From assembly GCF_016743335.1 (NCBI RefSeq), contig NZ_WCJE01000003.1, positions 1-64,000 on the forward strand: a stretch of 64,000 bases of DNA, in the 5' to 3' direction. Under the pieces are notes generated by a model. The model was not told the DNA's origin. It was given only the letters and a program-made list of their open reading frames with translations, and did not search any database. The stretch is from Streptococcus suis (GTDB lineage: Bacteria; Bacillota; Bacilli; Lactobacillales; Streptococcaceae). The stretch's first letter is position 1. Every line of letters starts with the position of its first letter. A program made the translations under genes and the position numbers. Below, one piece after another: positions 1 through 64,000 of this stretch.

Positions 1-20
1 GTATTTTATAAGTATATAGA

Positions 21-60
21 AAAAAGCTAGACCTCTCCGTCCAGAGAATTCTAGCTTTTT
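21..60. terminator. Bidirectional rho-independent terminator
   Basis: Perfect 11-bp arms (AAAAAGCTAGA at 21-31 and its complement at 50-60) with A and T tracts on both sides. It ends the leftward ABC-2 operon whose last stop codon is at 61-63, and could also stop transcription arriving from the left. Confidence 0.85.
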
Positions 61-843
61 TTAATTTCCAACACTGGTGAATTTGGTCATACCATAGCGG
101 AAGAGTTTGTAATTGATGGTAAATAAGACTAGGACAACCAGTGGCAGAGCCAGTCCCCACATAGACAGGTCTAAGAAGTAGAGGGCTGGGAAATAGGCTG
201 TAAAAGCATAAGGGAAAACAAAAATCAGCAGGATTTGAATGATTTTTGGATAGATGTTGAGTGGGTATTGAGCCATCTGATTGAGGGCGAAAATTCCCAT
301 AGTCAAAGGAAATGATTCCACAATCCAAAATGCTAGAGCGGTTGGACCGAGTTGAATGGCTGCATAGAGTAGGCCGATACAAATGGCAATAAAGATGAGT
401 AAGGCTAGTTTTACAAGACTCCATTCCATGCCTAGCTCATTTGAAGCCTGGACTAGTGCAAGGGAACCGATAAGCGTTGTTCCGATTCCTTGAGGTTGAA
501 TTCGTTCACAGATAAGTTGAAAAAGTGGGTTCACAGGCATGAGGAGGAGGCGTTCAAATTCGCCTTGTCGGATATAGCGACTACCAAACATCCAGAGATT
601 GTCAAAGAATATCAAGTGAATGGAGCGTCCGACGGTAGCTATTCCATAGATGAAAAGCATTTGACCGTAGTTGAAACCAGCGATTTCCTTGATATTTCCA
701 AAGAGGATGTTGAGGAAAATCAGGTAGACAATTTGTTCAATCAACGAGGAGAAAAGTCCGATGAAGAAGTCCACCCGAAAGGACATCTGGGCCATCATGT
801 AGACCTTGATGTTATATAAATAGAGGCTGATATATTTCTTCAT
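61..843 (-). CDS. ABC-2 type transporter permease subunit (second of pair)
   Basis: Integral membrane subunit of an ABC exporter, about 260 residues with roughly six hydrophobic segments. The start at 843 (MKKYISLYLYN) is chosen because GGAGG lies 5 bases upstream; a longer reading from 864 has no such site. It begins one base after the stop of the preceding permease, so the two are co-transcribed and probably form a heterodimeric channel driven by the ATPase at 1617-2600. The length and paired arrangement resemble the DUF990/ABC-2 permeases found beside DrrA/NatA-like ATPases. The substrate cannot be read from the sequence. Confidence 0.85.
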   Translation of the reverse strand: MKKYISLYLYNIKVYMMAQMSFRVDFFIGLFSSLIEQIVYLIFLNILFGNIKEIAGFNYGQMLFIYGIATVGRSIHLIFFDNLWMFGSRYIRQGEFERLLLMPVNPLFQLICERIQPQGIGTTLIGSLALVQASNELGMEWSLVKLALLIFIAICIGLLYAAIQLGPTALAFWIVESFPLTMGIFALNQMAQYPLNIYPKIIQILLIFVFPYAFTAYFPALYFLDLSMWGLALPLVVLVLFTINYKLFRYGMTKFTSVGN

Positions 844-844
844 G

Positions 845-1624
845 TTAACCTCCAAAAATGACAATACGACGCTTGGCCTGAGACCAAAGAGCAGCGATGA
901 AGAGAGCGAGGAATGGTATCCAGAGAACTTGCAATCCCAAAGCTCTTAGATCACTTTCCTGACCTAGTAAAATGGAAACAGGAACGTTAACCGCATAATT
1001 ATAGGGAAGGAGTTTCAAAAAGTTTTCCACAGACTGTGGATAAAAACTGAGTGGCAAGAGTGCTCCAGAAGCCAAATTGAAAAGCCCCATCCGTAGGAGC
1101 ATAACTCCCCAGGCATTGACCGTAAAAAATGCTAAGAAGCCAAAAGCCATATCCAGCAATTGAACGATAAACATCCCTAGAATCGAACTGACTAGAAAGA
1201 GCAAAATGGTCTGGCCGTCAGGCAGGTAGAAATCTTGATGAACAAGTAGAATACCGATAAATACGATGGCAAATTTTATCAGTTCCAAGAGTTTATTTCC
1301 AAGGTCCTTGAAAAAGAGGGCTAGGATAAAGGAATAGGGTCTGAGAAATTCTCCAGCAATGCTTCCTTTTAAAATGCTGTAGGATAAATCTTCTCCGAGC
1401 GAGAAGGAATTTAAACTGGCTAGTAGATTAGCAAAGATGATGTATGTAGTAAAGGTTTGCAGGGTAAAGCCATTGACTTCTGATTGAGTGAAGAAAATGG
1501 TTTTCCAGACATAGAGAGCTACCAAAATCTTCACTGCCAGAGAAACGAAAGTCGCTAGAAAGAAAGCCTTGTACTGCATGGCATTCATCATGGTCAGGCG
1601 GGTCATGTAGAGATATTTACGCAT
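845..1624 (-). CDS. ABC-2 type transporter permease subunit (first of pair)
   Basis: About 259 residues, strongly hydrophobic, with around six predicted membrane helices. The start at 1624 (MRKYLYMTRL) is preceded by GAGGAGG with a 6-base gap; the in-frame upstream methionines lie inside the ATPase gene and lack a ribosome site. It overlaps the end of the ATPase gene by 8 bases and is followed after one base by the sister permease, a tight three-gene operon. It is likely the membrane partner of that sister protein. The exported substrate is unknown. Confidence 0.85.
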   Translation of the reverse strand: MRKYLYMTRLTMMNAMQYKAFFLATFVSLAVKILVALYVWKTIFFTQSEVNGFTLQTFTTYIIFANLLASLNSFSLGEDLSYSILKGSIAGEFLRPYSFILALFFKDLGNKLLELIKFAIVFIGILLVHQDFYLPDGQTILLFLVSSILGMFIVQLLDMAFGFLAFFTVNAWGVMLLRMGLFNLASGALLPLSFYPQSVENFLKLLPYNYAVNVPVSILLGQESDLRALGLQVLWIPFLALFIAALWSQAKRRIVIFGG

Positions 1625-2600
1625 GGATACCCTCCTCATAAATTTGGCGGACCATGGTTTCAATTTCCAATTCCTTCATGGTGACATCTTCTACCGAATA
1701 ATGATTAAAGATTTGCTCAATCACCTGGGCACTGGTCCAAAACTTACTTTGATAGTGGATTTCAAAATGAAAGTCATCTATTCGTTCAAATTCCCAGCCT
1801 TCTAGTTGCAAGTCTCTTTCAATCGGCTTTTCTGTGGAAAAGAGAATGGTCTTGACTGTGGAAAAGCGTTCTTTGAGGACGGTCAGAGAACCATCGTAGA
1901 CCTTTTTGCCCTTATCAATGATAAAAATCCGCTCACAGAGGCTTTCGATGTCCTTCATATCATGGGAAGTAATCAAAAAGGTGGTCTGGTATTCTTGGTT
2001 CATATAGCGGATGAAGGAGCGAATGGTCTCCTTGACGCTGGCATCCAAACCGATGGTTGGCTCGTCCAAAAAGACAACGGCAGGCTGGTGGATAAAGATA
2101 GCCGCAAATTCACAACGAACCCGTTGACCGAGTGACAGATTACGGATTGGTTGCTTCATAATATCGGCCAAGTCCAATAAATCAATCAAGACAGCTAATC
2201 GCTCTTTGAATACCTTATCTGGAACATCATAAATTTTTGCATGAAGGATAAAAGATTCCTGGACAGGCAAGTTCCAATCCAAGTGAGATTTTTGTCCAAA
2301 GAGAACACCGATTTGCTTATTAACAGCCTTGCGATTTTCTTGCGGATTGAGTCCGTTGATTCGGACTGAGCCCTGGTCTGGGAAGAGGACTCCCGTCAGC
2401 ATTTTGATAGTCGTAGATTTGCCAGAACCGTTGGAACCGATATAGCCGATGATTTCGCCTTTTTTGACCTGCAAGGAAATATCTTGGACGGCAGGAATTT
2501 TCTTTTTCTTGGGTTTGAAAAAGGCCTTAATAGAACCTTTGAGACCGACTTCCTTATCTATGATGGAATAGGTTTTTGATAGATGTTCAGCTTGAATCAT
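1617..2600 (-). CDS. ABC transporter ATP-binding protein, NatA/DrrA type
   Basis: Cytoplasmic ATPase of the exporter encoded by this three-gene operon, 327 residues. Walker A is GSNGSGKST at residues 55-63. The signature motif is slightly divergent (LSLGQ rather than LSGGQ), and Walker B reads VVFLDEPTIGLD. A basic insert (FKPKKKKIP, about residues 28-36) precedes the nucleotide-binding core, as in several ATPases of polysaccharide or drug exporters with extended N termini. The start at 2600 has AAAGGAG upstream. It is the first gene of the operon, so the promoter should lie in 2601-2680. Confidence 0.9.
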   Translation of the reverse strand: MIQAEHLSKTYSIIDKEVGLKGSIKAFFKPKKKKIPAVQDISLQVKKGEIIGYIGSNGSGKSTTIKMLTGVLFPDQGSVRINGLNPQENRKAVNKQIGVLFGQKSHLDWNLPVQESFILHAKIYDVPDKVFKERLAVLIDLLDLADIMKQPIRNLSLGQRVRCEFAAIFIHQPAVVFLDEPTIGLDASVKETIRSFIRYMNQEYQTTFLITSHDMKDIESLCERIFIIDKGKKVYDGSLTVLKERFSTVKTILFSTEKPIERDLQLEGWEFERIDDFHFEIHYQSKFWTSAQVIEQIFNHYSVEDVTMKELEIETMVRQIYEEGIHA

Positions 2601-2683
2601 TTCATCATCTCCTTTAAGAAAACGTTTGCACGATAAGACTATTATATCATATTTCTTAAGAGGGTGAAGGTAGAAAATAATGA

Positions 2684-3217
2684 TTACGGTAACATTTTTA
2701 TTAGAAAATCGGTCATATATTGAGGAGATTCTTGCTTCCCATTTTTAATCCATACCTGCATGATACCGAAGAAGGCATGTGAAAAATAGATGCTGCTGTA
2801 TTCTTTTTCCAGTTGTGATAAATTCTCTTTTCCCAAACGCTCAGCTAAATCGTTTGCGATCAATAATCTAACTTTATTGATAAGAAAATTTTGGATTTCT
2901 TGAGTTCCGTTATGAGTTAGTAGGGCTGAGAGTAATTTTTCACGATAGAGCAATTCGAAAATTTCTAAAAATGATGATTGGCGATTGCCATCATAACGGT
3001 CAAATTTAGCCTCTAATTTGTGAAAAAGTCCCTGTTGATAGGAGTCAATCAATTCATATTTATCCTTATAATGGGTATAAAAACTAGAGCGACTAATTCC
3101 TGCTGTTTGAGCGAGGTGGGTGGTTGTAATTTCGTTAAACCCTTGAGTTTCTAGGCAAGTCACCATTGCTTCTAAAATGGCTTGACGAGTTTGTTCTTTC
3201 CGATTATCTGTTCCCAT
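2684..3217 (-). CDS. TetR family transcriptional repressor
   Basis: A 177-residue one-component regulator. The N-terminal helix-turn-helix is visible (QAILEAM, then ITTTHLAQTAGISRSSFYTHY at about residues 30-50), followed by an all-helical ligand domain. The start at 3217 (MGTDNRKEQ) is chosen because AAAGGAG lies just upstream. It is divergent from the YhgE/Pip gene at 3344, an arrangement common for this pair in streptococci. Two copies of one 17-bp palindrome sit in the shared intergenic region, so it probably represses both itself and the YhgE gene. The inducer is unknown. Confidence 0.88.
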   Translation of the reverse strand: MGTDNRKEQTRQAILEAMVTCLETQGFNEITTTHLAQTAGISRSSFYTHYKDKYELIDSYQQGLFHKLEAKFDRYDGNRQSSFLEIFELLYREKLLSALLTHNGTQEIQNFLINKVRLLIANDLAERLGKENLSQLEKEYSSIYFSHAFFGIMQVWIKNGKQESPQYMTDFLIKMLP

Positions 3218-3237
3218 TTTGCTCCTTTTATACATTT

Positions 3238-3254
3238 TTAGACACATTGTCCAA
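3238..3254. promoter_or_regulatory. TetR operator, site 1
   Basis: Reads TTAGACACATTGTCCAA, an imperfect palindrome of the form TTRGACA-N3-TGTCYAA. It lies just upstream of the TetR gene start and would cover that gene's promoter or leader. The same pattern recurs inverted at 3316-3332. Confidence 0.7.
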
Positions 3255-3272
3255 AAAAACGATTCATATTAC

Positions 3273-3300
3273 TTGATTTTGAAAATGATACTTGTATAAT
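3273..3300 (+). promoter_or_regulatory. Sigma-A promoter for the YhgE/Pip gene
   Basis: TTGATT at 3273-3278 and TATAAT at 3295-3300 with a 16-bp spacer. The downstream palindrome at 3316-3332 lies where a bound repressor would block initiation or elongation. Confidence 0.7.
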
Positions 3301-3315
3301 ATATTTTATCAGTTT

Positions 3316-3332
3316 TTGGACAGGATGTCTAA
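3316..3332. promoter_or_regulatory. TetR operator, site 2
   Basis: Reads TTGGACAGGATGTCTAA, the inverted equivalent of the site at 3238-3254. It overlaps the beginning of the AAAGGAGG ribosome site of the YhgE gene and follows its promoter. Confidence 0.7.
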
Positions 3333-3343
3333 AGGAGGTTCTT

Positions 3344-5803
3344 ATGTCGGAAAAAGTAAAGAATTTTTTCAAAAAACCAATGACCTTGATCACCATTCTC
3401 GGTGTTTCCTGTGTCCCAGCCTTATATAACATTAGTTTCCTAACCTCTATGTGGGACCCTTACGGCCGACTAGACCAGTTGCCTGTAGCAGTTGTCAATC
3501 AAGACCAGTCGGCGAGCTTTCAAGATAAAACCCTTACCATTGGTGATGATATGGTGGATAATATGAAAGAGAGCAAGAGCCTGGATTTCCATTTTGTATC
3601 AGAAAAAGATGCGGAAAAAGGTTTGGAAGAAGGGGACTATTACATGGTCATCACCCTACCAGAAGATTTATCGGAAAAAGCATCCAGTCTCTTGACGGAT
3701 CAGCCTGAGCCACTAACAATTTCTTACCAAACCTCTAAAGGTCACAGCTTTGTCGCTTCTAAGATGGGCGAATCAGCCATGGAAAAATTGAAAGCGTCTG
3801 TTTCAGAGACGATTACTGAAACATACACCTCGGCTGTTTTTGACAGCATGGGAGAGATTCAAAACGGCATGGTTAAGGCAGCAGATGGAAGTCAACAATT
3901 GACAGATGGAGCTAGTCAATTAGAAACCGGAAGTCAGACTCTATCATCAGGCTTATCTACCTTATCTTCATCAGGTCAATCACTGGTGACAGGAGCAAAC
4001 CAATTGGCTACTGGAGTTGTGTCTTATACAGATGGAGTCAATCAGGCTGCTTCAGGAAGTCAAACACTTTCCAGTGGCTTAACAACCTACACAAATGGGG
4101 TAGCGAGTCTTGCTTCAGGTGCAGAGCAATTAAATGCCAATTCCTCTCAGCTCATCGCTGGGGTGGGACAATTGCAAACAGGAGCAAGTCAGGTCGAACA
4201 ACTGGTAACAGGAGCCAATCAATTGCAGGCAGGCTTGGAGCAACTCGCTAGTTCAACTAGTTTGTCTGCTGAACAGTCTAGTCAGATACAGGCTTTATTG
4301 ACAGGGCTTCCTCAGTTGCAGGCGGCCATCAACCAATTAAATGATAGCCTCTCAAGTATCGGAGGACTTGCAGTAGATACCTCTACTCTATCTAGCCTCT
4401 TGACAGAGATGGGGGCTCAAGCTCAAGGATTGTTGACTGCAGCCCAAGCTGATAAAACAGCCAGCATTGAAGCCTTGCAAGCAACGGCTACCTATCAAAA
4501 CTTGACAGCTGATCAGCAAGCTGAATTGGTTGGTGCCCTTCAAAACTCACCTTCGACAACAATGACAGCAGCCCAAACGATTTTGGGCCAATTGTCTCAA
4601 CTGAGTCAAGCCTTATCAAGCTTACAAAGTCTTTCTGGCATGGCAACACAAATGAGCCAGCTGCAATCAGCTGTCGGTCAGATCAACACGGCTGCCAATC
4701 AAGCATTGCCAGGTGCTACAACAGCTATTGAAAACCTATCAAGTGGCTTGAGTCAGGTCAATACCGCCTTGAACCAGCAAGTTCTACCAGGAACTCAAGC
4801 CTTGACGAGTGGTGTGAGTCAACTTCAAACACAATTATCAAGTGGAGCTAGTCAGCTTATGTCAGGGGTGACAGCCTATACCGCAGGTGTTGCCCAATTA
4901 GCAGAGGGTGGAGCTCAGTTGGTTGCGAATAATAGTAGCATCCAATCAGGAGGTAGCCAGTTAACATCAGGATTGGCAACCTTGGCATCCAACTCCAGTC
5001 AACTTGTCAGCGGTTCAGGACAACTGGCTTCTGGTAGTCAGCAATTGATTGCTGGTGCGGATCAATTAGCTAGTGGCGGTCAAACCTTGACAAGCGGTAT
5101 TTCCAGTCTTCGTACAGGTAGTGAAACATTAACAAATTCACTCAGATCAGCCAGTCAACAACTATCAGTCATCTCTGTAGAAGACAAAAATGCACAAGCA
5201 GTTTCTCAACCAGTCACCTTGGAACACAGTGACCAAGATGATGTGAAGACCAACGGTGTCGGAATGGCTCCTTATATGGTATCTGTCGCACTAATGGTTG
5301 TAGCCTTATCAGCGAATGTTATTTTTGTCAAACACATTGATAATCGCTCCTACAAGAATCGTTGGGACTGGGCCAAAGGAAAACTCTTGCTCAATGGTAT
5401 TATTGCCAGTCTAGCAGCAGTGATTTTGTACGGTGTTCTTCGCTTGATTGGAATTGATCCGGCTCATCCAATGGCAACCTTGGGATTAATCCTTTTAGCC
5501 TCTTGGACCTTCATGGCCCTCGTTACAGCCCTGGTGGGATGGAACAATCGTTTCGGATCCTTTGCCAGTTTAATTCTCTTGTTACTACAGCTTGGCTCAA
5601 GTGCAGGTACCTATCCAATCGAACTTAGCCCACGCTTCTTCCAAGTCATTCAGCCTTATCTTCCAATGACCTATTCTGTTTCAGGTCTTCGTCAAACCAT
5701 TTCTATGGTTGGAAATAGTAGTCATCAAGTTTGGATGCTGAGCCTCTTCTTAGTAGGTTTTATGGGATTAGGTCTCATGATGTATCGACCGACAGAGGAC
5801 TAG
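3344..5803 (+). CDS. YhgE/Pip family membrane protein
   Basis: 819 residues. One N-terminal hydrophobic segment (about 15-35) is followed by an extracellular region and then, from about residue 175 to 600, a long array of GxxQLxxGxxxL-type repeats rich in Ser, Gly, Gln and Leu. About five membrane helices follow at the C terminus. This is the architecture of the phage infection protein (Pip) of Lactococcus, a phage receptor, and of YhgE in Bacillus. Ribosome site AAAGGAGG precedes the start. It is probably under the divergent TetR repressor. Its cellular role is unclear; ABC-2-like topology suggests export or envelope function. Confidence 0.88.
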   Translation: MSEKVKNFFKKPMTLITILGVSCVPALYNISFLTSMWDPYGRLDQLPVAVVNQDQSASFQDKTLTIGDDMVDNMKESKSLDFHFVSEKDAEKGLEEGDYYMVITLPEDLSEKASSLLTDQPEPLTISYQTSKGHSFVASKMGESAMEKLKASVSETITETYTSAVFDSMGEIQNGMVKAADGSQQLTDGASQLETGSQTLSSGLSTLSSSGQSLVTGANQLATGVVSYTDGVNQAASGSQTLSSGLTTYTNGVASLASGAEQLNANSSQLIAGVGQLQTGASQVEQLVTGANQLQAGLEQLASSTSLSAEQSSQIQALLTGLPQLQAAINQLNDSLSSIGGLAVDTSTLSSLLTEMGAQAQGLLTAAQADKTASIEALQATATYQNLTADQQAELVGALQNSPSTTMTAAQTILGQLSQLSQALSSLQSLSGMATQMSQLQSAVGQINTAANQALPGATTAIENLSSGLSQVNTALNQQVLPGTQALTSGVSQLQTQLSSGASQLMSGVTAYTAGVAQLAEGGAQLVANNSSIQSGGSQLTSGLATLASNSSQLVSGSGQLASGSQQLIAGADQLASGGQTLTSGISSLRTGSETLTNSLRSASQQLSVISVEDKNAQAVSQPVTLEHSDQDDVKTNGVGMAPYMVSVALMVVALSANVIFVKHIDNRSYKNRWDWAKGKLLLNGIIASLAAVILYGVLRLIGIDPAHPMATLGLILLASWTFMALVTALVGWNNRFGSFASLILLLLQLGSSAGTYPIELSPRFFQVIQPYLPMTYSVSGLRQTISMVGNSSHQVWMLSLFLVGFMGLGLMMYRPTED

Positions 5804-5818
5804 TTTCTTTTGGATAAT

Positions 5819-5852
5819 AGCAGAGCAGGTTTCCTGTTCTGTTATTTTTTGC
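5819..5852 (+). terminator. Rho-independent terminator after the YhgE gene
   Basis: Stem of AGCAGAGCAGG with CCTGTTCTGTT (one G-T pair), TTT loop, followed by a T-rich tract. Confidence 0.75.
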
Positions 5853-5870
5853 TTTTTTTTACATGTATCA

Positions 5871-5899
5871 TTTACAATGACAACAAAAAGGTGTACAAT
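5871..5899 (+). promoter_or_regulatory. Sigma-A promoter for the NatAB-like exporter
   Basis: TTTACA at 5871-5876 and TACAAT at 5894-5899, 17-bp spacer, 28 bp before the start codon at 5928. Confidence 0.7.
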
Positions 5900-5927
5900 A
5901 AAAGCAATCAATTCTAAGGAGGTTGAG

Positions 5928-6821
5928 ATGTTAGAAGTTCGTCACTTGTGCAAAAGTTACGGAAGCAAGGAAGTCTTGAAGGACATTTCCTTCACTATTC
6001 CGTCTGGAACCATTTGTGGTCTAGTCGGGAAAAATGGAGCAGGGAAAACCACCTTCTTCCATTCCTTACTCCGCTTTGTCACATACGAGGGTGAGATTAT
6101 CCTGGACCAGCAGGCAGTCACACCAGCTTTGTTCCAAAAAATCGGCTACCTGCCAGAAGAGCGAAGTCTGATGCCCAAGCTCAGCGTCTTTGAGCAGGTG
6201 CGGTATCTGGCTAGTCTTAAGGGGATGACCAGCAAGGAGGTGGCGGAAAAGCTGCCACTCTGGATGAAAAAACTTGAGGTCAAGGGCAAGATGACCGATA
6301 AGATCAAGAGTCTGTCCAAGGGGAATCAGCAGAAGGTGCAGTTGATTGTCACCCTGATTCATGAGCCAGACCTGATTATCCTGGACGAGCCTTTTTCTGG
6401 GCTGGATCCTGTCAATACGGCCTTGCTCAAGCGTGTGATTTTGGAGGAAAAGGAGCGGGGAGCGACCTTGATTTTCTCTGACCACGTTATGACCAATGTG
6501 GAGGAACTGTGCGATCAACTGCTGATGATTCAGGACGGACAGCTGGTGCTCAACGGAGGCATTCAGGAAATCCGTCGCCAGTTTGGTCGGACCCGCCTCT
6601 TTATCTCGTCCGACGTGGCACGGGAACGCCTGGAAGGTCTGCCCCATGTGCTGTCTGTTCAGATGACCAATCAGGACAAGTGGCGGTTGGTCTTGGACGA
6701 CGAAGCTGCTGGACCAGAACTCTTCCAGCTCATCAGCGGAGGAAGCTATCTGGCGACCTTTGACCAGCAAGCTCCGACAATCGATGAAATCTTCAAAATC
6801 AAATCGGGGGTGGCAGAATGA
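5928..6821 (+). CDS. ABC transporter ATP-binding protein, NatA-like
   Basis: 297-residue cytoplasmic ATPase. Walker A is GLVGKNGAGKTT near residue 35, the signature motif is LSKGNQQKVQ, and Walker B is LIILDEPFSGLDP. The start at 5928 (MLEVRHLCKSYG) is chosen because AAGGAGG lies 5-7 bases upstream, and the in-frame ATG at 5877 falls between the promoter elements. Its stop overlaps the start of the permease gene at 6818 by 4 bases (ATGA), so the two are translationally coupled. The C-terminal part after the ATPase core resembles that of NatA/YhaQ-type sodium or drug exporters; the substrate is not determined. Confidence 0.9.
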   Translation: MLEVRHLCKSYGSKEVLKDISFTIPSGTICGLVGKNGAGKTTFFHSLLRFVTYEGEIILDQQAVTPALFQKIGYLPEERSLMPKLSVFEQVRYLASLKGMTSKEVAEKLPLWMKKLEVKGKMTDKIKSLSKGNQQKVQLIVTLIHEPDLIILDEPFSGLDPVNTALLKRVILEEKERGATLIFSDHVMTNVEELCDQLLMIQDGQLVLNGGIQEIRRQFGRTRLFISSDVARERLEGLPHVLSVQMTNQDKWRLVLDDEAAGPELFQLISGGSYLATFDQQAPTIDEIFKIKSGVAE

Positions 6822-8026
6822 ACTCATTATTTCTAGTTGCGAAGGAAACCTATCTCCGTCAGGTCAAGTCTTGGTCCTTTGTCTTTATGGTCTTTGCTCC
6901 TTTTATTATGATTTTCTTTTCATTGGGAATCGGTTATCTGACGGGGTCTAGCATGGACCAAGGTGGTCAGGAGATTGCCCTGATTAGTCAAGAGGCGTCT
7001 GTTCAGTCGGCCTTTGAGGACTTGGACGGGCTAACCTCAGACTACACCGATGAAGAAGCAGCTAAAAAAGCTCTCGAGGACGAGGACTTGTTGGGCTATT
7101 TGATCGTAACCGTAAGCGACGGTCAGCTCTCAGCCGTTTATCATGGAAATGAACTGCCAAGTATAGAAACAGAAACGGCTATCCAGCAGACTCTGGCAGA
7201 GCTTCAGGACCAGTTGAACAAGGAAGATGCCCAGCTGACCAGTCAGCAAGAGGCGACACTGGCTCGCACCCCAGCTTATCAGGTCCAGTTGGTTGAGAAC
7301 AAGGGCTATGAGAAGATTGGGAAATTTATTCTCTTCTTTGCCTTGATTTTCCTCCTCTACGTTCTGACTATGATTTATGCTTCGACAACTGCTCAGGAAG
7401 TGGCCAGTGAGAAGGGGACCAAGATTATGGAGGTTATCTTCTCTAGTGTACCGGCTTCGACCTATTTCTACGGCCGGATTCTAGGGATTTTCATGGTCAT
7501 TGCCACTCACTTGGGCATCTATGCTCTTGGCGGTGTGGGCAGTTACCAGTTTGCCAGTCTAGCCCTGCTCACTATGCAGGACAATCCCATTGCTCAGGCT
7601 GTTTTGGGCGGATTTGACTGGTTTATTCTCTTTTTCTCCCTCTTTGGTCTGGTCCTGATTGTTGTCATTGCGGCCCTCTGTGGCTCCTTGGTGGTCCGTC
7701 AGGAAGATGTCAATAAGGCCGTCCAGCCAGTCATGTACCCTATTATTATTGGCTTTATCGGGGCAATGACCTTGGGTCAGCAGGCTCAGGAGTCTATCTT
7801 ACTCAAAATCGGCTCCTATGTGCCACTGTTATCGACCTTCTTCATGCCAATTCGTATCATCAACGGCTGGGCAAATGGTCTGGAAGCAGGGCTTTCCCTC
7901 CTTATCCTCATTGCCAGCACAGTAGCAGCGATCTACTTTATCGGAAAATCCTATGCGGGCTTGATTCTGCAAACAGATGATATCGGTCTTTGGAAAAGCT
8001 TGAAAAAAGGTCTATCTAGTAAATAA
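6818..8026 (+). CDS. ABC transporter permease, NatB-like
   Basis: 402 residues. The first membrane helix lies near residues 20-40. A large soluble extracellular domain follows (about 45-165), then five helices in the C-terminal half, the ABC-2/NatB topology with a big loop after helix 1. The motif VASEKGTKIMEVIFSSVP, typical of this permease family, follows the second helix. It overlaps the ATPase gene by 4 bases. Together they form an exporter; NatAB exports sodium in Bacillus, but related pairs handle other cations or peptides, so no substrate is assigned. Confidence 0.9.
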   Translation: MNSLFLVAKETYLRQVKSWSFVFMVFAPFIMIFFSLGIGYLTGSSMDQGGQEIALISQEASVQSAFEDLDGLTSDYTDEEAAKKALEDEDLLGYLIVTVSDGQLSAVYHGNELPSIETETAIQQTLAELQDQLNKEDAQLTSQQEATLARTPAYQVQLVENKGYEKIGKFILFFALIFLLYVLTMIYASTTAQEVASEKGTKIMEVIFSSVPASTYFYGRILGIFMVIATHLGIYALGGVGSYQFASLALLTMQDNPIAQAVLGGFDWFILFFSLFGLVLIVVIAALCGSLVVRQEDVNKAVQPVMYPIIIGFIGAMTLGQQAQESILLKIGSYVPLLSTFFMPIRIINGWANGLEAGLSLLILIASTVAAIYFIGKSYAGLILQTDDIGLWKSLKKGLSSK

Positions 8027-8032
8027 ATGAAG

Positions 8033-8064
8033 AAACCAGCCTAGGAAACTAAGCTGGTTTTATC
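8033..8064. terminator. Terminator shared by convergent operons
   Basis: AAACCAGC at 8033-8040 pairs with GCTGGTTT at 8053-8060. It sits between the rightward natAB-like pair and the leftward DUF4097 gene. Confidence 0.7.
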
Positions 8065-8068
8065 ATTC

Positions 8069-9127
8069 TTATTTTGGTGTCCCTAAATTGATTGTCGCAT
8101 TGGTGGCTTCAATGGTCAGTTTGTTCTTGCTACCTTTGTTTTCTAGGGTTAGGGTCTGTAGATCGTTTTCTGTCTTGACAGGGTATTTGGTGTACTTATC
8201 GCTAGTGAAAATACCGACTTCCCCTAGTCGCTCTTTTAAGTAAGGGTCTTGGTTAACCATCTCTCCCAAATCATTCCCATCTTCATAGTAGTAACCTTGG
8301 GCTTCTACTAATTTTTTCTTGTCGATTTGGTTGGTGATGAGCAAGTTGCTATCTGCCAGACTCTTATCCGTCACATCCAAAAATGTTGTAGAAGAATAGG
8401 TGTCGGACGGGGTGAAGCGATTGTCGTCAAGAAGGGTCACTTGCTTGCTATCCAGTTGGCTATAGCCCTCGATGGTCACATTTTCCAAACTGGTTTCAGA
8501 TAAGCGGATGCTACTTTCGTGGAGGTCGATGTGCATATCTTTTAGAGTGGATTGTGTCGCTTGGAAGTAGCCTGCTTCGATCTGGCCGCTGTCAATGGTC
8601 ACCTTGTCGAGATCGACACCACCAGACAGATTTGCCTCTTTGATATGGATATTCTCAATCGTGAAACCGCCAAAATCATAGAAGTGGAGATTGTGTCCCT
8701 CTAATTTATCCAGTGTCTTCCCTTTAGGCACTTCAATGGTGACGGAGAAGACATTGATACGACGTTGGGCCAACCTTTCTCCAAGATACTGCATAATTCC
8801 TTCGATAGCAAAAGATTCTTGTTGTGAAGAAAGGGTCAAAGTGCCCTCTTTTTCTGCTAGTTTTAAGGGGGATTGCATATTGTTGTCGGAGTTGGCATAG
8901 GTCACATGGTAGTTGCTATCGCTAGACTCCTTGATATAGACGCTGTGGGGGATAAAGTCAATTTTAATGGTATTCAAATCTGTGAAGGTCTTATGAACTT
9001 CCGTCGGAGCAGCAACCTCTTCCAAGCGGGTTACGCCTCCTGTGAAAAATCCAATGCCAGCTAGAATTAAGCCTGCAATCAGGCTGACAAAGCCGAAAAT
9101 AATGGCCATGGTTAGTTTCTTTTTCAT
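8069..9127 (-). CDS. DUF4097 family beta-strand repeat protein
   Basis: 352 residues. An N-terminal membrane anchor (about 7-29, IIFGFVSLIAGLILAGIGFF) is followed by a long soluble region of short alternating beta-strands (for example LDKLEGHNLHFYDFGGFTIENIHIKEANLSGG is spread over about 140-170), as in the putative adhesin/DUF4097 family. It is the last gene of the PadR operon and overlaps the DUF1700 gene by 4 bases (ATGA). Such padR-DUF1700-DUF4097 operons are widespread in Firmicutes and are usually linked to envelope stress, but no biochemical role is established. Confidence 0.85.
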   Translation of the reverse strand: MKKKLTMAIIFGFVSLIAGLILAGIGFFTGGVTRLEEVAAPTEVHKTFTDLNTIKIDFIPHSVYIKESSDSNYHVTYANSDNNMQSPLKLAEKEGTLTLSSQQESFAIEGIMQYLGERLAQRRINVFSVTIEVPKGKTLDKLEGHNLHFYDFGGFTIENIHIKEANLSGGVDLDKVTIDSGQIEAGYFQATQSTLKDMHIDLHESSIRLSETSLENVTIEGYSQLDSKQVTLLDDNRFTPSDTYSSTTFLDVTDKSLADSNLLITNQIDKKKLVEAQGYYYEDGNDLGEMVNQDPYLKERLGEVGIFTSDKYTKYPVKTENDLQTLTLENKGSKNKLTIEATNATINLGTPK

Positions 9128-9879
9128 GCTCGTTTACCTCGTTTCAAGATCCATTTGAAGCAAGCCTTGACCAAGCGCCAAGACCAGTAGGCAAAAAATC
9201 CAGTCAAGATGTAGATGAGAATAGCTCCGCCAATCAAAGACAAACCTGAGCCAAAGCCCATAAGGAAGATGTTGAATCCTTCTGACATGAGGCTAAAGGC
9301 TTCCCAAATCAGATAGCCACCGCTAGTGAGAAGTCCGACACCCAAAGCAAAAGCTCCGACAATGAGGGCCAAGATGAGCGCCACCAATCCCAATAGACTA
9401 GCTAGGAGAATGAGCAAAAGTGGAATGGCGATAGGCAGGGAAATGACAGCTAGGATAGCCAACCATAGCGTTCGTTTTGTTTGGCTAAAATTACGGAAGT
9501 AGCGACCGAGGAAAAAGGCGCCGAGGATAAGAGTCGCAAACAGAGGAATGACTCCGATAAACTCTCCCATGATAAAGAGTAGGAAGAAAGAGAAGAGACC
9601 TGTCATACTTAAGGCTCCCAGACCAACCCAGAGTTTCCAGTTGAGTTGAACAGGTTCTTGTTGATCCTTCTCCTCCTGGATTTGCTTGTTGAGCATGTTG
9701 TTAATGAGTTCGCTGGCAGCTTCTTTTGGTGAACCAAGTTCTTCTATAATTTCTGTTTCACGCTCTGGTCCAGCCTCGTCAAAATACTCATTAAAGAAGC
9801 TGATGGCTTCAAAGTATTCTTTGTGGGGCAGTTTTTTGAGATATTTTTCTAACTGCTCCATGTACTCAGTTCTTGTCAT
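9124..9879 (-). CDS. DUF1700 (HAAS-domain) membrane protein
   Basis: 251 residues. The N-terminal 60 or so residues form a soluble HAAS-like helical domain (MTRTEYMEQLEKYLKKLP, then YFDEAGPERETEIIEELGSP spread over about 31-50). About five hydrophobic segments follow between residues 80 and 240, including a very regular Leu/Ile/Ala-rich stretch. GGGAG lies 8 bases upstream of the start. It overlaps the padR gene by 14 bases and the DUF4097 gene by 4, so all three are translated together. It is likely a membrane partner of the DUF4097 protein; function unknown. Confidence 0.87.
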   Translation of the reverse strand: MTRTEYMEQLEKYLKKLPHKEYFEAISFFNEYFDEAGPERETEIIEELGSPKEAASELINNMLNKQIQEEKDQQEPVQLNWKLWVGLGALSMTGLFSFFLLFIMGEFIGVIPLFATLILGAFFLGRYFRNFSQTKRTLWLAILAVISLPIAIPLLLILLASLLGLVALILALIVGAFALGVGLLTSGGYLIWEAFSLMSEGFNIFLMGFGSGLSLIGGAILIYILTGFFAYWSWRLVKACFKWILKRGKRA

Positions 9880-10192
9880 GGCGGACGCTCCCTTCTATGA
9901 TGCCGTTTATCGTGTTTGTATAGGTATCCCAGTCATCTTTGAGTCGGACCAATTCTTCGTGACCTAACTGAGTTAGGCTATAATACTTGCGCATACGACC
10001 CTGATATTCTTGAGAATAAGTAGTCAAAAAGTCATTTTGCTCCAATCGTTTTAGGATGGGATAGAGGGCGGACTCCTTGATGTTGGCAATTAATTTAATG
10101 GTCTGACAGATTTCATAGCCATAAGAATCATCGGATTCCAAAATAGCCATGATGAGAAATTCTGTCAGCACTGCGGGGACTGGAAAATGCAT
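9866..10192 (-). CDS. PadR family transcriptional regulator
   Basis: 108-residue winged-helix protein. The family pattern is clear: LTEFLIMAILESDDSYGYEI near the N terminus, then KESALYPILKRLEQNDFL and RKYYSLTQLG in the wing. The start at 10192 (MHFPVPAVLTE) has AAAGGAG with a 6-base gap; the upstream ATG at 10261 lies inside the operator. It heads the three-gene operon and probably represses it through the inverted repeat at 10231-10261. PadR proteins of this short type bind an effector or another protein at the dimer interface; the signal is unknown. Confidence 0.9.
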   Translation of the reverse strand: MHFPVPAVLTEFLIMAILESDDSYGYEICQTIKLIANIKESALYPILKRLEQNDFLTTYSQEYQGRMRKYYSLTQLGHEELVRLKDDWDTYTNTINGIIEGSVRHDKN

Positions 10193-10230
10193 AGGACGCT
10201 CCTTTCCTTTGTTGTTGGTTGGGTTTAGTT

Positions 10231-10261
10231 TTGATATATAGTGTTCAATTGTATATATCAA
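10231..10261. promoter_or_regulatory. PadR operator
   Basis: Perfect 10-bp arms, TTGATATATA at 10231-10240 and TATATATCAA at 10252-10261, separated by 11 bp. AT-rich dyads of this form are typical PadR sites. It lies immediately downstream of the leftward promoter and upstream of the padR start. Confidence 0.75.
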
Positions 10262-10277
10262 ATCTTGTTATATATTA

Positions 10278-10306
10278 AATATACACCTACAGAAATAAAT
10301 TGTCAA
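10278..10306 (-). promoter_or_regulatory. Sigma-A promoter of the padR operon
   Basis: On the minus strand TTGACA (10301-10306) and TATATT (10278-10283) with a 17-bp spacer, a near-consensus promoter. Confidence 0.8.
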
Positions 10307-10354
10307 GTGATTATGTGCAAAATAAATAAAATAGCTTAGGACAAATTTTTAAGG

Positions 10355-10368
10355 TGTAAACGTTTTAT
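10355..10368. promoter_or_regulatory. Possible CcpA (cre) site upstream of lrgA
   Basis: TGTAAACGTTTTAT matches the cre consensus TGWAANCGNTNWCA except for the last two positions. lrgAB operons of streptococci are known to respond to CcpA, which supports the reading, but the match is imperfect. Confidence 0.4.
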
Positions 10369-10485
10369 AGCCTTGAAAAATAATTTCAGAGTAGTAAACT
10401 TAATAACAGTACTAACATTAAGGGATTTTCTGGACTAAAAGAGAATGACCTCAGATGGATTAGTAGTATTTAAGGTGGTGTAAAG

Positions 10486-10866
10486 ATGAAACTATATGTT
10501 CAGTTTATGATTATTCTAGTATTTTCATTTTTAGGGGAAGCTATTTCGACTATTTTTCATCTTCCTATTCCGGGAAGTATTATTGGCTTAATCCTCCTAT
10601 TTTTAGCCCTAGAGTTCAAATTGATTCGTCTTCGCCACATTCATACGGTTGGAAATTTTTTGCTGGCTAATATGACCATTCTTTTTTTGCCTGCAGCGGT
10701 GGGCATTATGGAGAGATTTGATGCAATTAAAGATTATTTACTTCCCATTATCATCGTCATTTTAGGCGCCATTTTTTTAAATATCTTAGTAATTGGTTTT
10801 GTTGTTCAATTTGTGAAGCAAAAGTTTGAAGGTGACTATATTGATACGGAGGGAAATCATGACTGA
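10486..10866 (+). CDS. lrgA: LrgA-like holin-family murein hydrolase regulator
   Basis: 126-residue integral membrane protein with about four helices and the CidA/LrgA hallmark near the N terminus (FSFLGEAIS, then LPIPGSIIGLILLF at about residues 27-40). It acts with LrgB in controlling autolysis and, in S. mutans and B. subtilis relatives, pyruvate uptake. The start follows AAGGTGGTG. The C-terminal end overlaps the lrgB start by 8 bases, so the two are coupled. In other streptococci the pair is switched on by the LytST two-component system and repressed by CcpA; a cre-like sequence lies about 120 bp upstream. Confidence 0.9.
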   Translation: MKLYVQFMIILVFSFLGEAISTIFHLPIPGSIIGLILLFLALEFKLIRLRHIHTVGNFLLANMTILFLPAAVGIMERFDAIKDYLLPIIIVILGAIFLNILVIGFVVQFVKQKFEGDYIDTEGNHD

Positions 10867-11554
10867 ACTTTTTTCAAATCCTATTTTTGGTATTATGTTA
10901 TCAATTGCAGCATATTTAATTGGAATGCTGATTTATCGGAGATTTCCTCACCCAATCACAACCCCACTGTTGGTAGCTACAGGATTGATTATTGTCTTTT
11001 TAAAAATGACAGGTATCTCCTATAAGGAATATTATGCAGGAGGTTCCTATCTAAATATGCTTATTGTGCCTTCAACAGTAGCTCTGGGTATTCCTTTGTA
11101 TCGTTCTTTCCATCTAATGAAACATCACATTCGAAGTATTTTATTGGGAATTTTTGTTGCTTGCATTGTCAATACTGTCTTTACTGCCCTAATTGCAAAA
11201 TGGTTTGGAATGGATTTTTTTCTAGCAATCTCTCTTTTTCCAAAATCTGTCACCACTGCTATGGCTGTTGGTATTACTGATAAAATGCAAGGAATAGCAA
11301 CAGTTACTCTAGTAGTCGTTGTTGCAACAGGGATTCTGACAAGTGTTCTTGGTCCGGTCTTTTTAAAGCTACTAAAAATTGAAGACCCGGTAGCTGTTGG
11401 TCTTGCTTTGGGAGGAACAGGACATGCCATTGGAACGGGTACAGCGATAAAATATGGGCATACGCAAGGGGCGATGGCTGGCTTAGCTATTGGGATTACA
11501 GGAATTATGTATGTGGTGATTAGTCCTATAGTTGCGCAGATTATCTTACAATAA
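10859..11554 (+). CDS. lrgB: LrgB family membrane protein (LrgA partner)
   Basis: 231 residues, about six or more helices, with the conserved LrgB/YohK features ITTPLLVATGLII, FPKSVTTAMAVGI and GGTGHAIGTGTA (about residues 187-198). The start at 10859 (MTELFSNP) is preceded by ACGGAGGG inside lrgA; the earlier in-frame ATG at 10826 has no such site. It works with LrgA as an antiholin-like or pyruvate transport complex in the cytoplasmic membrane. A terminator follows directly. Confidence 0.9.
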   Translation: MTELFSNPIFGIMLSIAAYLIGMLIYRRFPHPITTPLLVATGLIIVFLKMTGISYKEYYAGGSYLNMLIVPSTVALGIPLYRSFHLMKHHIRSILLGIFVACIVNTVFTALIAKWFGMDFFLAISLFPKSVTTAMAVGITDKMQGIATVTLVVVVATGILTSVLGPVFLKLLKIEDPVAVGLALGGTGHAIGTGTAIKYGHTQGAMAGLAIGITGIMYVVISPIVAQIILQ

Positions 11555-11590
11555 AAAAACTACGGTAGGAATTCCAACCGTAGTTTTTTT
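11555..11590. terminator. Bidirectional terminator between lrgB and the formate channel gene
   Basis: AAAACTACGGT pairs with ACCGTAGTTTT around an AGGAATTCCA loop, with A and T tracts on both sides. It overlaps the stop codon of the leftward gene. Confidence 0.85.
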
Positions 11591-12389
11591 AGTCTACATA
11601 AAGTCTGGATTGATTATTCAACCAACTATAAAGAAGTCCGATAAAGAGACCGCCCCCCACGTAGTTTCCTAATCCAGAAAAGAGGAAATTGCTTAGTACA
11701 CTTAATAAAGTCATTCCCTCAACTGGTCCACCATTTGCAAAAAAGGCCAGGGAGAAGAGTGAAAAGTTCGCAATGACGTGCTCATATCCCAAGAAAGCAA
11801 AGATAAAGATGATGAAAATAACGGAAATGAGACGTCCGGCATCATCTTTGATGCGTAAGAAGGTAAATACGCCGATATTCACGACAATATTAGCAAAAAT
11901 CCCTTCAATAAATTGAGTCAAAGGTGTCTTTGAAAGCTTGGCCACCGTTGCTTCAAATAGGTAGCTGTGAGCATCAACGTGATGATAAGGCAGTGTCAAT
12001 GAAACCAAGTAACAAACAAGGACAGCACCGACAAAGTTGAAAAGGATACAGGTTGCCAACATCTTGAGGGCTATTTTAGTAGGAATCGTTTTTCGATGGC
12101 TGGCTACTGTCATATACATCATGTTGGATGTTCCTAGTTCGGCATTCATATATAAAATCATGAGTAGCCCCCAACCAAACATCAACCCATAGCTAAATTT
12201 CCCGAGTCCTTCTGCGACATGGTTGAGTTTGTCTGCTGTATAAAGAGAAATGACAATCCCCAATCCTAAATAAAGACTAGCAAGTATCGATCGTACAGCG
12301 TAGGCAGAAAAACTGTGTTCAAATAAATCTGCTTTTTTCTGGATACTCTTTTCAAGTGTGTACATTAAAGTCTCTTGGTTAGCTCCCAT
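11589..12389 (-). CDS. Formate/nitrite transporter family channel
   Basis: 266 residues with six predicted helices, a FocA/NirC-type pentameric channel. Family landmarks are visible: NAELGTSNMMYMTVA (about 77-91) and the conserved region around FVGAVLVCYLV, plus VIANFSLFSLA late in the protein. The start at 12389 (MGANQETLMY) has AAGGAG 6 bases upstream. In a fermenting streptococcus it most likely exports or imports formate produced by pyruvate formate-lyase. It diverges from the aquaglyceroporin gene, with a cre-like AAACGTTTTC in the shared region at about 12424-12435. Confidence 0.85.
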   Translation of the reverse strand: MGANQETLMYTLEKSIQKKADLFEHSFSAYAVRSILASLYLGLGIVISLYTADKLNHVAEGLGKFSYGLMFGWGLLMILYMNAELGTSNMMYMTVASHRKTIPTKIALKMLATCILFNFVGAVLVCYLVSLTLPYHHVDAHSYLFEATVAKLSKTPLTQFIEGIFANIVVNIGVFTFLRIKDDAGRLISVIFIIFIFAFLGYEHVIANFSLFSLAFFANGGPVEGMTLLSVLSNFLFSGLGNYVGGGLFIGLLYSWLNNQSRLYVD

Positions 12390-12420
12390 CCTAATCTCCT
12401 TACTGAATCTACTACTTTTT

Positions 12421-12440
12421 TGAGTAAACGTTTTCTTTTT
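12421..12440. promoter_or_regulatory. Possible cre site between focA-like and glycerol channel genes
   Basis: TGAGTAAACGTTTTCTTTTT contains a central AACGTT with a partly symmetric flank, a plausible but imperfect CcpA site serving the divergent channel genes. Confidence 0.35.
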
Positions 12441-12528
12441 GTCGAATGGCTTTACTTTGTTTATTATACTTGATAAAATGGTTGTTGTCCAAAAAAATTT
12501 AACTTTTGAAAGGAAATATAAGAAAAAT

Positions 12529-13374
12529 ATGGATGTTACATGGACAGTGAAATATATCACTGAATTTTTAGCGACTGCACTCCTTATTATCATTGGTAAT
12601 GGTACAGTTGCAAACGTTGATTTAAAAGGTACAAAAGGAAACAACTCTGGTTGGATTCTCATTGCGATTGGCTATGGTTTGGCAGTTATGATGCCAGCAT
12701 TGATGTTTGGTAACGTTTCTGGTAACCATATCAACCCAGCCTTTACACTTGGTTTGGCTGTTTCAGGTCTCTTCCCTTGGGCTCACGTTGCTCAATACAT
12801 TGTTGCGCAATTGTTAGGTGCAATGTTTGGTCAGTTAGTGGTTGTAGCAGTATACAAACCTTACTTCTTGAAAACTGAAAATTCTAACCATATTCTTGGT
12901 TCATTCTCAACTATCAGTGCACTTGATAACGGAACGAAAGAAAGCCGTAAAGCTGCAACTATTAATGGCTTCTTAAATGAGTTCGCTGGTTCATTTGTAT
13001 TGTTCTTCGGAGCACTTGCTTTGACTAAGAATTTCTTTGGTGCAGAGCTTGTTGGTAAAATCATTGAACAAGGCTATGACAAGACAGTCGCTGAGACAAT
13101 GACTGCTCCATATACTTCAGGTTCAATTGCAGTTGCTCACTTAGGCATTGGTTTCCTAGTTATGGCCTTGGTAGCCTGTGTCGGTGGTCCAACTGGTCCA
13201 GCTCTTAACCCTGCTCGTGACCTTGGTCCGCGTCTTCTTCACCACTTCCTGCCAAAAACAGTACTTGGTGAATCAAAATCTGATTCAAAATGGTGGTATG
13301 CTTGGGTGCCAGTGGTTGCTCCAATCCTCGCATCAATTGCCGCTGTTGCACTATTCAAATTCTTGTATCTTTAA
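12529..13374 (+). CDS. Aquaglyceroporin (glycerol uptake facilitator, Gla/GlpF type)
   Basis: 281-residue MIP-family channel with six membrane helices and both pore motifs: GNHINPAFT (N69-P70-A71) and GPALNPARD (N about 227). The Asp after the second NPAR marks the glycerol-conducting subclass rather than strict aquaporins, and the sequence resembles lactococcal Gla. The start at 12529 (MDVTWTVKY) matches the family N terminus. The best ribosome site (AAAGGAA) is about 16 bases upstream, farther than usual, so a longer N-terminal extension is possible. Divergent from the formate channel and followed by a strong terminator. Confidence 0.88.
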   Translation: MDVTWTVKYITEFLATALLIIIGNGTVANVDLKGTKGNNSGWILIAIGYGLAVMMPALMFGNVSGNHINPAFTLGLAVSGLFPWAHVAQYIVAQLLGAMFGQLVVVAVYKPYFLKTENSNHILGSFSTISALDNGTKESRKAATINGFLNEFAGSFVLFFGALALTKNFFGAELVGKIIEQGYDKTVAETMTAPYTSGSIAVAHLGIGFLVMALVACVGGPTGPALNPARDLGPRLLHHFLPKTVLGESKSDSKWWYAWVPVVAPILASIAAVALFKFLYL

Positions 13375-13378
13375 TAGT

Positions 13379-13402
13379 GAACCCGATTCGTCGGGTTTTT
13401 CT
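13379..13402 (+). terminator. Rho-independent terminator
   Basis: AACCCGA and TCGGGTT around a TTCG tetraloop, then TTTCTTTTTT. Confidence 0.85.
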
Positions 13403-13505
13403 TTTTTGTTTTATGGATATTGAGGTGATTCGGTTGTCTGCTCTGCTATTTTCCTAAAAGTTATGCTACAGTAAAGCTAGAAAAAATCGGAAAAGAGGCT
13501 AGAAT

Positions 13506-13693
13506 ATGTCAGATGTTATTGCTTTTGGTTATGGAAGCAGTCGAGTGGAGATGCAGCTCAAGCGGCTTAACCGCCATGGAATTATCGCAGGTGCGACAGG
13601 TACAGGGAAGACAGTGACCTTAAAGGTCTAGAGCAGTTGAGTGATGCGGGAATCCCTATTCTTATACTGTCTGTACCTCGGTTCCGGGTATGA
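13506..13693 (+). pseudogene. Remnant of HerA/YjgR-like (DUF853) ATPase gene
   Basis: The 41 codons from ATG 13506 encode a start followed by LNRHGIIAGATGTGKTVTLK, the Walker A region near the N terminus of DUF853 HerA-like helicases. The reading stops at TAG 13629. In another frame from 13631 it continues as EQLSDAGIPI, the next family segment, so a one-base shift is the likely lesion. Nothing recognisable follows, so the remaining gene is deleted. It is a decayed fragment, not a functional peptide. The rest of 13400-13789 shows no other gene. Confidence 0.7.
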
Positions 13694-13789
13694 AAGCAAA
13701 TTCGTTCGGCTATATCTAGACAAAGTTCTTGCCAGATGCCACAAAATTCGTTAAAATAAGCATAAATCACTAGTTAGTAAGGAGTTGCC

Positions 13790-14404
13790 ATGACTGATCA
13801 ATTGCAGGCATTATTGAAAGACTATCAGCCCCAGCCATTGGGTGAAAAACGTTCTTATGCAGTCTTCTTGCCCTTAGTCTGGTCAGACAATCAGTGGCAG
13901 GTCTTATATGAGATTCGGAGCGAGTCCATTTCTCAACCGGGAGAAGTTTCCTTTCCAGGTGGTGGAATTGATGATGGGGAGACAGCAGAAGAAGCAGCCA
14001 TTCGTGAGGTTATTGAAGAACTTGACATTCAACAGGAACAAATTGAGTTGCTGGGAGAAATCGATTATCTCGTTTTCGGTCGCTCAACGATTCGCTGTTT
14101 TGTCGGTCGACTTCACTTGGACTGGCAGACCCTTCAACCCAATGATGAAGTGGCTCGATTCTTTACAGTTCCACTAGAAACCTTGTTGAAAACGTCCCCT
14201 GTCTATTATCAACTGGATTCACAGATTGTCCCAGATTGTGACTTTCCCTTTGAACGTTTGAGAGGTGGGGTTGACTATCCTTTCAGTCATCACAAACGCT
14301 CCGTTCCATTTTATGAAAATCTACCAGAAAATATCTGGGGAATGACCGCCCAATTTACCCATCGTTTTACGGAAATCATAAATCAAAAAACTTCGCCCAG
14401 ATGA
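13790..14404 (+). CDS. Nudix hydrolase, CoA-pyrophosphatase-like
   Basis: 204 residues. The Nudix box reads GGIDDGETAEEAAIREVIEE, matching GX5EX7REUXEEXGU except that Asp replaces the last Gly. Immediately before it, YEIRSESISQPGEVSFPGG fits the NuCoA motif of CoA diphosphatases, so the probable substrate is coenzyme A or acyl-CoA, cleaved to phosphopantetheine and 3',5'-ADP. AAGGAGT lies before the start. It stands alone between two decayed genes and is followed by a weak hairpin at about 14389-14411. Confidence 0.87.
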   Translation: MTDQLQALLKDYQPQPLGEKRSYAVFLPLVWSDNQWQVLYEIRSESISQPGEVSFPGGGIDDGETAEEAAIREVIEELDIQQEQIELLGEIDYLVFGRSTIRCFVGRLHLDWQTLQPNDEVARFFTVPLETLLKTSPVYYQLDSQIVPDCDFPFERLRGGVDYPFSHHKRSVPFYENLPENIWGMTAQFTHRFTEIINQKTSPR

Positions 14405-14480
14405 GCGAAGTTAAAGTCAAGCCAATAACAAGACCTGCAATTTTTCCGTTGCCCTTTTTGTTCATAAAAATCTTAGAGGA

Positions 14481-14743
14481 GATTATGTATTAGCCAATGT
14501 GGAAAATAGAAGTATAAAAAATGTTGATGAATCTAAAAAAATTCAGTTTAAAGATAATGAGATTTTATTTAATAAGCAAGATATAAAGTAAATAATGTAA
14601 CAATGCAAATTTTAGATAGTAATGCTGATGTAGTTGGAGAATACACCAAACAAGGAGTTATTGTATTTAAAAATGATTCCCAAAATGAAAGTCATTATAT
14701 TCTGAAGTCTTCTCGTTTATACAAAAATACAACTAAAAAATAA
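14481..14743 (+). pseudogene. Decayed gene of unknown function
   Basis: Two frames each hold coding-like sequence. The first begins DYVLANVENRSIKNVDESKK and runs to TAA at 14589-14591. The second, from about 14588, includes MQILDSNADVVGEYTKQG and ends at TAA 14741-14743. Together they look like one small exported or lipid-linked protein gene broken by a frameshift, its 5' end missing. AGAGGAGATTATG at 14474-14486 resembles a ribosome site but leads at once to TAG. No family is recognised. The second part could also be read as a separate 46-residue ORF from ATG 14603. Confidence 0.4.
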
Positions 14744-14745
14744 TA

Positions 14746-14761
14746 TTGAACAAATGTTCAA
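14746..14761. promoter_or_regulatory. Possible operator upstream of lacR
   Basis: TTGAAC and GTTCAA (6-bp perfect arms, 4-bp spacer AAAT) about 30 bp before the lacR -10 box. It could be an autoregulatory or leftover site; no family-specific match is claimed. Confidence 0.3.
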
Positions 14762-14787
14762 ATTTCCAACATATTCTTGTTTATTTT

Positions 14788-14796
14788 TGATATAAT
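14788..14796 (+). promoter_or_regulatory. Extended -10 promoter of lacR
   Basis: TGATATAAT, an extended -10 element, 24 bp before ATG 14821. No good -35 box is seen, as is usual for extended -10 promoters. Confidence 0.6.
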
Positions 14797-14820
14797 GTAA
14801 AAAACAACAAAGGATTAAAC

Positions 14821-15588
14821 ATGAATAAACGAGAACGACTAGAAGAAATTACACGATTGGTAAACAAAAAAGGCACAGTTCGAATTTCTGAGATTGTTGA
14901 ATTGCTAAATGTTACTGATATGACTGTTCGACGTGATTTTATTGAATTGGAAGAGCGAGGTGTCTTAACAAAAATTCATGGCGGTGCTAGAAGTAATAAG
15001 GCTTTTCAATATCGGGAATATTCCCATTCTGAGAAACACATTCAGAATAAGGAAGCCAAGCAAGAGATAGCGGAAAGGGCTGCACAACTGATAGAAGATG
15101 GAGACACGGTATTTTTAGGTCCAGGAACAACAGTGGCCTTTCTGGCCGAGGCCATTAAAAATCCTCGCCTAACAGTCATCACAAACTGTATGCCTGTTTT
15201 TACCATCCTATCTCAAAAGAAGACCGAGGAGTTTCAAGTCTTTCTCTTGGGGGGAGAATATCGCCAAGTGACAGAATCTTTTGTAGGAGAAATTACCAAT
15301 ACAAGTTTAGAAAAAATGCGATTCAGCAAGATTTTCTTTTCAGGTAACGGACTTAAGGGAACTGATGTCATGACCTCTACCCTAGCTGAAGCCTATACGC
15401 AAAATATTGCCATTAAACATTCGTTAGAAAAATATCTACTGCTAGATGCCTCGAAAATTGGAAAAGATGATTTTACTTCCTTTTGTGATTTGAATGATGT
15501 AACCGCTCTAGTGACAGATGTGAATGCAAAGGATGAAAATTACCAATTATTACGTAAGCACATCGAAATTATCACTACAAAATCATAA
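14821..15588 (+). CDS. lacR: Lactose phosphotransferase system repressor LacR (DeoR family)
   Basis: 255 residues. The N-terminal DeoR helix-turn-helix is clear ([20 protein letters not shown] at about 20-39, then KIHGGA), followed by a DeoRC sugar-phosphate domain with [10 protein letters not shown] and the conserved LLGGEYR segment. In streptococci LacR represses the tagatose pathway operon, and tagatose-6-phosphate relieves it. Its position directly upstream of lacABCD with its own promoter and terminator is the standard arrangement. It should bind the AT-rich TGTTTG repeats around the lacA promoter. Confidence 0.93.
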
Positions 15589-15595
15589 AGTTATC

Positions 15596-15624
15596 AAAAC
15601 CAACAGTGAAATGTTGGTTTTTTT
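15596..15624 (+). terminator. Rho-independent terminator after lacR
   Basis: AAACCAACA pairs with TGTTGGTTT around a short loop, followed by TTTTTG. Confidence 0.85.
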
Positions 15625-15666
15625 GTTTTCATACGAAAAAAACAAACAAAAACAAAACAAAATGTG

Positions 15667-15695
15667 TTGACTTTATGTTTGTTTGGTTGTATAAT
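15667..15695 (+). promoter_or_regulatory. lac operon promoter with LacR-type repeats
   Basis: TTGACT at 15667-15672 and TATAAT at 15690-15695 with a 17-bp spacer. The spacer contains TGTTTGTTTGG, and the upstream stretch 15640-15662 carries the reverse-oriented ACAAACA-type repeats, the kind of TGTTT repeats bound by DeoR-type LacR proteins. Confidence 0.8.
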
Positions 15696-15703
15696 TTAAA
15701 CAT

Positions 15704-15723
15704 AAAAAGCGAAAACGCTTTTT
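15704..15723. promoter_or_regulatory. Probable cre site just downstream of the lac promoter
   Basis: AAAAAGCG and CGCTTTTT form perfect 8-bp arms around AAAA. The part at 15710-15723 matches the cre consensus at 11 of 14 positions, including the central CG. Its place at +10 to +30 suits CcpA roadblock repression. Confidence 0.6.
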
Positions 15724-15794
15724 CTAAGTTTTGCAAAACAAAGATTTTCTGCCAAATATGGCTACAACTTTCTATTTTTGTTAGGAGATAGGTT

Positions 15795-16217
15795 ATGACA
15801 ATCATTATCGGTGCTGATCCAGCGGGTTCAAAACTAAAAGACGTTATTAAAGATTATTTGCTAGAAAAATCATATGACTTTAAAGATGTCAGTGATGGAA
15901 GTGATTTTGTTGATACAACTTTGGCAGTAGTTGCAGAAGTTAATCAAGAGGAAGGAAATCTTGGCATTGTGATTGATGCTTATGGTGTTGGTCCATTTAT
16001 GACCGCAACTAAAGTCAAAGGCATGATCGCTGCAGAAGTTTCAGACGAACGTTCTGCCTATATGACAAGAGGACACAACAATTCGCGTATTATTACAATC
16101 GGTAGTGAGATTGTAGGAGAAGGAATTGCTAAAAATATCGTTAAAGGATTTGTTGAAGGTGAGTATGATGGTGGCCGTCACCAAATTCGTGTCGATATGC
16201 TAAATAAAATGTGCTAA
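15795..16217 (+). CDS. lacA: Galactose-6-phosphate isomerase subunit LacA
   Basis: 140-residue subunit of the heteromeric enzyme that converts galactose-6-phosphate to tagatose-6-phosphate, the first cytoplasmic step after LacG. It belongs to the RpiB/LacA/LacB fold; the active-site Cys of RpiB is replaced here by a DAYGVGP segment (about residues 61-67), as is normal for LacA. AGGAGATAGGTT precedes the start. It is the first gene of lacABCD, 27 bp before lacB, and cannot act without LacB. Confidence 0.93.
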
Positions 16218-16240
16218 TTGTTGTAAACAAAGGAGAATAA

Positions 16241-16759
<519 letters not shown>

Positions 16760-16768
16760 GAGGCTCAC

Positions 16769-17701
16769 ATGATTTTGACAATCACTTTAAATCCGTCGGT
16801 TGATATTGCCTATCAATTGGATACCTTTCATTTGGATACGGTCAATCGAGTTGAAAAAGTTCAAAAAACAGCTGGAGGTAAGGGGCTCAATGTCACACGA
16901 GTTTTGAAACAAATTGGTGAAGATGTTGTAGCAACAGGCTTTATTGGCGGCGAGATTGGAAGTTATGTAAAGAAACAACTCACTCGAAATGATATTAAAA
17001 ATTCCTTTGTGGAAATTGGGAATGAAACACGTAATTGCATTGCGGTCCTTCATGATGGCAAACAGACGGAGATTTTAGAACAAGGACCAACTATTCAAGA
17101 ACATGAAGCTTTGAATTTTATTGAACACCTTGAAATTACTCTGAACAATGTAGATGTAGTTGTCATTTCAGGAAGTTTGCCTAAGGGACTTGCTAGCAAT
17201 TATTATGTTGAGATTGTAGAACTTTGTAAAAAATTCGGTGTAGCTGTTGTTTTGGATTGTTCTGGTGAGGCGCTGAAAAACGTCTTAGAAAGCCAGCAGA
17301 AGCCGACAGTTATTAAGCCGAATACAGAGGAGTTATCACAACTGATTGGTAAAGAAGTTACTGATGATATTCAAGAGTTGAAATCAGTTTTGTCTGGTCA
17401 ACTTTTCCAAGGAATTGATTGGATAGTCGTCTCATTAGGGGCACAGGGGGCTTTTGCCAAGCACAATGACAAGTTCTATCGTGTCAGAATTCCAAAAATA
17501 AAAGTCGTCAATCCAGTAGGATCAGGAGATTCAACTGTTGCAGGTATTGCAGCTAGTTTGGTACATGCCTTACCTGATACAGAATTACTTAAAAAGGCTA
17601 ATGTTTTGGGCATGCTAAATGCCCAGGAAGAACAGACAGGTTATGTCAATTTAGAAAATGCAGAATCGTTGTATTCTCAAATCGAAGTCGAAGAGGTATA
17701 A
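16769..17701 (+). CDS. lacC: Tagatose-6-phosphate kinase LacC
   Basis: 310-residue PfkB-family sugar kinase that phosphorylates tagatose-6-phosphate to the 1,6-bisphosphate. PfkB signatures are visible: [15 protein letters not shown] near residue 36, and the C-terminal [18 protein letters not shown] (about 250-267) with the catalytic Asp in GSGD. TAGGAGG precedes the start. Its stop codon is directly followed by lacD (TAATATG), giving tight coupling. Confidence 0.93.
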
Positions 17702-17702
17702 T

Positions 17703-18692
17703 ATGGTAGTAACAGCAGATAAAAGAAAATACATGGAAAAAGTAAGCAATGAAGCAGGTATTATTTCAGCTTTAGCTTTTGACCAACGTGGAGCCCTGAA
17801 AAAAATGATGGCAAAACATCAGATAGAAGAACCTACTGTGGAGCAGATGGAAGAACTAAAGAAACTAGTTTCAGAGGAATTAACACAGTTTTCTTCCTCA
17901 ATTCTGTTAGACCCTGAATTTGGTTTGCCAGCATCACGCGCCCGTGACGAACAGTGCGGTTTGCTTTTGGCTTATGAAAAAACTGGCTATGACACCAGCT
18001 CTACCAGTCGTTTGCCAGATTGCCTGGTAGAATGGTCTGTCAAACGACTAAAAGAAGAGGGGGCAGATGCCATTAAGTTTCTACTCTACTATGACGTTGA
18101 TGGTGATCCATACGTTAATCTTCAAAAACATGCCTATATTGAACGTTTAGGTTCAGAATGTCAGGCAGAAGGTTTGCCATTCTTCTTGGAGATTTTGAGC
18201 TATGATGAGACGATTGAGGACAATGCTAGCGTTGAGTTTGCTAAAGTTAAACCTAGAAAAGTAAATGAAGCCATGAAAGTCTTTTCGGCTGAGCGTTTTG
18301 GAGTAGATGTTCTTAAGGTAGAAGTACCTGTGAACATGAATTTTGTAGAAGGCTTTGGAACAGGGGAAGTCGTTTATACAAAAGAAGAAGCAGCCGAATA
18401 TTTCCGTCAACAAGAAGCATCAACTCATTTGCCATACATTTATCTTAGTGCAGGTGTTTCTGCAAAACTCTTCCAAGATACTCTAGTATTTGCACATGAA
18501 GCAGGTGCTAAGTTTAATGGTGTTCTCTGCGGTCGTGCAACATGGGCAGGTGTTGTGCCAGTCTATATTGAACAAGGAGAAGAAGCAGCACGTGAATGGT
18601 TACGAACTGTTGGTCGTGAAAATATTGAGGGACTTGATGCAGTCTTGTCTCAAACTGCAACATCCTGGGTAGAAAAATTTTATAAAAAATAA
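17703..18692 (+). CDS. lacD: Tagatose-1,6-bisphosphate aldolase LacD
   Basis: 329-residue class I aldolase that splits tagatose-1,6-bisphosphate into dihydroxyacetone phosphate and glyceraldehyde-3-phosphate, ending the pathway. Recognisable segments are [17 protein letters not shown] (about 18-34), [29 protein letters not shown] (spread over about 100-130) with the Schiff-base region KFLLYYD, and [11 protein letters not shown]. The start at 17703 is two bases after the lacC stop with GAGGT just upstream; the in-frame ATG at 17658 lies inside lacC. LacD paralogues in S. pyogenes also regulate virulence; nothing here indicates that role. Confidence 0.93.
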
Positions 18693-18705
18693 CCATTTTT
18701 CTTAA

Positions 18706-18741
18706 AGAAAGGGTTTACATTTTCTGAGAATATGCTATAAT
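18706..18741 (+). promoter_or_regulatory. Promoter of lacT-lacFE with weak cre overlap
   Basis: TTTACA at 18714-18719 and an extended -10, TGCTATAAT, ending at 18741, with a 16-bp spacer. AGAAAGGGTTTACA at 18706-18719 resembles a cre site but has GG instead of the central CG, so CcpA binding is only possible. Confidence 0.7.
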
Positions 18742-18764
18742 AATCTCATCAGCAAGAATAGAGT

Positions 18765-18793
18765 GGATTGTAACTAATTCGATTAGGCAAGAC
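18765..18793 (+). promoter_or_regulatory. Ribonucleic antiterminator (RAT) for LacT
   Basis: GGATTGTAACTAATTCGATT followed by AGGCAAGAC matches the RNA hairpin recognised by BglG/LicT/LacT antiterminators. It overlaps the ascending arm of the terminator at 18789-18845, so binding of LacT blocks terminator formation. Confidence 0.85.
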
Positions 18794-18845
18794 TACAAAT
18801 GGATTTGAGAGTAGGATATTCTCGGTTTGTTTGTAGTCTTTTTTT
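18789..18845 (+). terminator. Conditional terminator upstream of lacT
   Basis: AAGACTACAAA at 18789-18799 pairs with TTTGTAGTCTT at 18830-18840, followed by a T tract. The 5' arm overlaps the RAT, the standard antitermination switch. Confidence 0.88.
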
Positions 18846-18868
18846 GCTTAAAAATATAGGAGGAATAT

Positions 18869-19702
18869 ATGTTTAGGATTATACAGTCACTAAATAATAA
18901 CGCTGCTCTGGTAAAAAATGAACATGGGGAACAGGCAGTCGTGATGGGCTTAGGTATAACCTTTCAAAAGAAAAAGGGAGATTTAATTGTTAAGGATAAG
19001 ATAGAGAATATCTTTTCGCTAAAAAATGATGAGGCCAAAGAAAATTTTCTAACCTTATTAAAAGATATTCCCTTAGATTTTATTTCTGCAACCTACACGG
19101 TTATCAATCATCTCGTAGCAACCTATCATTATCCTGTACAAGAATATCTCTATGTGACACTGACAGATCATATCTATTGTGCATATCAGGCGGTTTTGAA
19201 GAATACTTATCAAGAAAGTAAGCTACCCAATATTTCAGCCGAATATCCATTGGAATATAAAATGGCGCGTGAAGCCTTAGCTATGTTTCGTGAAAAGTTG
19301 CTAAAAGAGCTTCCGAATGATGAGATTGGTAGAATTGCACTTCACTTAATTAATGCAAAGGGTGAAACCATTCATCCCACAAGTGAAGAACAGGACATCA
19401 GCAAAAAAATTATAACAGATGTTGAACAAATCTTGACGGAGAATGGGATTAAACGCTCAAAAGAAAATAGTAATTTTTATGATCGCTTTATGATCCATTT
19501 GTCCTATTTTCTGAATTACTTAGATAGATCTCATCAGTCAAATGAATCAATTGCTAGTTTGGAACAGCATATCAAGCTCCAGAATCCAAGAGCTTACCTG
19601 ATTGGAAGTCAGATTTTTGAGATGATCACAACATTGGTTGATGAACCTGTAAATGACAGTGAAAGGTTCTATATTGTACTACATATTCAACGGTTATTGT
19701 AA
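18869..19702 (+). CDS. lacT: Transcription antiterminator LacT (BglG family)
   Basis: 277 residues: an N-terminal CAT RNA-binding domain (about 1-55, including NNAALVKNEHGEQAVVMG) followed by two PTS regulation domains. Conserved His residues lie in PRD1 (INHLVATYHYP, about 77-87) and PRD2 (FMIHLSYFLNYLDR; YIVLHIQRLL at the end). When lactose PTS traffic dephosphorylates PRD1, LacT binds the RAT at 18765-18793 and allows transcription into lacT, lacF and lacE. AGGAGG precedes the start. Confidence 0.93.
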   Translation: MFRIIQSLNNNAALVKNEHGEQAVVMGLGITFQKKKGDLIVKDKIENIFSLKNDEAKENFLTLLKDIPLDFISATYTVINHLVATYHYPVQEYLYVTLTDHIYCAYQAVLKNTYQESKLPNISAEYPLEYKMAREALAMFREKLLKELPNDEIGRIALHLINAKGETIHPTSEEQDISKKIITDVEQILTENGIKRSKENSNFYDRFMIHLSYFLNYLDRSHQSNESIASLEQHIKLQNPRAYLIGSQIFEMITTLVDEPVNDSERFYIVLHIQRLL

Positions 19703-19733
19703 ATCAATTCAATTTTAAAAGGAGGTTCATATT

Positions 19734-20051
19734 ATGAACAGAGAAGAAATTACGTTATTAGGTTTTGAGATTGTTGCGTTCGCTGGTGATGCTCGTTCTC
19801 GTTTGATGGAGGCACTGGCTGCTGCTCAAAAAGGTGATTATGCAAAAGCAGAAGAACTAGTTGAAGCTGCCAATGCTTGTATTGTTGAAGCACATCATGC
19901 TCAGACTAGCTTGTTGCAAAAAGAAGCGGCTGGTGAGGATTTAGCCTTTAGTGTGACGCTCATGCATGGTCAAGACCATCTCATGACAACATTGTTATTG
20001 AAAGACATGATGAGTCATATGATTGAACTGTACAAACGAGGTGATAAGTAA
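19734..20051 (+). CDS. lacF: Lactose-specific PTS enzyme IIA
   Basis: 105-residue phosphocarrier of the PTS lactose/chitobiose family. The phosphorylated histidine is H78 in [12 protein letters not shown], and the helical trimer-forming region with [11 protein letters not shown] precedes it. It passes phosphate from HPr to the IIB domain of LacE. AAGGAGG lies before the start. The stop overlaps the lacE start by one base (TAATG). Confidence 0.95.
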
Positions 20052-21730
20052 TGAATAAATTGATTGAATTTATTGAGAAAGGGAAGCCTTTCTTTGAAAA
20101 GATTTCGAGAAACCCTTATTTAAGGGCTATCCGTGATGGTTTTATCGCAGCCATGCCAGTTATCTTATTCTCAAGTATCTTCCTATTGGTAGCTTTCGTG
20201 CCGAATATCTTTGGATTTACTTGGTCTGATGAAGCGGTTGCGGCCATCATGAAACCTTACGGTTATACAATGGGGATTGTAGCTGTCCTAGTTGCAGGAA
20301 CGACCGCAAAATCTTTGACAGACGCTTTTAACCGTCAATTGCCAAAAACCAATCAAATCAACTTCATTTCAACCATGATCGCCTCAATTTCAGGTTTCCT
20401 ATTACTGGCTTCTGATGGTATTGAAGGTGGGTTTGCCAATGGTTACATGGGAACTAAGGGACTTTTGACAGCCTTTCTAGCAGCTTTCATTACGGTTAAT
20501 ATCTATAAGGTCTGTGTGAAAAACAATGTCACCATTCGTATGCCAGATGAAGTTCCACCGAACGTATCCCAGGCATTTAAAGACGTAATTCCATATGCAT
20601 TGTCTATCTTTGTCTTGTATGGAATCGATCTTGTAACACGTCAATTCCTTGGAACAAACGTTGCTGAGGCTATTCTGAAATTATTTGAGCCATTATTCAC
20701 AGCAGCAGATGGTTATGTGGGTATTACCATTATCTTTGGTGCCTATGCCTTGTTCTGGTTTGTAGGGATTCATGGTCCATCAATTGTTGAGCCAGCAATT
20801 GCAGCCATTACTTATGCCAATATTGAAACCAATTTCCAGCTTCTACAGGCGGGTCAACACGCTGACAAAATCCTGACTTCAGGTACTCAAATGTTTATCG
20901 TGACAATGGGTGGTACAGGTGCTACCTTGGTTGTGCCATTCATGTTTATGTGGTTGACTAAGTCTAAACGAAACAAAGCAATTGGACGTGCTTCAGTTGT
21001 TCCAACATTCTTTGGTGTAAATGAACCAATCTTGTTTGGTGCACCACTCGTACTCAACCCAGTATTCTTTGTTCCATTTATTTTAGCTCCAATTGTTAAC
21101 GTATGGATTTTCAAATTCTTTGTTGATACGCTAAAAATGAACAGTTTCAGCGTCAACTTACCATGGACAACTCCAGGACCATTGGGGATTGTCATGGGAA
21201 CAAACTTTGCTCCACTTGCCTTTGCACTAGCTGCCTTGTTGGTCGTTGTCGATGTACTTATCTATTATCCATTCTTGAAAGTTTACGATGAGCAAATTCT
21301 TGCTGAGGAACAATCAGGTAAAGTTGAAAATAGCTTGAAAGAGAAAGTGGCAGCTAACTTCAATACTGCTAAGGCGGATGCTATCCTTGAAAAAGCTGCA
21401 GTCGATGCCGAGATTTCTGAACAAACAAACGTTCTGGTACTTTGTGCAGGAGGCGGTACAAGTGGATTGCTTGCCAACGCTTTAACTAAAGCCGCCAAAG
21501 AATACGGCGTTCCAGTCACAGCGACAGCAGGAAGCTATGGTGCTCACCGTGAGATTTTACCAGAATATCAATTAGTCATCCTTGCACCTCAAGTAGCATC
21601 GAACTACGATGATATGAAGCAAGAAACCGATGCATTGGGCATTAAACTCGCCAAAACTGAAGGGGCTCAATACATTAAACTCACACGTGATGGTCAAGGT
21701 GCTCTTGACTTTGTTAAACAACAGTTCTAG
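20051..21730 (+). CDS. lacE: Lactose-specific PTS enzyme IICB
   Basis: 559 residues. The IIC domain (about 1-430) has around ten membrane helices and imports lactose or galactose-type sugars; the conserved [12 protein letters not shown] segment forms part of the sugar site. The IIB domain (about 460-559) carries the phosphorylated Cys465 in [12 protein letters not shown]. Substrate arrives in the cytoplasm as lactose-6-phosphate for LacG. The TAG stop at 21728-21730 lies inside the left arm of a palindromic element (21729-21891), so the insertion falls exactly at the gene end. Confidence 0.95.
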
Positions 21731-21891
21731 AACCTGTATTCACGGTTCAGCACTTCCATCTAAGGCTAGTTTTTCAGCTACTCATCGTTAGTTTTTTTCA
21801 AAATACAGTCAGTATTCCCTCAAAAAACTGCCTTGATTAGCGAAAAACTATCTCTTATATACAAGCACTTCACTTGTGAATACAGGTTCTT
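21729..21891. repeat. MITE-like palindromic element at the lacE 3' end
   Basis: Perfect 15-bp terminal inverted repeats: AGAACCTGTATTCAC at 21729-21743 and its complement at 21877-21891. The interior is also imperfectly palindromic, with CTAGTTTTTC near the left and GAAAAACTA near the right. No ORF lies inside. It looks like a small non-autonomous element or a large RNA hairpin, and contains the last two bases of the lacE stop codon. Confidence 0.55.
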
Positions 21892-21895
21892 AATC

Positions 21896-21937
21896 AAAAG
21901 GGGAGGGAGTTATAAATCTCCAACTCCTCCCCTTTTA
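21896..21937 (+). terminator. Strong hairpin downstream of lacE
   Basis: AAAAGGGGAGGGAGTT pairs with AACTCCTCCCCTTTT (one bulged G) around ATAAATCTCC. It is GC-rich and followed by TTTTATCG. It may terminate lacTFE transcription or reduce read-through into lacG. Confidence 0.65.
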
Positions 21938-21943
21938 TCGTCA

Positions 21944-22150
21944 TTTGGTTTATCTTTTATTACTTCGACGTAAGAGGAAACTCCGTTTCCTTATTTCCCA
22001 CTTCAAACACTCCACTGGATTGTTTGAACTCGCTTTGCCGTACTCTACGAACGTTACTTACTGTCGTAAGTACGATTTCCAACCTTCAACAGTCCGCTGA
22101 ACTATTGAAGCAGCCTGCATCTCGTTGCCTAGTACTAAAAGCAAACCAAA
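21944..22150. repeat. Hairpin-array intergenic element between lacE and lacG
   Basis: Bounded by TTTGGTTT (21944-21951) and AAACCAAA (22143-22150). Between them are at least four perfect small hairpins: AGGAAAC/GTTTCCT, TTCAAACA/TGTTTGAA, TACTTAC/GTAAGTA and CTTCAA/TTGAAG. No ORF is present. Such density suggests a structured repeat element rather than ordinary spacer. Confidence 0.45.
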
Positions 22151-22159
22151 AGACTTTAG

Positions 22160-23590
<1,431 letters not shown>

Positions 23591-23599
23591 AAAAGTAAT

Positions 23600-23635
23600 A
23601 CAAGGATGCCTAGCTCAAGTTAGCATCCTTGTTTT
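23600..23635 (+). terminator. Terminator or attenuator after lacG
   Basis: CAAGGATGC (23601-23609) pairs with GCATCCTTG (23623-23631), then TTTTC. Confidence 0.75.
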
Positions 23636-23656
23636 CATATAAGGGAGGCAGTTTTT

Positions 23657-24550
23657 ATGCTCGAATTAAAAAATGAGAACTTAACAGTACAATTTTCTGA
23701 ATTTGGTGGGCAAATTATTTCTATTAAAGATAAGGATGGTATCGAATATCTTTGGCAAGGCGATCCGACCTATTGGAGCGGTCAAGCACCAGTTCTATTT
23801 CCGATTTGTGGAAGTTTACGAAATGATTGGGCTATCTATGAACCTGCAGAAAGACCGACATTTACAGGCACAATTCCAAGGCATGGACTTGTGAGAAAAA
23901 TGATCTTCAAAAATGTAAATAGTACAGAGAACTCTTTGGAATTTTCTATTTCATCAAATGAAGAAACCGTAAAAAATTACCCTTTTGAATTTGAACTTTC
24001 CATTAACTACTCACTACTTGGCAATACAATTCGAACTGAATATCGGGTGAAAAACCTTGAGGGACATAGAAAGCTACCTTACTTTATTGGGGGTCACCCA
24101 GGTTTTAATTGTCCCTTGTTGGATGGTGAGAGTTATGAAGACTATTATTTAGAATTTGAAAAAGTAGAATCTTGTACAGTACCTAGAAGTTTTCCAGAAA
24201 CTGGCTTACTTGATCTGCGAGACCGCCGGCCATTCTTGGAAAATCAAAAGACCTTGGACTTGTCCTATCAATTGTTTGAGTATGATGCCATCACATTGGA
24301 TCAATTAGCATCACGAAAGGTAACCTTGAAATCAAAAAATCATCAGAAAAAACTTTCGATTTCATTTGAAGATTTTCCGTATTTAGTGATTTGGTCAACT
24401 ACAAATAAGAGTCCCTTTATCGCATTAGAACCATGGAGCGGACTCTCTACTTCATTGGAAGAATCTGATATTTTCAATGCCAAACGAAGTATTAGCTATG
24501 TTGCTCCAAAAGAGGTTGATAAAAAACATTTTGATATTATTATTGAGTAA
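23657..24550 (+). CDS. lacX: LacX-type aldose 1-epimerase family protein
   Basis: 297 residues of the galactose mutarotase-like superfamily. Conserved features are PVLFPICGSLRND (about 39-51), GTIPRHGLVR with the likely catalytic His, and YFIGGHPGFNCPL. It is the last member of the streptococcal and lactococcal lac operon. Its exact substrate has never been firmly assigned; mutarotation of galactose-6-phosphate or a related sugar is the usual guess. GGGAGG lies upstream of the start. Confidence 0.85.
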   Translation: MLELKNENLTVQFSEFGGQIISIKDKDGIEYLWQGDPTYWSGQAPVLFPICGSLRNDWAIYEPAERPTFTGTIPRHGLVRKMIFKNVNSTENSLEFSISSNEETVKNYPFEFELSINYSLLGNTIRTEYRVKNLEGHRKLPYFIGGHPGFNCPLLDGESYEDYYLEFEKVESCTVPRSFPETGLLDLRDRRPFLENQKTLDLSYQLFEYDAITLDQLASRKVTLKSKNHQKKLSISFEDFPYLVIWSTTNKSPFIALEPWSGLSTSLEESDIFNAKRSISYVAPKEVDKKHFDIIIE

Positions 24551-24556
24551 CCTTTA

Positions 24557-25396
24557 ATGAAAAAACTAAAAAATATTAAGCCACGATGGTTTGTTTTTAT
24601 TTGTCTCCTAATTTTTCTTGCCTTAGGTTTTGACAGTCGGCTTCAAGTAACTCATTACAGGCTTGTTAGTCCCAAAATATCTCAGCCCATCAGACTTGCT
24701 CTAATTACTGATTTACACTCATCAAATTACGGTAAAAATCAGATACAAATCTTGGAAACATTAGAGAAAGAAGGCCCAGATATCATTTTATTAGGTGGAG
24801 ATATTTTTGATGATGAACTTTCTGACAGAAAAACTCTAGAATTGTTAAGCGGGCTAGTAAAATTTAATCATACTTACTATGTGTCAGGTAATCATGAAAT
24901 ATGGAGTAATCGATATGATCAGATGCTGGAACATCTGAGACAACAGAATGTGGTCGTATTATCTGGAGATAGTAGTAGAGTTGATGTAAGGGGGCAGTCC
25001 ATCACTATTTCAGGCATTGATGATCCTGAATATTTTCAAAAGTATGATGCTAGTGGGAGTTTGCTAGACCAACTTGAAGACATAAAAGGGAAGCAAATAA
25101 GCACTGACTTTCAAGTTTTACTAGCGCACCGGCCAGAACTAATTGATACATATCAAAAGTATGGATTTGATTTAGTGTTATCTGGTCATGCGCATGGAGG
25201 ACAATGGAGAGTGCCTTATTTGGTTAATGGTGTATTTGCGCCTAATCAAGGTTTTCTTCCGAAATATGCAGGTGGTTTATATGAAGTTGAAAATTCGTAT
25301 TTTATTGTAAGCAGGGGTCTGGCCAAAGAATCTACACGAGTACCAAGATTCTTTAATCGCCCAGAAATTATCATTGTAAATCTTGTTAATCAGTAA
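24557..25396 (+). CDS. Membrane-anchored metallophosphoesterase (YkuE/YaeI-like)
   Basis: 279 residues. An N-terminal hydrophobic anchor (about 11-25) is followed by a calcineurin-like phosphoesterase domain. All metal-binding motifs are present: DLH (about 52-54), GGDIFDD, GNHE and GHAHGG. The active site would face the outside, as in lipid-linked phosphodiesterases such as YkuE. It starts 6 bp after lacX and shares its transcript, yet has no obvious link to lactose use. A terminator follows at 25422-25450. Confidence 0.85.
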   Translation: MKKLKNIKPRWFVFICLLIFLALGFDSRLQVTHYRLVSPKISQPIRLALITDLHSSNYGKNQIQILETLEKEGPDIILLGGDIFDDELSDRKTLELLSGLVKFNHTYYVSGNHEIWSNRYDQMLEHLRQQNVVVLSGDSSRVDVRGQSITISGIDDPEYFQKYDASGSLLDQLEDIKGKQISTDFQVLLAHRPELIDTYQKYGFDLVLSGHAHGGQWRVPYLVNGVFAPNQGFLPKYAGGLYEVENSYFIVSRGLAKESTRVPRFFNRPEIIIVNLVNQ

Positions 25397-25421
25397 CTTC
25401 GCTCTTCTCTAATCACTCAAA

Positions 25422-25452
25422 AACCCACTGACTTAATTAGCCAGTGGGTTTA
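25422..25452. terminator. Rho-independent terminator
   Basis: AACCCACTG (25422-25430) pairs with CAGTGGGTT (25442-25450). It marks the end of chromosomal DNA before the integrated element. Confidence 0.75.
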
Positions 25453-25487
25453 TTACTTATCCGAATCAAAATCTTATTTCAAAAAAG

Positions 25488-25604
25488 GTAGTGATTCGAC
25501 TGATTTGTACTGCAATGTAATGAAAGTTCATCTTTCAAAAATCGCTTAAAATCAAGGTTTCTACCGCCAATTGACGTGTAGTGAATCCCTATTTCACATC
25601 AGTA
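25488..25604. other. Outer left attachment-region copy (att copy 1)
   Basis: Contains TTGTACTGCAATGTA, AAAAATCGCTTAAAATCAA and TTGACGTGTAGTGAATCCCT, each also found with changes at 26935-27062 and 37532-37664. The core at 25571-25604 corresponds to the 3' end of rpmG. This is the outer left junction of the integrated region, more diverged than the other two copies. Confidence 0.65.
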
Positions 25605-25679
25605 AAGATTAAGTATTGTCTATTTTAGCTGTTAGAAACGTTTATATATCAACGTTTTTGTAATGTTCCTTAGCAAAAG

Positions 25680-25697
25680 GTAGAGTGAATGGTAGAG
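25680..25697. repeat. Integrase arm-site-like repeat, copy 1
   Basis: GTAGAG-N6-GTAGAG (spacer TGAATG). The same pattern occurs at 26934-26951, 27137-27154 and 37536-37553, always next to att copies or integrase 3' ends. Confidence 0.5.
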
Positions 25698-25707
25698 TAG
25701 TTATTGC

Positions 25708-25788
25708 GTTAGTTCAGCAATCTTATCAAGATAAATACCCACAGCTTCTAACATTCGTTGAGGTGCTAATTCAGCGTAAGTATCCATT
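25708..25788 (-). pseudogene. C-terminal stump of a tyrosine integrase gene
   Basis: On the minus strand from 25788 the reading is MDTYAELAPQRMLEAVGIYL followed by DKIAELTQ and a stop, nearly identical to the last residues of the complete integrase at 27160-28425 (MDTYAELAPKRKFEAV...). Only this end, which includes the catalytic Tyr region, remains; the rest has been replaced by the cadX-cadD genes. It shows that an earlier related element occupied this site. Bases 25605-25707 are the spacer matching 27063-27160. Confidence 0.8.
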
Positions 25789-25789
25789 G

Positions 25790-26128
25790 TTATCCTAGTT
25801 GATTAAAAAAATCTCTGATTTCCTCATCTTTTATAAAATAATATATAATTTTCCCCTCTCTTCTAGTGTCCAAGATGTTTTGATTGGCTAGTTTACGAAG
25901 ATGGTGGGAGGCAGATGCCATACTGAGATTTAGTAAACAGGCTATATCGCAGACACAGAGTTCTTCAACAGCAAGGAGATAAAAGATGATATTTATCTGT
26001 TTATTATCGGTAAACTTTGATAAAATGCGAAGTGATTTTTGAACTTTTTCCTTTTCAAGGTAGTTCGTTGCGGTTGTAACATTTTGTTGATTTATAACAT
26101 CCACTTGACAGATACTATCTTTTTTCAT
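25790..26128 (-). CDS. cadX: CadX/CadC-like ArsR-family metal sensor
   Basis: 112-residue winged-helix repressor. The ELCVCDIACLLNLSMASASH region (about 55-74) is the metal-site and recognition-helix signature of CadC/CadX sensors, with the CVC pair binding Cd, Pb or Zn thiolates and an additional Cys near the N terminus (SICQVD). It follows cadD by 11 bp, so the two form one transcript. It should bind ATTCAAA-N6-TTTGAAT at 26765-26784 and release on metal. The stop codon lies two bases from the integrase stump, so the insertion joint is here. Confidence 0.88.
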   Translation of the reverse strand: MKKDSICQVDVINQQNVTTATNYLEKEKVQKSLRILSKFTDNKQINIIFYLLAVEELCVCDIACLLNLSMASASHHLRKLANQNILDTRREGKIIYYFIKDEEIRDFFNQLG

Positions 26129-26139
26129 AATTTTTTCTC

Positions 26140-26754
26140 CTAGCCTAACACAGCCCGTAGCATGTCAAAGCTGTTGTTTTCAATCAGGATATACATCCCC
26201 AATCCTAAATAGACAACGGCAATAAACCATCTGCTATATTTTTCCAAAGTTTCTCCAACAGAAGGGACTTGTGCCAATTTTTGGGCAGAAAAAACCAAGA
26301 GATAAATCATGACTAGAAAAGTAAGTAAAGTCACTATCAAATTCGCTAAATTTAAGGTGGTAAAATATGGGACAAAGACACCAATATTGTCAGCGCCACA
26401 ACTTGCAAAAGTAATCATAGCGACTAGAAAAATCAGGTTTTTATTGTCTTTTCGCAAACCATCTTTTGCAATAGCTTCTCCATCAGAATCTCCTAAAAGC
26501 AAAACTTTGAGGCCTAGGAAAATTGGAATCAAACCGAGTAAACCTAAAATCTCTTTACTAGGAATATAATCTAAGACGAATGCAAAAAGCAAACTTAGCA
26601 ATATTAGACTAACAGAGCCTAGAAATTGTCCTAAATAGATGTTAATGATGTCTTTTCTGCTTTTTCTTTTGGCAAAAAATAACATTAGGATAATAAGTAA
26701 GTCTACGGCTGTCCCAGAATACAGGATTATTGAAGTAACAACATTTTGAATCAT
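26140..26754 (-). CDS. cadD: Cadmium resistance transporter CadD
   Basis: 204-residue membrane protein with about six helices, of the CadD family of Cd efflux proteins known from staphylococcal and streptococcal plasmids and ICEs. Conserved segments are GTAVDLLIILMLFFA (about 14-28), NIYLGQFLG and ITFASCGADNIGVFVPYF (about 116-133). The start at 26754 (MIQNVVTS) has GAGGTG 4 bases upstream. It is cargo of the decayed element between att copies 1 and 2. Confidence 0.88.
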   Translation of the reverse strand: MIQNVVTSIILYSGTAVDLLIILMLFFAKRKSRKDIINIYLGQFLGSVSLILLSLLFAFVLDYIPSKEILGLLGLIPIFLGLKVLLLGDSDGEAIAKDGLRKDNKNLIFLVAMITFASCGADNIGVFVPYFTTLNLANLIVTLLTFLVMIYLLVFSAQKLAQVPSVGETLEKYSRWFIAVVYLGLGMYILIENNSFDMLRAVLG

Positions 26755-26764
26755 AAAACACCTC

Positions 26765-26784
26765 ATTCAAATATATTTTTGAAT
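26765..26784. promoter_or_regulatory. CadX operator
   Basis: ATTCAAA (26765-26771) and TTTGAAT (26778-26784) with a 6-bp centre, the classic ArsR/CadC-type dyad. It lies directly downstream of the -10 box of the leftward cad promoter. Confidence 0.8.
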
Positions 26785-26786
26785 GT

Positions 26787-26815
26787 ATTTTAACATTAAA
26801 CATTGTAGATGTCAA
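26787..26815 (-). promoter_or_regulatory. Promoter of cadD-cadX
   Basis: Minus strand TTGACA (26810-26815), 17-bp spacer, TAAAAT (26787-26792) with a TG one base upstream of the -10. Near consensus. Confidence 0.8.
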
Positions 26816-26863
26816 CTTTAGCTCCACCAAAATATAGATAAGAAGTTAGTGTACCAAATATTA

Positions 26864-26900
26864 AAAAGCCCTGCCATCGAAATGATAACAGGGCTTAACT
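26864..26900. terminator. Hairpin terminator
   Basis: AAGCCCTG (26866-26873) pairs with CAGGGCTT (26889-26896). It separates the cad cargo from att copy 2. Confidence 0.6.
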
Positions 26901-26933
26901 TCAATATCCAAATGATATATTCATCTAAAAAAG

Positions 26934-27062
26934 GTAGAGTAAAAGGTAGAGTTTTTATTGATTTGTAGTGCGATATAATGAGTTTCAAAAAATCAAAAAT
27001 CGCTTAAAATCAATATTTTGACGTCTATTGACGTGTACTGAAACCCTTACTTAACCTCAGTA
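26934..27062. other. Internal attachment-region copy (att copy 2)
   Basis: Begins with an arm-type repeat (GTAGAG-TAAAAG-GTAGAG at 26934-26951) and ends with a core at 27028-27062 that contains a diverged copy of the rpmG 3' end. It is the left end of the intact element whose integrase gene follows, and the right end of the decayed cad element. Confidence 0.7.
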
Positions 27063-27159
27063 AGGGTCTAATACTGTCTATTTTAGCTATTGAAAACCTT
27101 GATATAACAAGGTTTTTATAAAATCTCTTCAAAAGTGTAGAGAAAAATGTAGTGATAAA

Positions 27160-28425
27160 TTAAGCTGTTAATTTAGCGATTTTATCAAGATAAATATTGA
27201 CTGCTTCAAATTTTCGCTTAGGCGCTAATTCAGCATAAGTATCCATTGTCGTTGAAATTGACTGATGACCTAACCTAAATTGCAATTCCTTCCAGTTCGC
27301 TCCAGCATTCAACATCAAAGAAGCGTGAGTATGACGGAATAAGTGAAAGCCATAGTCAGGTAGACCAAGTGATGATAGGCGTTTCTTAAGTGTAGCACGC
27401 TCATTTCTATCGCACATATAGTTACCATAAATTGTTGGGAATATTAAGTCAGACTTAGGCAATCCATGTTTTTCAAAATAAATATTCATCTCATTGTGAA
27501 AATCTACTAAAGCTACAATTATTTCATTTGGAACAGGAATCTTCCTATTTCCTGCATCGGTTTTTGGGGTTGGCTTACAAACCATCTCTCCTTTTAACCC
27601 CAGCTTTTTATTTGCTCTTTTCCACATCAAAGTTTTATTTATAGTGATTTCGCTTGTTTCTATATCCAAATCATGAATTTCTAATGCTAGTAACTCATTG
27701 ATACGGCAAGCTGAAGCAAGCAAGGTGTTGCAAATGACTTTAAACCTACGATTAGCCCGTGTATCTGGTAAATTTGATAAAAAGTTTAGCCAACATGTTA
27801 AATCTTCATCATGAAGTACCATAATTCGTTTTTTATTGGCTTTTGGCTTTGGAGGTATTTTAACAGTGGATACTGGATTTTTTGACAATCCATAGTTCGT
27901 TATTCCGAAGTCGAAAATATCGCTTAACTTATGAGTCACAGCTCCGAAATCTTTTGCACTTCCTTTTTCTGCTCTCTTCACCCCAGATTCAACAGATTTC
28001 TTAGATTTCTCGGCTAATTCATTAACCCACGACTGAATCTCAGCTGACTCTATTTTATTTGGGCTATAATCGCCAAAACGTGGAATGATATAGGTGTCAA
28101 GATAACCTCTTACTCGATTTAGTGTATTAGCAGATGTAACCCAATTTTGATAGTTTTTAAACCACTCTTCAGCAATCTCTTCTAAAGTATTGATTCTTAT
28201 AACTTCTTTTCGAGTGCTTCCTTGCTCCTCAAAATCCAGTTTAGCTTGAATATACTTTCTATCCAATTGGCGAAGAGTTTTAGCGGTAATAGAGGTAGTG
28301 ACCTGTTTACCAGTTTTTTCATCAAGTCCTAGATAAACACCTCTTAAAACGTAGTTGATATCACCATTGTTTTTGGTCTTCTTAATTACCTTTTTATTTT
28401 TATAGATAACTGTTTCGGTTTTCAT
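27160..28425 (-). CDS. Tyrosine recombinase/integrase of the rpmG-site element
   Basis: 421 residues. An N-terminal arm-binding region is followed by a SAM-like core-binding domain (about 80-180) and the catalytic domain with all six residues visible: R241 (ACRINELL), K288 (TPKTDAG), H361 and R364 (HLFRHTH), H387 (RLGHQS) and Y397 (MDTYAEL). It catalyses integration and excision at the 3' end of rpmG. It lies at the left end of the element, reading outward, with arm-type repeats just beyond its stop (27137-27154). Its C terminus is duplicated as the stump at 25708-25788. Confidence 0.95.
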   Translation of the reverse strand: MKTETVIYKNKKVIKKTKNNGDINYVLRGVYLGLDEKTGKQVTTSITAKTLRQLDRKYIQAKLDFEEQGSTRKEVIRINTLEEIAEEWFKNYQNWVTSANTLNRVRGYLDTYIIPRFGDYSPNKIESAEIQSWVNELAEKSKKSVESGVKRAEKGSAKDFGAVTHKLSDIFDFGITNYGLSKNPVSTVKIPPKPKANKKRIMVLHDEDLTCWLNFLSNLPDTRANRRFKVICNTLLASACRINELLALEIHDLDIETSEITINKTLMWKRANKKLGLKGEMVCKPTPKTDAGNRKIPVPNEIIVALVDFHNEMNIYFEKHGLPKSDLIFPTIYGNYMCDRNERATLKKRLSSLGLPDYGFHLFRHTHASLMLNAGANWKELQFRLGHQSISTTMDTYAELAPKRKFEAVNIYLDKIAKLTA

Positions 28426-28512
28426 AATGCCTCTTTCTTGCAGATAATGAAAAAGGCTAAAATAGACTTTCCTCTTTTCTAATTAGATAAATCTATTTTA
28501 GCACATTGTCAA

Positions 28513-28764
28513 TTAGTTTTCCAAAAAATCAAGTACATCTGACAGTTTATAATACACTGTTCTAGTCCCCTCAATTGGGGGTTCAAGACGAGGTAAGCCT
28601 TTTTTCTCCCAAGTTTTCAAAGTATTAGGAGAGATATCTAAGAGAGCTAATAGCTCCTTTTGTGTCACAATTCCAAATGTGATATTTTGCTTTGTCTGTT
28701 GCTGAATCAAGGCAACTAATAGATTCAGTAGAGTTTCAATATGATTTATTTTTTCGGAGTTCAT
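28513..28764 (-). CDS. Excisionase-like MerR/HTH protein
   Basis: 83 residues. A short coiled N-terminal helix is followed by a winged helix of the excisionase/MerR type (VTQKELLALLDISPNTLKTW at about 33-52, then GTRTVYYKLSDVLDFLE). It sits 88 bp upstream of the integrase gene in the same direction, the usual place of a recombination directionality factor. It probably favours excision by bending DNA at the att region. AAGGATAATAGAA precedes the start, a weak ribosome site. Confidence 0.75.
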   Translation of the reverse strand: MNSEKINHIETLLNLLVALIQQQTKQNITFGIVTQKELLALLDISPNTLKTWEKKGLPRLEPPIEGTRTVYYKLSDVLDFLEN

Positions 28765-28817
28765 TTCTATTATCCTTTTTCCTTTAAATATGCGATAATA
28801 TCAATAGAGATAACTTA

Positions 28818-30140
28818 TTACTTATCTCGCTGTTTTAGGTCATCACTTTTGCTTTGGTCGGTAGGAGTGATGGCTTTTTTCTTTAGATGTTTAATCGGAT
28901 TCATTGTGGATAAAAATGCATCTGTCTCAAAGTTATAGTTGAGGACATTTGGATTGGCTTTGTCAAACTGATAGGCAAATTTCTCAATTTGTTCTATTGT
29001 ATGACGATTAAAATCTCCTATTGAAAAAGAAATAGATTTGTATTGCACCTTCCCTTTATTTTTTACTTTGAAATGATATACTACCTTACTTATCCGTAAC
29101 ATCATTTGTTCCATCGTGTCAGTTGCTCTCAGCGAGTCACAAACCATCAACTTATACAACTCTTTAGGTGGAAATATTGAACTGATATGTACTTTTTCCC
29201 ACAAAGCATAGATGTTAGTAAATCGGGCGTGAAATTGCTGAACGTAGGAGTCTGTCACACGAAGAAATTCTTGGTAAGACAATTCCCCCTTGAATTCTTC
29301 CATGAACAGGATTTTTTCTCCCAGATATGTATCTAGCCCTCCATTCTGATAGTCACTCCAGACATAGACGTTGCCCGCTCCATATTCATCCATCAAACGG
29401 ATTTGCTGATAAGACTTCCCACTTCGAGAAGCTCCAACGTGATACACGACTTCCATACTTTCCTTAAATCTTGGAGTCGTTCGCAATCGCATTTGATAGT
29501 AATGTTCTTTTATCAATTTTGAAAATCGACGAAAACTCAAACTCTGGCTCATTATTTCTTCTGGAGTCTGCCCTTCTTCCAAAAGTTGCTCAATAATCTC
29601 AAGGTCTGTACGTTTGCCTTGTTTACTAGCTCTAATCTCTCCGTGAATCACCATGGGAACGACAATGGTATGTGCTTTTTCTTCATGTTTTCCTGTTTTA
29701 TTGAGATATGCAAATACTTCTTCTTTTGTTCCTCGAGTCAGCTCAGCATGGATTGTGGGATAAAGTTTTTGTAAAGCTGAGAAGCGAATGGCTTGCTTAC
29801 CTTCAAGAACCATATGACAATGATGAACTCCATCGTCACCGATTTCGTAATTAACGGCACAACTTCTGTCCTCACTATCTTCCATCCAAAAATCAATCAG
29901 TATTTCAATCATTCTTTTTGGTGTAAAAGGATAGCCTAGTTTTGGAAGTTTTTTTCTAAATTCTTCAACTCGCTTTCTAGTCTTGTCACTAAAACGTTGG
30001 TCTTCAAAAAAGTCTGTCTCAATATCGAATAACTTATCTACATTATTCAGCACACAACAGAATGAGTGTGCTCGATAAGTGCTCCTAATTCCATCCTCTT
30101 TTTCAAGAGAAGCAGTGGTGAGCCTGTCAGTTTTTGTCAT
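28818..30140 (-). CDS. Replication initiator with HUH and SF3-helicase motifs (CRESS-type Rep)
   Basis: 440 residues. Rolling-circle endonuclease motifs appear in order: motif I FCCVLNN (about 27-33), motif II HHCH (H107, H109) and motif III YLNK (Y145, K148). A P-loop helicase follows: Walker A GASRSGKS (236-243) and a Walker B-like ILFMEEF (277-283). This order is that of CRESS-DNA virus Reps and of Rep proteins on related bacterial plasmids and integrative elements. The start at 30140 (MTKTDRLTT) is chosen for its AAAGGAGG. It should nick the stem-loop at 30231-30260 upstream. No separate relaxase is present in the element, so this protein may also serve transfer. Confidence 0.85.
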   Translation of the reverse strand: MTKTDRLTTASLEKEDGIRSTYRAHSFCCVLNNVDKLFDIETDFFEDQRFSDKTRKRVEEFRKKLPKLGYPFTPKRMIEILIDFWMEDSEDRSCAVNYEIGDDGVHHCHMVLEGKQAIRFSALQKLYPTIHAELTRGTKEEVFAYLNKTGKHEEKAHTIVVPMVIHGEIRASKQGKRTDLEIIEQLLEEGQTPEEIMSQSLSFRRFSKLIKEHYYQMRLRTTPRFKESMEVVYHVGASRSGKSYQQIRLMDEYGAGNVYVWSDYQNGGLDTYLGEKILFMEEFKGELSYQEFLRVTDSYVQQFHARFTNIYALWEKVHISSIFPPKELYKLMVCDSLRATDTMEQMMLRISKVVYHFKVKNKGKVQYKSISFSIGDFNRHTIEQIEKFAYQFDKANPNVLNYNFETDAFLSTMNPIKHLKKKAITPTDQSKSDDLKQRDK

Positions 30141-30163
30141 AAATTCCTCCTTTGTCATTTTTT

Positions 30164-30205
30164 TGTGATGTCAACATTCATGCAGATAAATTGCATGTAA
30201 TCACA
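30164..30205. promoter_or_regulatory. Nested inverted repeats upstream of rep
   Basis: TGTGAT/ATCACA (30164-30169, 30200-30205) enclose CATGCA/TGCATG (30179-30184, 30192-30197). They lie 24-65 bp before the rep start and are likely a repressor site or RNA hairpin controlling rep. Confidence 0.45.
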
Positions 30206-30230
30206 GTTTTATGTAGCTTGTCATTGTCAT

Positions 30231-30262
30231 CAATGTTAGCAGGGTAATACTAACCCTGACAA
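30231..30262 (-). other. Origin-like stem-loop with TAGTATTAC
   Basis: Minus strand: CAGGG and CCCTG form a 5-bp stem, extended by GTT/AAC after a 2-nt internal mismatch, around the loop TTAGTATTA. The nonanucleotide TAGTATTAC occupies 30244-30252 and starts in the loop, as at CRESS-DNA virus origins where Rep nicks TAGTATT/AC. It is on the rep-coding strand about 105 bp upstream of the rep start. Confidence 0.65.
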
Positions 30263-30281
30263 CTTAGACAATACTTTTTAT

Positions 30282-30803
30282 CTAACTCATTAAAAACTTC
30301 AGTTTCTCTACTAAACTCATTTGTTGAAGTTCTTTACGAATTTTACGCTTTAACTTCCGACGTTCTCGTTTAGTCTCTTGCTTCAAATCCTCTAATAAGT
30401 CTGTGAGTTCATCAAATTCTTCAGCAACTTTTGCATAGTCATCTCTTATAGACCATGAGTCTTCTGTTAATTTATCGTTTGTTATCAATAACTCTGCTAT
30501 CTTACTTTCAAGATTCTGCTTATCTTTTTCTAGTTTTTCAAGCTCTACGTTTGCTGTTTTAATCTGATGTTCTTTATATTCATCTAAAGTAGCAACCTCA
30601 CCAGTTGTCTTGATAACACCGATATATACAGGTGAATCTGTCTCTTCGTTCAATCCCAAAATAGTATATTGAGTTAGAGGTTGAAATTTCCCTTTGTTTT
30701 TAGCTAAATTTGCATATTTTTTGTCAAACTCTAACAATAATAACTTATCATCAAGAATCCCAAGGGCACTTCTCATAGACTTTGATGTAATTATATTAGC
30801 CAT
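30282..30803 (-). CDS. Coiled-coil protein of the element, function unknown
   Basis: 173 residues. The first 75 or so look globular (MANIITSKSMRSALGILDDK, with a GVIKTTGEVATLDEY segment). Residues about 80-150 are a strongly charged heptad-like coiled coil (ELEKLEKDKQNLESKIAELL), and the C terminus is very basic (RERRKLKRKIRKEL). It overlaps the next upstream gene by 8 bp and precedes the Rep origin, so it may be part of the replication or copy-control module. No family is recognised. Confidence 0.7.
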   Translation of the reverse strand: MANIITSKSMRSALGILDDKLLLLEFDKKYANLAKNKGKFQPLTQYTILGLNEETDSPVYIGVIKTTGEVATLDEYKEHQIKTANVELEKLEKDKQNLESKIAELLITNDKLTEDSWSIRDDYAKVAEEFDELTDLLEDLKQETKRERRKLKRKIRKELQQMSLVEKLKFLMS

Positions 30804-31122
30804 TTGTTCGTACCCTCACACCTTCTGCTTTTAAGACAAGTTTTAGAGTTACGAACGTAGAACCTTCTCGACTAGTGCCACGTACGTATCCTTCTAAACC
30901 TTCAAATACAATCTCATCAAAAGGAGCTAACTTAGATAAAATAGACAACTCTGACATTGGTTTATAAATCGCAACCACTTGTTCATTACCATCTTTATCC
31001 AATACAAAGATAGAAGTCCCAATAATCTTATCCGAGCCATACTCAGTCTTTGGTTTTGCCTCTTTAAACCTTAAGCTAGGACCTATGGTCTTAGTAATGT
31101 CAACAATAATTTTTGTATTCAT
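30796..31122 (-). CDS. Small protein of the element, function unknown
   Basis: 108 residues, beta-rich (MNTKIIVDITKTIGPSLRF, then FEGLEGYVRGTSREGSTFVT near 75-95). The start at 31122 is preceded by AGCAGGT; an in-frame ATG at 31179 exists but has no ribosome site and lies in a palindrome. It forms an overlapping pair with the coiled-coil gene. Similar small genes sit beside Rep in other streptococcal integrative elements, but I cannot name the family. Confidence 0.65.
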   Translation of the reverse strand: MNTKIIVDITKTIGPSLRFKEAKPKTEYGSDKIIGTSIFVLDKDGNEQVVAIYKPMSELSILSKLAPFDEIVFEGLEGYVRGTSREGSTFVTLKLVLKAEGVRVRTNG

Positions 31123-31165
31123 GATAAATACCTGCTTTCTTTTGTTTTTTATCGCTTGTGCACAT

Positions 31166-31179
31166 TTGATATATATCAA
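31166..31179. promoter_or_regulatory. Perfect palindrome in divergent promoter region
   Basis: TTGATATATATCAA, a 14-bp perfect palindrome 44 bp upstream of the leftward gene start. Its half site TTGATATA is shared with the chromosomal PadR operator at 10231-10261. It is a likely repressor site for the leftward rep module. Confidence 0.45.
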
Positions 31180-31308
31180 GAAGCTATCTTGTATAGTTTA
31201 AGAATATCATAGCCATTAAAACAATTCATTGGGTTTAATGTCGTACGACTTGGATTTTTGTTATCCCATTCATCAAAAAAGCATGCCCTTTTTTTGAAGT
31301 CTACGCCG

Positions 31309-31317
31309 TGGTATAAT
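31309..31317 (+). promoter_or_regulatory. Extended -10 promoter of the HTH regulator gene
   Basis: TGGTATAAT, 29 bp before ATG 31347; AGAGGT serves as ribosome site. Confidence 0.55.
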
Positions 31318-31346
31318 CAAGAAAAAATAATTAGAGGTAATCTAAT

Positions 31347-32630
31347 ATGCAAAAAACAATTCAAGAATTTCATCAAGAACAGCGTACTGAATTTTCAAGT
31401 TCATTAAAAAATTATCTGAATTACTTGCAGTCCATACTGAATTGTTCAATAACTGTTGTTGCGGAAAAAACAGGAATCAATCAAAACACTTTAAAAAGTT
31501 GGGCAGATAACACATTTATTTCCGAACCTAGTTTTGATGAATTAGAGACTCTTTCAGTATTTGCTTCTTATATTGAAGCGGAATATAAATCTCAGATGGA
31601 CAAAGACAAAAATAAAGCTGTGTATCTGATGCATAAGACTAACAATAAATTCAATGACGAACTCTCTGACTTAACCCTAAAACTCAAAGAGAACTGCTAT
31701 ATCATGGCAATGAAACATCCTGATGTACTTACGGATTCCCACTTCACTGAAGCTCTTGATGAGTTCCTTTATCGTATTAAAATAAAGTATAAAATTTCAT
31801 CGTTGAATGTTGCAAAAGAATTGGGAGTGTCTCAAAATAGTATTTCGAGCTGGAGAGTTGGTGCAGTTCCAAACTACAAAAACACAAAAAAACTTGCAGA
31901 GTTTGCAACTAAGATACTTTTTAAATTTAAACATAATTCTGTCGAAAGCGAGTTTGAAAAAAATACAGATAATTTTGTTCGACTTTGCTACTACAGAATG
32001 GAACAGCTAGATAGCATAAAATTTACTTTAGATACCATAATGATGGCCTACCCAGATAAACTAAAAATAGCTGAGCACGGGACATCAACCATACCTATCC
32101 TCTCTCCTATTAAGAAGGTAACCGATTTTGGAGTATTTGACGCTATTGTTGATGGAGTTACCCTTTTTTCAGATAATTCTGGAGTCTCAGAAAGAACAAT
32201 AGCTAAACAGAATCAGGAGACGTTTGTAAAAAACTTTAATAAGCTTTTATGCTTCTTAGACAAGATAGTAAATAATAGTATATCTGACTATGAAGAACTT
32301 GGACTTTGTGATTTAGACGATAAGCTTTCTAAAATCAAAGTTGAGCAAAAGCAAAAATTACAGGATATCATGAGAAATAAACTTAATTATCGTAGCATTG
32401 ACGATAATGGGAAGCCCCTATCTGTTCAAAGAGGACTTGCTGAATATCTTGATGTAGACATAGCACAAATTACCAATTGGAAAAATGGCGTTGACTTACC
32501 GACATTCTCTAATCTGTACAGTTTACAAAAATCATTCGGGTTTACTGGAAAAAGAGCTTTTCTAATCGCAGAAATATCTGATTCTCTCTTTTTAACAAAA
32601 TTATGGAATCTTGTTCAACAAGATAGTTAA
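31347..32630 (+). CDS. Large regulator-like protein with three HTH motifs
   Basis: 427 residues. Three separate helix-turn-helix segments can be seen: about 35-53 (ITVVAEKTGINQNTLKSW), about 152-171 (LNVAKELGVSQNSISSWRVG) and about 378-399 (RGLAEYLDVDIAQITNWKNG). The linkers are helical and charged. It is the only gene of the element's left half read rightward and is divergent from the rep module, the place of a master regulator. Cro/C1-type proteins normally have one such domain; three in one chain is unusual. Function is inferred only from motifs and position. Confidence 0.7.
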   Translation: MQKTIQEFHQEQRTEFSSSLKNYLNYLQSILNCSITVVAEKTGINQNTLKSWADNTFISEPSFDELETLSVFASYIEAEYKSQMDKDKNKAVYLMHKTNNKFNDELSDLTLKLKENCYIMAMKHPDVLTDSHFTEALDEFLYRIKIKYKISSLNVAKELGVSQNSISSWRVGAVPNYKNTKKLAEFATKILFKFKHNSVESEFEKNTDNFVRLCYYRMEQLDSIKFTLDTIMMAYPDKLKIAEHGTSTIPILSPIKKVTDFGVFDAIVDGVTLFSDNSGVSERTIAKQNQETFVKNFNKLLCFLDKIVNNSISDYEELGLCDLDDKLSKIKVEQKQKLQDIMRNKLNYRSIDDNGKPLSVQRGLAEYLDVDIAQITNWKNGVDLPTFSNLYSLQKSFGFTGKRAFLIAEISDSLFLTKLWNLVQQDS

Positions 32631-32639
32631 TGCTCTGTA

Positions 32640-32990
32640 GTTATACTTTTCTCATTATTATCTGTTCTTTTCCCACGGCAAAGCCGTGAAGCTACATCAC
32701 TTTATAAAAACTCAAAATAGTAAGAATGATGGCTAAAAACACTTAAATTGTAACTTTCTAAGATTTACCCTCACTCCCTTTGTTGACTCAATCAACTTTT
32801 TCTCCGTTCGTACGCTTGATTTCTCTCTGCCAACTCGATTCCTCTTGTTGGCGACGGTCAATTCGCACTAACGCTTACGCTCTCTCTTCGAAATACGTTT
32901 TTTTACGCCAACAAATTGCATTTGATAAATCTAAGTTCGCTATCAATTCAAGTGTTTTTATCTCTTTATTTCTAACCATTTTTCGGTTTT
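32640..32990. other. Gene-free, hairpin-rich region of the element
   Basis: Bases 32631-33174 hold no credible gene. Three perfect inverted repeats are present: CACGGC/GCCGTG with a 3-nt loop (32674-32688), GTTGA/TCAAC (32782-32796) and GCCAAC/GTTGGC (32829-32852). The stretch 32800-32900 is notably richer in C and CG than the element. It is a candidate transfer origin or single-strand origin; no known nic sequence is recognised. Confidence 0.4.
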
Positions 32991-33174
32991 AAAAAGTTCT
33001 GTACCACAATATTATTCGTTGTTAAAATATCACACACACTTCCTAACAAAGCTATGTCTCCTAATGACCTTAAATTCTATCTTATATAAACTACCCTATA
33101 CACAAATCAATCTAAAACTATTATCAGTTAAATTTTAGAAAGCAAAAAAAGATGAGTTCCGTCGCTCATCTTTT

Positions 33175-33582
33175 TTACTCTTTTGTTAACGTAATCTCAT
33201 CTCTCGTATCCCCTGCTAAATCAGGTATTGTTACAGAATTTCCTGAAACTGAATATTTCAGCTCCGTTCCATTGCTATCACTGATAATCTGTTTGTCGGT
33301 ATCAATGGTTACTTTCTCTGAATAGAGGTACTTCACATTATTTCCTCTCTCTGAAAGGAGATTGATATTAAGTATGTTTTCATCACCACTTACTTTTAGT
33401 TCATAATGCAATGTCAATTCTTCATCTTCGAATCCCATTTCAGAGCCATCAATACCGCTTTTTTCATATGAATATGTTCCTGATAGCTGACTATCATTAG
33501 TATTCGATTGATTACCACAAGCACAAAGGACAATTGTCAGCGTTAGAGTGAGTAGGGTCAATATTAGTTTCTTTATGTTCAT
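33175..33582 (-). CDS. Putative lipoprotein (cargo)
   Basis: 135 residues. A signal peptide ends in a lipobox (TLTIVLCACGN; the modified Cys is at about 20 or 22). The mature part is a small beta-rich domain (YEKSGIDGSEMGFEDEELTL, then TIPDLAGDTRDEITLTKE at the end). It lies 16 bp downstream of a second lipoprotein gene in the same direction. It is anchored on the outer face of the membrane; function unknown. A hairpin with AAAAGATGAG near 33150-33175 may terminate the operon. Confidence 0.7.
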   Translation of the reverse strand: MNIKKLILTLLTLTLTIVLCACGNQSNTNDSQLSGTYSYEKSGIDGSEMGFEDEELTLHYELKVSGDENILNINLLSERGNNVKYLYSEKVTIDTDKQIISDSNGTELKYSVSGNSVTIPDLAGDTRDEITLTKE

Positions 33583-33598
33583 CAGTCTGCTCTTTTCT

Positions 33599-34438
33599 TT
33601 AATTGTTTGAAATTAGATTTTCTAACTCTGAATCACTTGGAGCTGTAGATGGGTAAGTTTCAAATACTAGCTTGGGTACGATGTAGATATTCGCAAGGCT
33701 AGATAATACTATTTGTTCTGAAATAATCTCTTCTCCCATTAATTGGTCTTTAGTAATATCCCATAAAGAATTTCCGTAATCGCTTGATAGTAGGTAGTAT
33801 TTAGAATCTAGCTCACTATTTTGCATTTTTTTAGCATAATCAGTTTGGCGATTTGCAAGAGCCAATGGAAGAATTTCTAGTTGAATAGACTCCCCAGCTG
33901 GTAAATCACTAGCAAGAGCAATCTGAGCGATTTTTATCCTCTCAGAACGTCCTGACAATGTGGTGTAGCCATATAGAGTGAAATATGTCCCGTACAAGTT
34001 GTTATTGTTTGAATTGGTTGTTGTTCCAATCAGTGTTTCATCATAGTTGTTAGTAACAGTAACTTTTAATCTTCTAGTTGATTCATCATAACCGTCAAGC
34101 GTGACTTTTAGCTTTGTCAATTCAGAAGGAAGATAGTCATTAGTAACATTTAGACTAGCCTGTCCATTGAAGATGTTGGTTTGATTCTCATTCCATGCTT
34201 TTTGACTTCGTTCTTCAATCTCATTATGGTAATTTGAACCATCAGTCTCAGCTACTTCTTCATAAAACTCCTTCAACCACTTATTTCTTTGCTCCTCGGA
34301 GATTGCATCCTTTGATGAAGAGGAGGTTTCAACAATCTTTTCAGAGGATTTTGTGGTACTTTCATTACTCTGACAAGCAAATAAGAGTGCTGTAGATGCC
34401 AATAGTGTAAAGCTCGCTAAAAATTTCTTTTTGTTCAT
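33599..34438 (-). CDS. Putative lipoprotein with DUF5067-like domain (cargo)
   Basis: 279 residues. Signal peptide with lipobox STALLFACQS (Cys about 22), a Ser/Thr-rich linker, then a beta-sandwich-like domain (about 95-230) with segments such as VTVTNNYDETLIGTTT and LPAGESIQLEILPLA. This resembles the DUF5067/Ig-like extracellular domain common in lipoproteins of Gram-positive mobile elements; that family assignment is an inference. It lies 15 bp after the membrane protein gene at 34454, so the three probably form one operon. Confidence 0.7.
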   Translation of the reverse strand: MNKKKFLASFTLLASTALLFACQSNESTTKSSEKIVETSSSSKDAISEEQRNKWLKEFYEEVAETDGSNYHNEIEERSQKAWNENQTNIFNGQASLNVTNDYLPSELTKLKVTLDGYDESTRRLKVTVTNNYDETLIGTTTNSNNNNLYGTYFTLYGYTTLSGRSERIKIAQIALASDLPAGESIQLEILPLALANRQTDYAKKMQNSELDSKYYLLSSDYGNSLWDITKDQLMGEEIISEQIVLSSLANIYIVPKLVFETYPSTAPSDSELENLISNN

Positions 34439-34453
34439 AGTGTGTCTCCTTAT

Positions 34454-35431
34454 TTATAACCAACCGTTTTTCTTCGCAATATCATCATAGAACTCAGAAC
34501 GGTCATTCCTTCGTTTTAATTCTTCTGCCACTTTATTTTGAGCTTCGGTATTATCTCTAATGTTACGTTGCTCTTGCGCGTGTTGTTCTGCACGTTGTCT
34601 AGCCAGACGAGCTTCCGATTCTCTCGTCTCTTTTATAACAGCTTTCGATGCCTGCTCAACTCTTCTAGTCGATACTTCTATATCCCAAAGATTCAAAGCT
34701 TTTCCGATAGTCTTCGCTTGCCCATATTCTAATTTTTGTATGAGGAAATTTATGACTTCATCATTATTCCAATATTGATTGGGAATGGAAATGGTATTCA
34801 TAATATTCATCATTTCATTTTGATGGTTCAGTAGTTGAGCTTCAGTGGATTTCAAGGTATTTTTCAGATTATCTACCTCTAATTGTTGTTTTCTACGCTT
34901 TCCAGGGACGAGAGCGTTTTTCTTTCGATTCTCTGGAATAACAACATTTTCATAGTAGATTTTATTTTTTTGAACCTGTCTGATACTATATAAAACCCAA
35001 ACTATCAAAAGCCCAACCACAATCGGAACAGGAATTGAAGGTGGATAATAGATAAAGTCTTCAACCGCTTTTATTGGGATATAGAAGAATGTATCCTCAA
35101 ACTCAAAATCTTGGAAAAGTATAAAAGTTCGAATAATTGTTTCTATAATGACACCAATAATAGTAACCCCTGCTAAGGCTAGTAATACAACTATAAGAAA
35201 GATTATAAACGTAATCAGGGACGGTAGATGAATCAGATTGAAAATAGTAAATCCTCTTGTTCGAATATCCCATTTAAAGTCCTCAAGAAATACTTTTTCA
35301 TCTGAAATACCATTTAGAGAAACCTCAGCTTGAAAAATTTCTCTTCCAAGTTCTTTTATTCTATTTTGTGTTGAGGGGATTAGATTATTTTTTAATATTA
35401 AGTACCTTCTTAATGAATTAGCAATATCCAT
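34454..35431 (-). CDS. Membrane protein with C-terminal coiled coil (cargo)
   Basis: 325 residues. Hydrophobic segments at about 60-90 (SLITFIIFLIVVLLALAGVT) and about 132-152 (IPVPIVVGLLIVWVLYSI) are followed by a long charged coiled coil (about 185-215 and 255-310, with RESEARLARQRAEQHAQEQR). It ends KKNGWL. It is the first gene of the leftward lipoprotein operon and may anchor or organise the two lipoproteins at the membrane. No family is recognised. Confidence 0.65.
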   Translation of the reverse strand: MDIANSLRRYLILKNNLIPSTQNRIKELGREIFQAEVSLNGISDEKVFLEDFKWDIRTRGFTIFNLIHLPSLITFIIFLIVVLLALAGVTIIGVIIETIIRTFILFQDFEFEDTFFYIPIKAVEDFIYYPPSIPVPIVVGLLIVWVLYSIRQVQKNKIYYENVVIPENRKKNALVPGKRRKQQLEVDNLKNTLKSTEAQLLNHQNEMMNIMNTISIPNQYWNNDEVINFLIQKLEYGQAKTIGKALNLWDIEVSTRRVEQASKAVIKETRESEARLARQRAEQHAQEQRNIRDNTEAQNKVAEELKRRNDRSEFYDDIAKKNGWL

Positions 35432-35482
35432 CTGGGCTCCTATATTTTAATTTTTATTACATTATAACGTAATAACACTAAG

Positions 35483-35495
35483 TTTGCAATGCAAA
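35483..35495. promoter_or_regulatory. TTTGCA-A-TGCAAA repeat in divergent region
   Basis: A 13-bp perfect inverted repeat, followed at 35497-35505 by a second TGCAATGCA-type copy. It lies between the leftward lipoprotein operon and the small DNA-binding-like gene at 35557, which could bind it. Confidence 0.4.
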
Positions 35496-35556
35496 ATGCA
35501 ATGCATATTTAATGTGCAAAATGCTATATCCTAAAAACAAAAAGAGGAGAAAAGAT

Positions 35557-35730
35557 ATGGCATTTCAACTAAAATCAAATCGCAGAGAAACAGAAAATAA
35601 AACAATTCGTTTTCCAGTACCACTTATTGAAGAAATAGAAAAAGCAATTCAAAACAAGGATGTAACTTTTTCAAGTTTCGTGATTCAAGCATGTGAGTAT
35701 GCATTGAGAGATATGGAAGATAAAAAATAG
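35557..35730 (+). CDS. Small ribbon-helix-helix/YlcI-like protein
   Basis: 57 residues (MAFQLKSNRRETENKTIRFP at the N terminus). The pattern of a beta strand with alternating residues (KTIRFPVPLIEEIEKAI) followed by two helices suits the ribbon-helix-helix fold of small repressors. The start at 35557 has AGAGGAG 7 bases upstream. It probably regulates the divergent promoter region at 35432-35550 or the two cargo genes downstream. The assignment rests on fold-like pattern only. Confidence 0.6.
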   Translation: MAFQLKSNRRETENKTIRFPVPLIEEIEKAIQNKDVTFSSFVIQACEYALRDMEDKK

Positions 35731-35803
35731 TATAGAAATAAGGAAATATTGATTGTTTCTAGAGTATAATATTGAGTAGTGAGAAAGAAACGAGGGAAAA
35801 ATA

Positions 35804-36922
35804 TTGGTCAAATCATATATCTCGGAATTATTACCAGCCAAGTATATAAAACGTCATCAATTGATGCTTTATTTGTATGACATTTTAGTTGATATATTGG
35901 TTAAAGCTGATAAATATAAATTGTCAAGTTTGTCTTTTAAATTTACTAATGAGATAGGTGAGAAATTTGACCTTTTTGATGAGTTAGAGAGACGAAAGGA
36001 TATAGAAATTTCTGAAAAAGTCTTTATCCCTCATATATTCTTTTCAATTCTACGAGACTTAAATTACTATCTTTTTGAATCACTGAGCTGTATAGAGAGG
36101 GGAAAGGTAACGGTTGCTTTTTCACTTGCTAGGAAACCTTTACAGGATAATTTATTCTATTTAAGTTGGATACTAGTTCAACCATACGAATTTTTAGGAA
36201 AAGTGCAATATGCAAGCCCTAAGGAATATGATGTTAGTGATTTAAAAGGAAAGAAAAATTTTGTTATTGATTTATTCTCAAAAGCGAAGGTATTAGTTCA
36301 ATCTAAAAATAGTTCACTGGATTTTAGTCAAGAATTACTAAATCCAGAATTATTGTATGATGTAATATACAATCGAAAGGCTGAAAATAGTTTGACTAGT
36401 GCATTTGATAAATCAATTCATTTGGTGACTAGAAATAAAAATTATCCTACTGAGAAGCGGAATCTTAATTTTATATTTGCAGATGATGAAATTTGGGATG
36501 ATTTCTGGAATTTGTACTACGAAAAAATTCCATATATTCTAATCTATTTGGTGGAGGTTATTGTTGCTATTTTTGAAAAATATGTAGATATAGACGAGAA
36601 AACATCAGAGTTTAATCGATATATCAGAAATTTGAAGATAATATTAGCATTATCAGAGGATGATAATAAAGAATTAGAGAGCATTTTTGATTTAATATTT
36701 AGCAGTGAACATCTTAGTATGACCTGTGATGAGTGTAGCAAACAATTTGAATTCAATATAGCTTTAGTAAATGAAATAAGAGAAGATTATCTTTATACTT
36801 GTCAGAAATGTGGGTTTATAGAACGATTAGGACAATATTTTGTGAGTGACGAATTGTTAAGTAATCGTAGAAAAATTATGATTGATAATTCAGATGCTAA
36901 GAATTGGAAATTAGTTAAGTAA
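35804..36922 (+). CDS. Unrecognised cargo protein with C-terminal zinc-ribbon-like CxxC pair
   Basis: 372 residues, mostly helical. A central segment SLARKPLQDNLFYLSWIL (about 107-124) recalls all-helical HEPN/DUF5677-like proteins, but this is weak. Near the C terminus CDEC (about 308-311) and CQKC (about 331-334) could bind zinc. A TTG start is used, with GAGGG upstream; TATAAT at 35765-35770 is the likely -10. It is 17 bp upstream of the next gene, is much richer in A and T than the chromosome, and lies at the right end of the element, a usual cargo position. Function unknown. Confidence 0.65.
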   Translation: MVKSYISELLPAKYIKRHQLMLYLYDILVDILVKADKYKLSSLSFKFTNEIGEKFDLFDELERRKDIEISEKVFIPHIFFSILRDLNYYLFESLSCIERGKVTVAFSLARKPLQDNLFYLSWILVQPYEFLGKVQYASPKEYDVSDLKGKKNFVIDLFSKAKVLVQSKNSSLDFSQELLNPELLYDVIYNRKAENSLTSAFDKSIHLVTRNKNYPTEKRNLNFIFADDEIWDDFWNLYYEKIPYILIYLVEVIVAIFEKYVDIDEKTSEFNRYIRNLKIILALSEDDNKELESIFDLIFSSEHLSMTCDECSKQFEFNIALVNEIREDYLYTCQKCGFIERLGQYFVSDELLSNRRKIMIDNSDAKNWKLVK

Positions 36923-36939
36923 AAGAAGGAGGATTATTT

Positions 36940-37464
36940 ATGGTTAAAGGAATACTTATTAAGGTTCCAGAACTTTTTACGGATGATGAACAACTAGAAA
37001 TTCAGGAAAAGTTTAAAAGTAAGAATATAGAGGTAATTTTTTTTGATAAGAGTCAAATTCAAGCTTCGTTTGATTCTTTTATTGAATTAATATTAAGTAG
37101 AGAGTTTGTAGAAATGCTTGTTTTAGGGCTAACTGTGGACATATTAAAGGAACTAGTTTTTAAGATTGTTGGCTCAATTAAAAAGAAAAAAGTAGTAATC
37201 ATTGATTCAAATAAAAAAACAAAACCTGCTAAACTAACTATAAAATCCACAACTGATAAAGGTACAATATATTTAGAAATTCCAAGTGAGATTTCTGATA
37301 AAGTCTATCAAGAGTCTATAGAAAAAATAGTAGATGCCAAAAAAATTCTTGATAATAGTAGTGGAAAAGGGATTGACGACTTATTTATTGTAGAAGATAA
37401 ACCTGGAAATTTATCAATTATGACATTGAACGAGTATATTATTTATCGTAAGAATCAAGAATAA
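36940..37464 (+). CDS. Unrecognised cargo protein, partner of the preceding gene
   Basis: 174 residues. The N-terminal part (MVKGILIKVPELFTDDEQLE) looks like a small alpha/beta domain. A hydrophobic stretch (about 58-80, FVEMLVLGLTVDILKELVFKI) may be a membrane or amphipathic segment, followed by a lysine-rich turn and a beta-rich C-terminal domain. AGGAGG precedes the start. With the gene at 35804 it makes a two-gene operon closed by a perfect terminator. No family is recognised. Confidence 0.65.
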   Translation: MVKGILIKVPELFTDDEQLEIQEKFKSKNIEVIFFDKSQIQASFDSFIELILSREFVEMLVLGLTVDILKELVFKIVGSIKKKKVVIIDSNKKTKPAKLTIKSTTDKGTIYLEIPSEISDKVYQESIEKIVDAKKILDNSSGKGIDDLFIVEDKPGNLSIMTLNEYIIYRKNQE

Positions 37465-37465
37465 A

Positions 37466-37495
37466 AGGAACACTTCATACGAAGTGTTCCTTTCA
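37466..37495 (+). terminator. Rho-independent terminator of the cargo pair
   Basis: AAAGGAACACTTC pairs perfectly with GAAGTGTTCCTTT around ATAC. Confidence 0.9.
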
Positions 37496-37531
37496 TTATC
37501 TGCATGTTCTACTTAAATTTTATCATCTAAA

Positions 37532-37664
37532 AAGTGTAGAGAAAAATGTAGAGATTTGACTGATTTGTACTGCAATGTAGTGAAATTCACAATTTCAAAA
37601 ATCGCTTTAAATCAATGTTTTGACGTCTAATGACGTGTAGTGAACCCCTTACTTAACTTCAGTA
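37532..37664. other. Right attachment region (att copy 3) overlapping rpmG 3' end
   Basis: Contains an arm-type repeat (GTAGAG-AAAAAT-GTAGAG at 37536-37553), TTGTACTGCAATGTAGTGAA and the core 37630-37664, which includes the last codons and stop of rpmG. The same block recurs, diverged, at 26934-27062 and 25488-25604. It is the right junction of the element with the chromosome. Confidence 0.75.
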
Positions 37665-37798
37665 AAAATCACGTGCTTACGCAATTTTGGTGAGTATTTT
37701 TTCAATTGAAGACGGTCTGGAGTGTTACGTTTGTTTTTTGAAGTAAGGTACAAACGCTCACCAGATTCTTTGTGTTCAAGTGTAATATTTACGCGCAT
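37649..37798 (-). CDS. rpmG: Ribosomal protein bL33
   Basis: 49 residues, [20 protein letters not shown] at the N terminus and [16 protein letters not shown] at the end, the bL33 sequence of the form lacking the zinc cysteines. It is too short for ordinary ORF cut-offs. GGGAGATACC lies before the start, and rpmF is 15 bp upstream in the same transcript. Its 3' end is the integration target of the element; the reading frame is intact, because the element carries a matching copy of the 3' end. Confidence 0.93.
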
Positions 37799-37813
37799 GG
37801 TATCTCCCTTCTA

Positions 37814-37996
37814 TTATTCAGCTGAAGCAGCCTTAGCGATTTTACGTCCTTTGTAGTATCCTTTCAAAGATACACGGTGAGAACGTGAGTAATCTCCAGT
37901 AGTTTCATCAAATTTCACAGTTGGAGCTGCTACTTTATAGTGAGTACGACGTTTGTTTTTCTTCGCTTTTGAAGTGCGACGTGCAGGTACTGCCAT
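37814..37996 (-). CDS. rpmF: Ribosomal protein bL32
   Basis: 60 residues, [20 protein letters not shown], the standard bL32 start; no zinc-binding Cys pairs are present, matching the C-minus form. GGAGGAAGAAAGAA precedes the start. It is co-transcribed with rpmG. The likely promoter is an extended -10 (TGTTATACT on the minus strand, 38077-38085). Confidence 0.95.
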
Positions 37997-38076
37997 TTCT
38001 TTCTTCCTCCATTAAATGTCAGGGCCAAGCCCCTTTTAAATCTAAAATAATGCGTATGACTTTCGCCAACTTTAAC

Positions 38077-38085
38077 AGTATAACA
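38077..38085 (-). promoter_or_regulatory. Extended -10 promoter of rpmF-rpmG
   Basis: TGTTATACT on the minus strand, about 80 bp upstream of the rpmF start. No strong -35 box is seen. Confidence 0.5.
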
Positions 38086-38154
38086 AAAGTTTTTTGTAAA
38101 GTAAAGTTACTTGACAGATTTTTTTCACTTTTTTGGCAAATAGCAGAGCATTTA

Positions 38155-38256
38155 TGGTAAAATAAGGAGGATTGCAAGGCTCGACTGGTAGAGTTTGAGC
38201 CCTTATGACCTAATTTGGAAAGGAATAAGCACAACTTCGAGCGACATAAGTTGGCT
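38155..38256 (+). promoter_or_regulatory. hisS promoter and structured leader
   Basis: Extended -10 TGGTAAAAT at 38155-38163. The leader contains AAGGCTC/GAGCCCTT and CAACTT/AAGTTG hairpins. The best ribosome-site-like run, GGAAAGGAA (38217-38225), is about 45 bases before ATG 38271, with the second hairpin between them. No T-box TGGNACC sequence is seen. Confidence 0.5.
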
Positions 38257-38270
38257 TTATACACTTTATT

Positions 38271-39551
38271 ATGAAACTACAAAAACCAAAAGGAACGCAA
38301 GATTTACTACCACAGGAATCAGCCAAGTGGCAGTATGTGGAAAATTTTGCTCGTAGCATTTTCAAACAGTACAATTACGCAGAGATTCGCACACCGATCT
38401 TCGAGCATTACGAGGTGATCAGCCGTTCGGTTGGCGATACGACGGACATTGTGACCAAGGAGATGTACGATTTCTATGACAAGGGCGACCGTCATATCAC
38501 CCTCCGTCCAGAAGGGACGGCACCGGTTGTTCGCTCCTATGTAGAAAACAAGCTCTTTGCTCCAGAAGTACAAAAGCCAGCTAAGTTCTATTACATGGGC
38601 CCAATGTTCCGCTACGAGCGTCCGCAGGCAGGTCGTCTCCGTCAGTTCCACCAGATTGGTGTGGAGTGCTTTGGTTCCAATAATCCAGCGACAGACGTGG
38701 AAACCATTGCTATGGCCTACCACTTCTTTGAGGAGCTGGGGATCAAGGACATTCGCCTCCACCTCAATAGTTTGGGTAATCCCGAGAGTCGTGCCGCTTA
38801 TCGCCAGGCCTTGATTGACTATCTGACGCCACTCAAGGACCAGCTATCTAAGGACAGCCAGCGTCGCTTGGAAGAAAATCCCTTGCGTGTGTTGGATTCC
38901 AAGGAAAAAGAAGACAAGGTAGCAGTAGAAAATGCACCGTCTATCTTGGATTACTTGGACGAAGAAAGTAGAGTCCACTTTGAAGCGGTTAAGACTATGT
39001 TGGACAGCCTAGGTATTGCTTACACCATTGACACCAACATGGTGCGTGGTTTGGACTACTACAATCACACCATTTTCGAGTTTATGACAGAAGTGGGTGG
39101 TAACGACCTGACCATCTGTGCCGGTGGCCGTTATGATGGTTTGGTGACCTACTTTGGTGGACCAGAAACGCCAGCCTTTGGCTTTGGTATGGGGATTGAA
39201 CGTCTGATTCTCGTACTTGAAAAGCAAGGCATCGAGCTCCCTCTCGACACCCAGTTAGATGTTTATATCGCGGTTTTAGGTCAGGAGGCCAATAGCGGAG
39301 CGTTGGAGTTGGTGCAGGCCATTCGCAAGCAAGGTTTCCGTGCAGAGCGTGACTATCTGGACCGCAAGCTCAAGGCCCAGTTTAAGTCAGCAGATGTCTT
39401 TGGAGCCAAGGCCATCATTACCCTGGGTGGTAGTGAAATTGAATCTGGACAGGTTGTGGTTAAAAATAACCAGACAAGAAGTCAAGTTGAAACAAGCTTG
39501 GAAGAGCTCAAAACAGATTTTGCAAGTATTTTAGAAAAATTAGAGAAGTAG
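38271..39551 (+). CDS. hisS: Histidyl-tRNA synthetase
   Basis: 426-residue class II aminoacyl-tRNA synthetase that charges tRNA-His. Motifs are clear: [14 protein letters not shown] at the start, motif 2 around [16 protein letters not shown] (about 112-127), the HisA motif [15 protein letters not shown] (about 257-271), and motif 3 [10 protein letters not shown] (about 302-311). An anticodon-binding domain makes up the C-terminal 100 residues. There is no Shine-Dalgarno sequence directly before the ATG, which is odd here. It is divergent from rpmF. Confidence 0.95.
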
Positions 39552-39584
39552 TAGTCTAAGCTGCTTCTTTTTATTTTAGAAAGC

Positions 39585-39620
39585 AAAAAAGAAGCGATTG
39601 GATAATCACTTCTTGAAAAT
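39585..39620. terminator. Terminator between hisS and adhP
   Basis: AAGAAGCGATT and AATCACTTCTT form an imperfect stem around GGAT, shared by convergent genes. Confidence 0.5.
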
Positions 39621-39633
39621 AGTGGAGAACGCA

Positions 39634-40659
39634 TTAGTGTGAGTGGCAGAAGTCTAAGACCATGCGACCTTGGATAGTACCTGCAGCCATTTCATCAAAG
39701 ACGGCTTCGGCATCTTCGACTGGACGTTTTTGAACGACTGGAACAACCAAGCCCATAGCACCGAAGTGGAAGGCTTCTTCTAGGTCTTTACGAGTACCAA
39801 CCAGAGAGCCGACAACCTTGATACCATCTAGTACAGTCTTGACAATGCTGAGGTCCATGTATTCAGATGGAAGTCCAACAGCCACGACATAGCCACCTGC
39901 ACGAACGCTGTCAATAGCCTGGTTGAAGGCAACCTTAGAAACAGCCGTTACGACAGTTGAGTGAGCACCGCCACCAGTTACTTCCTTGATATAGCCAGGC
40001 ACGTCTTCCACTTCAAGACCATTGATGATGACATCTGCACCGACTTCCTTGGCTAATTCCAATTTGTCATTATTGATATCTACAGCAATAACGTGGGCAT
40101 TGAACACTTTTTTAGCGTATTGGACTGCAAGGTTGCCAAGGCCCCCAGCACCGTAGATGACAATCCATTGGCCAGGTTCCAAGTGCGCTTCTTTGATAGC
40201 CTTGTAGCAGGTTACGCCAGCACAGGTGATGGAGCTTGCTTGAGCTGGATCAAGACCTTCTGGAACTTTTACTGCATAGTCTGCTGTTACAATACATTGC
40301 TCAGCCATACCACCGTCAACAGAGTAGCCTGCATTTTTTACGGTACGGCAGAGAGTTTCGCGACCGGTTGTACAATATTCACACATACCACAGCCTTGGA
40401 AGAACCAAGCAACGCTGACACGGTCGCCGACCTTCAAGCTGGTCACATCAGGAGCGATTTCTGTAACAATACCGATTCCTTCGTGACCAAGAACGCGACC
40501 AGGAACCTTACCAAAATCACCATTGGCAACGTGGAGGTCAGTGTGACAAACACCACAGTACTCAATTTGGACCAAAGCTTCGCCAGCTTCAAGTGGACGA
40601 AGTTCTTTTTCAACAACGACAACACCAGTAGATTCTGGATTAACAACAACTGCTTTCAT
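39634..40659 (-). CDS. adhP: Zinc-dependent alcohol dehydrogenase
   Basis: 341-residue medium-chain dehydrogenase that interconverts ethanol and acetaldehyde with NAD. Catalytic zinc ligands: C37 (CGVCHTD) and H59 (GHEGIG). The structural zinc site is the four-Cys set in [17 protein letters not shown] (about 89-105). The NAD-binding glycine motif is [11 protein letters not shown] (about 170-180). AGGAGG precedes the start. A Rex-like operator (40717-40734) lies in its upstream region, tying it to the NADH/NAD ratio like adhE next door. Confidence 0.93.
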
Positions 40660-40716
40660 GGCAGACCTCCTATTTATTGCAGCACATTTTTTAAATGTGT
40701 TAATATAATTTATTTT

Positions 40717-40734
40717 TTGTTAATAATATCACAA
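40717..40734. promoter_or_regulatory. Rex operator upstream of adhP
   Basis: TTGTTAATAATATCACAA, close to the Rex consensus TTGTGAA-N4-TTCACAA. Confidence 0.6.
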
Positions 40735-40834
40735 AAACAAAAATAAAGCAAGTATATCAATAGATTTAAATTAATATCTATAAATGGAAAAAACCAGAAA
40801 TTTATCCAAACTTTTTCAAAAAAATCTATTTACA

Positions 40835-40848
40835 TGGAAGCGTTTTCT
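40835..40848. promoter_or_regulatory. Probable cre site 1 in the adhP-adhE region
   Basis: TGGAAGCGTTTTCT matches the cre consensus TGAAARCGYTTWCA at 12 of 14 positions. Confidence 0.5.
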
Positions 40849-40968
40849 TGATAAACTAGTATCGTAAATGTTAGAGAAAGAATAAATGATAAAGATTTGT
40901 CTTACTTTATGTATTTTTCGACCAAACAAAGCAGAAACAAATCTGAATGTTTTCTGAAAACAGGAAAA

Positions 40969-40982
40969 AGTAAGCGCTTTCC
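40969..40982. promoter_or_regulatory. Probable cre site 2 in the adhP-adhE region
   Basis: AGTAAGCGCTTTCC matches cre at 11 of 14 positions with the central CG conserved, 42 bp upstream of the adhE -35 box. Confidence 0.45.
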
Positions 40983-40999
40983 AAAACAAAACAGAAAAA

Positions 41000-41017
41000 A
41001 TGTGAAAAAATTAACAA
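41000..41017. promoter_or_regulatory. Rex operator 1 of adhE
   Basis: ATGTGAAAAAATTAACAA, just upstream of the -35 box. Confidence 0.6.
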
Positions 41018-41023
41018 TTTCTC

Positions 41024-41052
41024 TTTACAAATAAAATAAAAAATAGTAGAAT
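41024..41052 (+). promoter_or_regulatory. adhE promoter
   Basis: TTTACA at 41024-41029 and TAGAAT at 41047-41052 with a 17-bp spacer, flanked by Rex sites on both sides. Confidence 0.7.
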
Positions 41053-41056
41053 AACA

Positions 41057-41074
41057 TTGTGAAAAAGTTAACAA
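41057..41074. promoter_or_regulatory. Rex operator 2 of adhE
   Basis: TTGTGAAAAAGTTAACAA, overlapping the expected transcription start. Confidence 0.7.
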
Positions 41075-41104
41075 ATAGTTAGCGAGTATATTTGGAGGAA
41101 CACA

Positions 41105-43756
41105 ATGGCTGATAAAAAAGTAGTATCACCAGAAGAAAAGTTGGTAGAAGCGCGCAAGCACGTCGATGAGCTTGTTCAAAAAGGTTTGGTTGCTCTTGAT
41201 GAGTTCCGTAAACTTGGTCAAGAAGAAGTAGACTATATTGTAGCGAAAGCTTCGGTTGCAGCCCTTGATAAACACGGTGAATTGGCAATGCACGCCTTTG
41301 AAGAAACCAAGCGTGGTGTATTCGAAGATAAGGCGACTAAAAATTTGTTTGCCTGTGAGCACGTGGTTAACAATATGCGTCATACAAAAACAGTTGGTGT
41401 CATCGAAGAAGATGACGTTACGGGCTTGACTTTGATTGCTGAGCCGGTCGGTGTTGTTTGTGGTATCACACCAACAACAAACCCAACGTCCACTGCTATC
41501 TTCAAATCCTTGATTGCCTTGAAAACACGCAACCCAATCGTCTTTGCCTTCCACCCATCTGCTCAAGAATCTTCAGCTCACGCAGCGCGTGTTGTCTATG
41601 AAGCAGCTGTGGCAGCTGGTGCTCCAGAAAACTGTATCCAGTGGGTAACAAAACCATCTATGGAAGCAACATCTGAGTTGATGAAACATGATGGTATTGC
41701 GACTATTCTTGCAACTGGTGGTAACGCCATGGTGCGTGCGGCTTACTCTTGTGGTAAACCAGCTCTTGGTGTAGGTGCCGGCAACGTTCCTGCCTATGTT
41801 GAAAAATCTGCAAACATCCGTCAAGCTGCTCATGATATCGTGATGTCTAAGTCATTTGATAATGGTATGGTCTGTGCGTCAGAACAAGCAGTTATCATTG
41901 ATAAAGAAGTTTACGATGAGTTTGTAGCAGAATTCAAATCTTACAAAACTTACTTCGTTAATAAGAAAGAAAAAGCTCTTCTTGAAGAATACTGCTTCGG
42001 TGTGAAAGCTAACAGCAAAAACTGTGCTGAAGGTAAATTGAACGCAGACATCGTTGGTCGCCCAGCTGCATGGATCGCTGAGCAGGCCGGCTTCTCAGTG
42101 CCAGAAGGTACAAACATCTTGGCAGCTGAGGTTGCTGAAATCGGTGAGAAAGAACCATTGACTCGTGAGAAATTGTCACCTGTTATTGCCGTCTTGAAAG
42201 TTGATGGTCGTGCAGAAGGTCTTGAAGCAGCTCGCCAAATGGTTGAATTCCACGGTCTCGGTCACTCTGCAGCTATTCATACGGAAGACGCAGAATTGGC
42301 GAAAGAGTTTGGTACAATCGTACGTGCTATCCGTGTTATTTGGAACTCTCCATCTACTTTCGGTGGTATCGGTGATGTTTACAACGCATTCTTGCCATCA
42401 TTGACACTTGGTTGTGGTTCTTACGGACGCAACTCAATCAGTGATAACGTAAGTGCTATGAACTTGCTCAACATCAAGAAAGTAGGAAGACGTAGAAATA
42501 ATATGCAATGGTTTAAAGTTCCTTCTAAAACATACTTCGAACGTGATTCTATCCAATATCTCCAAAAATGCCGTGACGTTGAACGTGTCATGATCGTTAC
42601 AGACCGTGCCATGGTAGAACTTGGATTCCTAGATCGTATCATCGAACAATTGGACCTTCGTCGTAATAAAGTTGTTTATCAAATCTTCTCAGACGTTGAG
42701 CCAGATCCAGACATCACAACGGTTTATAAAGGTACAGAATTGATGCGTACTTTCAAACCAGATACAATCATCGCACTCGGTGGTGGTTCACCAATGGATG
42801 CTGCCAAAGTTATGTGGCTCTTCTACGAACAACCAACAGTTGATTTCCATGACCTGGTTCAAAAATTCATGGATATCCGTAAACGTGCCTTCAAGTTCCC
42901 AGAACTTGGTAAGAAATCTAAGTTTATCGCGATCCCAACTACATCAGGTACAGGTTCAGAAGTAACACCGTTCGCCGTAATCTCTGATAAAGCAAACAAC
43001 CGTAAATACCCAATCGCTGACTACTCATTGACACCAACTGTGGCAATCGTTGACCCAGCACTCGTATTGACAGTACCTGCACACGTTACAGCGGATACTG
43101 GTATGGACGTATTGACTCACGCTACAGAAGCATACGTTTCAACAGTAGCCAACGACTTTACAGATGGTTTAGCACTTCAAGCTATCAAACTAGTATTTGA
43201 AAACCTTGAAAGCTCAGTGAAGAATGCTGACTTTGTATCACGTGAGAAAATGCACAACGCATCAACTATGGCAGGTATGGCCTTCGCCAACGCATTCCTA
43301 GGTATTTCTCACTCAATGGCTCATAAGATTGGTGGACGTTTCCATACTGTTCACGGTCGTACAAACGCTATCTTGCTTCCATACGTTATCCGCTACAACG
43401 GTACTCGTCCAGCTAAGACAGCTACATGGCCTAAGTACAACTACTATAAAGCAGATGAAAAATACCAAGACATCGCTCGTCTTCTAGGCTTGCCATGCTC
43501 AACACCAGAAGAAGCTGTTGCAGCATACGCACAAGCAGTTTACGACCTCGGTGAACGCATCGGTATCCAAATGAACTTGAAAGCACAAGGTATCGACGAG
43601 AAAGAACTCAAAGAACACTCTCGCGAATTGGCTCTTCTTGCCTACGAAGATCAATGTACCCCAGCTAACCCACGTCTAGCAATGGTTGACCACATGCAAG
43701 AAATCATCGAAGATGCCTACTATGGTTACAAAGAACGTCCAGGTCGTTTGAAATAA
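41105..43756 (+). CDS. adhE: Bifunctional acetaldehyde-CoA/alcohol dehydrogenase
   Basis: 883 residues. The N-terminal aldehyde dehydrogenase domain (about 1-440) reduces acetyl-CoA to acetaldehyde, with the nucleophile Cys at about 257 in NGMVCASEQ. The C-terminal iron-dependent alcohol dehydrogenase domain (about 460-883) reduces it to ethanol, with GGGSPMDAAK for NADH and TSGTGSEVTPFAV plus HSMAHKIGG for iron. It regenerates NAD during mixed-acid fermentation and forms spirosomes in relatives. GGAGGAACAC precedes the start. Codon use is strongly biased, as expected for a highly expressed gene. Confidence 0.96.
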   Translation: MADKKVVSPEEKLVEARKHVDELVQKGLVALDEFRKLGQEEVDYIVAKASVAALDKHGELAMHAFEETKRGVFEDKATKNLFACEHVVNNMRHTKTVGVIEEDDVTGLTLIAEPVGVVCGITPTTNPTSTAIFKSLIALKTRNPIVFAFHPSAQESSAHAARVVYEAAVAAGAPENCIQWVTKPSMEATSELMKHDGIATILATGGNAMVRAAYSCGKPALGVGAGNVPAYVEKSANIRQAAHDIVMSKSFDNGMVCASEQAVIIDKEVYDEFVAEFKSYKTYFVNKKEKALLEEYCFGVKANSKNCAEGKLNADIVGRPAAWIAEQAGFSVPEGTNILAAEVAEIGEKEPLTREKLSPVIAVLKVDGRAEGLEAARQMVEFHGLGHSAAIHTEDAELAKEFGTIVRAIRVIWNSPSTFGGIGDVYNAFLPSLTLGCGSYGRNSISDNVSAMNLLNIKKVGRRRNNMQWFKVPSKTYFERDSIQYLQKCRDVERVMIVTDRAMVELGFLDRIIEQLDLRRNKVVYQIFSDVEPDPDITTVYKGTELMRTFKPDTIIALGGGSPMDAAKVMWLFYEQPTVDFHDLVQKFMDIRKRAFKFPELGKKSKFIAIPTTSGTGSEVTPFAVISDKANNRKYPIADYSLTPTVAIVDPALVLTVPAHVTADTGMDVLTHATEAYVSTVANDFTDGLALQAIKLVFENLESSVKNADFVSREKMHNASTMAGMAFANAFLGISHSMAHKIGGRFHTVHGRTNAILLPYVIRYNGTRPAKTATWPKYNYYKADEKYQDIARLLGLPCSTPEEAVAAYAQAVYDLGERIGIQMNLKAQGIDEKELKEHSRELALLAYEDQCTPANPRLAMVDHMQEIIEDAYYGYKERPGRLK

Positions 43757-44252
43757 TCCTATTCCGTCGTCTTTCGTCGTTAGATTTCCTCGGTGAACTA
43801 TAGTTCTACCCTCGTCAATCTGCCTAGAACGACTTAGGACTAGAATTATTTCGGTCGTTCGCCTTGTCTCGTTTAGAAAATCATTCCTTGATGGTTTAGC
43901 TTCGCCTTTGCCGCCTAGACTCTCTTAGGAAAAACTGATTTTAAAATGCATATGCAAGTGTTTGTTAACAAATCATTTCTTAATAATCCTTGTATAAACA
44001 ATTGGATTAGCCTCCAAAACTTTCTCAAACACCAGCTTACGTGAGTAGGTTGGTGTTTTTGTGCATGAATAGTTGATTAATAAATGTTGATAAGGGAAAG
44101 GTCATTGCGAAATCTGACTTTACTAGTCTATATTGGTAATTTATGCGTTTGAAGTTGTGTTGTATGTTGGGGTAGAAAATATCCATAGGGACAGGGTTCT
44201 CTAGCAATTGAAAAAATGGTATACTAATACTAGTTTTTAGTAAATTGAGGTA
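43757..44252. other. Gene-free region with small palindromes and a hairpin
   Basis: No ORF with support. Present are GAACTATAGTTC (12-bp palindrome, about 43794-43805), two CCTA...TAGG dyads, TGCATATGCA (about 43947-43956) and a terminator-like hairpin AACACCAGC with GTTGGTGTT at about 44028-44059. The first 180 bp are pyrimidine-rich with repeated CGTCGT/TTTCG words, similar in style to 21960-22100 and 32800-32900. A -10-like TATACT at about 44220 may serve hsdM. Confidence 0.4.
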
Positions 44253-44258
44253 ATGATG

Positions 44259-45815
44259 ATGTCAGAGCAAGCACAAAGACAGGAACTTCACCGGAAAATA
44301 TGGGCGATTGCAGATAAGGTACGAGGAGCAGTAGATGGTTGGGATTTCAAACAGTACGTCTTGGGAATTCTGTTCTACCGTTTTATCAGTGAGAATTTTA
44401 AAAATTACATCGAGGGTGGAGATCCAGATGTAGATTATGCTAATTTTCCAGAGGGGCAGATTACAGATGTCATCAAGGATGATGCAGTCAAAACCAAGGG
44501 ATATTTTATCTATCCGTCGCAGTTATTTTCAAATGTGGTGAAACAGGCTAGAGGTAACGAAAATCTCAACACGGAGTTGAGGAAGATTTTTGATGCCATT
44601 GAGGATAGTGCGATTGGCTATGACAGTGAGCATGATATCAAGGGCCTCTTTGATGACGTTGACACGCGGAGTAACCGTCTGGGCAATTCTGTTGCGGAAA
44701 GAAATCAGCGTTTGGTGGATATTTTAGAAGAGATTGCTAATCTTGATTTTGGGGATTTCGAGGATAACAAAATCGACCTTTTTGGTGATGCCTATGAGTT
44801 CTTGATTTCAAACTATGCCTCGAATGCTGGTAAGTCAGGCGGGGAATTTTTTACCCCTCAAAGCGTGTCCAAGTTGCTGGCTAAGATTGTCATGCTGGGA
44901 AAAGACGAGAAAAACAAGATTAACAAAATTTACGATCCTGCATGTGGATCGGGATCGCTCTTGCTTCAAGCTAAGAAACAGTTTACTGAACATATCATCG
45001 AGGATGGTTTTTATGGACAGGAAATTAATATGACCACTTATAACCTGGCTCGTATGAACATGTTCCTTCACAACATCAACTATGATAAATTTAGCATTGA
45101 GCGTGGCAATACCCTGCTAGATCCCAAACACGGCAACGATAAACCCTTTGATGCCATCGTATCAAATCCTCCTTACTCCATCAAGTGGATTGGCAGCGAT
45201 GATCCAACCTTAATCAATGATGATCGCTTTGCACCAGCTGGGATTTTGGCTCCAAAGTCCAAGGCTGACTTTGCCTTCATCATGCACAGTCTTTCCTATC
45301 TTTCGTCAAAAGGCAGAGCAGCCATCGTGACCTTCCCTGGTATTTTTTATCGTGGAGGTGCAGAGCAAAAAATCCGGAAGTACCTAGTGGATGGAAACTT
45401 TGTTGAGGCTGTCATTCAGCTACCGGACAATCTTTTTTTTGGTACCTCTATTGCTACCTGTATTCTCGTTTTGGCTAAAAATAAGAATACGACAGATACA
45501 CTCTTTATAGATGCCAGTCGGGAATTTAAAAAAGAAACCAATAATAACATCTTAACCGAAGACAATATCCAGAATATTTTAGATGGATTTGACAAGGGAG
45601 AAGATAAGGAATATTTTGTTTCAGTTGCATCACATGAGAAGATTGTCGAAAATGATTACAACCTGTCTGTTTCGACCTATGTAGAAAAGGAAGATACGCG
45701 AGAGAAGATTGACATCGTTCAGTTGAACAAAGATATCGCTGAAACTGTGAAGAATATTGACCGTCTACGTGCTGAGATTGACAAGATTGTGGAGGAGTTG
45801 AGTCATGACCAATGA
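44259..45815 (+). CDS. hsdM: Type I restriction-modification methyltransferase HsdM
   Basis: 518 residues from 44259. The N-terminal helical domain ([20 protein letters not shown] at about 10-29) contacts HsdS. The SAM-binding N6-adenine methyltransferase core shows [14 protein letters not shown], the AdoMet motif [11 protein letters not shown] and the catalytic NPPY at about 303-306. It methylates adenine in the sequence chosen by HsdS. Three ATG codons stand in a row (44253, 44256, 44259); the last is best spaced from GAGG. It overlaps the rhuM-like gene by 11 bases. Confidence 0.95.
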
Positions 45816-46812
45816 TATCATCATCTACACAACAGATGACGGCAAGGCGTCAATCGAACTTCATCTGGACAATGGAACAGTCTGGCTGACCCAGTTGGAG
45901 TTGGCGGAACTTTTTCAGACTTCCAAGCAGAATATCAGCAAGCATATTAAGGCTATTTTTGAGGATGGCGAACTTGATGAAAAAGTGGTTGTCAACTATC
46001 AGTTGACAACCACTCAACACGGGGCAATGGCAGGAAAAACCCAGAGCCGAAAGACTGCTTACTACAACCTGGATATGATACTGGCTATCGGCTATCGGGT
46101 ACGGTCACCTCGTGGAGTACAATTTCGGAACTACGCTTCAACTGTTTTAAAAGAGTACTTGATCAAAGGCTTTGCTATGGACGATGACCGTTTGAAAAAT
46201 TTGGGCGGCGGGTCTTATTTCAAGGAACTCCTTGACCGCATTCGAGATATTCGTTCAAGCGAAAAAGTGTTTTATCGTCAGATTTTAGACTTGTTTGCGA
46301 CCTCAAGTGACTATAATGCAAGAAGTAGTGAAGCCCAGCAATTTTTTGCAACGGTGCAAAATAAGTTGCATTATGCCATTCATCACCATACCGCAAGCGA
46401 ACTGATTTACACTAGAGTAGATAGTGAGAAAGAATTTATGGGCTTGACGACCTTCAAGGGTGAATTGCCAACCTTTTCGGAGGCTACGGTTGCCAAAAAT
46501 TATCTGACCGAGCAAGAGTTACAAGGTCTCAATCAGTTGGTATCGGGGTATTTGGACTTTGCCGAGAGGCAGGCCCAGCGTCAGATTGTCATGACCATGG
46601 CGGACTGGATCCAGCACGTGGATCGGATTTTACTGGCAACGGGTGAGGACCTCCTGACCCATGCAGGAACTATATCCCGCGAGCAGATGACGGAAAAAGT
46701 CAGTCAAGAGTACCGAAAATATAAAGCCAAGACCCTCAGTCAAGTTGAAAAAGACTACCTAGCCCACCTCAAACACCTAGAAAAAACAGCTCAAGAGGGG
46801 GAGAAAAAATGA
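45805..46812 (+). CDS. RhuM family protein
   Basis: 335 residues. Family features: [20 protein letters not shown] at the start, then [22 protein letters not shown] (a helix-turn-helix-like segment, about 28-49), and [23 protein letters not shown] (about 81-103), the RhuM hallmark. The C terminus is helical and lysine-rich. RhuM was named from a Salmonella pathogenicity island, and homologues often sit in type I restriction loci, as here between hsdM and hsdS. Its action is not established; a DNA-binding or regulatory role is plausible. Confidence 0.9.
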
Positions 46813-46952
46813 CAAAAATAGAAGAAATGTTGGCTGACCTCTGCCCTAATGGCTCAAACAGTCAGGGGAGTGACTGTTTGAGGTGGGAAATAAGGCAAAG
46901 TCATAACTTTGCCTCCTTGCAACGACAAAGTGGGCGAATGAAAGGATGCTAG
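46809..46952 (+). pseudogene. 5' remnant of an hsdS gene with hairpin insert
   Basis: A 47-codon reading frame overlapping the end of the rhuM-like gene (ATGA). It begins [15 protein letters not shown], the same opening as the full HsdS downstream (MNQIEKMLQDYCPNG), then loses similarity. The divergent part contains two perfect inverted repeats: CTCAAACAGTCA (46853-46864, arm partner 46871-46882) and AGGCAAAGT (46893-46901, partner 46906-46914). It ends one base before the next hsdS start. It is either a decayed duplicate start or a translated leader that couples hsdS to the genes before it. Confidence 0.65.
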
Positions 46953-46953
46953 T

Positions 46954-48141
46954 ATGAACCAAATCGAAAAGATGCTACAAGATTACTGTCCAAATGGAGT
47001 TGAGTGGAAAGAGTTGGGGGATAGAGAGGTTGCAAAACTTTCTCGTGGGAAAGTGATGTCTAAACAGTTTTTAGAAGAAAATAAAGGCGTGTTTCCAGTT
47101 TATTCCTCCCAAACTGCAAACAGTGGCGAGATTGGTAAAATTTCAACATTTGATTTTGATGGCGAATACATAACATGGACAACTGATGGTGCAAATGCTG
47201 GTACAGTATTTTATCGTCAAGGAAAATTTAGTATCACTAATGTTTGTGGTTTAGTAGATATACAAAATGATAAATTACTTACTAAGTTTGTTTATTATTA
47301 TTTAACAATTACAACTAAAAAATACGTGTCTTCAGGTATGGGAAATCCGAAACTGATGTCAAATGTCATGGCGAAAATCAAAATCCCTATCCCCCCGCTA
47401 GAAATTCAGGAAGAAATTGTGAAAATACTTGACAAATTCACTGAATATGTTACAGAATTGACCGCAGAATTGACCGCAGAATTGACCCTCCGACAGAAGC
47501 AATATAATTATTTTAGAGATTATTTATTGAACTTTGATAGTGATAGTTCGGGGGGGGCGAACAATAAAGTTTATCAGGTTGAGTGGAAGACGCTGGGGGA
47601 TATTGCAAAATTGAAAAATGGAAAAGATTGGAAAAGTCTTTCTGTTGGTGATGTTCCGGTCTATGGTAGTGGTGGTGCGATGGGAGAGTTCGTCTCAGAA
47701 TATGCGTATAATAAACCGACTGTCTTAATTCCCAGAAAAGGGTCGATATCTAATCTATTTTATCTCGAAAAACCTTTTTGGAATGTTGATACGATTTACT
47801 ATACTGAAATTGATGACAGTCAGGTTGTGCCAAGATATTTATATTATTACTTAACTACCATTGATTTGGAGAGTATGGCAACAAATCCAACAAGACCAAG
47901 TTTGACCCAAGCTATTCTGGATAAAATCCCCATCCCCGTTCCTTCTCTCCCTATCCAACAACGCATCGTCCAAGTTCTTGATAACTTCGATGCAGTTTGT
48001 AACGACCTTAATATCGGACTGCCCAAGGAGATTGAGTTACGCCAAAAACAGTATGAATATTTTAGAGAAAAACTCTTGACATTCACCGCCGAAGGCGTGT
48101 ACACTGACAGTACAGTACAGTACAGTACAGACAAGACCTGA
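46954..48141 (+). CDS. hsdS: Type I restriction specificity subunit HsdS (two recognition domains)
   Basis: 395 residues with the order target domain 1 (about 15-145), conserved helix 1 (IPPLEIQEEIVKILDKF to LRQKQYNYFRDYLL), target domain 2 (about 205-330) and conserved helix 2 (IPIQQRIVQVLDNF to LRQKQYEYFREKLL in part). It directs HsdM and HsdR to a split DNA sequence. The spacer helix contains TELTAELTAELT, encoded by 12-bp repeats at about 47452-47487. The last 11 residues are encoded by and after a 5-bp repeat tract (48107-48130) and look like frame-shifted tail. Loss of one repeat unit would fuse it to the fragment at 48183. Confidence 0.92.
   Translation: MNQIEKMLQDYCPNGVEWKELGDREVAKLSRGKVMSKQFLEENKGVFPVYSSQTANSGEIGKISTFDFDGEYITWTTDGANAGTVFYRQGKFSITNVCGLVDIQNDKLLTKFVYYYLTITTKKYVSSGMGNPKLMSNVMAKIKIPIPPLEIQEEIVKILDKFTEYVTELTAELTAELTLRQKQYNYFRDYLLNFDSDSSGGANNKVYQVEWKTLGDIAKLKNGKDWKSLSVGDVPVYGSGGAMGEFVSEYAYNKPTVLIPRKGSISNLFYLEKPFWNVDTIYYTEIDDSQVVPRYLYYYLTTIDLESMATNPTRPSLTQAILDKIPIPVPSLPIQQRIVQVLDNFDAVCNDLNIGLPKEIELRQKQYEYFREKLLTFTAEGVYTDSTVQYSTDKT
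47452..47487 (+). repeat. 12-bp tandem repeat coding for TAEL spacer units
   Basis: ACCGCAGAATTG occurs twice, preceded by the related ACAGAATTG and followed by ACC. It lies in the central conserved region of HsdS, where EcoR124I and EcoDXXI differ by the number of such TAEL units and thereby in the spacing of the recognised half sites. Confidence 0.85.
48107..48130 (+). repeat. Pentanucleotide repeat tract (ACAGT)4.8
   Basis: Four complete ACAGT units plus ACAG. It lies in the last codons of the 395-residue HsdS. Removing 5 bp joins frame 1 to the open frame that runs through the fragment at 48183-48767; adding 5 bp leads to TAG shortly after. Confidence 0.9.
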
Positions 48142-48182
48142 TTAGGCTCTTAAACTGGGTCTTTGGTCCGATACGGGGAGAG

Positions 48183-48767
48183 TTGGGGGCAATTTGCACC
48201 TTTACTCGTGGAAATGGCCTTCAGAAGAAAGATTTTACAGAAGAGGGTTACCCCGTTATTCATTACGGACAGATTTACACTCGCTATGGCTTTTCGACGG
48301 ATAAGACAATCTCTTTCACTGACCAAAGCGTCTTTGCTAAATTAAAGAAAGCTCAGCCGGGTGACATTGTCATGGCAACGACTTCTGAGAATGTCGAAGA
48401 TGTTGGAAAAGCAGTCGTATGGGAAGGAAATGAAGAAGTAGGGATTGGAGGTCACTCTTGTGCTTTACAAACTGAGCAATCGTCAAAATTTCTGGTCTAT
48501 TATTTTCAATCCAATGATTTTCAACGACAAAAAGAAAAAATGGTTGTTGGGACGAAAGTAATTGAGTTGTATCCTAAAAATATACAGAAGATGCTTATCG
48601 TCTTACCATCTTTTTCAACTCAAAAACGCATCGTTGCTATCCTCGACAAATTTGATGAGTTGACGACCTCGATTTCTCACGGTTTGCCAAAGGAAATTGA
48701 GTTGCGTCAGAAGCAGTATCAGTATTTTAGAGATACCTTGCTCAATTTTCCCAACAAATACGAATAA
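48183..48767 (+). CDS. Orphan HsdS fragment: one recognition domain plus conserved helix
   Basis: 194 residues from a TTG, without the HsdS N terminus. It has a target recognition domain (LGAICTFTRGNGLQKKDFTE to about residue 125) and the conserved C-terminal helix (KRIVAILDKFDELTTSISHG, then LPKEIELRQKQYQYFRDTLL). The open frame extends upstream without stop to 48132, right beside the repeat tract. No convincing ribosome site is present, so it is probably translated only when fused to HsdS. The helix DNA is similar to that in the upstream hsdS (about 48018-48080), giving a substrate for domain swapping. Confidence 0.8.
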   Translation: MGAICTFTRGNGLQKKDFTEEGYPVIHYGQIYTRYGFSTDKTISFTDQSVFAKLKKAQPGDIVMATTSENVEDVGKAVVWEGNEEVGIGGHSCALQTEQSSKFLVYYFQSNDFQRQKEKMVVGTKVIELYPKNIQKMLIVLPSFSTQKRIVAILDKFDELTTSISHGLPKEIELRQKQYQYFRDTLLNFPNKYE

Positions 48768-48781
48768 ATAGGATGAGAAAC

Positions 48782-48815
48782 AAAGAATTGTGGTTCAACT
48801 GCAATTCTTTTTGAT
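48782..48815 (+). terminator. Rho-independent terminator after the hsdS fragment
   Basis: AAAGAATTG (48782-48790) pairs with CAATTCTTT (48802-48810), followed by TTGATTT. Confidence 0.7.
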
Positions 48816-48830
48816 TTGAGAGGATATTGT

Positions 48831-48859
48831 TTTACATATAACAAAGAATAATGTAAAAT
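48831..48859 (+). promoter_or_regulatory. Promoter of the higBA-like pair
   Basis: TTTACA (48831-48836) and TAAAAT (48854-48859) with a 17-bp spacer. Confidence 0.75.
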
Positions 48860-48882
48860 AAAATTACCAAAAAGGTAATTTT
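48860..48882. promoter_or_regulatory. Toxin-antitoxin autoregulatory operator
   Basis: Perfect 9-bp arms AAAATTACC (48860-48868) and GGTAATTTT (48874-48882) around AAAAA, immediately downstream of the -10 box. It fits autorepression by the HTH antitoxin. Confidence 0.75.
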
Positions 48883-48907
48883 GGTAGAGATTGCGAAAGG
48901 AAATTGA

Positions 48908-49246
48908 ATGCAAATCCAATATAATAATAGAACAGTTGAAAAGCAGTGTACAAATTTGAGGATAGCAAAGAAAGACTTTTCAGATAAGGTTGCCAAGAAG
49001 TTGCACAAGTTGGTCAATTTTATTGAGAGTGCTGACAATCTCGCTTCCGTAATCGCATTTCCGACGTATCATTTTCATGATTTAAAAGGAGATAGAGAGG
49101 GAGAATATGCTCTGGATATTGACGGTCGTAGAGGTTCTTACAGATTAATCGTCTGCTTTGATGAGGAGAAAGATACTGTATTTTCCAATGCCCAGAGTAT
49201 TAGAATAATTCAAATTGAGGAGGTAAGTAATCATTATGGTTCATAA
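48908..49246 (+). CDS. higB: HigB/RelE-family toxin
   Basis: 112 residues of the plasmid maintenance killer (HigB) type. Features are NNRTVEKQCTNLRIAKKDF, then AFPTYHFHDLKGDREGEYAL (about 51-70) and RGSYRLIVCFDEE (about 74-86), the RelE-fold core that cleaves mRNA in the ribosome in studied members. AAAGGAAATTGA precedes the start. It overlaps the antitoxin gene by 11 bases; toxin-first order is typical of higBA. It lies within the restriction locus with its own promoter and operator. Confidence 0.85.
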   Translation: MQIQYNNRTVEKQCTNLRIAKKDFSDKVAKKLHKLVNFIESADNLASVIAFPTYHFHDLKGDREGEYALDIDGRRGSYRLIVCFDEEKDTVFSNAQSIRIIQIEEVSNHYGS

Positions 49247-50327
49247 CATTCAAAACTATAAAGATTTAATCGCTTTCCATCCAGGTTCTTATGTTGAAGA
49301 GATAATAGAAGACTTAAATATGTCCCAAGAAGAGTTTGCGATTCGTTTAGGGACAACCCCAAAAACAATCAGTAAATTGGTAAATGGTGAAATTTCAGTC
49401 AGTAAGGATCTTGCTAATAAACTATTTAAATTAACAGGGGTATCAATTCTTACTTGGTTAAATCTTCAAGCGAGCTATGATGCAAAGGTTCTTGAAATAG
49501 AGGAACTTCAAAATCAAGATGAAAAAGAGATTTTGAAGTTGATTGATTTTGATTATTTCAAAAGACACGGCTTTGTTCCACCGGGAAGGTATAGCTTGCT
49601 ACAAAAAGTGGCTGAGTTGAGAAAGCTTTTTCAAATTTCAAATCTTACATATCTGAGTCAGTTCAATCAGCTTGTTAGTTATCGAAATACAAAAGGTTTT
49701 GATGAGCGTTCGGTGGTAAATTCAAATGTTATGCTTGAGTTGGCTATAAAATTATCAAAAGATGCAACTGACACAAAGTTTAATAAGTCAAAATTAGTAA
49801 AAATACTACCAGAACTACGAGAGATGACCTTGAAAGATGGTGGAGAATTTTACCCGATGTTACATTCAAAATTATTGGAATGTGGTATTTGTTTGGTCGG
49901 ACTTCCAAAATTAAAAAATGCCAATCTGAATGGTGCGACCAAGCGATTTAAAAATGGTAGTGTATTATTGTTGTTAACTGATAAAAATAAGCGTTCAGAT
50001 ATTTTTTGGTTCTCATTTTTCCATGAATTAGGTCATATTTTACATAATGATTTTTACTCGGATTATGATGATAGGGATGCTTATGAAGAAAAAGAGCAAA
50101 AAGCGGATCAATTTGCTCAAGAATTTCTTATTCCTACGAACGAATATGAACAGTTTGTAGCAGAAAAATCTTTTGATAAATCATCCATCATTCGTTTTGC
50201 TCATGAAATCGGTATCCATCCAAGTATTGTTTTGGGAAGACTCCAAAAAGAAGGATTTGTAGAATACAGTCAGTATCAAGAGCTAAAAATTAGTTACAAT
50301 ATCATTATCAGAGGAAATGCGGTATAA
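49236..50327 (+). CDS. higA: HigA-like HTH antitoxin fused to ImmA/IrrE metallopeptidase domain
   Basis: 363 residues. The N-terminal HTH_XRE domain of the HigA type (HPGSYVEEIIEDLNMSQEEF, then LGTTPKTISKLVNGEISVS, about 38-56) should bind the toxin and the operator at 48860-48882. A helical linker follows. The C-terminal domain carries the zinc motif HELGH in FWFSFFHELGHILH (about 265-278) and a downstream Glu-rich KEQKADQFAQEF, as in ImmA/IrrE proteases. The peptidase may cleave the antitoxin part or another repressor under stress; that is inference. GAGGTAAG precedes the start. Confidence 0.87.
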   Translation: MVHNIQNYKDLIAFHPGSYVEEIIEDLNMSQEEFAIRLGTTPKTISKLVNGEISVSKDLANKLFKLTGVSILTWLNLQASYDAKVLEIEELQNQDEKEILKLIDFDYFKRHGFVPPGRYSLLQKVAELRKLFQISNLTYLSQFNQLVSYRNTKGFDERSVVNSNVMLELAIKLSKDATDTKFNKSKLVKILPELREMTLKDGGEFYPMLHSKLLECGICLVGLPKLKNANLNGATKRFKNGSVLLLLTDKNKRSDIFWFSFFHELGHILHNDFYSDYDDRDAYEEKEQKADQFAQEFLIPTNEYEQFVAEKSFDKSSIIRFAHEIGIHPSIVLGRLQKEGFVEYSQYQELKISYNIIIRGNAV

Positions 50328-50346
50328 ATCATTTTGAATACAGTGC

Positions 50347-50379
50347 GAGGATGTTTCAATCCTCGTTTTTTGGTATAAT
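50347..50379 (+). terminator. Terminator followed by hsdR extended -10 promoter
   Basis: CGAGGAT and ATCCTCG around GTTTCA with a T tract end the higBA transcript. Directly after it, TGGTATAAT (50371-50379) gives hsdR its own extended -10 promoter. Confidence 0.7.
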
Positions 50380-50429
50380 CTAGGTATAAAACAGTATTCA
50401 TCATGTCAACTATTTTATAAGGAGCAACC

Positions 50430-53400
50430 ATGACTGATATTATTCAAACAGACCCGATTATCGAATCCAATAACTTCATCGTTTTGGACAAGTATGTGAA
50501 ATCAGTGCAGCCAGGTCATTATCAGACAGAAGCTGATTTGGAGAAGGAGCTGATTGCGGATTTGCAGCAGCAAGGCTATGAGTATCTGAACTATTTGACC
50601 ACTCCTGAAGCATTGCTGGGAAATCTTCGGACGCAGATGGAAACGCTCAATCGTGTCAGCTTTACAGACGCAGAGTGGCAACGGTTTTTGGATGAGTATT
50701 TGAATAAACCAAGCGAGAGCTTGATTGATCGGACGCGTAAGCTTCATGATGATCATGTCTATGACTTTATTTTTGATGACGGGCATATTCAAAATATCTA
50801 CCTGTGGGATAAGAAGAACATCAGTCGAAATAAATTGCAGGTCATTAACCAGATGAAACAGACGGGAACGAGTGCCAATCGGTACGACGTGACCCTCCTG
50901 GTCAATGGGTTGCCTCTGGTTCAGATTGAGTTGAAAAAACGCGGAGTTGCCATTCGGGAGGCTTTTAACCAAGTTCATCGCTACAGTAAGGAAAGTTTTA
51001 ACGAAGAAAATTCTCTCTTCAAGTACCTGCAACTCTTTATTATTTCAAATGGGACAGACACCCGCTACTTTGCCAACACGACCAAGCGGAACAAGAATTC
51101 CTTTGATTTCACTATGAATTGGGCCTTGAAGAACAATAATCCGATCAAGGATTTGAAGGATTTCACAGCAACTTTCTTGAGTAAGCAGACCTTGTTAAAT
51201 GTCTTGATAAACTATTCCGTTTTTGATACCAGTGATACCCTGCTAATCATGCGTCCTTATCAGATTGCGGCGACTGAGAGGATTATCTGGAAAATTCGCT
51301 CTGCTATTGCTTCAAAAATCAAGAGTGGGCCAGAAACAGGTGGCTATATTTGGCATACGACTGGATCTGGAAAGACCTTGACTAGTTTTAAGGCGGCACG
51401 CTTGGCGACAGAGATGGACGAAGTGGACAAGGTCTTTTTCGTAGTTGACCGCAAGGATTTGGATTATCAGACCATGAAGGAGTACCAGCGGTTCTCGCCT
51501 GATTCGGTTAATGGATCCAACAGTACTGCAGGGCTCAAGCGAAATATTGAAAAAGATGACAATAAAATTGTGGTGACCACCATTCAAAAACTCAATCATT
51601 TCATGACAAGTGAGCAGGAGCACGAAATCTATGACAAGCAAGTGGTTTTCATCTTTGATGAGTGCCATCGCTCGCAGTTTGGTGAGGCTCAAAAACGCCT
51701 GAAGAAAAAATTTAAGAAGTATTGTCAGTTCGGATTTACAGGAACACCGATTAAGGTGGAGAATGCTTTAGGTGCAGAAACCACTGCCTCCGTCTTTGGA
51801 AAAGAGCTCCATTCTTACGTGATTACGGATGCCATACGGGACCAGAAGGTCTTGAAATTCATGGTGGATTACAATGATGTCCGTCCACAATTCAAGGCCT
51901 ATGAAACAGAGCAGGATTTGGAAAAGTTGAGTGCTGCTGAGACCAAGAAAGCTCTTTTGCACCCAACTCGAATTTCAGAGATTTCCAGTTATATCTTGGA
52001 GCATTTCAATCAAAAAACACACCGACAATCTGGAAAAGGCTTTAATGCTATGTTTGCCGTTTCGAGTGTTGAAGCTGCCAAAGCCTATTACCAGGAATTG
52101 CAGGAGCAGCAAGTCGGACGAGAAAAGCCACTAAAAATTGCGACGATCTTCTCTTTTGCAGCTAATGAGGCCCAGGTTGCGATTGGAGAAATTGATGATG
52201 AGAATTTTACACCGAACGACCTACCCGACCTCAGTAGTAAAGAGTTTTTAAGTCGCTGTGTAGAGGATTATAACCGACTGTTTCAGACTAACTACACCAT
52301 CAACGGCAATGATTTCCAGAATTATTACCGTGACTTAGCCAAACGCGTGAAGACGGGTGAAGTCGATTTATTGATTGTAGTGGGAATGTTCTTGACAGGT
52401 TTTGATGCTCCTACTTTGAATACCTTGTTTGTGGATAAAAACCTGCGTTATCATGGACTAATTCAAGCCTTTTCACGAACCAATCGGATTTATGATGCGA
52501 CCAAGTCCTTTGGTAATATTGTGACTTTCCGAGATTTGGAGAAAGCGACGACAGATGCTATCAAGCTCTTTGGAAAAACGGAAACAGCAGAGGTCTTGTT
52601 GGAACGCTCCTACACAGACTACTTGGAGGGTTACGACGATGCTGGTGAGCAGAAAGCCGGCTATTTGGCTGTTGCCCAGGAGCTCCTAGAGCGTTTTCCA
52701 GATCCAAGTGAGATTGTTAAAGAAAGTGATAAGAAGGCCTTTGTAGACTTATTCGGGAAGTTTTTGAAGCTGGATAATATTCTCCAGAACTACGATGACT
52801 TTGTGCGTTTACAAGCCGTTCAGATGCTTGATTTTGAAAATCCTGAGGAAGTAGCTACTTTTCAAGCCAAATACCAGATGGATACTGAAATCATGGAAGA
52901 ACTGGCTCAGCTTCCTATACCGACAGTTCGGGAAATTCAGGATTATCGTTCTGCCTACAATGACATTAGAGATTGGTATACCCATGAACGCCAAAATCAG
53001 CAAGACAGCAAATCGAAGGTAGATTGGGACTCAGTAGTCTTTGAGGTCGAATTGCTGAAATCACAAGAAATCAACCTAGACTATATCTTGGAGTTGATTT
53101 TTGAAACCAATAAAACAGTATCGGATAAGGACACTTTGGTAGAAGAAATCACACGGACCATTCGTGCCAGTCTTGGTAATCGAGCTAAGGAAGATCTGAT
53201 TGTGAAGTTTATTCACCGAAGTGATTTGGATAGTTTTGTGGATAAGACGGACATTATCGAAAAATTCTTCCTCTTTGCACGGGAGGAACAGAAAAAAGAA
53301 GTTGCCGAGCTTATTCAGCAAGAAGGCTTGAATGAAGAGAGTGCCAAGCGGTATATTCAACTTTCTTTGAGGAGGGAATATGCCAGCGAAAATGGGAATG

Positions 53401-53528
53401 CCCTCAATGAAACCTTGCCGAAGATGAGCCCCCTAAATCCTCAGTATCATACGAAGAAGCAGACTGTTTTCCAAAAAATTAGTGCCTTGGTTGAAAAATT
53501 TAAGGGGATTGGTGGAAGTATTGACTAA
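50430..53528 (+). CDS. hsdR: Type I restriction endonuclease HsdR
   Basis: 1032-residue motor and nuclease subunit. The N-terminal PD-(D/E)xK nuclease has D153 (YDVTLL) and E167-K169 (QIELKKRG). The SF2 translocase follows, with Walker [12 protein letters not shown] at about 314, the DEAD-type [10 protein letters not shown] at about 410 and a later QAFSRTNR motif VI. The C-terminal helical region binds HsdM. With HsdM and HsdS it translocates and cuts unmethylated DNA. AAGGAGCAACC precedes the start. It is separated from hsdS by the toxin-antitoxin pair but has its own promoter. Confidence 0.95.
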
Positions 53529-53529
53529 G

Positions 53530-53557
53530 AAAACCGGACAAGCGTTCGGTTTTTTGT
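53530..53557 (+). terminator. Rho-independent terminator after hsdR
   Basis: AAACCG (53531-53536) pairs with CGGTTT (53547-53552), then TTTTG. Confidence 0.75.
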
Positions 53558-53634
53558 TTTATCTTGCCAATTTTCTGTTAATTTAGGTGGGTTTTATGGT
53601 AGAATAGAAAAAATAGATTTTTGCGGAGAATATT

Positions 53635-55119
53635 ATGACACTAGTTTATCAATCAACACGTGATGCAAAAAATACTGTATCGGCTAGTCAGGCGATTTTA
53701 CAGGGATTGGCGACCGACGGTGGTTTGTTCACACCGATTTCTATTCCAACAGTTGACTTGGATTTTTCTGTTTTGAAAGATGCTTCTTATCAAGAAGTTG
53801 CCAAGCTGATTTTGTCGGCTTTCTTGGACGATTTCACGGCAGACGAGTTGGACTACTGTATCAACAACGCCTACGACAGCAAGTTTGACACGCCAGTTAT
53901 TGCCCCAGTTGTTAAGCTCAAGGGTCAGTACAACTTGGAGCTCTTCCGAGGCTCAACCATTGCCTTCAAGGATATGGCTCTGTCCATCCTCCCTTACTTG
54001 ATGACGACTGCTGCTAAAAAGCATGGTTTGGAAAATGAGATTGTCATCTTGACCGCGACTTCAGGCGATACGGGCAAGGCGGCCATGGCTGGCTTTGCGG
54101 ACGTTCCTGGCACGCAAATCATTGTCTTCTACCCACGTGACGGGGTGTCTAAGGTCCAGGAATTGCAAATGACCACGCAAACCGGTGCCAACACGCACGT
54201 AGTGGCCATTGACGGAAACTTCGACGACGCTCAGACAAATGTCAAGCATATGTTCAACGATGAGGCCCTCCGTGCCAAATTGGCGGCTAAGAAACTCCAG
54301 TTTTCATCTGCTAACTCTATGAACATCGGCCGCTTGGTGCCACAGATTGTGTACTATGTCTATGCCTATGCTCAGCTGGTCAAGACTGGCGAGATTGCGG
54401 CGGGTGATAAGGTCAACTTCACCGTTCCAACAGGAAATTTCGGAAATATCTTGGCAGCTTATTACGCCAAACAAATCGGTCTGCCAGTTGGCAAACTCAT
54501 CTGTGCGTCCAACGACAACAACGTCTTGACTGACTTCTTCTCGACAGGCGTTTACGACAAGAACCGTACCTTCCGCGTGACGACTAGTCCGTCCATGGAC
54601 ATCTTGGTGTCTTCTAACTTGGAGCGGTTGATTTTCCATCTCTTTGGCAATGATGCTGCAAAAACAGCCGAGCTCATGGAGGCCTTGAATACGGTTGGTC
54701 AGTATGATATTCAAGGGGCTGACGCGGATATCCTCTCTCTCTTTGCTGCCGCCTTTGCGACAGAAGAAGAAACGGCTGCGGAAATCAAGCGTGTCTATGA
54801 CGAGTCAAACTACATTGAAGATCCACATACGGCTGTTGCCTCAGCTGTCTATAAACAGTATGTGGAGCAAACAGGAGACCAAACTCCGACAGTGATTGCG
54901 TCAACTGCTAGTCCTTACAAGTTCCCTGTGGTTGCGGTTGAGGCTGTGACAGGCCAGTCAGGCTTGACCGACTTTGAAGCCCTTGCAAAATTGCATGAGA
55001 TTTCAGGTGTAGCCCTGCCACCAGCTGTGGACGGCTTGGAAACAGCACCTGTCCGTCACACTACCGTTGTTGCAGCAGCAGCAATGCAGGCTGAGGTGGA
55101 ACGCTATTTGGGTGTTTAA
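53635..55119 (+). CDS. thrC: Threonine synthase
   Basis: 494-residue PLP enzyme that converts O-phosphohomoserine to threonine. The N terminus (YQSTRDAKNTVSASQAILQG) and the PLP lysine in FRGSTIAFKDMALSILPY (about 104-121) identify it, with TATSGDTGKAAMAGF (about 143-157) as phosphate site. This is the longer thrC type of yeast and many low-GC bacteria. The promoter is an extended -10 TGGTAGAAT at about 53597-53605. GGAGAATATT precedes the start. Monocistronic, with a terminator after. Confidence 0.93.
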   Translation: MTLVYQSTRDAKNTVSASQAILQGLATDGGLFTPISIPTVDLDFSVLKDASYQEVAKLILSAFLDDFTADELDYCINNAYDSKFDTPVIAPVVKLKGQYNLELFRGSTIAFKDMALSILPYLMTTAAKKHGLENEIVILTATSGDTGKAAMAGFADVPGTQIIVFYPRDGVSKVQELQMTTQTGANTHVVAIDGNFDDAQTNVKHMFNDEALRAKLAAKKLQFSSANSMNIGRLVPQIVYYVYAYAQLVKTGEIAAGDKVNFTVPTGNFGNILAAYYAKQIGLPVGKLICASNDNNVLTDFFSTGVYDKNRTFRVTTSPSMDILVSSNLERLIFHLFGNDAAKTAELMEALNTVGQYDIQGADADILSLFAAAFATEEETAAEIKRVYDESNYIEDPHTAVASAVYKQYVEQTGDQTPTVIASTASPYKFPVVAVEAVTGQSGLTDFEALAKLHEISGVALPPAVDGLETAPVRHTTVVAAAAMQAEVERYLGV

Positions 55120-55135
55120 TTTCGATTCATTTTAT

Positions 55136-55170
55136 GACAAACTGCTCATTTTGAACAGTTTGTTTTCTTT
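55136..55170 (+). terminator. Rho-independent terminator after thrC
   Basis: ACAAACTG (55137-55144) pairs with CAGTTTGT (55156-55163), then TTTCTTTTT. Confidence 0.8.
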
Positions 55171-55188
55171 TTGTTGTTTAAATTAAAA

Positions 55189-55217
55189 TTTACAGATAAT
55201 TCAAAGAATGATATACT
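55189..55217 (+). promoter_or_regulatory. Promoter of the ABC-ECF-MATE operon
   Basis: TTTACA (55189-55194), 17-bp spacer, TATACT (55212-55217) with a TG one base before it. Confidence 0.75.
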
Positions 55218-55247
55218 ATATAGGAATACTTGTAGATGAGGTGGCGT

Positions 55248-57008
55248 ATGGCACAAGAACAGGAGAAAATCTCCAGAGAAAAGAAAAAAGCCCTCTTGAA
55301 GCGGCTCAAAGAACGCATCAAGCCCAAGATGAAGCTGGTCTATTTGGCAGCCTTTCTATCCTGGGTCCAATTTTTGATGAGGATTATTTCCTTTTATCTG
55401 ATTGCTAAGGGTTTTGTGACCTACTATGAGGGCGGACAGGTTGATTTAGTACAGTTTGTCCTCATCTTGCTAGGTCTCAATGCCTTTGGATATGGTGTGG
55501 CTCTGATTGCCAAACGCTTACAAGGAATAGGCTCCCAGTTTGCTCGGGATTCGCTTAAGCAGTCTTTCTTTGAGGCTCTCTTGGCCAAGGACGGTCAGTT
55601 TGAGTCAAAAGCGACAGCGGCAGATGTCTTTAACATCGCTTCACAGGGGATTGATAGTCTGGATACCTACTATTCCTACTACATGGCATCTTCTCTGCGG
55701 ACCCAGTTCAACTGTGCGACGGTTCTCTTGCTGGTCTTTCTGATTTTCCCGCTTGGCGCAGTCATTTTCATCTTGGCTCTGCCTCTGATTCCCATTTCCA
55801 TTATCGCTATGCAGAAGCGGTCCAAGCGGATCATGAATCGCTACTGGGGATCCTACATGGATGTGGGCAATCTTTTCCTGGACGACCTCAAGGGGCTTAA
55901 TACCCTTTATTCCTATCAGGCGGACGCGACTTATGAGAAGACCTTCAATGAGCAGGCCGAGGACTTCCGCGATGCGACCATGGAGCTACTCAGCTTTCAG
56001 CTGCAAGCGGTGGGCTACATGGATGCGGTCATGTATCTGGGGATTGGCTTGTCTGGTTTTGTGGCGGTCAATAGCCTAGCGGCAGGCAATCTCTCCCTCT
56101 TTAGTATGCTTTTCTTTGTCCTCATTGCGACGGAGTTTTTTGCACCCATACGGGAGCAGGGCTACGGTATGCACTTGGTGATGATGAATACCAAGATGGC
56201 GGATCGCATTTTTGGTTTCTTGGACAGTATGACAGCGGAGCAGGAAATCGATTCTGTCCATGTGCCTGCTTTTGACAGTCTGAAACTGGAAGATTTGGCC
56301 TTTGCCTACGGAGAAAAGCCAGTCTTAAAAGATATTTCTATGACCATGACAGCTGGAAAGGTCTATGCCTTGGCGGGCGAGTCAGGGCAGGGGAAAACGA
56401 CCTTGGCCCAGCTGCTCTTGGGACGCTTGCGGGCGGATAAGGGAGCTATTTACTTGGGTCAGCAGGAGATTTCAGGTATCAGTCAGCTTTCTCTGAATGA
56501 GCAGGTTCTCTATGTGTCGGGTCAGTCAACCCTACTCAACCAGTCTATCTATGATAACTTGCGGATGGCTTGTGACTGGTCCAAGGAGGACATCTTGGCC
56601 TGGGCGGATCAGCATGGGGTCTTGCAGTTTGTTAAAAATCTGCCAGACGGTTTGGATACGATTGTGGGTGATGACGGTGCTTTCTTGTCGCCTGGTCAAC
56701 GCCAGCAGGTTATCTGTGCCCGTGCGGTCTTGGCTAAACGCTCCCTTTATATCTTTGACGAGGTGACGTCCAGCGTCGATCAGGACAATGAAGGCTTGAT
56801 TTACGATTTGATAAACTTGGTGGCAAAAGATGCGATTGTCATCATCATTACCCATAAGATGAAGCAGGTGGAGCAGGCAGATGATATTCTCTTCTTGTCT
56901 GCGGAGGGAGCTGTGACAGGCAACCATGCCACGCTTTATCAGACTAGCTTGGTCTATGGTCAGCTGGTTGATCAACAAAGAGAATTGGAGGAAGCCGTTT
57001 ATGGATAA
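55248..57008 (+). CDS. ABC half-transporter (membrane plus ATPase), CydD-like
   Basis: 586 residues. Six-helix membrane domain (about 30-330), then an ATPase domain with Walker A AGESGQGKTTL (about 380), signature LSPGQRQQV and Walker B SLYIFDEVTSSVD. The start at 55248 (MAQEQEK) is chosen for GAGGTG 4 bases upstream. It overlaps the next gene by 8 bases; the two half-transporters probably form a heterodimer. The operon with an ECF importer and a MATE exporter recalls the S. pyogenes siaDEFGH region linked to haem handling, but that comparison is from memory and the substrate here is unproven. Confidence 0.88.
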   Translation: MAQEQEKISREKKKALLKRLKERIKPKMKLVYLAAFLSWVQFLMRIISFYLIAKGFVTYYEGGQVDLVQFVLILLGLNAFGYGVALIAKRLQGIGSQFARDSLKQSFFEALLAKDGQFESKATAADVFNIASQGIDSLDTYYSYYMASSLRTQFNCATVLLLVFLIFPLGAVIFILALPLIPISIIAMQKRSKRIMNRYWGSYMDVGNLFLDDLKGLNTLYSYQADATYEKTFNEQAEDFRDATMELLSFQLQAVGYMDAVMYLGIGLSGFVAVNSLAAGNLSLFSMLFFVLIATEFFAPIREQGYGMHLVMMNTKMADRIFGFLDSMTAEQEIDSVHVPAFDSLKLEDLAFAYGEKPVLKDISMTMTAGKVYALAGESGQGKTTLAQLLLGRLRADKGAIYLGQQEISGISQLSLNEQVLYVSGQSTLLNQSIYDNLRMACDWSKEDILAWADQHGVLQFVKNLPDGLDTIVGDDGAFLSPGQRQQVICARAVLAKRSLYIFDEVTSSVDQDNEGLIYDLINLVAKDAIVIIITHKMKQVEQADDILFLSAEGAVTGNHATLYQTSLVYGQLVDQQRELEEAVYG

Positions 57009-58662
57009 GAAAGAAATGCCAACAAGTGTGCTGATTCCGAGACTCTTGGGCTCGATGAAACACCTCTTGCCACGGATTGCGGTGGCGGTTTGCTTTGCGG
57101 TCTTGGGACAGGTGGTGACCATTGCTATTCCAGTCATCTTGGTCTATCTGGCTTTTGCAGCCCTTACTGGCAATCCTGCTCCGCTATGGACCTTGGGAAT
57201 CCTCATTCTCCTAGCTCTTTTACGTGGTGCCTTCCGCTATGGTGAGCATTACTTTGGTCACTATGTGGCCTTTCATACGCTGGCGGCCTATCGTCGTTTG
57301 ATTTTTGCAAAACTGCGGGCCTTGGCTCCTGAGAAATTGGATCGGCAGGACAGTGGTAGCCTGCTTAAGATGATTGGGGAGGACATCGAGGCCTTAGAGG
57401 TTTTCTTTGCTCACACCATTGCCCCCATTTGTACAGGGATTCTGGTGGCACTTGGTCTGACAGTCTATTTCGGTCTATCCAGCTGGGGTTTGGCTTTGCT
57501 GGCTCTGGTGACCTATGCCATTTTGGCGATTGCTATTCCAAATCAGTTTGCCAAGCAGCTGCAGCCCTTGCTCAAGGAGCAAAATGCTAGCCGTAAGGGC
57601 TATGTGTCCTACTTTATTGAAAGTCTCAAAAGCATGAAGGACCTCATGCAGTTCCAGCAGACAGATGAACGTTTTGCCAATCTGACGCAGAAAAGCCAAG
57701 AGGTCAATGGTCAGGAGAGAAAGGTCGCCCAGACCAACTTCATGCAGTATGCCGTCTCCTTCTTGGTGGTGGGCTTGTCTATCATGGGCTTTGCCTGGCT
57801 GGTCTTCGACTTGGTTAGCAGTCAGAGTTTGGACTTAGCGACAGGAGTAGCCCTGCTGGTTTCTTTCACTAGCTCCTTTGCTCCCTTCTTGGAACTCAGC
57901 CGTCTGCCTCTTGGTTTCAAGCGAGCCATGAATGCTGGTCGCAACATCTATGCTCTTTTGGATGAAAAAGAAGCAGAGCGAACAGGTGACTTGGTTGAGG
58001 TCAGCGTGACGGACATTGTTATCGAGCAACTGGACTTCGACTATGATGACCGTGAAACAGGGCTCTATCGGAACCTGTCTGTCCAGTTTGAACAGGGTGG
58101 TATTATTGGTTTGGTCGGTGAGTCCGGTGCAGGAAAATCCACCTTGATGAAACTAATCATGCGGTGGTATGACTGGCAAAAAGGTCAAATCCGCCTGTCT
58201 GGCTTGGATAGTCGGCAGGTAGATAAGGCACATTTGCAGGGGTCTTTTGCCTATGTACCACAGGTGCCACAAATCTTCCGCCAGACCATTCGAGAAAATC
58301 TTGTCTTGGGTCGGACAGATGTGTCGGATGAAACCATCATGGACTTGGCAGAAAAATGTCACATGAAAGGACGGATTTTGGCAGCACCGCAGGGCTTGGA
58401 TACGCTTGTGGAGGCCAGTGATTTTTCAGCAGGAGAGGGGCAACGCTTGGAACTCATGCGAGCCCTGCTCAAAAATGCGGATTGCTATATCTTTGATGAG
58501 CCAACTAGTAACCTAGATTCGCTCAATGAAGCCCGCTTTATCCAACTGGTTAAGGAACACTGCCAGGGCATGGTCTTCTTGATTTCTCATAGAAGCTCGA
58601 CCATGGCTTGTGCGGATACCATTTTCCGCTTGGAAGACGGACAATTAGTAAAGGAAAAATAA
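57001..58662 (+). CDS. ABC half-transporter (membrane plus ATPase), CydC-like
   Basis: 553 residues. Six-helix membrane domain, then an ATPase domain with Walker A GESGAGKSTLMK (about 373-384). The signature is degenerate (FSAGEGQRLE instead of LSGGQ) and Walker B is CYIFDEPTSNLD. The combination of one regular and one altered signature with its partner is typical of asymmetric heterodimeric exporters. The start at 57001 (MDKKEMPTS) has GGAGG 9 bases upstream. It is followed with no gap by the ECF S-component gene. Confidence 0.88.
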   Translation: MDKKEMPTSVLIPRLLGSMKHLLPRIAVAVCFAVLGQVVTIAIPVILVYLAFAALTGNPAPLWTLGILILLALLRGAFRYGEHYFGHYVAFHTLAAYRRLIFAKLRALAPEKLDRQDSGSLLKMIGEDIEALEVFFAHTIAPICTGILVALGLTVYFGLSSWGLALLALVTYAILAIAIPNQFAKQLQPLLKEQNASRKGYVSYFIESLKSMKDLMQFQQTDERFANLTQKSQEVNGQERKVAQTNFMQYAVSFLVVGLSIMGFAWLVFDLVSSQSLDLATGVALLVSFTSSFAPFLELSRLPLGFKRAMNAGRNIYALLDEKEAERTGDLVEVSVTDIVIEQLDFDYDDRETGLYRNLSVQFEQGGIIGLVGESGAGKSTLMKLIMRWYDWQKGQIRLSGLDSRQVDKAHLQGSFAYVPQVPQIFRQTIRENLVLGRTDVSDETIMDLAEKCHMKGRILAAPQGLDTLVEASDFSAGEGQRLELMRALLKNADCYIFDEPTSNLDSLNEARFIQLVKEHCQGMVFLISHRSSTMACADTIFRLEDGQLVKEK

Positions 58663-59256
58663 ATGAAGAAATTACAAGTAAAAGATCTGATGGTAACAGG
58701 GGCTTTTGCTGCCCTCTACTTTGTTTGTGTTGGTCTAGGAACCTTGTTGAGCTTGGTTTTTGATCGCTCGGGTAATATGATGTATGCTCCAGCTTTTGCA
58801 GCCCTCTTGGCTGGTCCAGTCTATATGCTCTTGATTGCCAAGGTTGGCAAGTTTGGTTCAATTAGTCTGGTTGGAGCAGTAATGGCCTGTTTCTTTTTCC
58901 TATCAGGCTATATGACAGCGGCCTTTCTCCCAAGTTTGACCTTTGGTTTTTTGGCAGAAATGGTAGCGAAGTCAGGTCACTATAAACAAAAATGGACCAA
59001 TCTTTTTAGCTATATCATTTTCTCTTTTGGAAACTTAGGACCTATTATTCTTATGTGGTTCATGCGAGATGCCTATGAGGCCAATCTTTTGGCACGTGGA
59101 AAATCAGCAGAATACATCGCTCGTGTCATGCTTGATTTCACTCCAGAGAATGTACTATGGTTGTCAACGACCATTATCTTAACAGCTCTTATCAGTGGTT
59201 TGTTTGGTCAATATATGCTTCAGCGCTATTTTAAACAATCAGGTTATCTTTCATGA
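58663..59256 (+). CDS. ECF transporter S component (MptD/Trep_Strep family)
   Basis: 197-residue substrate-binding membrane protein with about five or six helices. The opening MKKLQVKDLMVTGAFAALYF and the segment APAFAALLAGPVYMLLIAKVG (about 44-64) are typical of the Trep_Strep (MptD-like) S components. It starts directly after the preceding stop and overlaps the T-component gene by 4 bases (ATGA). It binds the imported compound, energised by the T and A subunits downstream. Substrate unknown; related streptococcal systems have been linked to haem. Confidence 0.85.
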   Translation: MKKLQVKDLMVTGAFAALYFVCVGLGTLLSLVFDRSGNMMYAPAFAALLAGPVYMLLIAKVGKFGSISLVGAVMACFFFLSGYMTAAFLPSLTFGFLAEMVAKSGHYKQKWTNLFSYIIFSFGNLGPIILMWFMRDAYEANLLARGKSAEYIARVMLDFTPENVLWLSTTIILTALISGLFGQYMLQRYFKQSGYLS

Positions 59257-59912
59257 AATTAGATGCTCGTACAAAAATTATTCTCGTCATCTTCACTAGT
59301 TTTACCTATGGGATGAGGCTTACAATATTAGAAAATGCAGTGCTGGTCTTAGGCCTTAGCCTGCTTTTCTGGTTTTCTGGAAAGCGGAAAATGGCCATAA
59401 TGAGTCCGATAGCCTATTCTATTTTTTGTCTGTTGTCCTATATTACATTTTTACCAGCATGGCTGACGCATTTGTTGCTTGTATTGACCTATACATGGCC
59501 TCCGCTTTTGGCAGGACATCTATTACTGATGACGACAAGTGGTTACGAACTCATTCATGGCTTGCGGAAATGGCGCCTACCAGAGGTATTTCTTTTGACG
59601 TTGGGAGTAATGTTTCGTTTCCTACCTGCCATTAAACAGGATGCTCGTACGATTTGTGCCTCTTTGAAGGTTAGAGGAATTTTTTTACGGAAGAGAGATG
59701 TGGTTTGTAAGCCACTCCAGTACATGGAGTTTTTCTTGGTTCCCTTGATGATGTCTCTCTTGCGAACAGCTCAGGAACTGACAGTAGCCAGTCTGACAAA
59801 AGGTTTGGCTGTATCTACGAAATCACCTGCATATATTCGGTCGTCTTGGACCGTGCTAGATTGGAGTCTTTGTTTATGTTGTCTCGGTTTTCTGATTCTC
59901 GTCCGGCTGTGA
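59253..59912 (+). CDS. ECF transporter T component (EcfT-like)
   Basis: 219-residue membrane coupling protein with about five helices. The start MKLDARTKIILVIFTS and the pair of motifs in the cytoplasmic helices (KQDARTICASLKVRGI at about 129-144, and LTVASLTKGL late), which contact the ATPases, are characteristic of EcfT. It overlaps both neighbours. As a dedicated T subunit in a complete operon it forms a group I ECF transporter rather than sharing the housekeeping EcfAAT. Confidence 0.87.
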   Translation: MKLDARTKIILVIFTSFTYGMRLTILENAVLVLGLSLLFWFSGKRKMAIMSPIAYSIFCLLSYITFLPAWLTHLLLVLTYTWPPLLAGHLLLMTTSGYELIHGLRKWRLPEVFLLTLGVMFRFLPAIKQDARTICASLKVRGIFLRKRDVVCKPLQYMEFFLVPLMMSLLRTAQELTVASLTKGLAVSTKSPAYIRSSWTVLDWSLCLCCLGFLILVRL

Positions 59913-61303
59913 CGGTAAAAAATGTAGCATTAACTTATTCAGGAGCAGATAAACCAGCCTTGCAGATAGAGGATCTGACCATTCCAAAAGGCCAGTGTGT
60001 TGTTTTATGTGGGGAGAGTGGCTCTGGGAAGTCTAGTTTTCTCAAGGTGTTAAATGGTTTGACGCCAGAATATTATCCTGCTCAGCTTTCGGGAAAAATT
60101 TTCTTAGGGGACTTGGATTTACAAAAATCTAGTCTGGAAGAAATATCTCGGCACATTGCTTCAGTCTTTCAGCATCCGTCTACTCAATTTTTTCATAGTC
60201 AGGTCTTGCAGGAATTGGTTTTCCCTTGTGAAAATCAGGGTTTATCAAGAGAAGAAATCGAGAATCGCCTGGCTTGGGTTATGGAATTATTTGGTTTGGC
60301 TTCTCTTAGCCAGCGAACGATTTCCAGTCTATCAGGTGGTCAGCAACAACGTCTAGCCTTGGCCGTTACAGCCATGCAAGGGACAGATGTCTTGGTTTTA
60401 GATGAGCCGACTGCCAACCTAGATCAGGAAGGGATTGCGATTGTAAAGGACATCTTGAAAACTTTAAAAAGCCAAGGCAAGACCATTATTATTGCCGAGC
60501 ATAGACTGTCTTATCTCAGTCAGTTGGCAGATCGCTATTTATATTTTCAAGATGGGCAAGTGGTGACGGATTATCTAGCAGATGAGTTTTTAAGTCGGAC
60601 AGAAGAATGCCGTCAGGATATGGGACTGCGTTGTTATGACTCGGCGCCTTATGGGCGGGCAATAGCGGAGCTGGCAGACCAGTTTGTTAATGATAAAGAG
60701 GGTTTACTTGTTGAAAATTTATCGGTAAGTCAGAAAGAGAATACCCTCTACGAGATTGAAAAACTCTGCTTGGCACCAGGACAGGTGGTGGGTTTGGTTG
60801 GAGCGAATGGTTCTGGAAAAACAAGCCTTGCTCGTTATCTGGTCGGTTTAGTGGAAGATAAGAAGAGTAGGATTTCTTGGCAAGGTCAAACCTTATCTAG
60901 TCGGCAGAGATTGGAAAAAACAGCCTTTGTTATGCAGGATGTTCGACTCCAACTATTTGCGGAAAGTGTTGAGCGAGAACTTACTCTTGGAAGGAAAAAT
61001 AGAGCTGTCGATGAACATTTGGTAGCTCGTTTTGGTCTATCGGATTTGTTGGAGAGACATCCGGTCAGTTTATCGGGTGGTGAACAACAGCGCGTGATGA
61101 TAGTAGCTAGCTTACTGGCAGATAAGGAAATTTTCATTTTTGATGAACCGACGAGCGGCTTGGATTTGAGACGAATGCAGCAAGTTGCTTCCGCTTTAGT
61201 AGACTTAAAAATGAAGAATAAGTTGGTTTTGTTAATTTCTCACGATGAAGAGCTATTGAATCTGGTTTGTGATAAAATAGTAGATATTAAACAGTTGAAA
61301 TAG
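59876..61303 (+). CDS. ECF transporter ATPase, two fused ABC domains
   Basis: 475 residues with two complete nucleotide-binding domains. Domain 1: Walker A GESGSGKSSFLK (about 45-56), signature SSLSGGQQQRLAL, Walker B LVLDEPTANLD. Domain 2: Walker A GANGSGKTSLAR (about 310-321), signature VSLSGGEQQRVMI, Walker B FIFDEPTSGLD. The fused pair replaces separate EcfA and EcfA'. The start at 59876 (MLSRFSDSR) has GGAG 9 bases upstream; the ATG at 59846 lacks a site. It overlaps the T-component gene by 37 bases. Confidence 0.9.
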   Translation: MLSRFSDSRPAVTVKNVALTYSGADKPALQIEDLTIPKGQCVVLCGESGSGKSSFLKVLNGLTPEYYPAQLSGKIFLGDLDLQKSSLEEISRHIASVFQHPSTQFFHSQVLQELVFPCENQGLSREEIENRLAWVMELFGLASLSQRTISSLSGGQQQRLALAVTAMQGTDVLVLDEPTANLDQEGIAIVKDILKTLKSQGKTIIIAEHRLSYLSQLADRYLYFQDGQVVTDYLADEFLSRTEECRQDMGLRCYDSAPYGRAIAELADQFVNDKEGLLVENLSVSQKENTLYEIEKLCLAPGQVVGLVGANGSGKTSLARYLVGLVEDKKSRISWQGQTLSSRQRLEKTAFVMQDVRLQLFAESVERELTLGRKNRAVDEHLVARFGLSDLLERHPVSLSGGEQQRVMIVASLLADKEIFIFDEPTSGLDLRRMQQVASALVDLKMKNKLVLLISHDEELLNLVCDKIVDIKQLK

Positions 61304-61308
61304 AGATT

Positions 61309-62586
61309 ATGAACAAACAAACCTATAAAGAAATTTTAACCATTGCCTTTCCAGCTATGGGGGAAAACCTTCTCCAGATGTTAATGGGGGTAGTAGACTC
61401 TTATCTAGTAGCCAGTATTGGCATCGTAGCCTTGTCTGGAGTTTCCCTTGCTAATAATATTTTAGCCGTCTATCAGGCGGTTTTTATTGCCCTAGCAGCA
61501 GCGGTGTCTTCTCGTTTGGCTCAGGCTTTGGGTGAAGGGGGTTCAGAAGGCATTGGAGGAACTGCTAGTGAAAGTGTCAAGTTTACAGTTTTTATCGGTC
61601 TCCTTTTAGGAATTTTTTCAGTTCTGGTAGGTCCAATAGTACTTACTAGCTTGGGGGCAGAGTCAGAAGTGGTACAGGCTGGAGGTCTTTATTTGATATT
61701 GGTTGGTGGGGGAGCACCTTTTTTGGGACTCATGACAAGTTTGAGTGCAATCTTACGAACCTTGGGGGAACCACGTTTTCCTATGTATATCAGCCTGCTC
61801 TCAAATGTTCTAAATGCACTATTTTCGGCATTTGCAGTCTTTGTGCTTCATGCAGGTGTAGCTGGAGTTGCGATTGGCACGGTCTTATCGCGGTTGATTG
61901 GTTGTAGCCTGCTTTGGTCTCGCTTACCAATTTCTTTAAAACCATGGATCTGGTCCTTTGATAAAGAACTGCTTAGACTTGCCCTGCCAGCAACCGGTGA
62001 ACGGTTGATGATGCGGGTGGGAGATGTGGTAGTCGTAGCTTTGATTACCAGCTTAGGGACAGCGACGGTAGCTGGAAATGCGATTGGAGAAACCCTGACG
62101 CAGTTTAACTATATGCCGGCTTTAGGGATTGCTACCGCTACAATCATCCTTACAGCAAAACACAGACAGGATAAGGCTATGGTTCGACATATTTTTCGAA
62201 CAAGCTTTAGCCTTTCTTTGCTGTTTATGTTTTTGGTGGCTGGTGTGACTTATTTTGCGGGGCCTTTCCTAATCAGTCTTTATACTAAGGATATTCAAGC
62301 AGCACAAGCTAGTCAAACAGTATTATTTTATGCCATGTTGGGAGTTCCCTTTACAGCTGGCACTCTTATTTTGACAGCTCTTTGGCAAGGTTTGGGAAAT
62401 GCTAGATTACCCTTCTATGCCACAACTATCGGTATGTGGCTAGTGCGGATTGGCATAGCTTATTTACTTGTAACATTTTTTAAAATCAGTTTGTCAGCCA
62501 TTTGGATTGCAACGATTTTAGATAATGCCTTCCGAGCAGGGGTGCTATTTTTTCAGTATAGGTATTCAAAACAAGAATCAATTTAA
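61309..62586 (+). CDS. MATE family efflux transporter
   Basis: 425-residue multidrug/toxin extrusion protein with twelve predicted helices arranged as two similar bundles. Signature segments are AFPAMGENLLQMLMGVVDSY (about 14-33), GGGAPFLGLMTSLSAILRTLG (about 133-153) and, in the second half, LALPATGERLMMRVGDVVVVA. It uses a Na or H gradient to export organic compounds. It is the last gene of the ABC-ECF operon, 5 bp after the ATPase gene, suggesting export of a by-product or toxic excess of the imported compound. Confidence 0.9.
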   Translation: MNKQTYKEILTIAFPAMGENLLQMLMGVVDSYLVASIGIVALSGVSLANNILAVYQAVFIALAAAVSSRLAQALGEGGSEGIGGTASESVKFTVFIGLLLGIFSVLVGPIVLTSLGAESEVVQAGGLYLILVGGGAPFLGLMTSLSAILRTLGEPRFPMYISLLSNVLNALFSAFAVFVLHAGVAGVAIGTVLSRLIGCSLLWSRLPISLKPWIWSFDKELLRLALPATGERLMMRVGDVVVVALITSLGTATVAGNAIGETLTQFNYMPALGIATATIILTAKHRQDKAMVRHIFRTSFSLSLLFMFLVAGVTYFAGPFLISLYTKDIQAAQASQTVLFYAMLGVPFTAGTLILTALWQGLGNARLPFYATTIGMWLVRIGIAYLLVTFFKISLSAIWIATILDNAFRAGVLFFQYRYSKQESI

Positions 62587-62602
62587 GATAAGGCTAAGAA
62601 AA

Positions 62603-62656
62603 TTTTCAGTTTCGTTTAAGCTTGTAGCTATATACTATATTCAAGCTAGAAATAGC
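62603..62656. repeat. 54-bp repeat A, copy 1
   Basis: Nearly identical (one difference noted) to 62778-62831. It includes a dyad AGCTTG...CAAGCT and a small hairpin GCTA-GAAA-TAGC. It is part of a tandem duplication of about 170-175 bp downstream of the MATE gene. Confidence 0.85.
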
Positions 62657-62673
62657 AAACAACTTTTCTTTTT

Positions 62674-62723
62674 CATATAATCTCCTAGAAAACAGTCGAC
62701 CACGGTCGGCTGTTTTCGTGTTT
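62674..62723. repeat. Repeat B copy 1 with terminator-like hairpin
   Basis: CATATAATCTCC is followed by AACAGTCGAC...GTCGGCTGTT and TTCGTGTT. The same unit recurs at 62844 and 62979 with compensated changes in the stem. Confidence 0.8.
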
Positions 62724-62777
62724 GGGTGCAATTAGTAATTTCATAGTCAAGAAAATATTTTCAGAAAAACTTTTTGA

Positions 62778-62831
62778 TTTTCAGTTTCGTTTAAGTTTGT
62801 AGCTATATACTATATTCAAGCTAGAAATAGC
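62778..62831. repeat. 54-bp repeat A, copy 2
   Basis: Second copy of the unit at 62603-62656, 175 bp further on. Confidence 0.85.
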
Positions 62832-62843
62832 GAATTTCTTTTT

Positions 62844-62892
62844 CATATAATCTCCAGAGAACAGTCGGCCGCGGCCGGCTGTTTTCGTGTTT
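62844..62892. repeat. Repeat B copy 2 with terminator-like hairpin
   Basis: CATATAATCTCCAGAGAACA, then CGGCC/GGCCG stem and GCTGTTTTCGTG. Confidence 0.8.
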
Positions 62893-62978
62893 CGGTGTGC
62901 TTTGAAAGTAATATTCGTTCATCTTTTCACCTAAAGGTATCCCTATCTCTAAGTCGCAAGCGACAAAGAGCTAGGTAT

Positions 62979-63026
62979 CATATAATCTCCAGAGAACAGC
63001 TGACTGCGGTCGGCTGTTTTCGTGTG
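62979..63026. repeat. Repeat B copy 3 with terminator-like hairpin
   Basis: CATATAATCTCCAGAGAACA, then GCTGACTGCGGTCGGC and TGTTTTCGTG. It lies just upstream of the mevalonate kinase promoter. Another dyad, AAGTCGCAAGCGAC, is at about 62951-62964. Confidence 0.8.
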
Positions 63027-63045
63027 TTCTATTCTTATGTAAAAA

Positions 63046-63054
63046 TGGTATAAT
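63046..63054 (+). promoter_or_regulatory. Extended -10 promoter of mvk
   Basis: TGGTATAAT, 26 bp before ATG 63081. Confidence 0.6.
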
Positions 63055-63080
63055 AGTAGTGATTGTATAAGGAGAAAAGT

Positions 63081-64000
63081 ATGTCGGTAGTAGGAAAAGC
63101 AAATGGAAAAATCATTTTGATGGGCGAGCATGCGGTGGTCTATGGGCAACCAGCAATTGCTATGCCTTTTTCTGCTGTTGAAATTATTGCTCAGGTAACC
63201 GCTCAAGGGGAAGCGCTGACTGTTGCTTGTGACTTCTATAAAGGCTTAGTTCACAAGATGCCAAAAATCTGGGAAAGCCTCAAGCATGCCATCCGTTTCT
63301 CGCTCTATCGTATCGGAGCACCGACAGACCCAGCTATTCATATTGAGATTAGTTCCACCATTCCTGCCGAGCGCGGCATGGGCTCCAGTGCAGCCGTTGC
63401 AGTTGCGGTGGCGCGCGCCCTCTTTGCCTACTATAAAAAAGAACTGACCGACAGCGAGCTCTGGGACATCGTCCAGTCTTCGGAAAAAATTGCCCACGGT
63501 AATCCCTCGGGCATCGATGCGGCGACCACCAGCGGCAAGTCTCCCGTCTTTTTTATCAAGCACCAGCCCATCGAACCTTTTGAGCTGAAACTCCATGCCC
63601 ATTTGGTAGTGGCTGATACAGGCGTGACGGGAAACACCTTAGAAGCCATTTCAGATGTGGCTGATTTGTTGGAGAAAAAGCCAGAGGCTATCAAGCTAGT
63701 AGAAGAACTGGGGAACTTGACCCGACAGGCCAAGGAAGATTTAGCCACAGACCAAGCAGAGCTTCTAGGCAGCAGAATGAACCAAGCCCATACCCTCCTG
63801 CAAAAATTAGGCGTGTCTGATCCTAGCCTGGATAAGCTCGTCAGCCTTGCCCAAGAAAATGGAGCCCTCGGAGCCAAATTAACTGGTGGCGGACGAGGTG
63901 GTTGCATGATTGCCCTGGCAAGAACAGGCCAAGATGCTCAAACTCTTGCTCAAATTCTTACCCAAGCAGGCGCCCGCCAAACCTGGATACAGTACTTAGG
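63081..64000 (+). CDS. mvk: Mevalonate kinase (runs off the window)
   Basis: GHMP kinase that phosphorylates mevalonate, the first phosphorylation on the way to isopentenyl diphosphate. Visible motifs: MGEHAVVYGQPAIAMP (about 14-29), the ATP-binding PAERGMGSSAAVAVAVARA (about 95-113), the catalytic-region HGNPSGIDAATT and KLTGGGRGGCMIAL near the C terminus. About 306 codons are in the window without a stop, close to the full family length of roughly 290-315, so little is missing. AAGGAGAAAAGT precedes the start. The remaining mevalonate genes normally follow. Confidence 0.93.
   Translation, partial: MSVVGKANGKIILMGEHAVVYGQPAIAMPFSAVEIIAQVTAQGEALTVACDFYKGLVHKMPKIWESLKHAIRFSLYRIGAPTDPAIHIEISSTIPAERGMGSSAAVAVAVARALFAYYKKELTDSELWDIVQSSEKIAHGNPSGIDAATTSGKSPVFFIKHQPIEPFELKLHAHLVVADTGVTGNTLEAISDVADLLEKKPEAIKLVEELGNLTRQAKEDLATDQAELLGSRMNQAHTLLQKLGVSDPSLDKLVSLAQENGALGAKLTGGGRGGCMIALARTGQDAQTLAQILTQAGARQTWIQYL

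Follow-up and report, generated by a model that had tools for sequence, protein, structure and literature searches.

A tandem ACAGT tract between TRD2 and a third TRD of a streptococcal type IC HsdS as a probable slipped-strand switch

The window (the whole stretch of DNA that was analysed) covers the first 64 kb of contig 34; the genome assembly amounts to 2.45 Mb in 110 contigs. The GC content of the window is 40%. According to the ORF list and Pfam, it includes a gene cluster in the order hsdM, a RhuM-family gene, hsdS, two small genes and hsdR; these genes and all features given below are on the forward strand. hsdM (44253-45815) encodes 520 aa matching Pfam N6_Mtase and HsdM_N. The RhuM-family gene (45805-46812; PF13310) lies within the operon. 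hsdS (46954-48141) encodes a type IC-like protein of 395 aa with two TRDs; it matches PF01420 in two stretches and gives an EcoR124 profile match. The two small genes (48908-50327) encode a protein of 112 aa without Pfam match and one of 363 aa with HTH and M78 peptidase matches. hsdR (50430-53528) encodes 1032 aa of the EcoR124 type (Pfam EcoR124_C, HSDR_N). Features characteristic of type IC systems (EcoR124I group) were found: an operon-like hsdM/hsdS/hsdR cluster, an EcoR124-type HsdR, and an S subunit carrying TAEL-type repeats that is homologous over approximately its full length to that of EcoR124. A profile built from the window HsdS and six related HsdS aligns with 7bst, the S subunit of EcoR124, over profile positions 13-383 of 399 (E 1.2e-66).

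A remnant of another HsdS N-terminus is found directly 5′ of hsdS (46809-46953), as if the start of hsdS had been duplicated or deleted. In locus L085, a RhuM-like N-terminus is, by eye, joined to an HsdS fragment. A second type I-like locus is found in the same genome (L128, C1:15000-27000). It includes a 1073-codon ORF, a 401-aa HsdS, a 226-codon ORF, a separate 185-codon half-size HsdS and, by eye, a 534-codon ORF resembling hsdM and a possible integrase on the opposite strand. No tandem array was found in these 12 kb and no inverted repeat of at least 25 nt in 5500-9500.

The modules of hsdS are, from 5′ to 3′: TRD1 with the first conserved region (47002-47487; PF01420), including in its central conserved helix a 12-bp TAEL repeat of 2.9 copies (47453-47487; TRF); a G8 run in the TRD1-TRD2 linker (47550-47557); TRD2 with the second conserved region (47581-48036; PF01420); and a perfect array of ACAGT (48107-48130; 24 nt, 4.8 copies; TRF), which encodes residues near the C-terminus and corresponds to n=4, the closed state. 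A conserved linker, DLIRLLNWVFGPIRGELG (48135-48188), leads from the tract to a third TRD. The other two frames are closed by TGA (48139-48141) and TAG (48143-48145), both at most 15 nt 3′ of the tract and overlapping the linker codons CTG ATT AGG. TRD3 and its conserved region (48183-48767) form an orphan ORF of 194 aa from a TTG codon. The frame of this ORF is open for 219 aa from stop to stop, so the orphan domain starts inside the tract and not merely at TTG 48183. The AF2 models have low confidence (pLDDT 68 for the window HsdS, 58 for a TRD2-TRD3 piece of L028); they weakly suggest that the tract-encoded tail (residues 378-395) is unstructured and the linker helical.

(ACAGT)4.8 is the only perfect array of the window with a unit of 2-7 bases, at least 3 copies and at least 15 nt; the other arrays detected by TRF are imperfect or shorter. 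It is beyond chance expectation, since no array of at least 4 pentanucleotide copies was obtained in 60 order-1 random sequences of 64 kb and matched composition. No further (ACAGT)3 was found elsewhere in the genome assembly.

Copy numbers 1 to 9 of the tract were translated in silico. HsdS is joined to the third Methylase_S domain when n=3 (602 aa), n=6 (607 aa) or n=9 (612 aa); it ends at TGA when n=1, 4 or 7 and at TAG when n=2, 5 or 8. The first-pass annotation had placed the array at the end of a two-TRD HsdS of 395 aa, had proposed that loss of one unit or gain of two opens the frame into an orphan domain at 48183, and had predicted that gain of one unit leads to TAG. TRF and the ORF list confirm the first point and translation the other two (n=3 and n=6; n=5); the domain at 48183 is Methylase_S (PF01420), with an open frame extending back into the tract. 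A unit that is not a multiple of 3, a position inside a reading frame and alternative products are thus all found, as in SSR phase-variable genes. Three TRDs in one frame are absent from the present state of the window; they are found in 16 of 42 related loci. With 4.8 copies the tract is short, and any slippage within one strain would probably be slow.

The comparison set includes 284 streptococcal genomes, one per species; the variation described is therefore between species. (ACAGT)3 or more was found in six of them, always at the hsdS TRD2-TRD3 junction. A BLAST search with the junction gave a match in 47 genomes. The linker and a tandem array were found together in 42 (the anchors needed DNA encoding the linker motif Trp-Val/Ile-Phe-Gly or close variants; very divergent linkers would escape). 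The genomes left aside lack linker or tract (G220, G183) or match only in the conserved region (G014, G103, G197). The close relatives of the junction are from the same genus; the named carriers are S. cuniculipharyngis, S. gallolyticus, S. massiliensis, S. hyointestinalis, S. sobrinus, S. oralis, S. uberis and S. vicugnae. A pattern search of the named genomes gave 17 stretches, 8 corresponding to the hsdS junction and 9 to chance matches.

The unit of the array is ACAGT in 16 of the 42 loci (2.8-7.2 copies), AGAGT in 20 (2.8-6.8 copies), ACAGTGG in 5 (2.3-4.3 copies) and AACGG in one (21.8 copies); no unit length is a multiple of 3. The frame continues into TRD3 at 16 junctions and is closed at 26, the gap lengths being distributed over the three frames as 17/13/12. 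The AGAGT class is open solely at its shortest tract (2.8 copies) because this repeat itself reads TAG. Perfect arrays (unit of 4-8 bases, at least 3 copies) are found 20 times at the junction versus once elsewhere in the 156 kb of the 42 loci. Junctions with fewer than 3 copies (22 of 42) may switch rarely. Tract length differs among relatives whose flanks are intact; copy number and even the unit vary. At the species level the relatives thus do not share one repeat number, which supports the phase-variation reading of the first-pass annotation.

Similar junctions are found outside the genus. The linker query matched 13 of 395 genomes sampled from the order: 11 belong to the same genus and 2 to another family, in which 2 of 76 genomes match. 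Of the two junctions in this other family, one has (ACAGC)18 and is open, the other has (GCCT)8 and is closed. In Fusobacterium vincentii SB055, (AAGC)34 is found at a closed junction, with an intact third TRD behind it. In a sample of 398 Bacillota genomes, the TRD3 module has a strong match in 17, one of which is the window's own. Among the 16 other loci, the linker motif and an array are found together in two and neither was found in the remaining 14. One of the two carries (GAAC)12 and is open, giving an HsdS of 649 aa; the other has a GACA array at the border of its locus, where the contig seems to end. The presence of several long arrays, each of another unit, at one and the same domain junction would be hard to explain except by slippage that has been kept.

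The G8 run probably acts as another switch of this type. Neither this run nor the TAEL repeat figures in the first-pass annotation. Replacement of G8 by G7 or G9 would lead to an HsdS that ends after TRD1 (219 or 204 aa). A G run of at least 7 is found in the TRD1-TRD2 linker of five of the 42 loci, and a sixth carries an interrupted run. Three loci have G8, in frame; one locus has G7 and another G9, and in these two the run breaks the frame, TRD1 and TRD2 being open apart from it. A run of variable length that truncates HsdS is thus found at the same linker as in NgoAV. In L042 (1-3171), G7 closes hsdS after TRD1 and the ACAGT tract is open, so that TRD2, linker and TRD3 form one frame of 408 codons; it could encode a different two-TRD subunit if a start is present. 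The copy number of the TAEL-like 12-bp repeats of the central helix also varies among relatives.

TRD3 is maintained whatever the state of the junction. All but one of the 42 loci have an intact TRD3 ORF. The median dN/dS of TRD3 is 0.132 for closed-closed pairs (20 pairs), 0.14 for open-open pairs (15) and 0.147 for mixed pairs (28); these medians come from 63 usable pairs out of 258 within clusters (0.02<dS<1.5), which are not independent, and L069, whose TRD3 has 137 aa and contains an N run, was excluded. As judged from these sequences, purifying selection acts on TRD3 in open and closed states alike. Each of the three large TRD3 clusters holds both states, with 5 of 19, 7 of 12 and 1 of 7 members open. 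The closest TRD3 pair (L050 and L061, 99.5% of nucleotides identical, both closed) differs in copy number (3.8 vs 6.8).

The comparative sequence data make a strong case that the tract is a real switch. From the established frames, conserved architecture, varied units and copy numbers, TRD3 selection and homology to type IC parts, the tract is probably a slipped-strand switch between TRD2 and an optional TRD3 of a type IC HsdS, most likely altering the motif. For values of n not divisible by 3, as here (n=4), the normal two-TRD HsdS would be produced, with one bipartite motif for methylation and restriction. For values divisible by 3, HsdS would be lengthened by the conserved linker and TRD3. 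The extended subunit would most likely let HsdM and HsdR pair TRD3 with another TRD, leading to an added or a different motif. Slippage is presumed to be reversible within a strain. The effect on specificity is proposed by analogy with JHP1422, a functional HsdS that has three TRDs and targets two motifs; this precedent makes an added or changed specificity the likeliest effect. The number of TRDs, and hence the restriction barrier and the methylation pattern, would then be changed with no need for recombination. Alleles that have the same TRD3 type and occur in nature in open and closed form make the role of the third TRD directly testable. L067 and L068 are such a pair; they have different TRD1 and TRD2.

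The repertoire of TRD3 is narrow. TRDs fall into 6 clusters in 41 loci at the third position, versus 15 in 37 loci for TRD1 and 13 in 40 for TRD2 (5 of 126 TRDs are missing from the clustering; two rows that had been split wrongly, L036_1 and L069_1, and the short L069_3 were left out). When these three are included, the values are 17 clusters in 39 loci for TRD1, 13 in 40 for TRD2 and 7 in 42 for TRD3. Random draws from the TRD pool gave a mean of 18.7 clusters; in 10,000 draws the number did not once fall to 6 or below. Three main types fill the third position in 38 of 41 loci (L031-L072); TRD1 and TRD2 are very diverse. This narrowness is unexpected and is not predicted by a pure specificity switch. 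It is as if DNA specificity mattered less at this position, which would suit a three-TRD fusion that is inactive or misassembled, slippage then silencing the methyltransferase rather than respecifying it (or the reverse). Such an ON/OFF role is unlikely: it agrees poorly with the purifying selection to which TRD3 is subject whether the locus is open or closed, with the presence of the largest TRD3 type at positions 1 and 2 also, which makes it resemble a working TRD type, and with the activity of a three-TRD HsdS in H. pylori (PMC3936762). No support was obtained for an origin of the TRD3 linker by copying of the N-terminal leader of HsdS (mean local score 14.53 vs 14.15 ± 0.68 for shuffled sequences).

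In the closed state, TRD3 might also be made on its own as a half-HsdS, by reinitiation or from an internal start, and pair with itself or with the main subunit; both states would then use TRD3. The intact TRD3 ORF of 41 of the 42 loci would fit such a product, truncated type IC S subunits are known to function as homodimers (PMC3874165), and TRD3 alone is functional in JHP1422 (PMC3936762). This is given a low probability, as the earliest start codon in the TRD3 frame of the window is TTG 48183 and no clear, suitably spaced ribosome-binding site was seen by eye.

TRD3 could instead be a silent donor half-gene that recombines with TRD1 or TRD2, the tract being a by-product. Domain movement in hsdS has been published (PMC3077401), conserved regions 2 and 3 are 81% identical over 54 bp, and 4 of 32 TRD clusters span several positions. 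This is quite improbable: a silent donor predicts neither the tandem units of 4, 5 or 7 bases that several lineages carry in one position nor the 16 open fusions among 42 loci, and TRD3 hardly mixes with the TRD1 and TRD2 pools (six of the seven clusters with TRD3 members contain TRD3 only). Simple decay by frameshift, or an error of sequencing in the tract, is hardly credible despite the 110 contigs of the assembly and the error-prone nature of homopolymers and repeats, the architecture being common to 42 streptococcal genomes and TRD3 being intact and constrained.

Other origins of variation were rejected. An inverting hsdS of the SpnIII type does not fit: no TRD-flanking inverted repeats were found in 44.0-50.5 kb, where the seven inverted pairs (21-29 nt, 72-81% complementary) flank no TRD, and no second, inverted hsdS was found among the ORFs of 40-56 kb. 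Phage origin of hsdS was rejected, as no near match was found among phages, and so was plasmid origin, the 76 plasmid records that match being distant and none covering 80%. One of two pattern searches of viral contigs gave a single match, which is not an hsdS junction; the second gave none.

A slipped-strand switch that adds or removes TRD3 is thus the preferred reading. A wider version of it is quite possible without being probable. HsdS would consist of three TRD modules in series, with a frameshift tract in both junctions (G8 in the first, ACAGT in the second) and a TAEL repeat that tunes the spacer; it would give subunits with one, two or three TRDs and several spacings. TRD3 would be an accessory TRD distinct from the others, distributed from Streptococcus to Fusobacterium, with a limited repertoire and a conserved linker of its own, and units of 4, 5 and 7 bases would have replaced one another without loss of the switch.

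SSR-variable hsdS and three-TRD HsdS are each already in print. SSRs are reported in almost 10% of type I systems (PMC7394358) and in 7.9% of hsdS (PMC10073500). A REBASE survey (Atack et al., FASEB J 2020) is cited for simple repeats in hsdS predicted to phase-vary type I genes (in PMC7394358) and for three-TRD HsdS subunits (in PMC12429846). Among the literature matches listed, no title or opening of an abstract mentions a repeat toggling a third TRD; subject to the contents of the survey itself, such a repeat is apparently new.

The three-TRD HsdS JHP1422 (S subunit of M.Hpy99XV of Helicobacter pylori) methylates two motifs in E. coli, and constructs with TRD1+TRD3 and TRD2+TRD3 methylate different motifs (PMC3936762). 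TRD2 and TRD3 of JHP1422 are identical according to the same source, whereas those of the window fall in different clusters; the precedent is thus not exact. The excerpts of this source describe no tract controlling the third TRD. In Staphylococcus xylosus hsdRSMS, a half-size, little-varying hsdS_short is found beside a variable HsdS and is needed for proper methylation in E. coli (PMC10030836). It can be likened to TRD3 from its description; however, it is a separate gene 5′ of hsdM, and the excerpts report no repeat switch. In EcoR124I and EcoR124II, the conserved helical region that follows TRD1 contains 12-bp TAEL repeats, which alter the spacer length (PMC3874165). These repeats are in frame and tune the spacing; unlike the ACAGT tract, they do not change the number of TRDs. 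There is also a likeness with NgoAV of Neisseria gonorrhoeae, a type IC system (PMC3874165) in which a poly-G tract in hsdS sets the number of TRDs and therefore specificity (PMC9577141). The G8 run of the window is likewise found in the TRD1-TRD2 linker. The G run toggles between one and two TRDs, whereas the ACAGT tract toggles between two and three, at the second junction.
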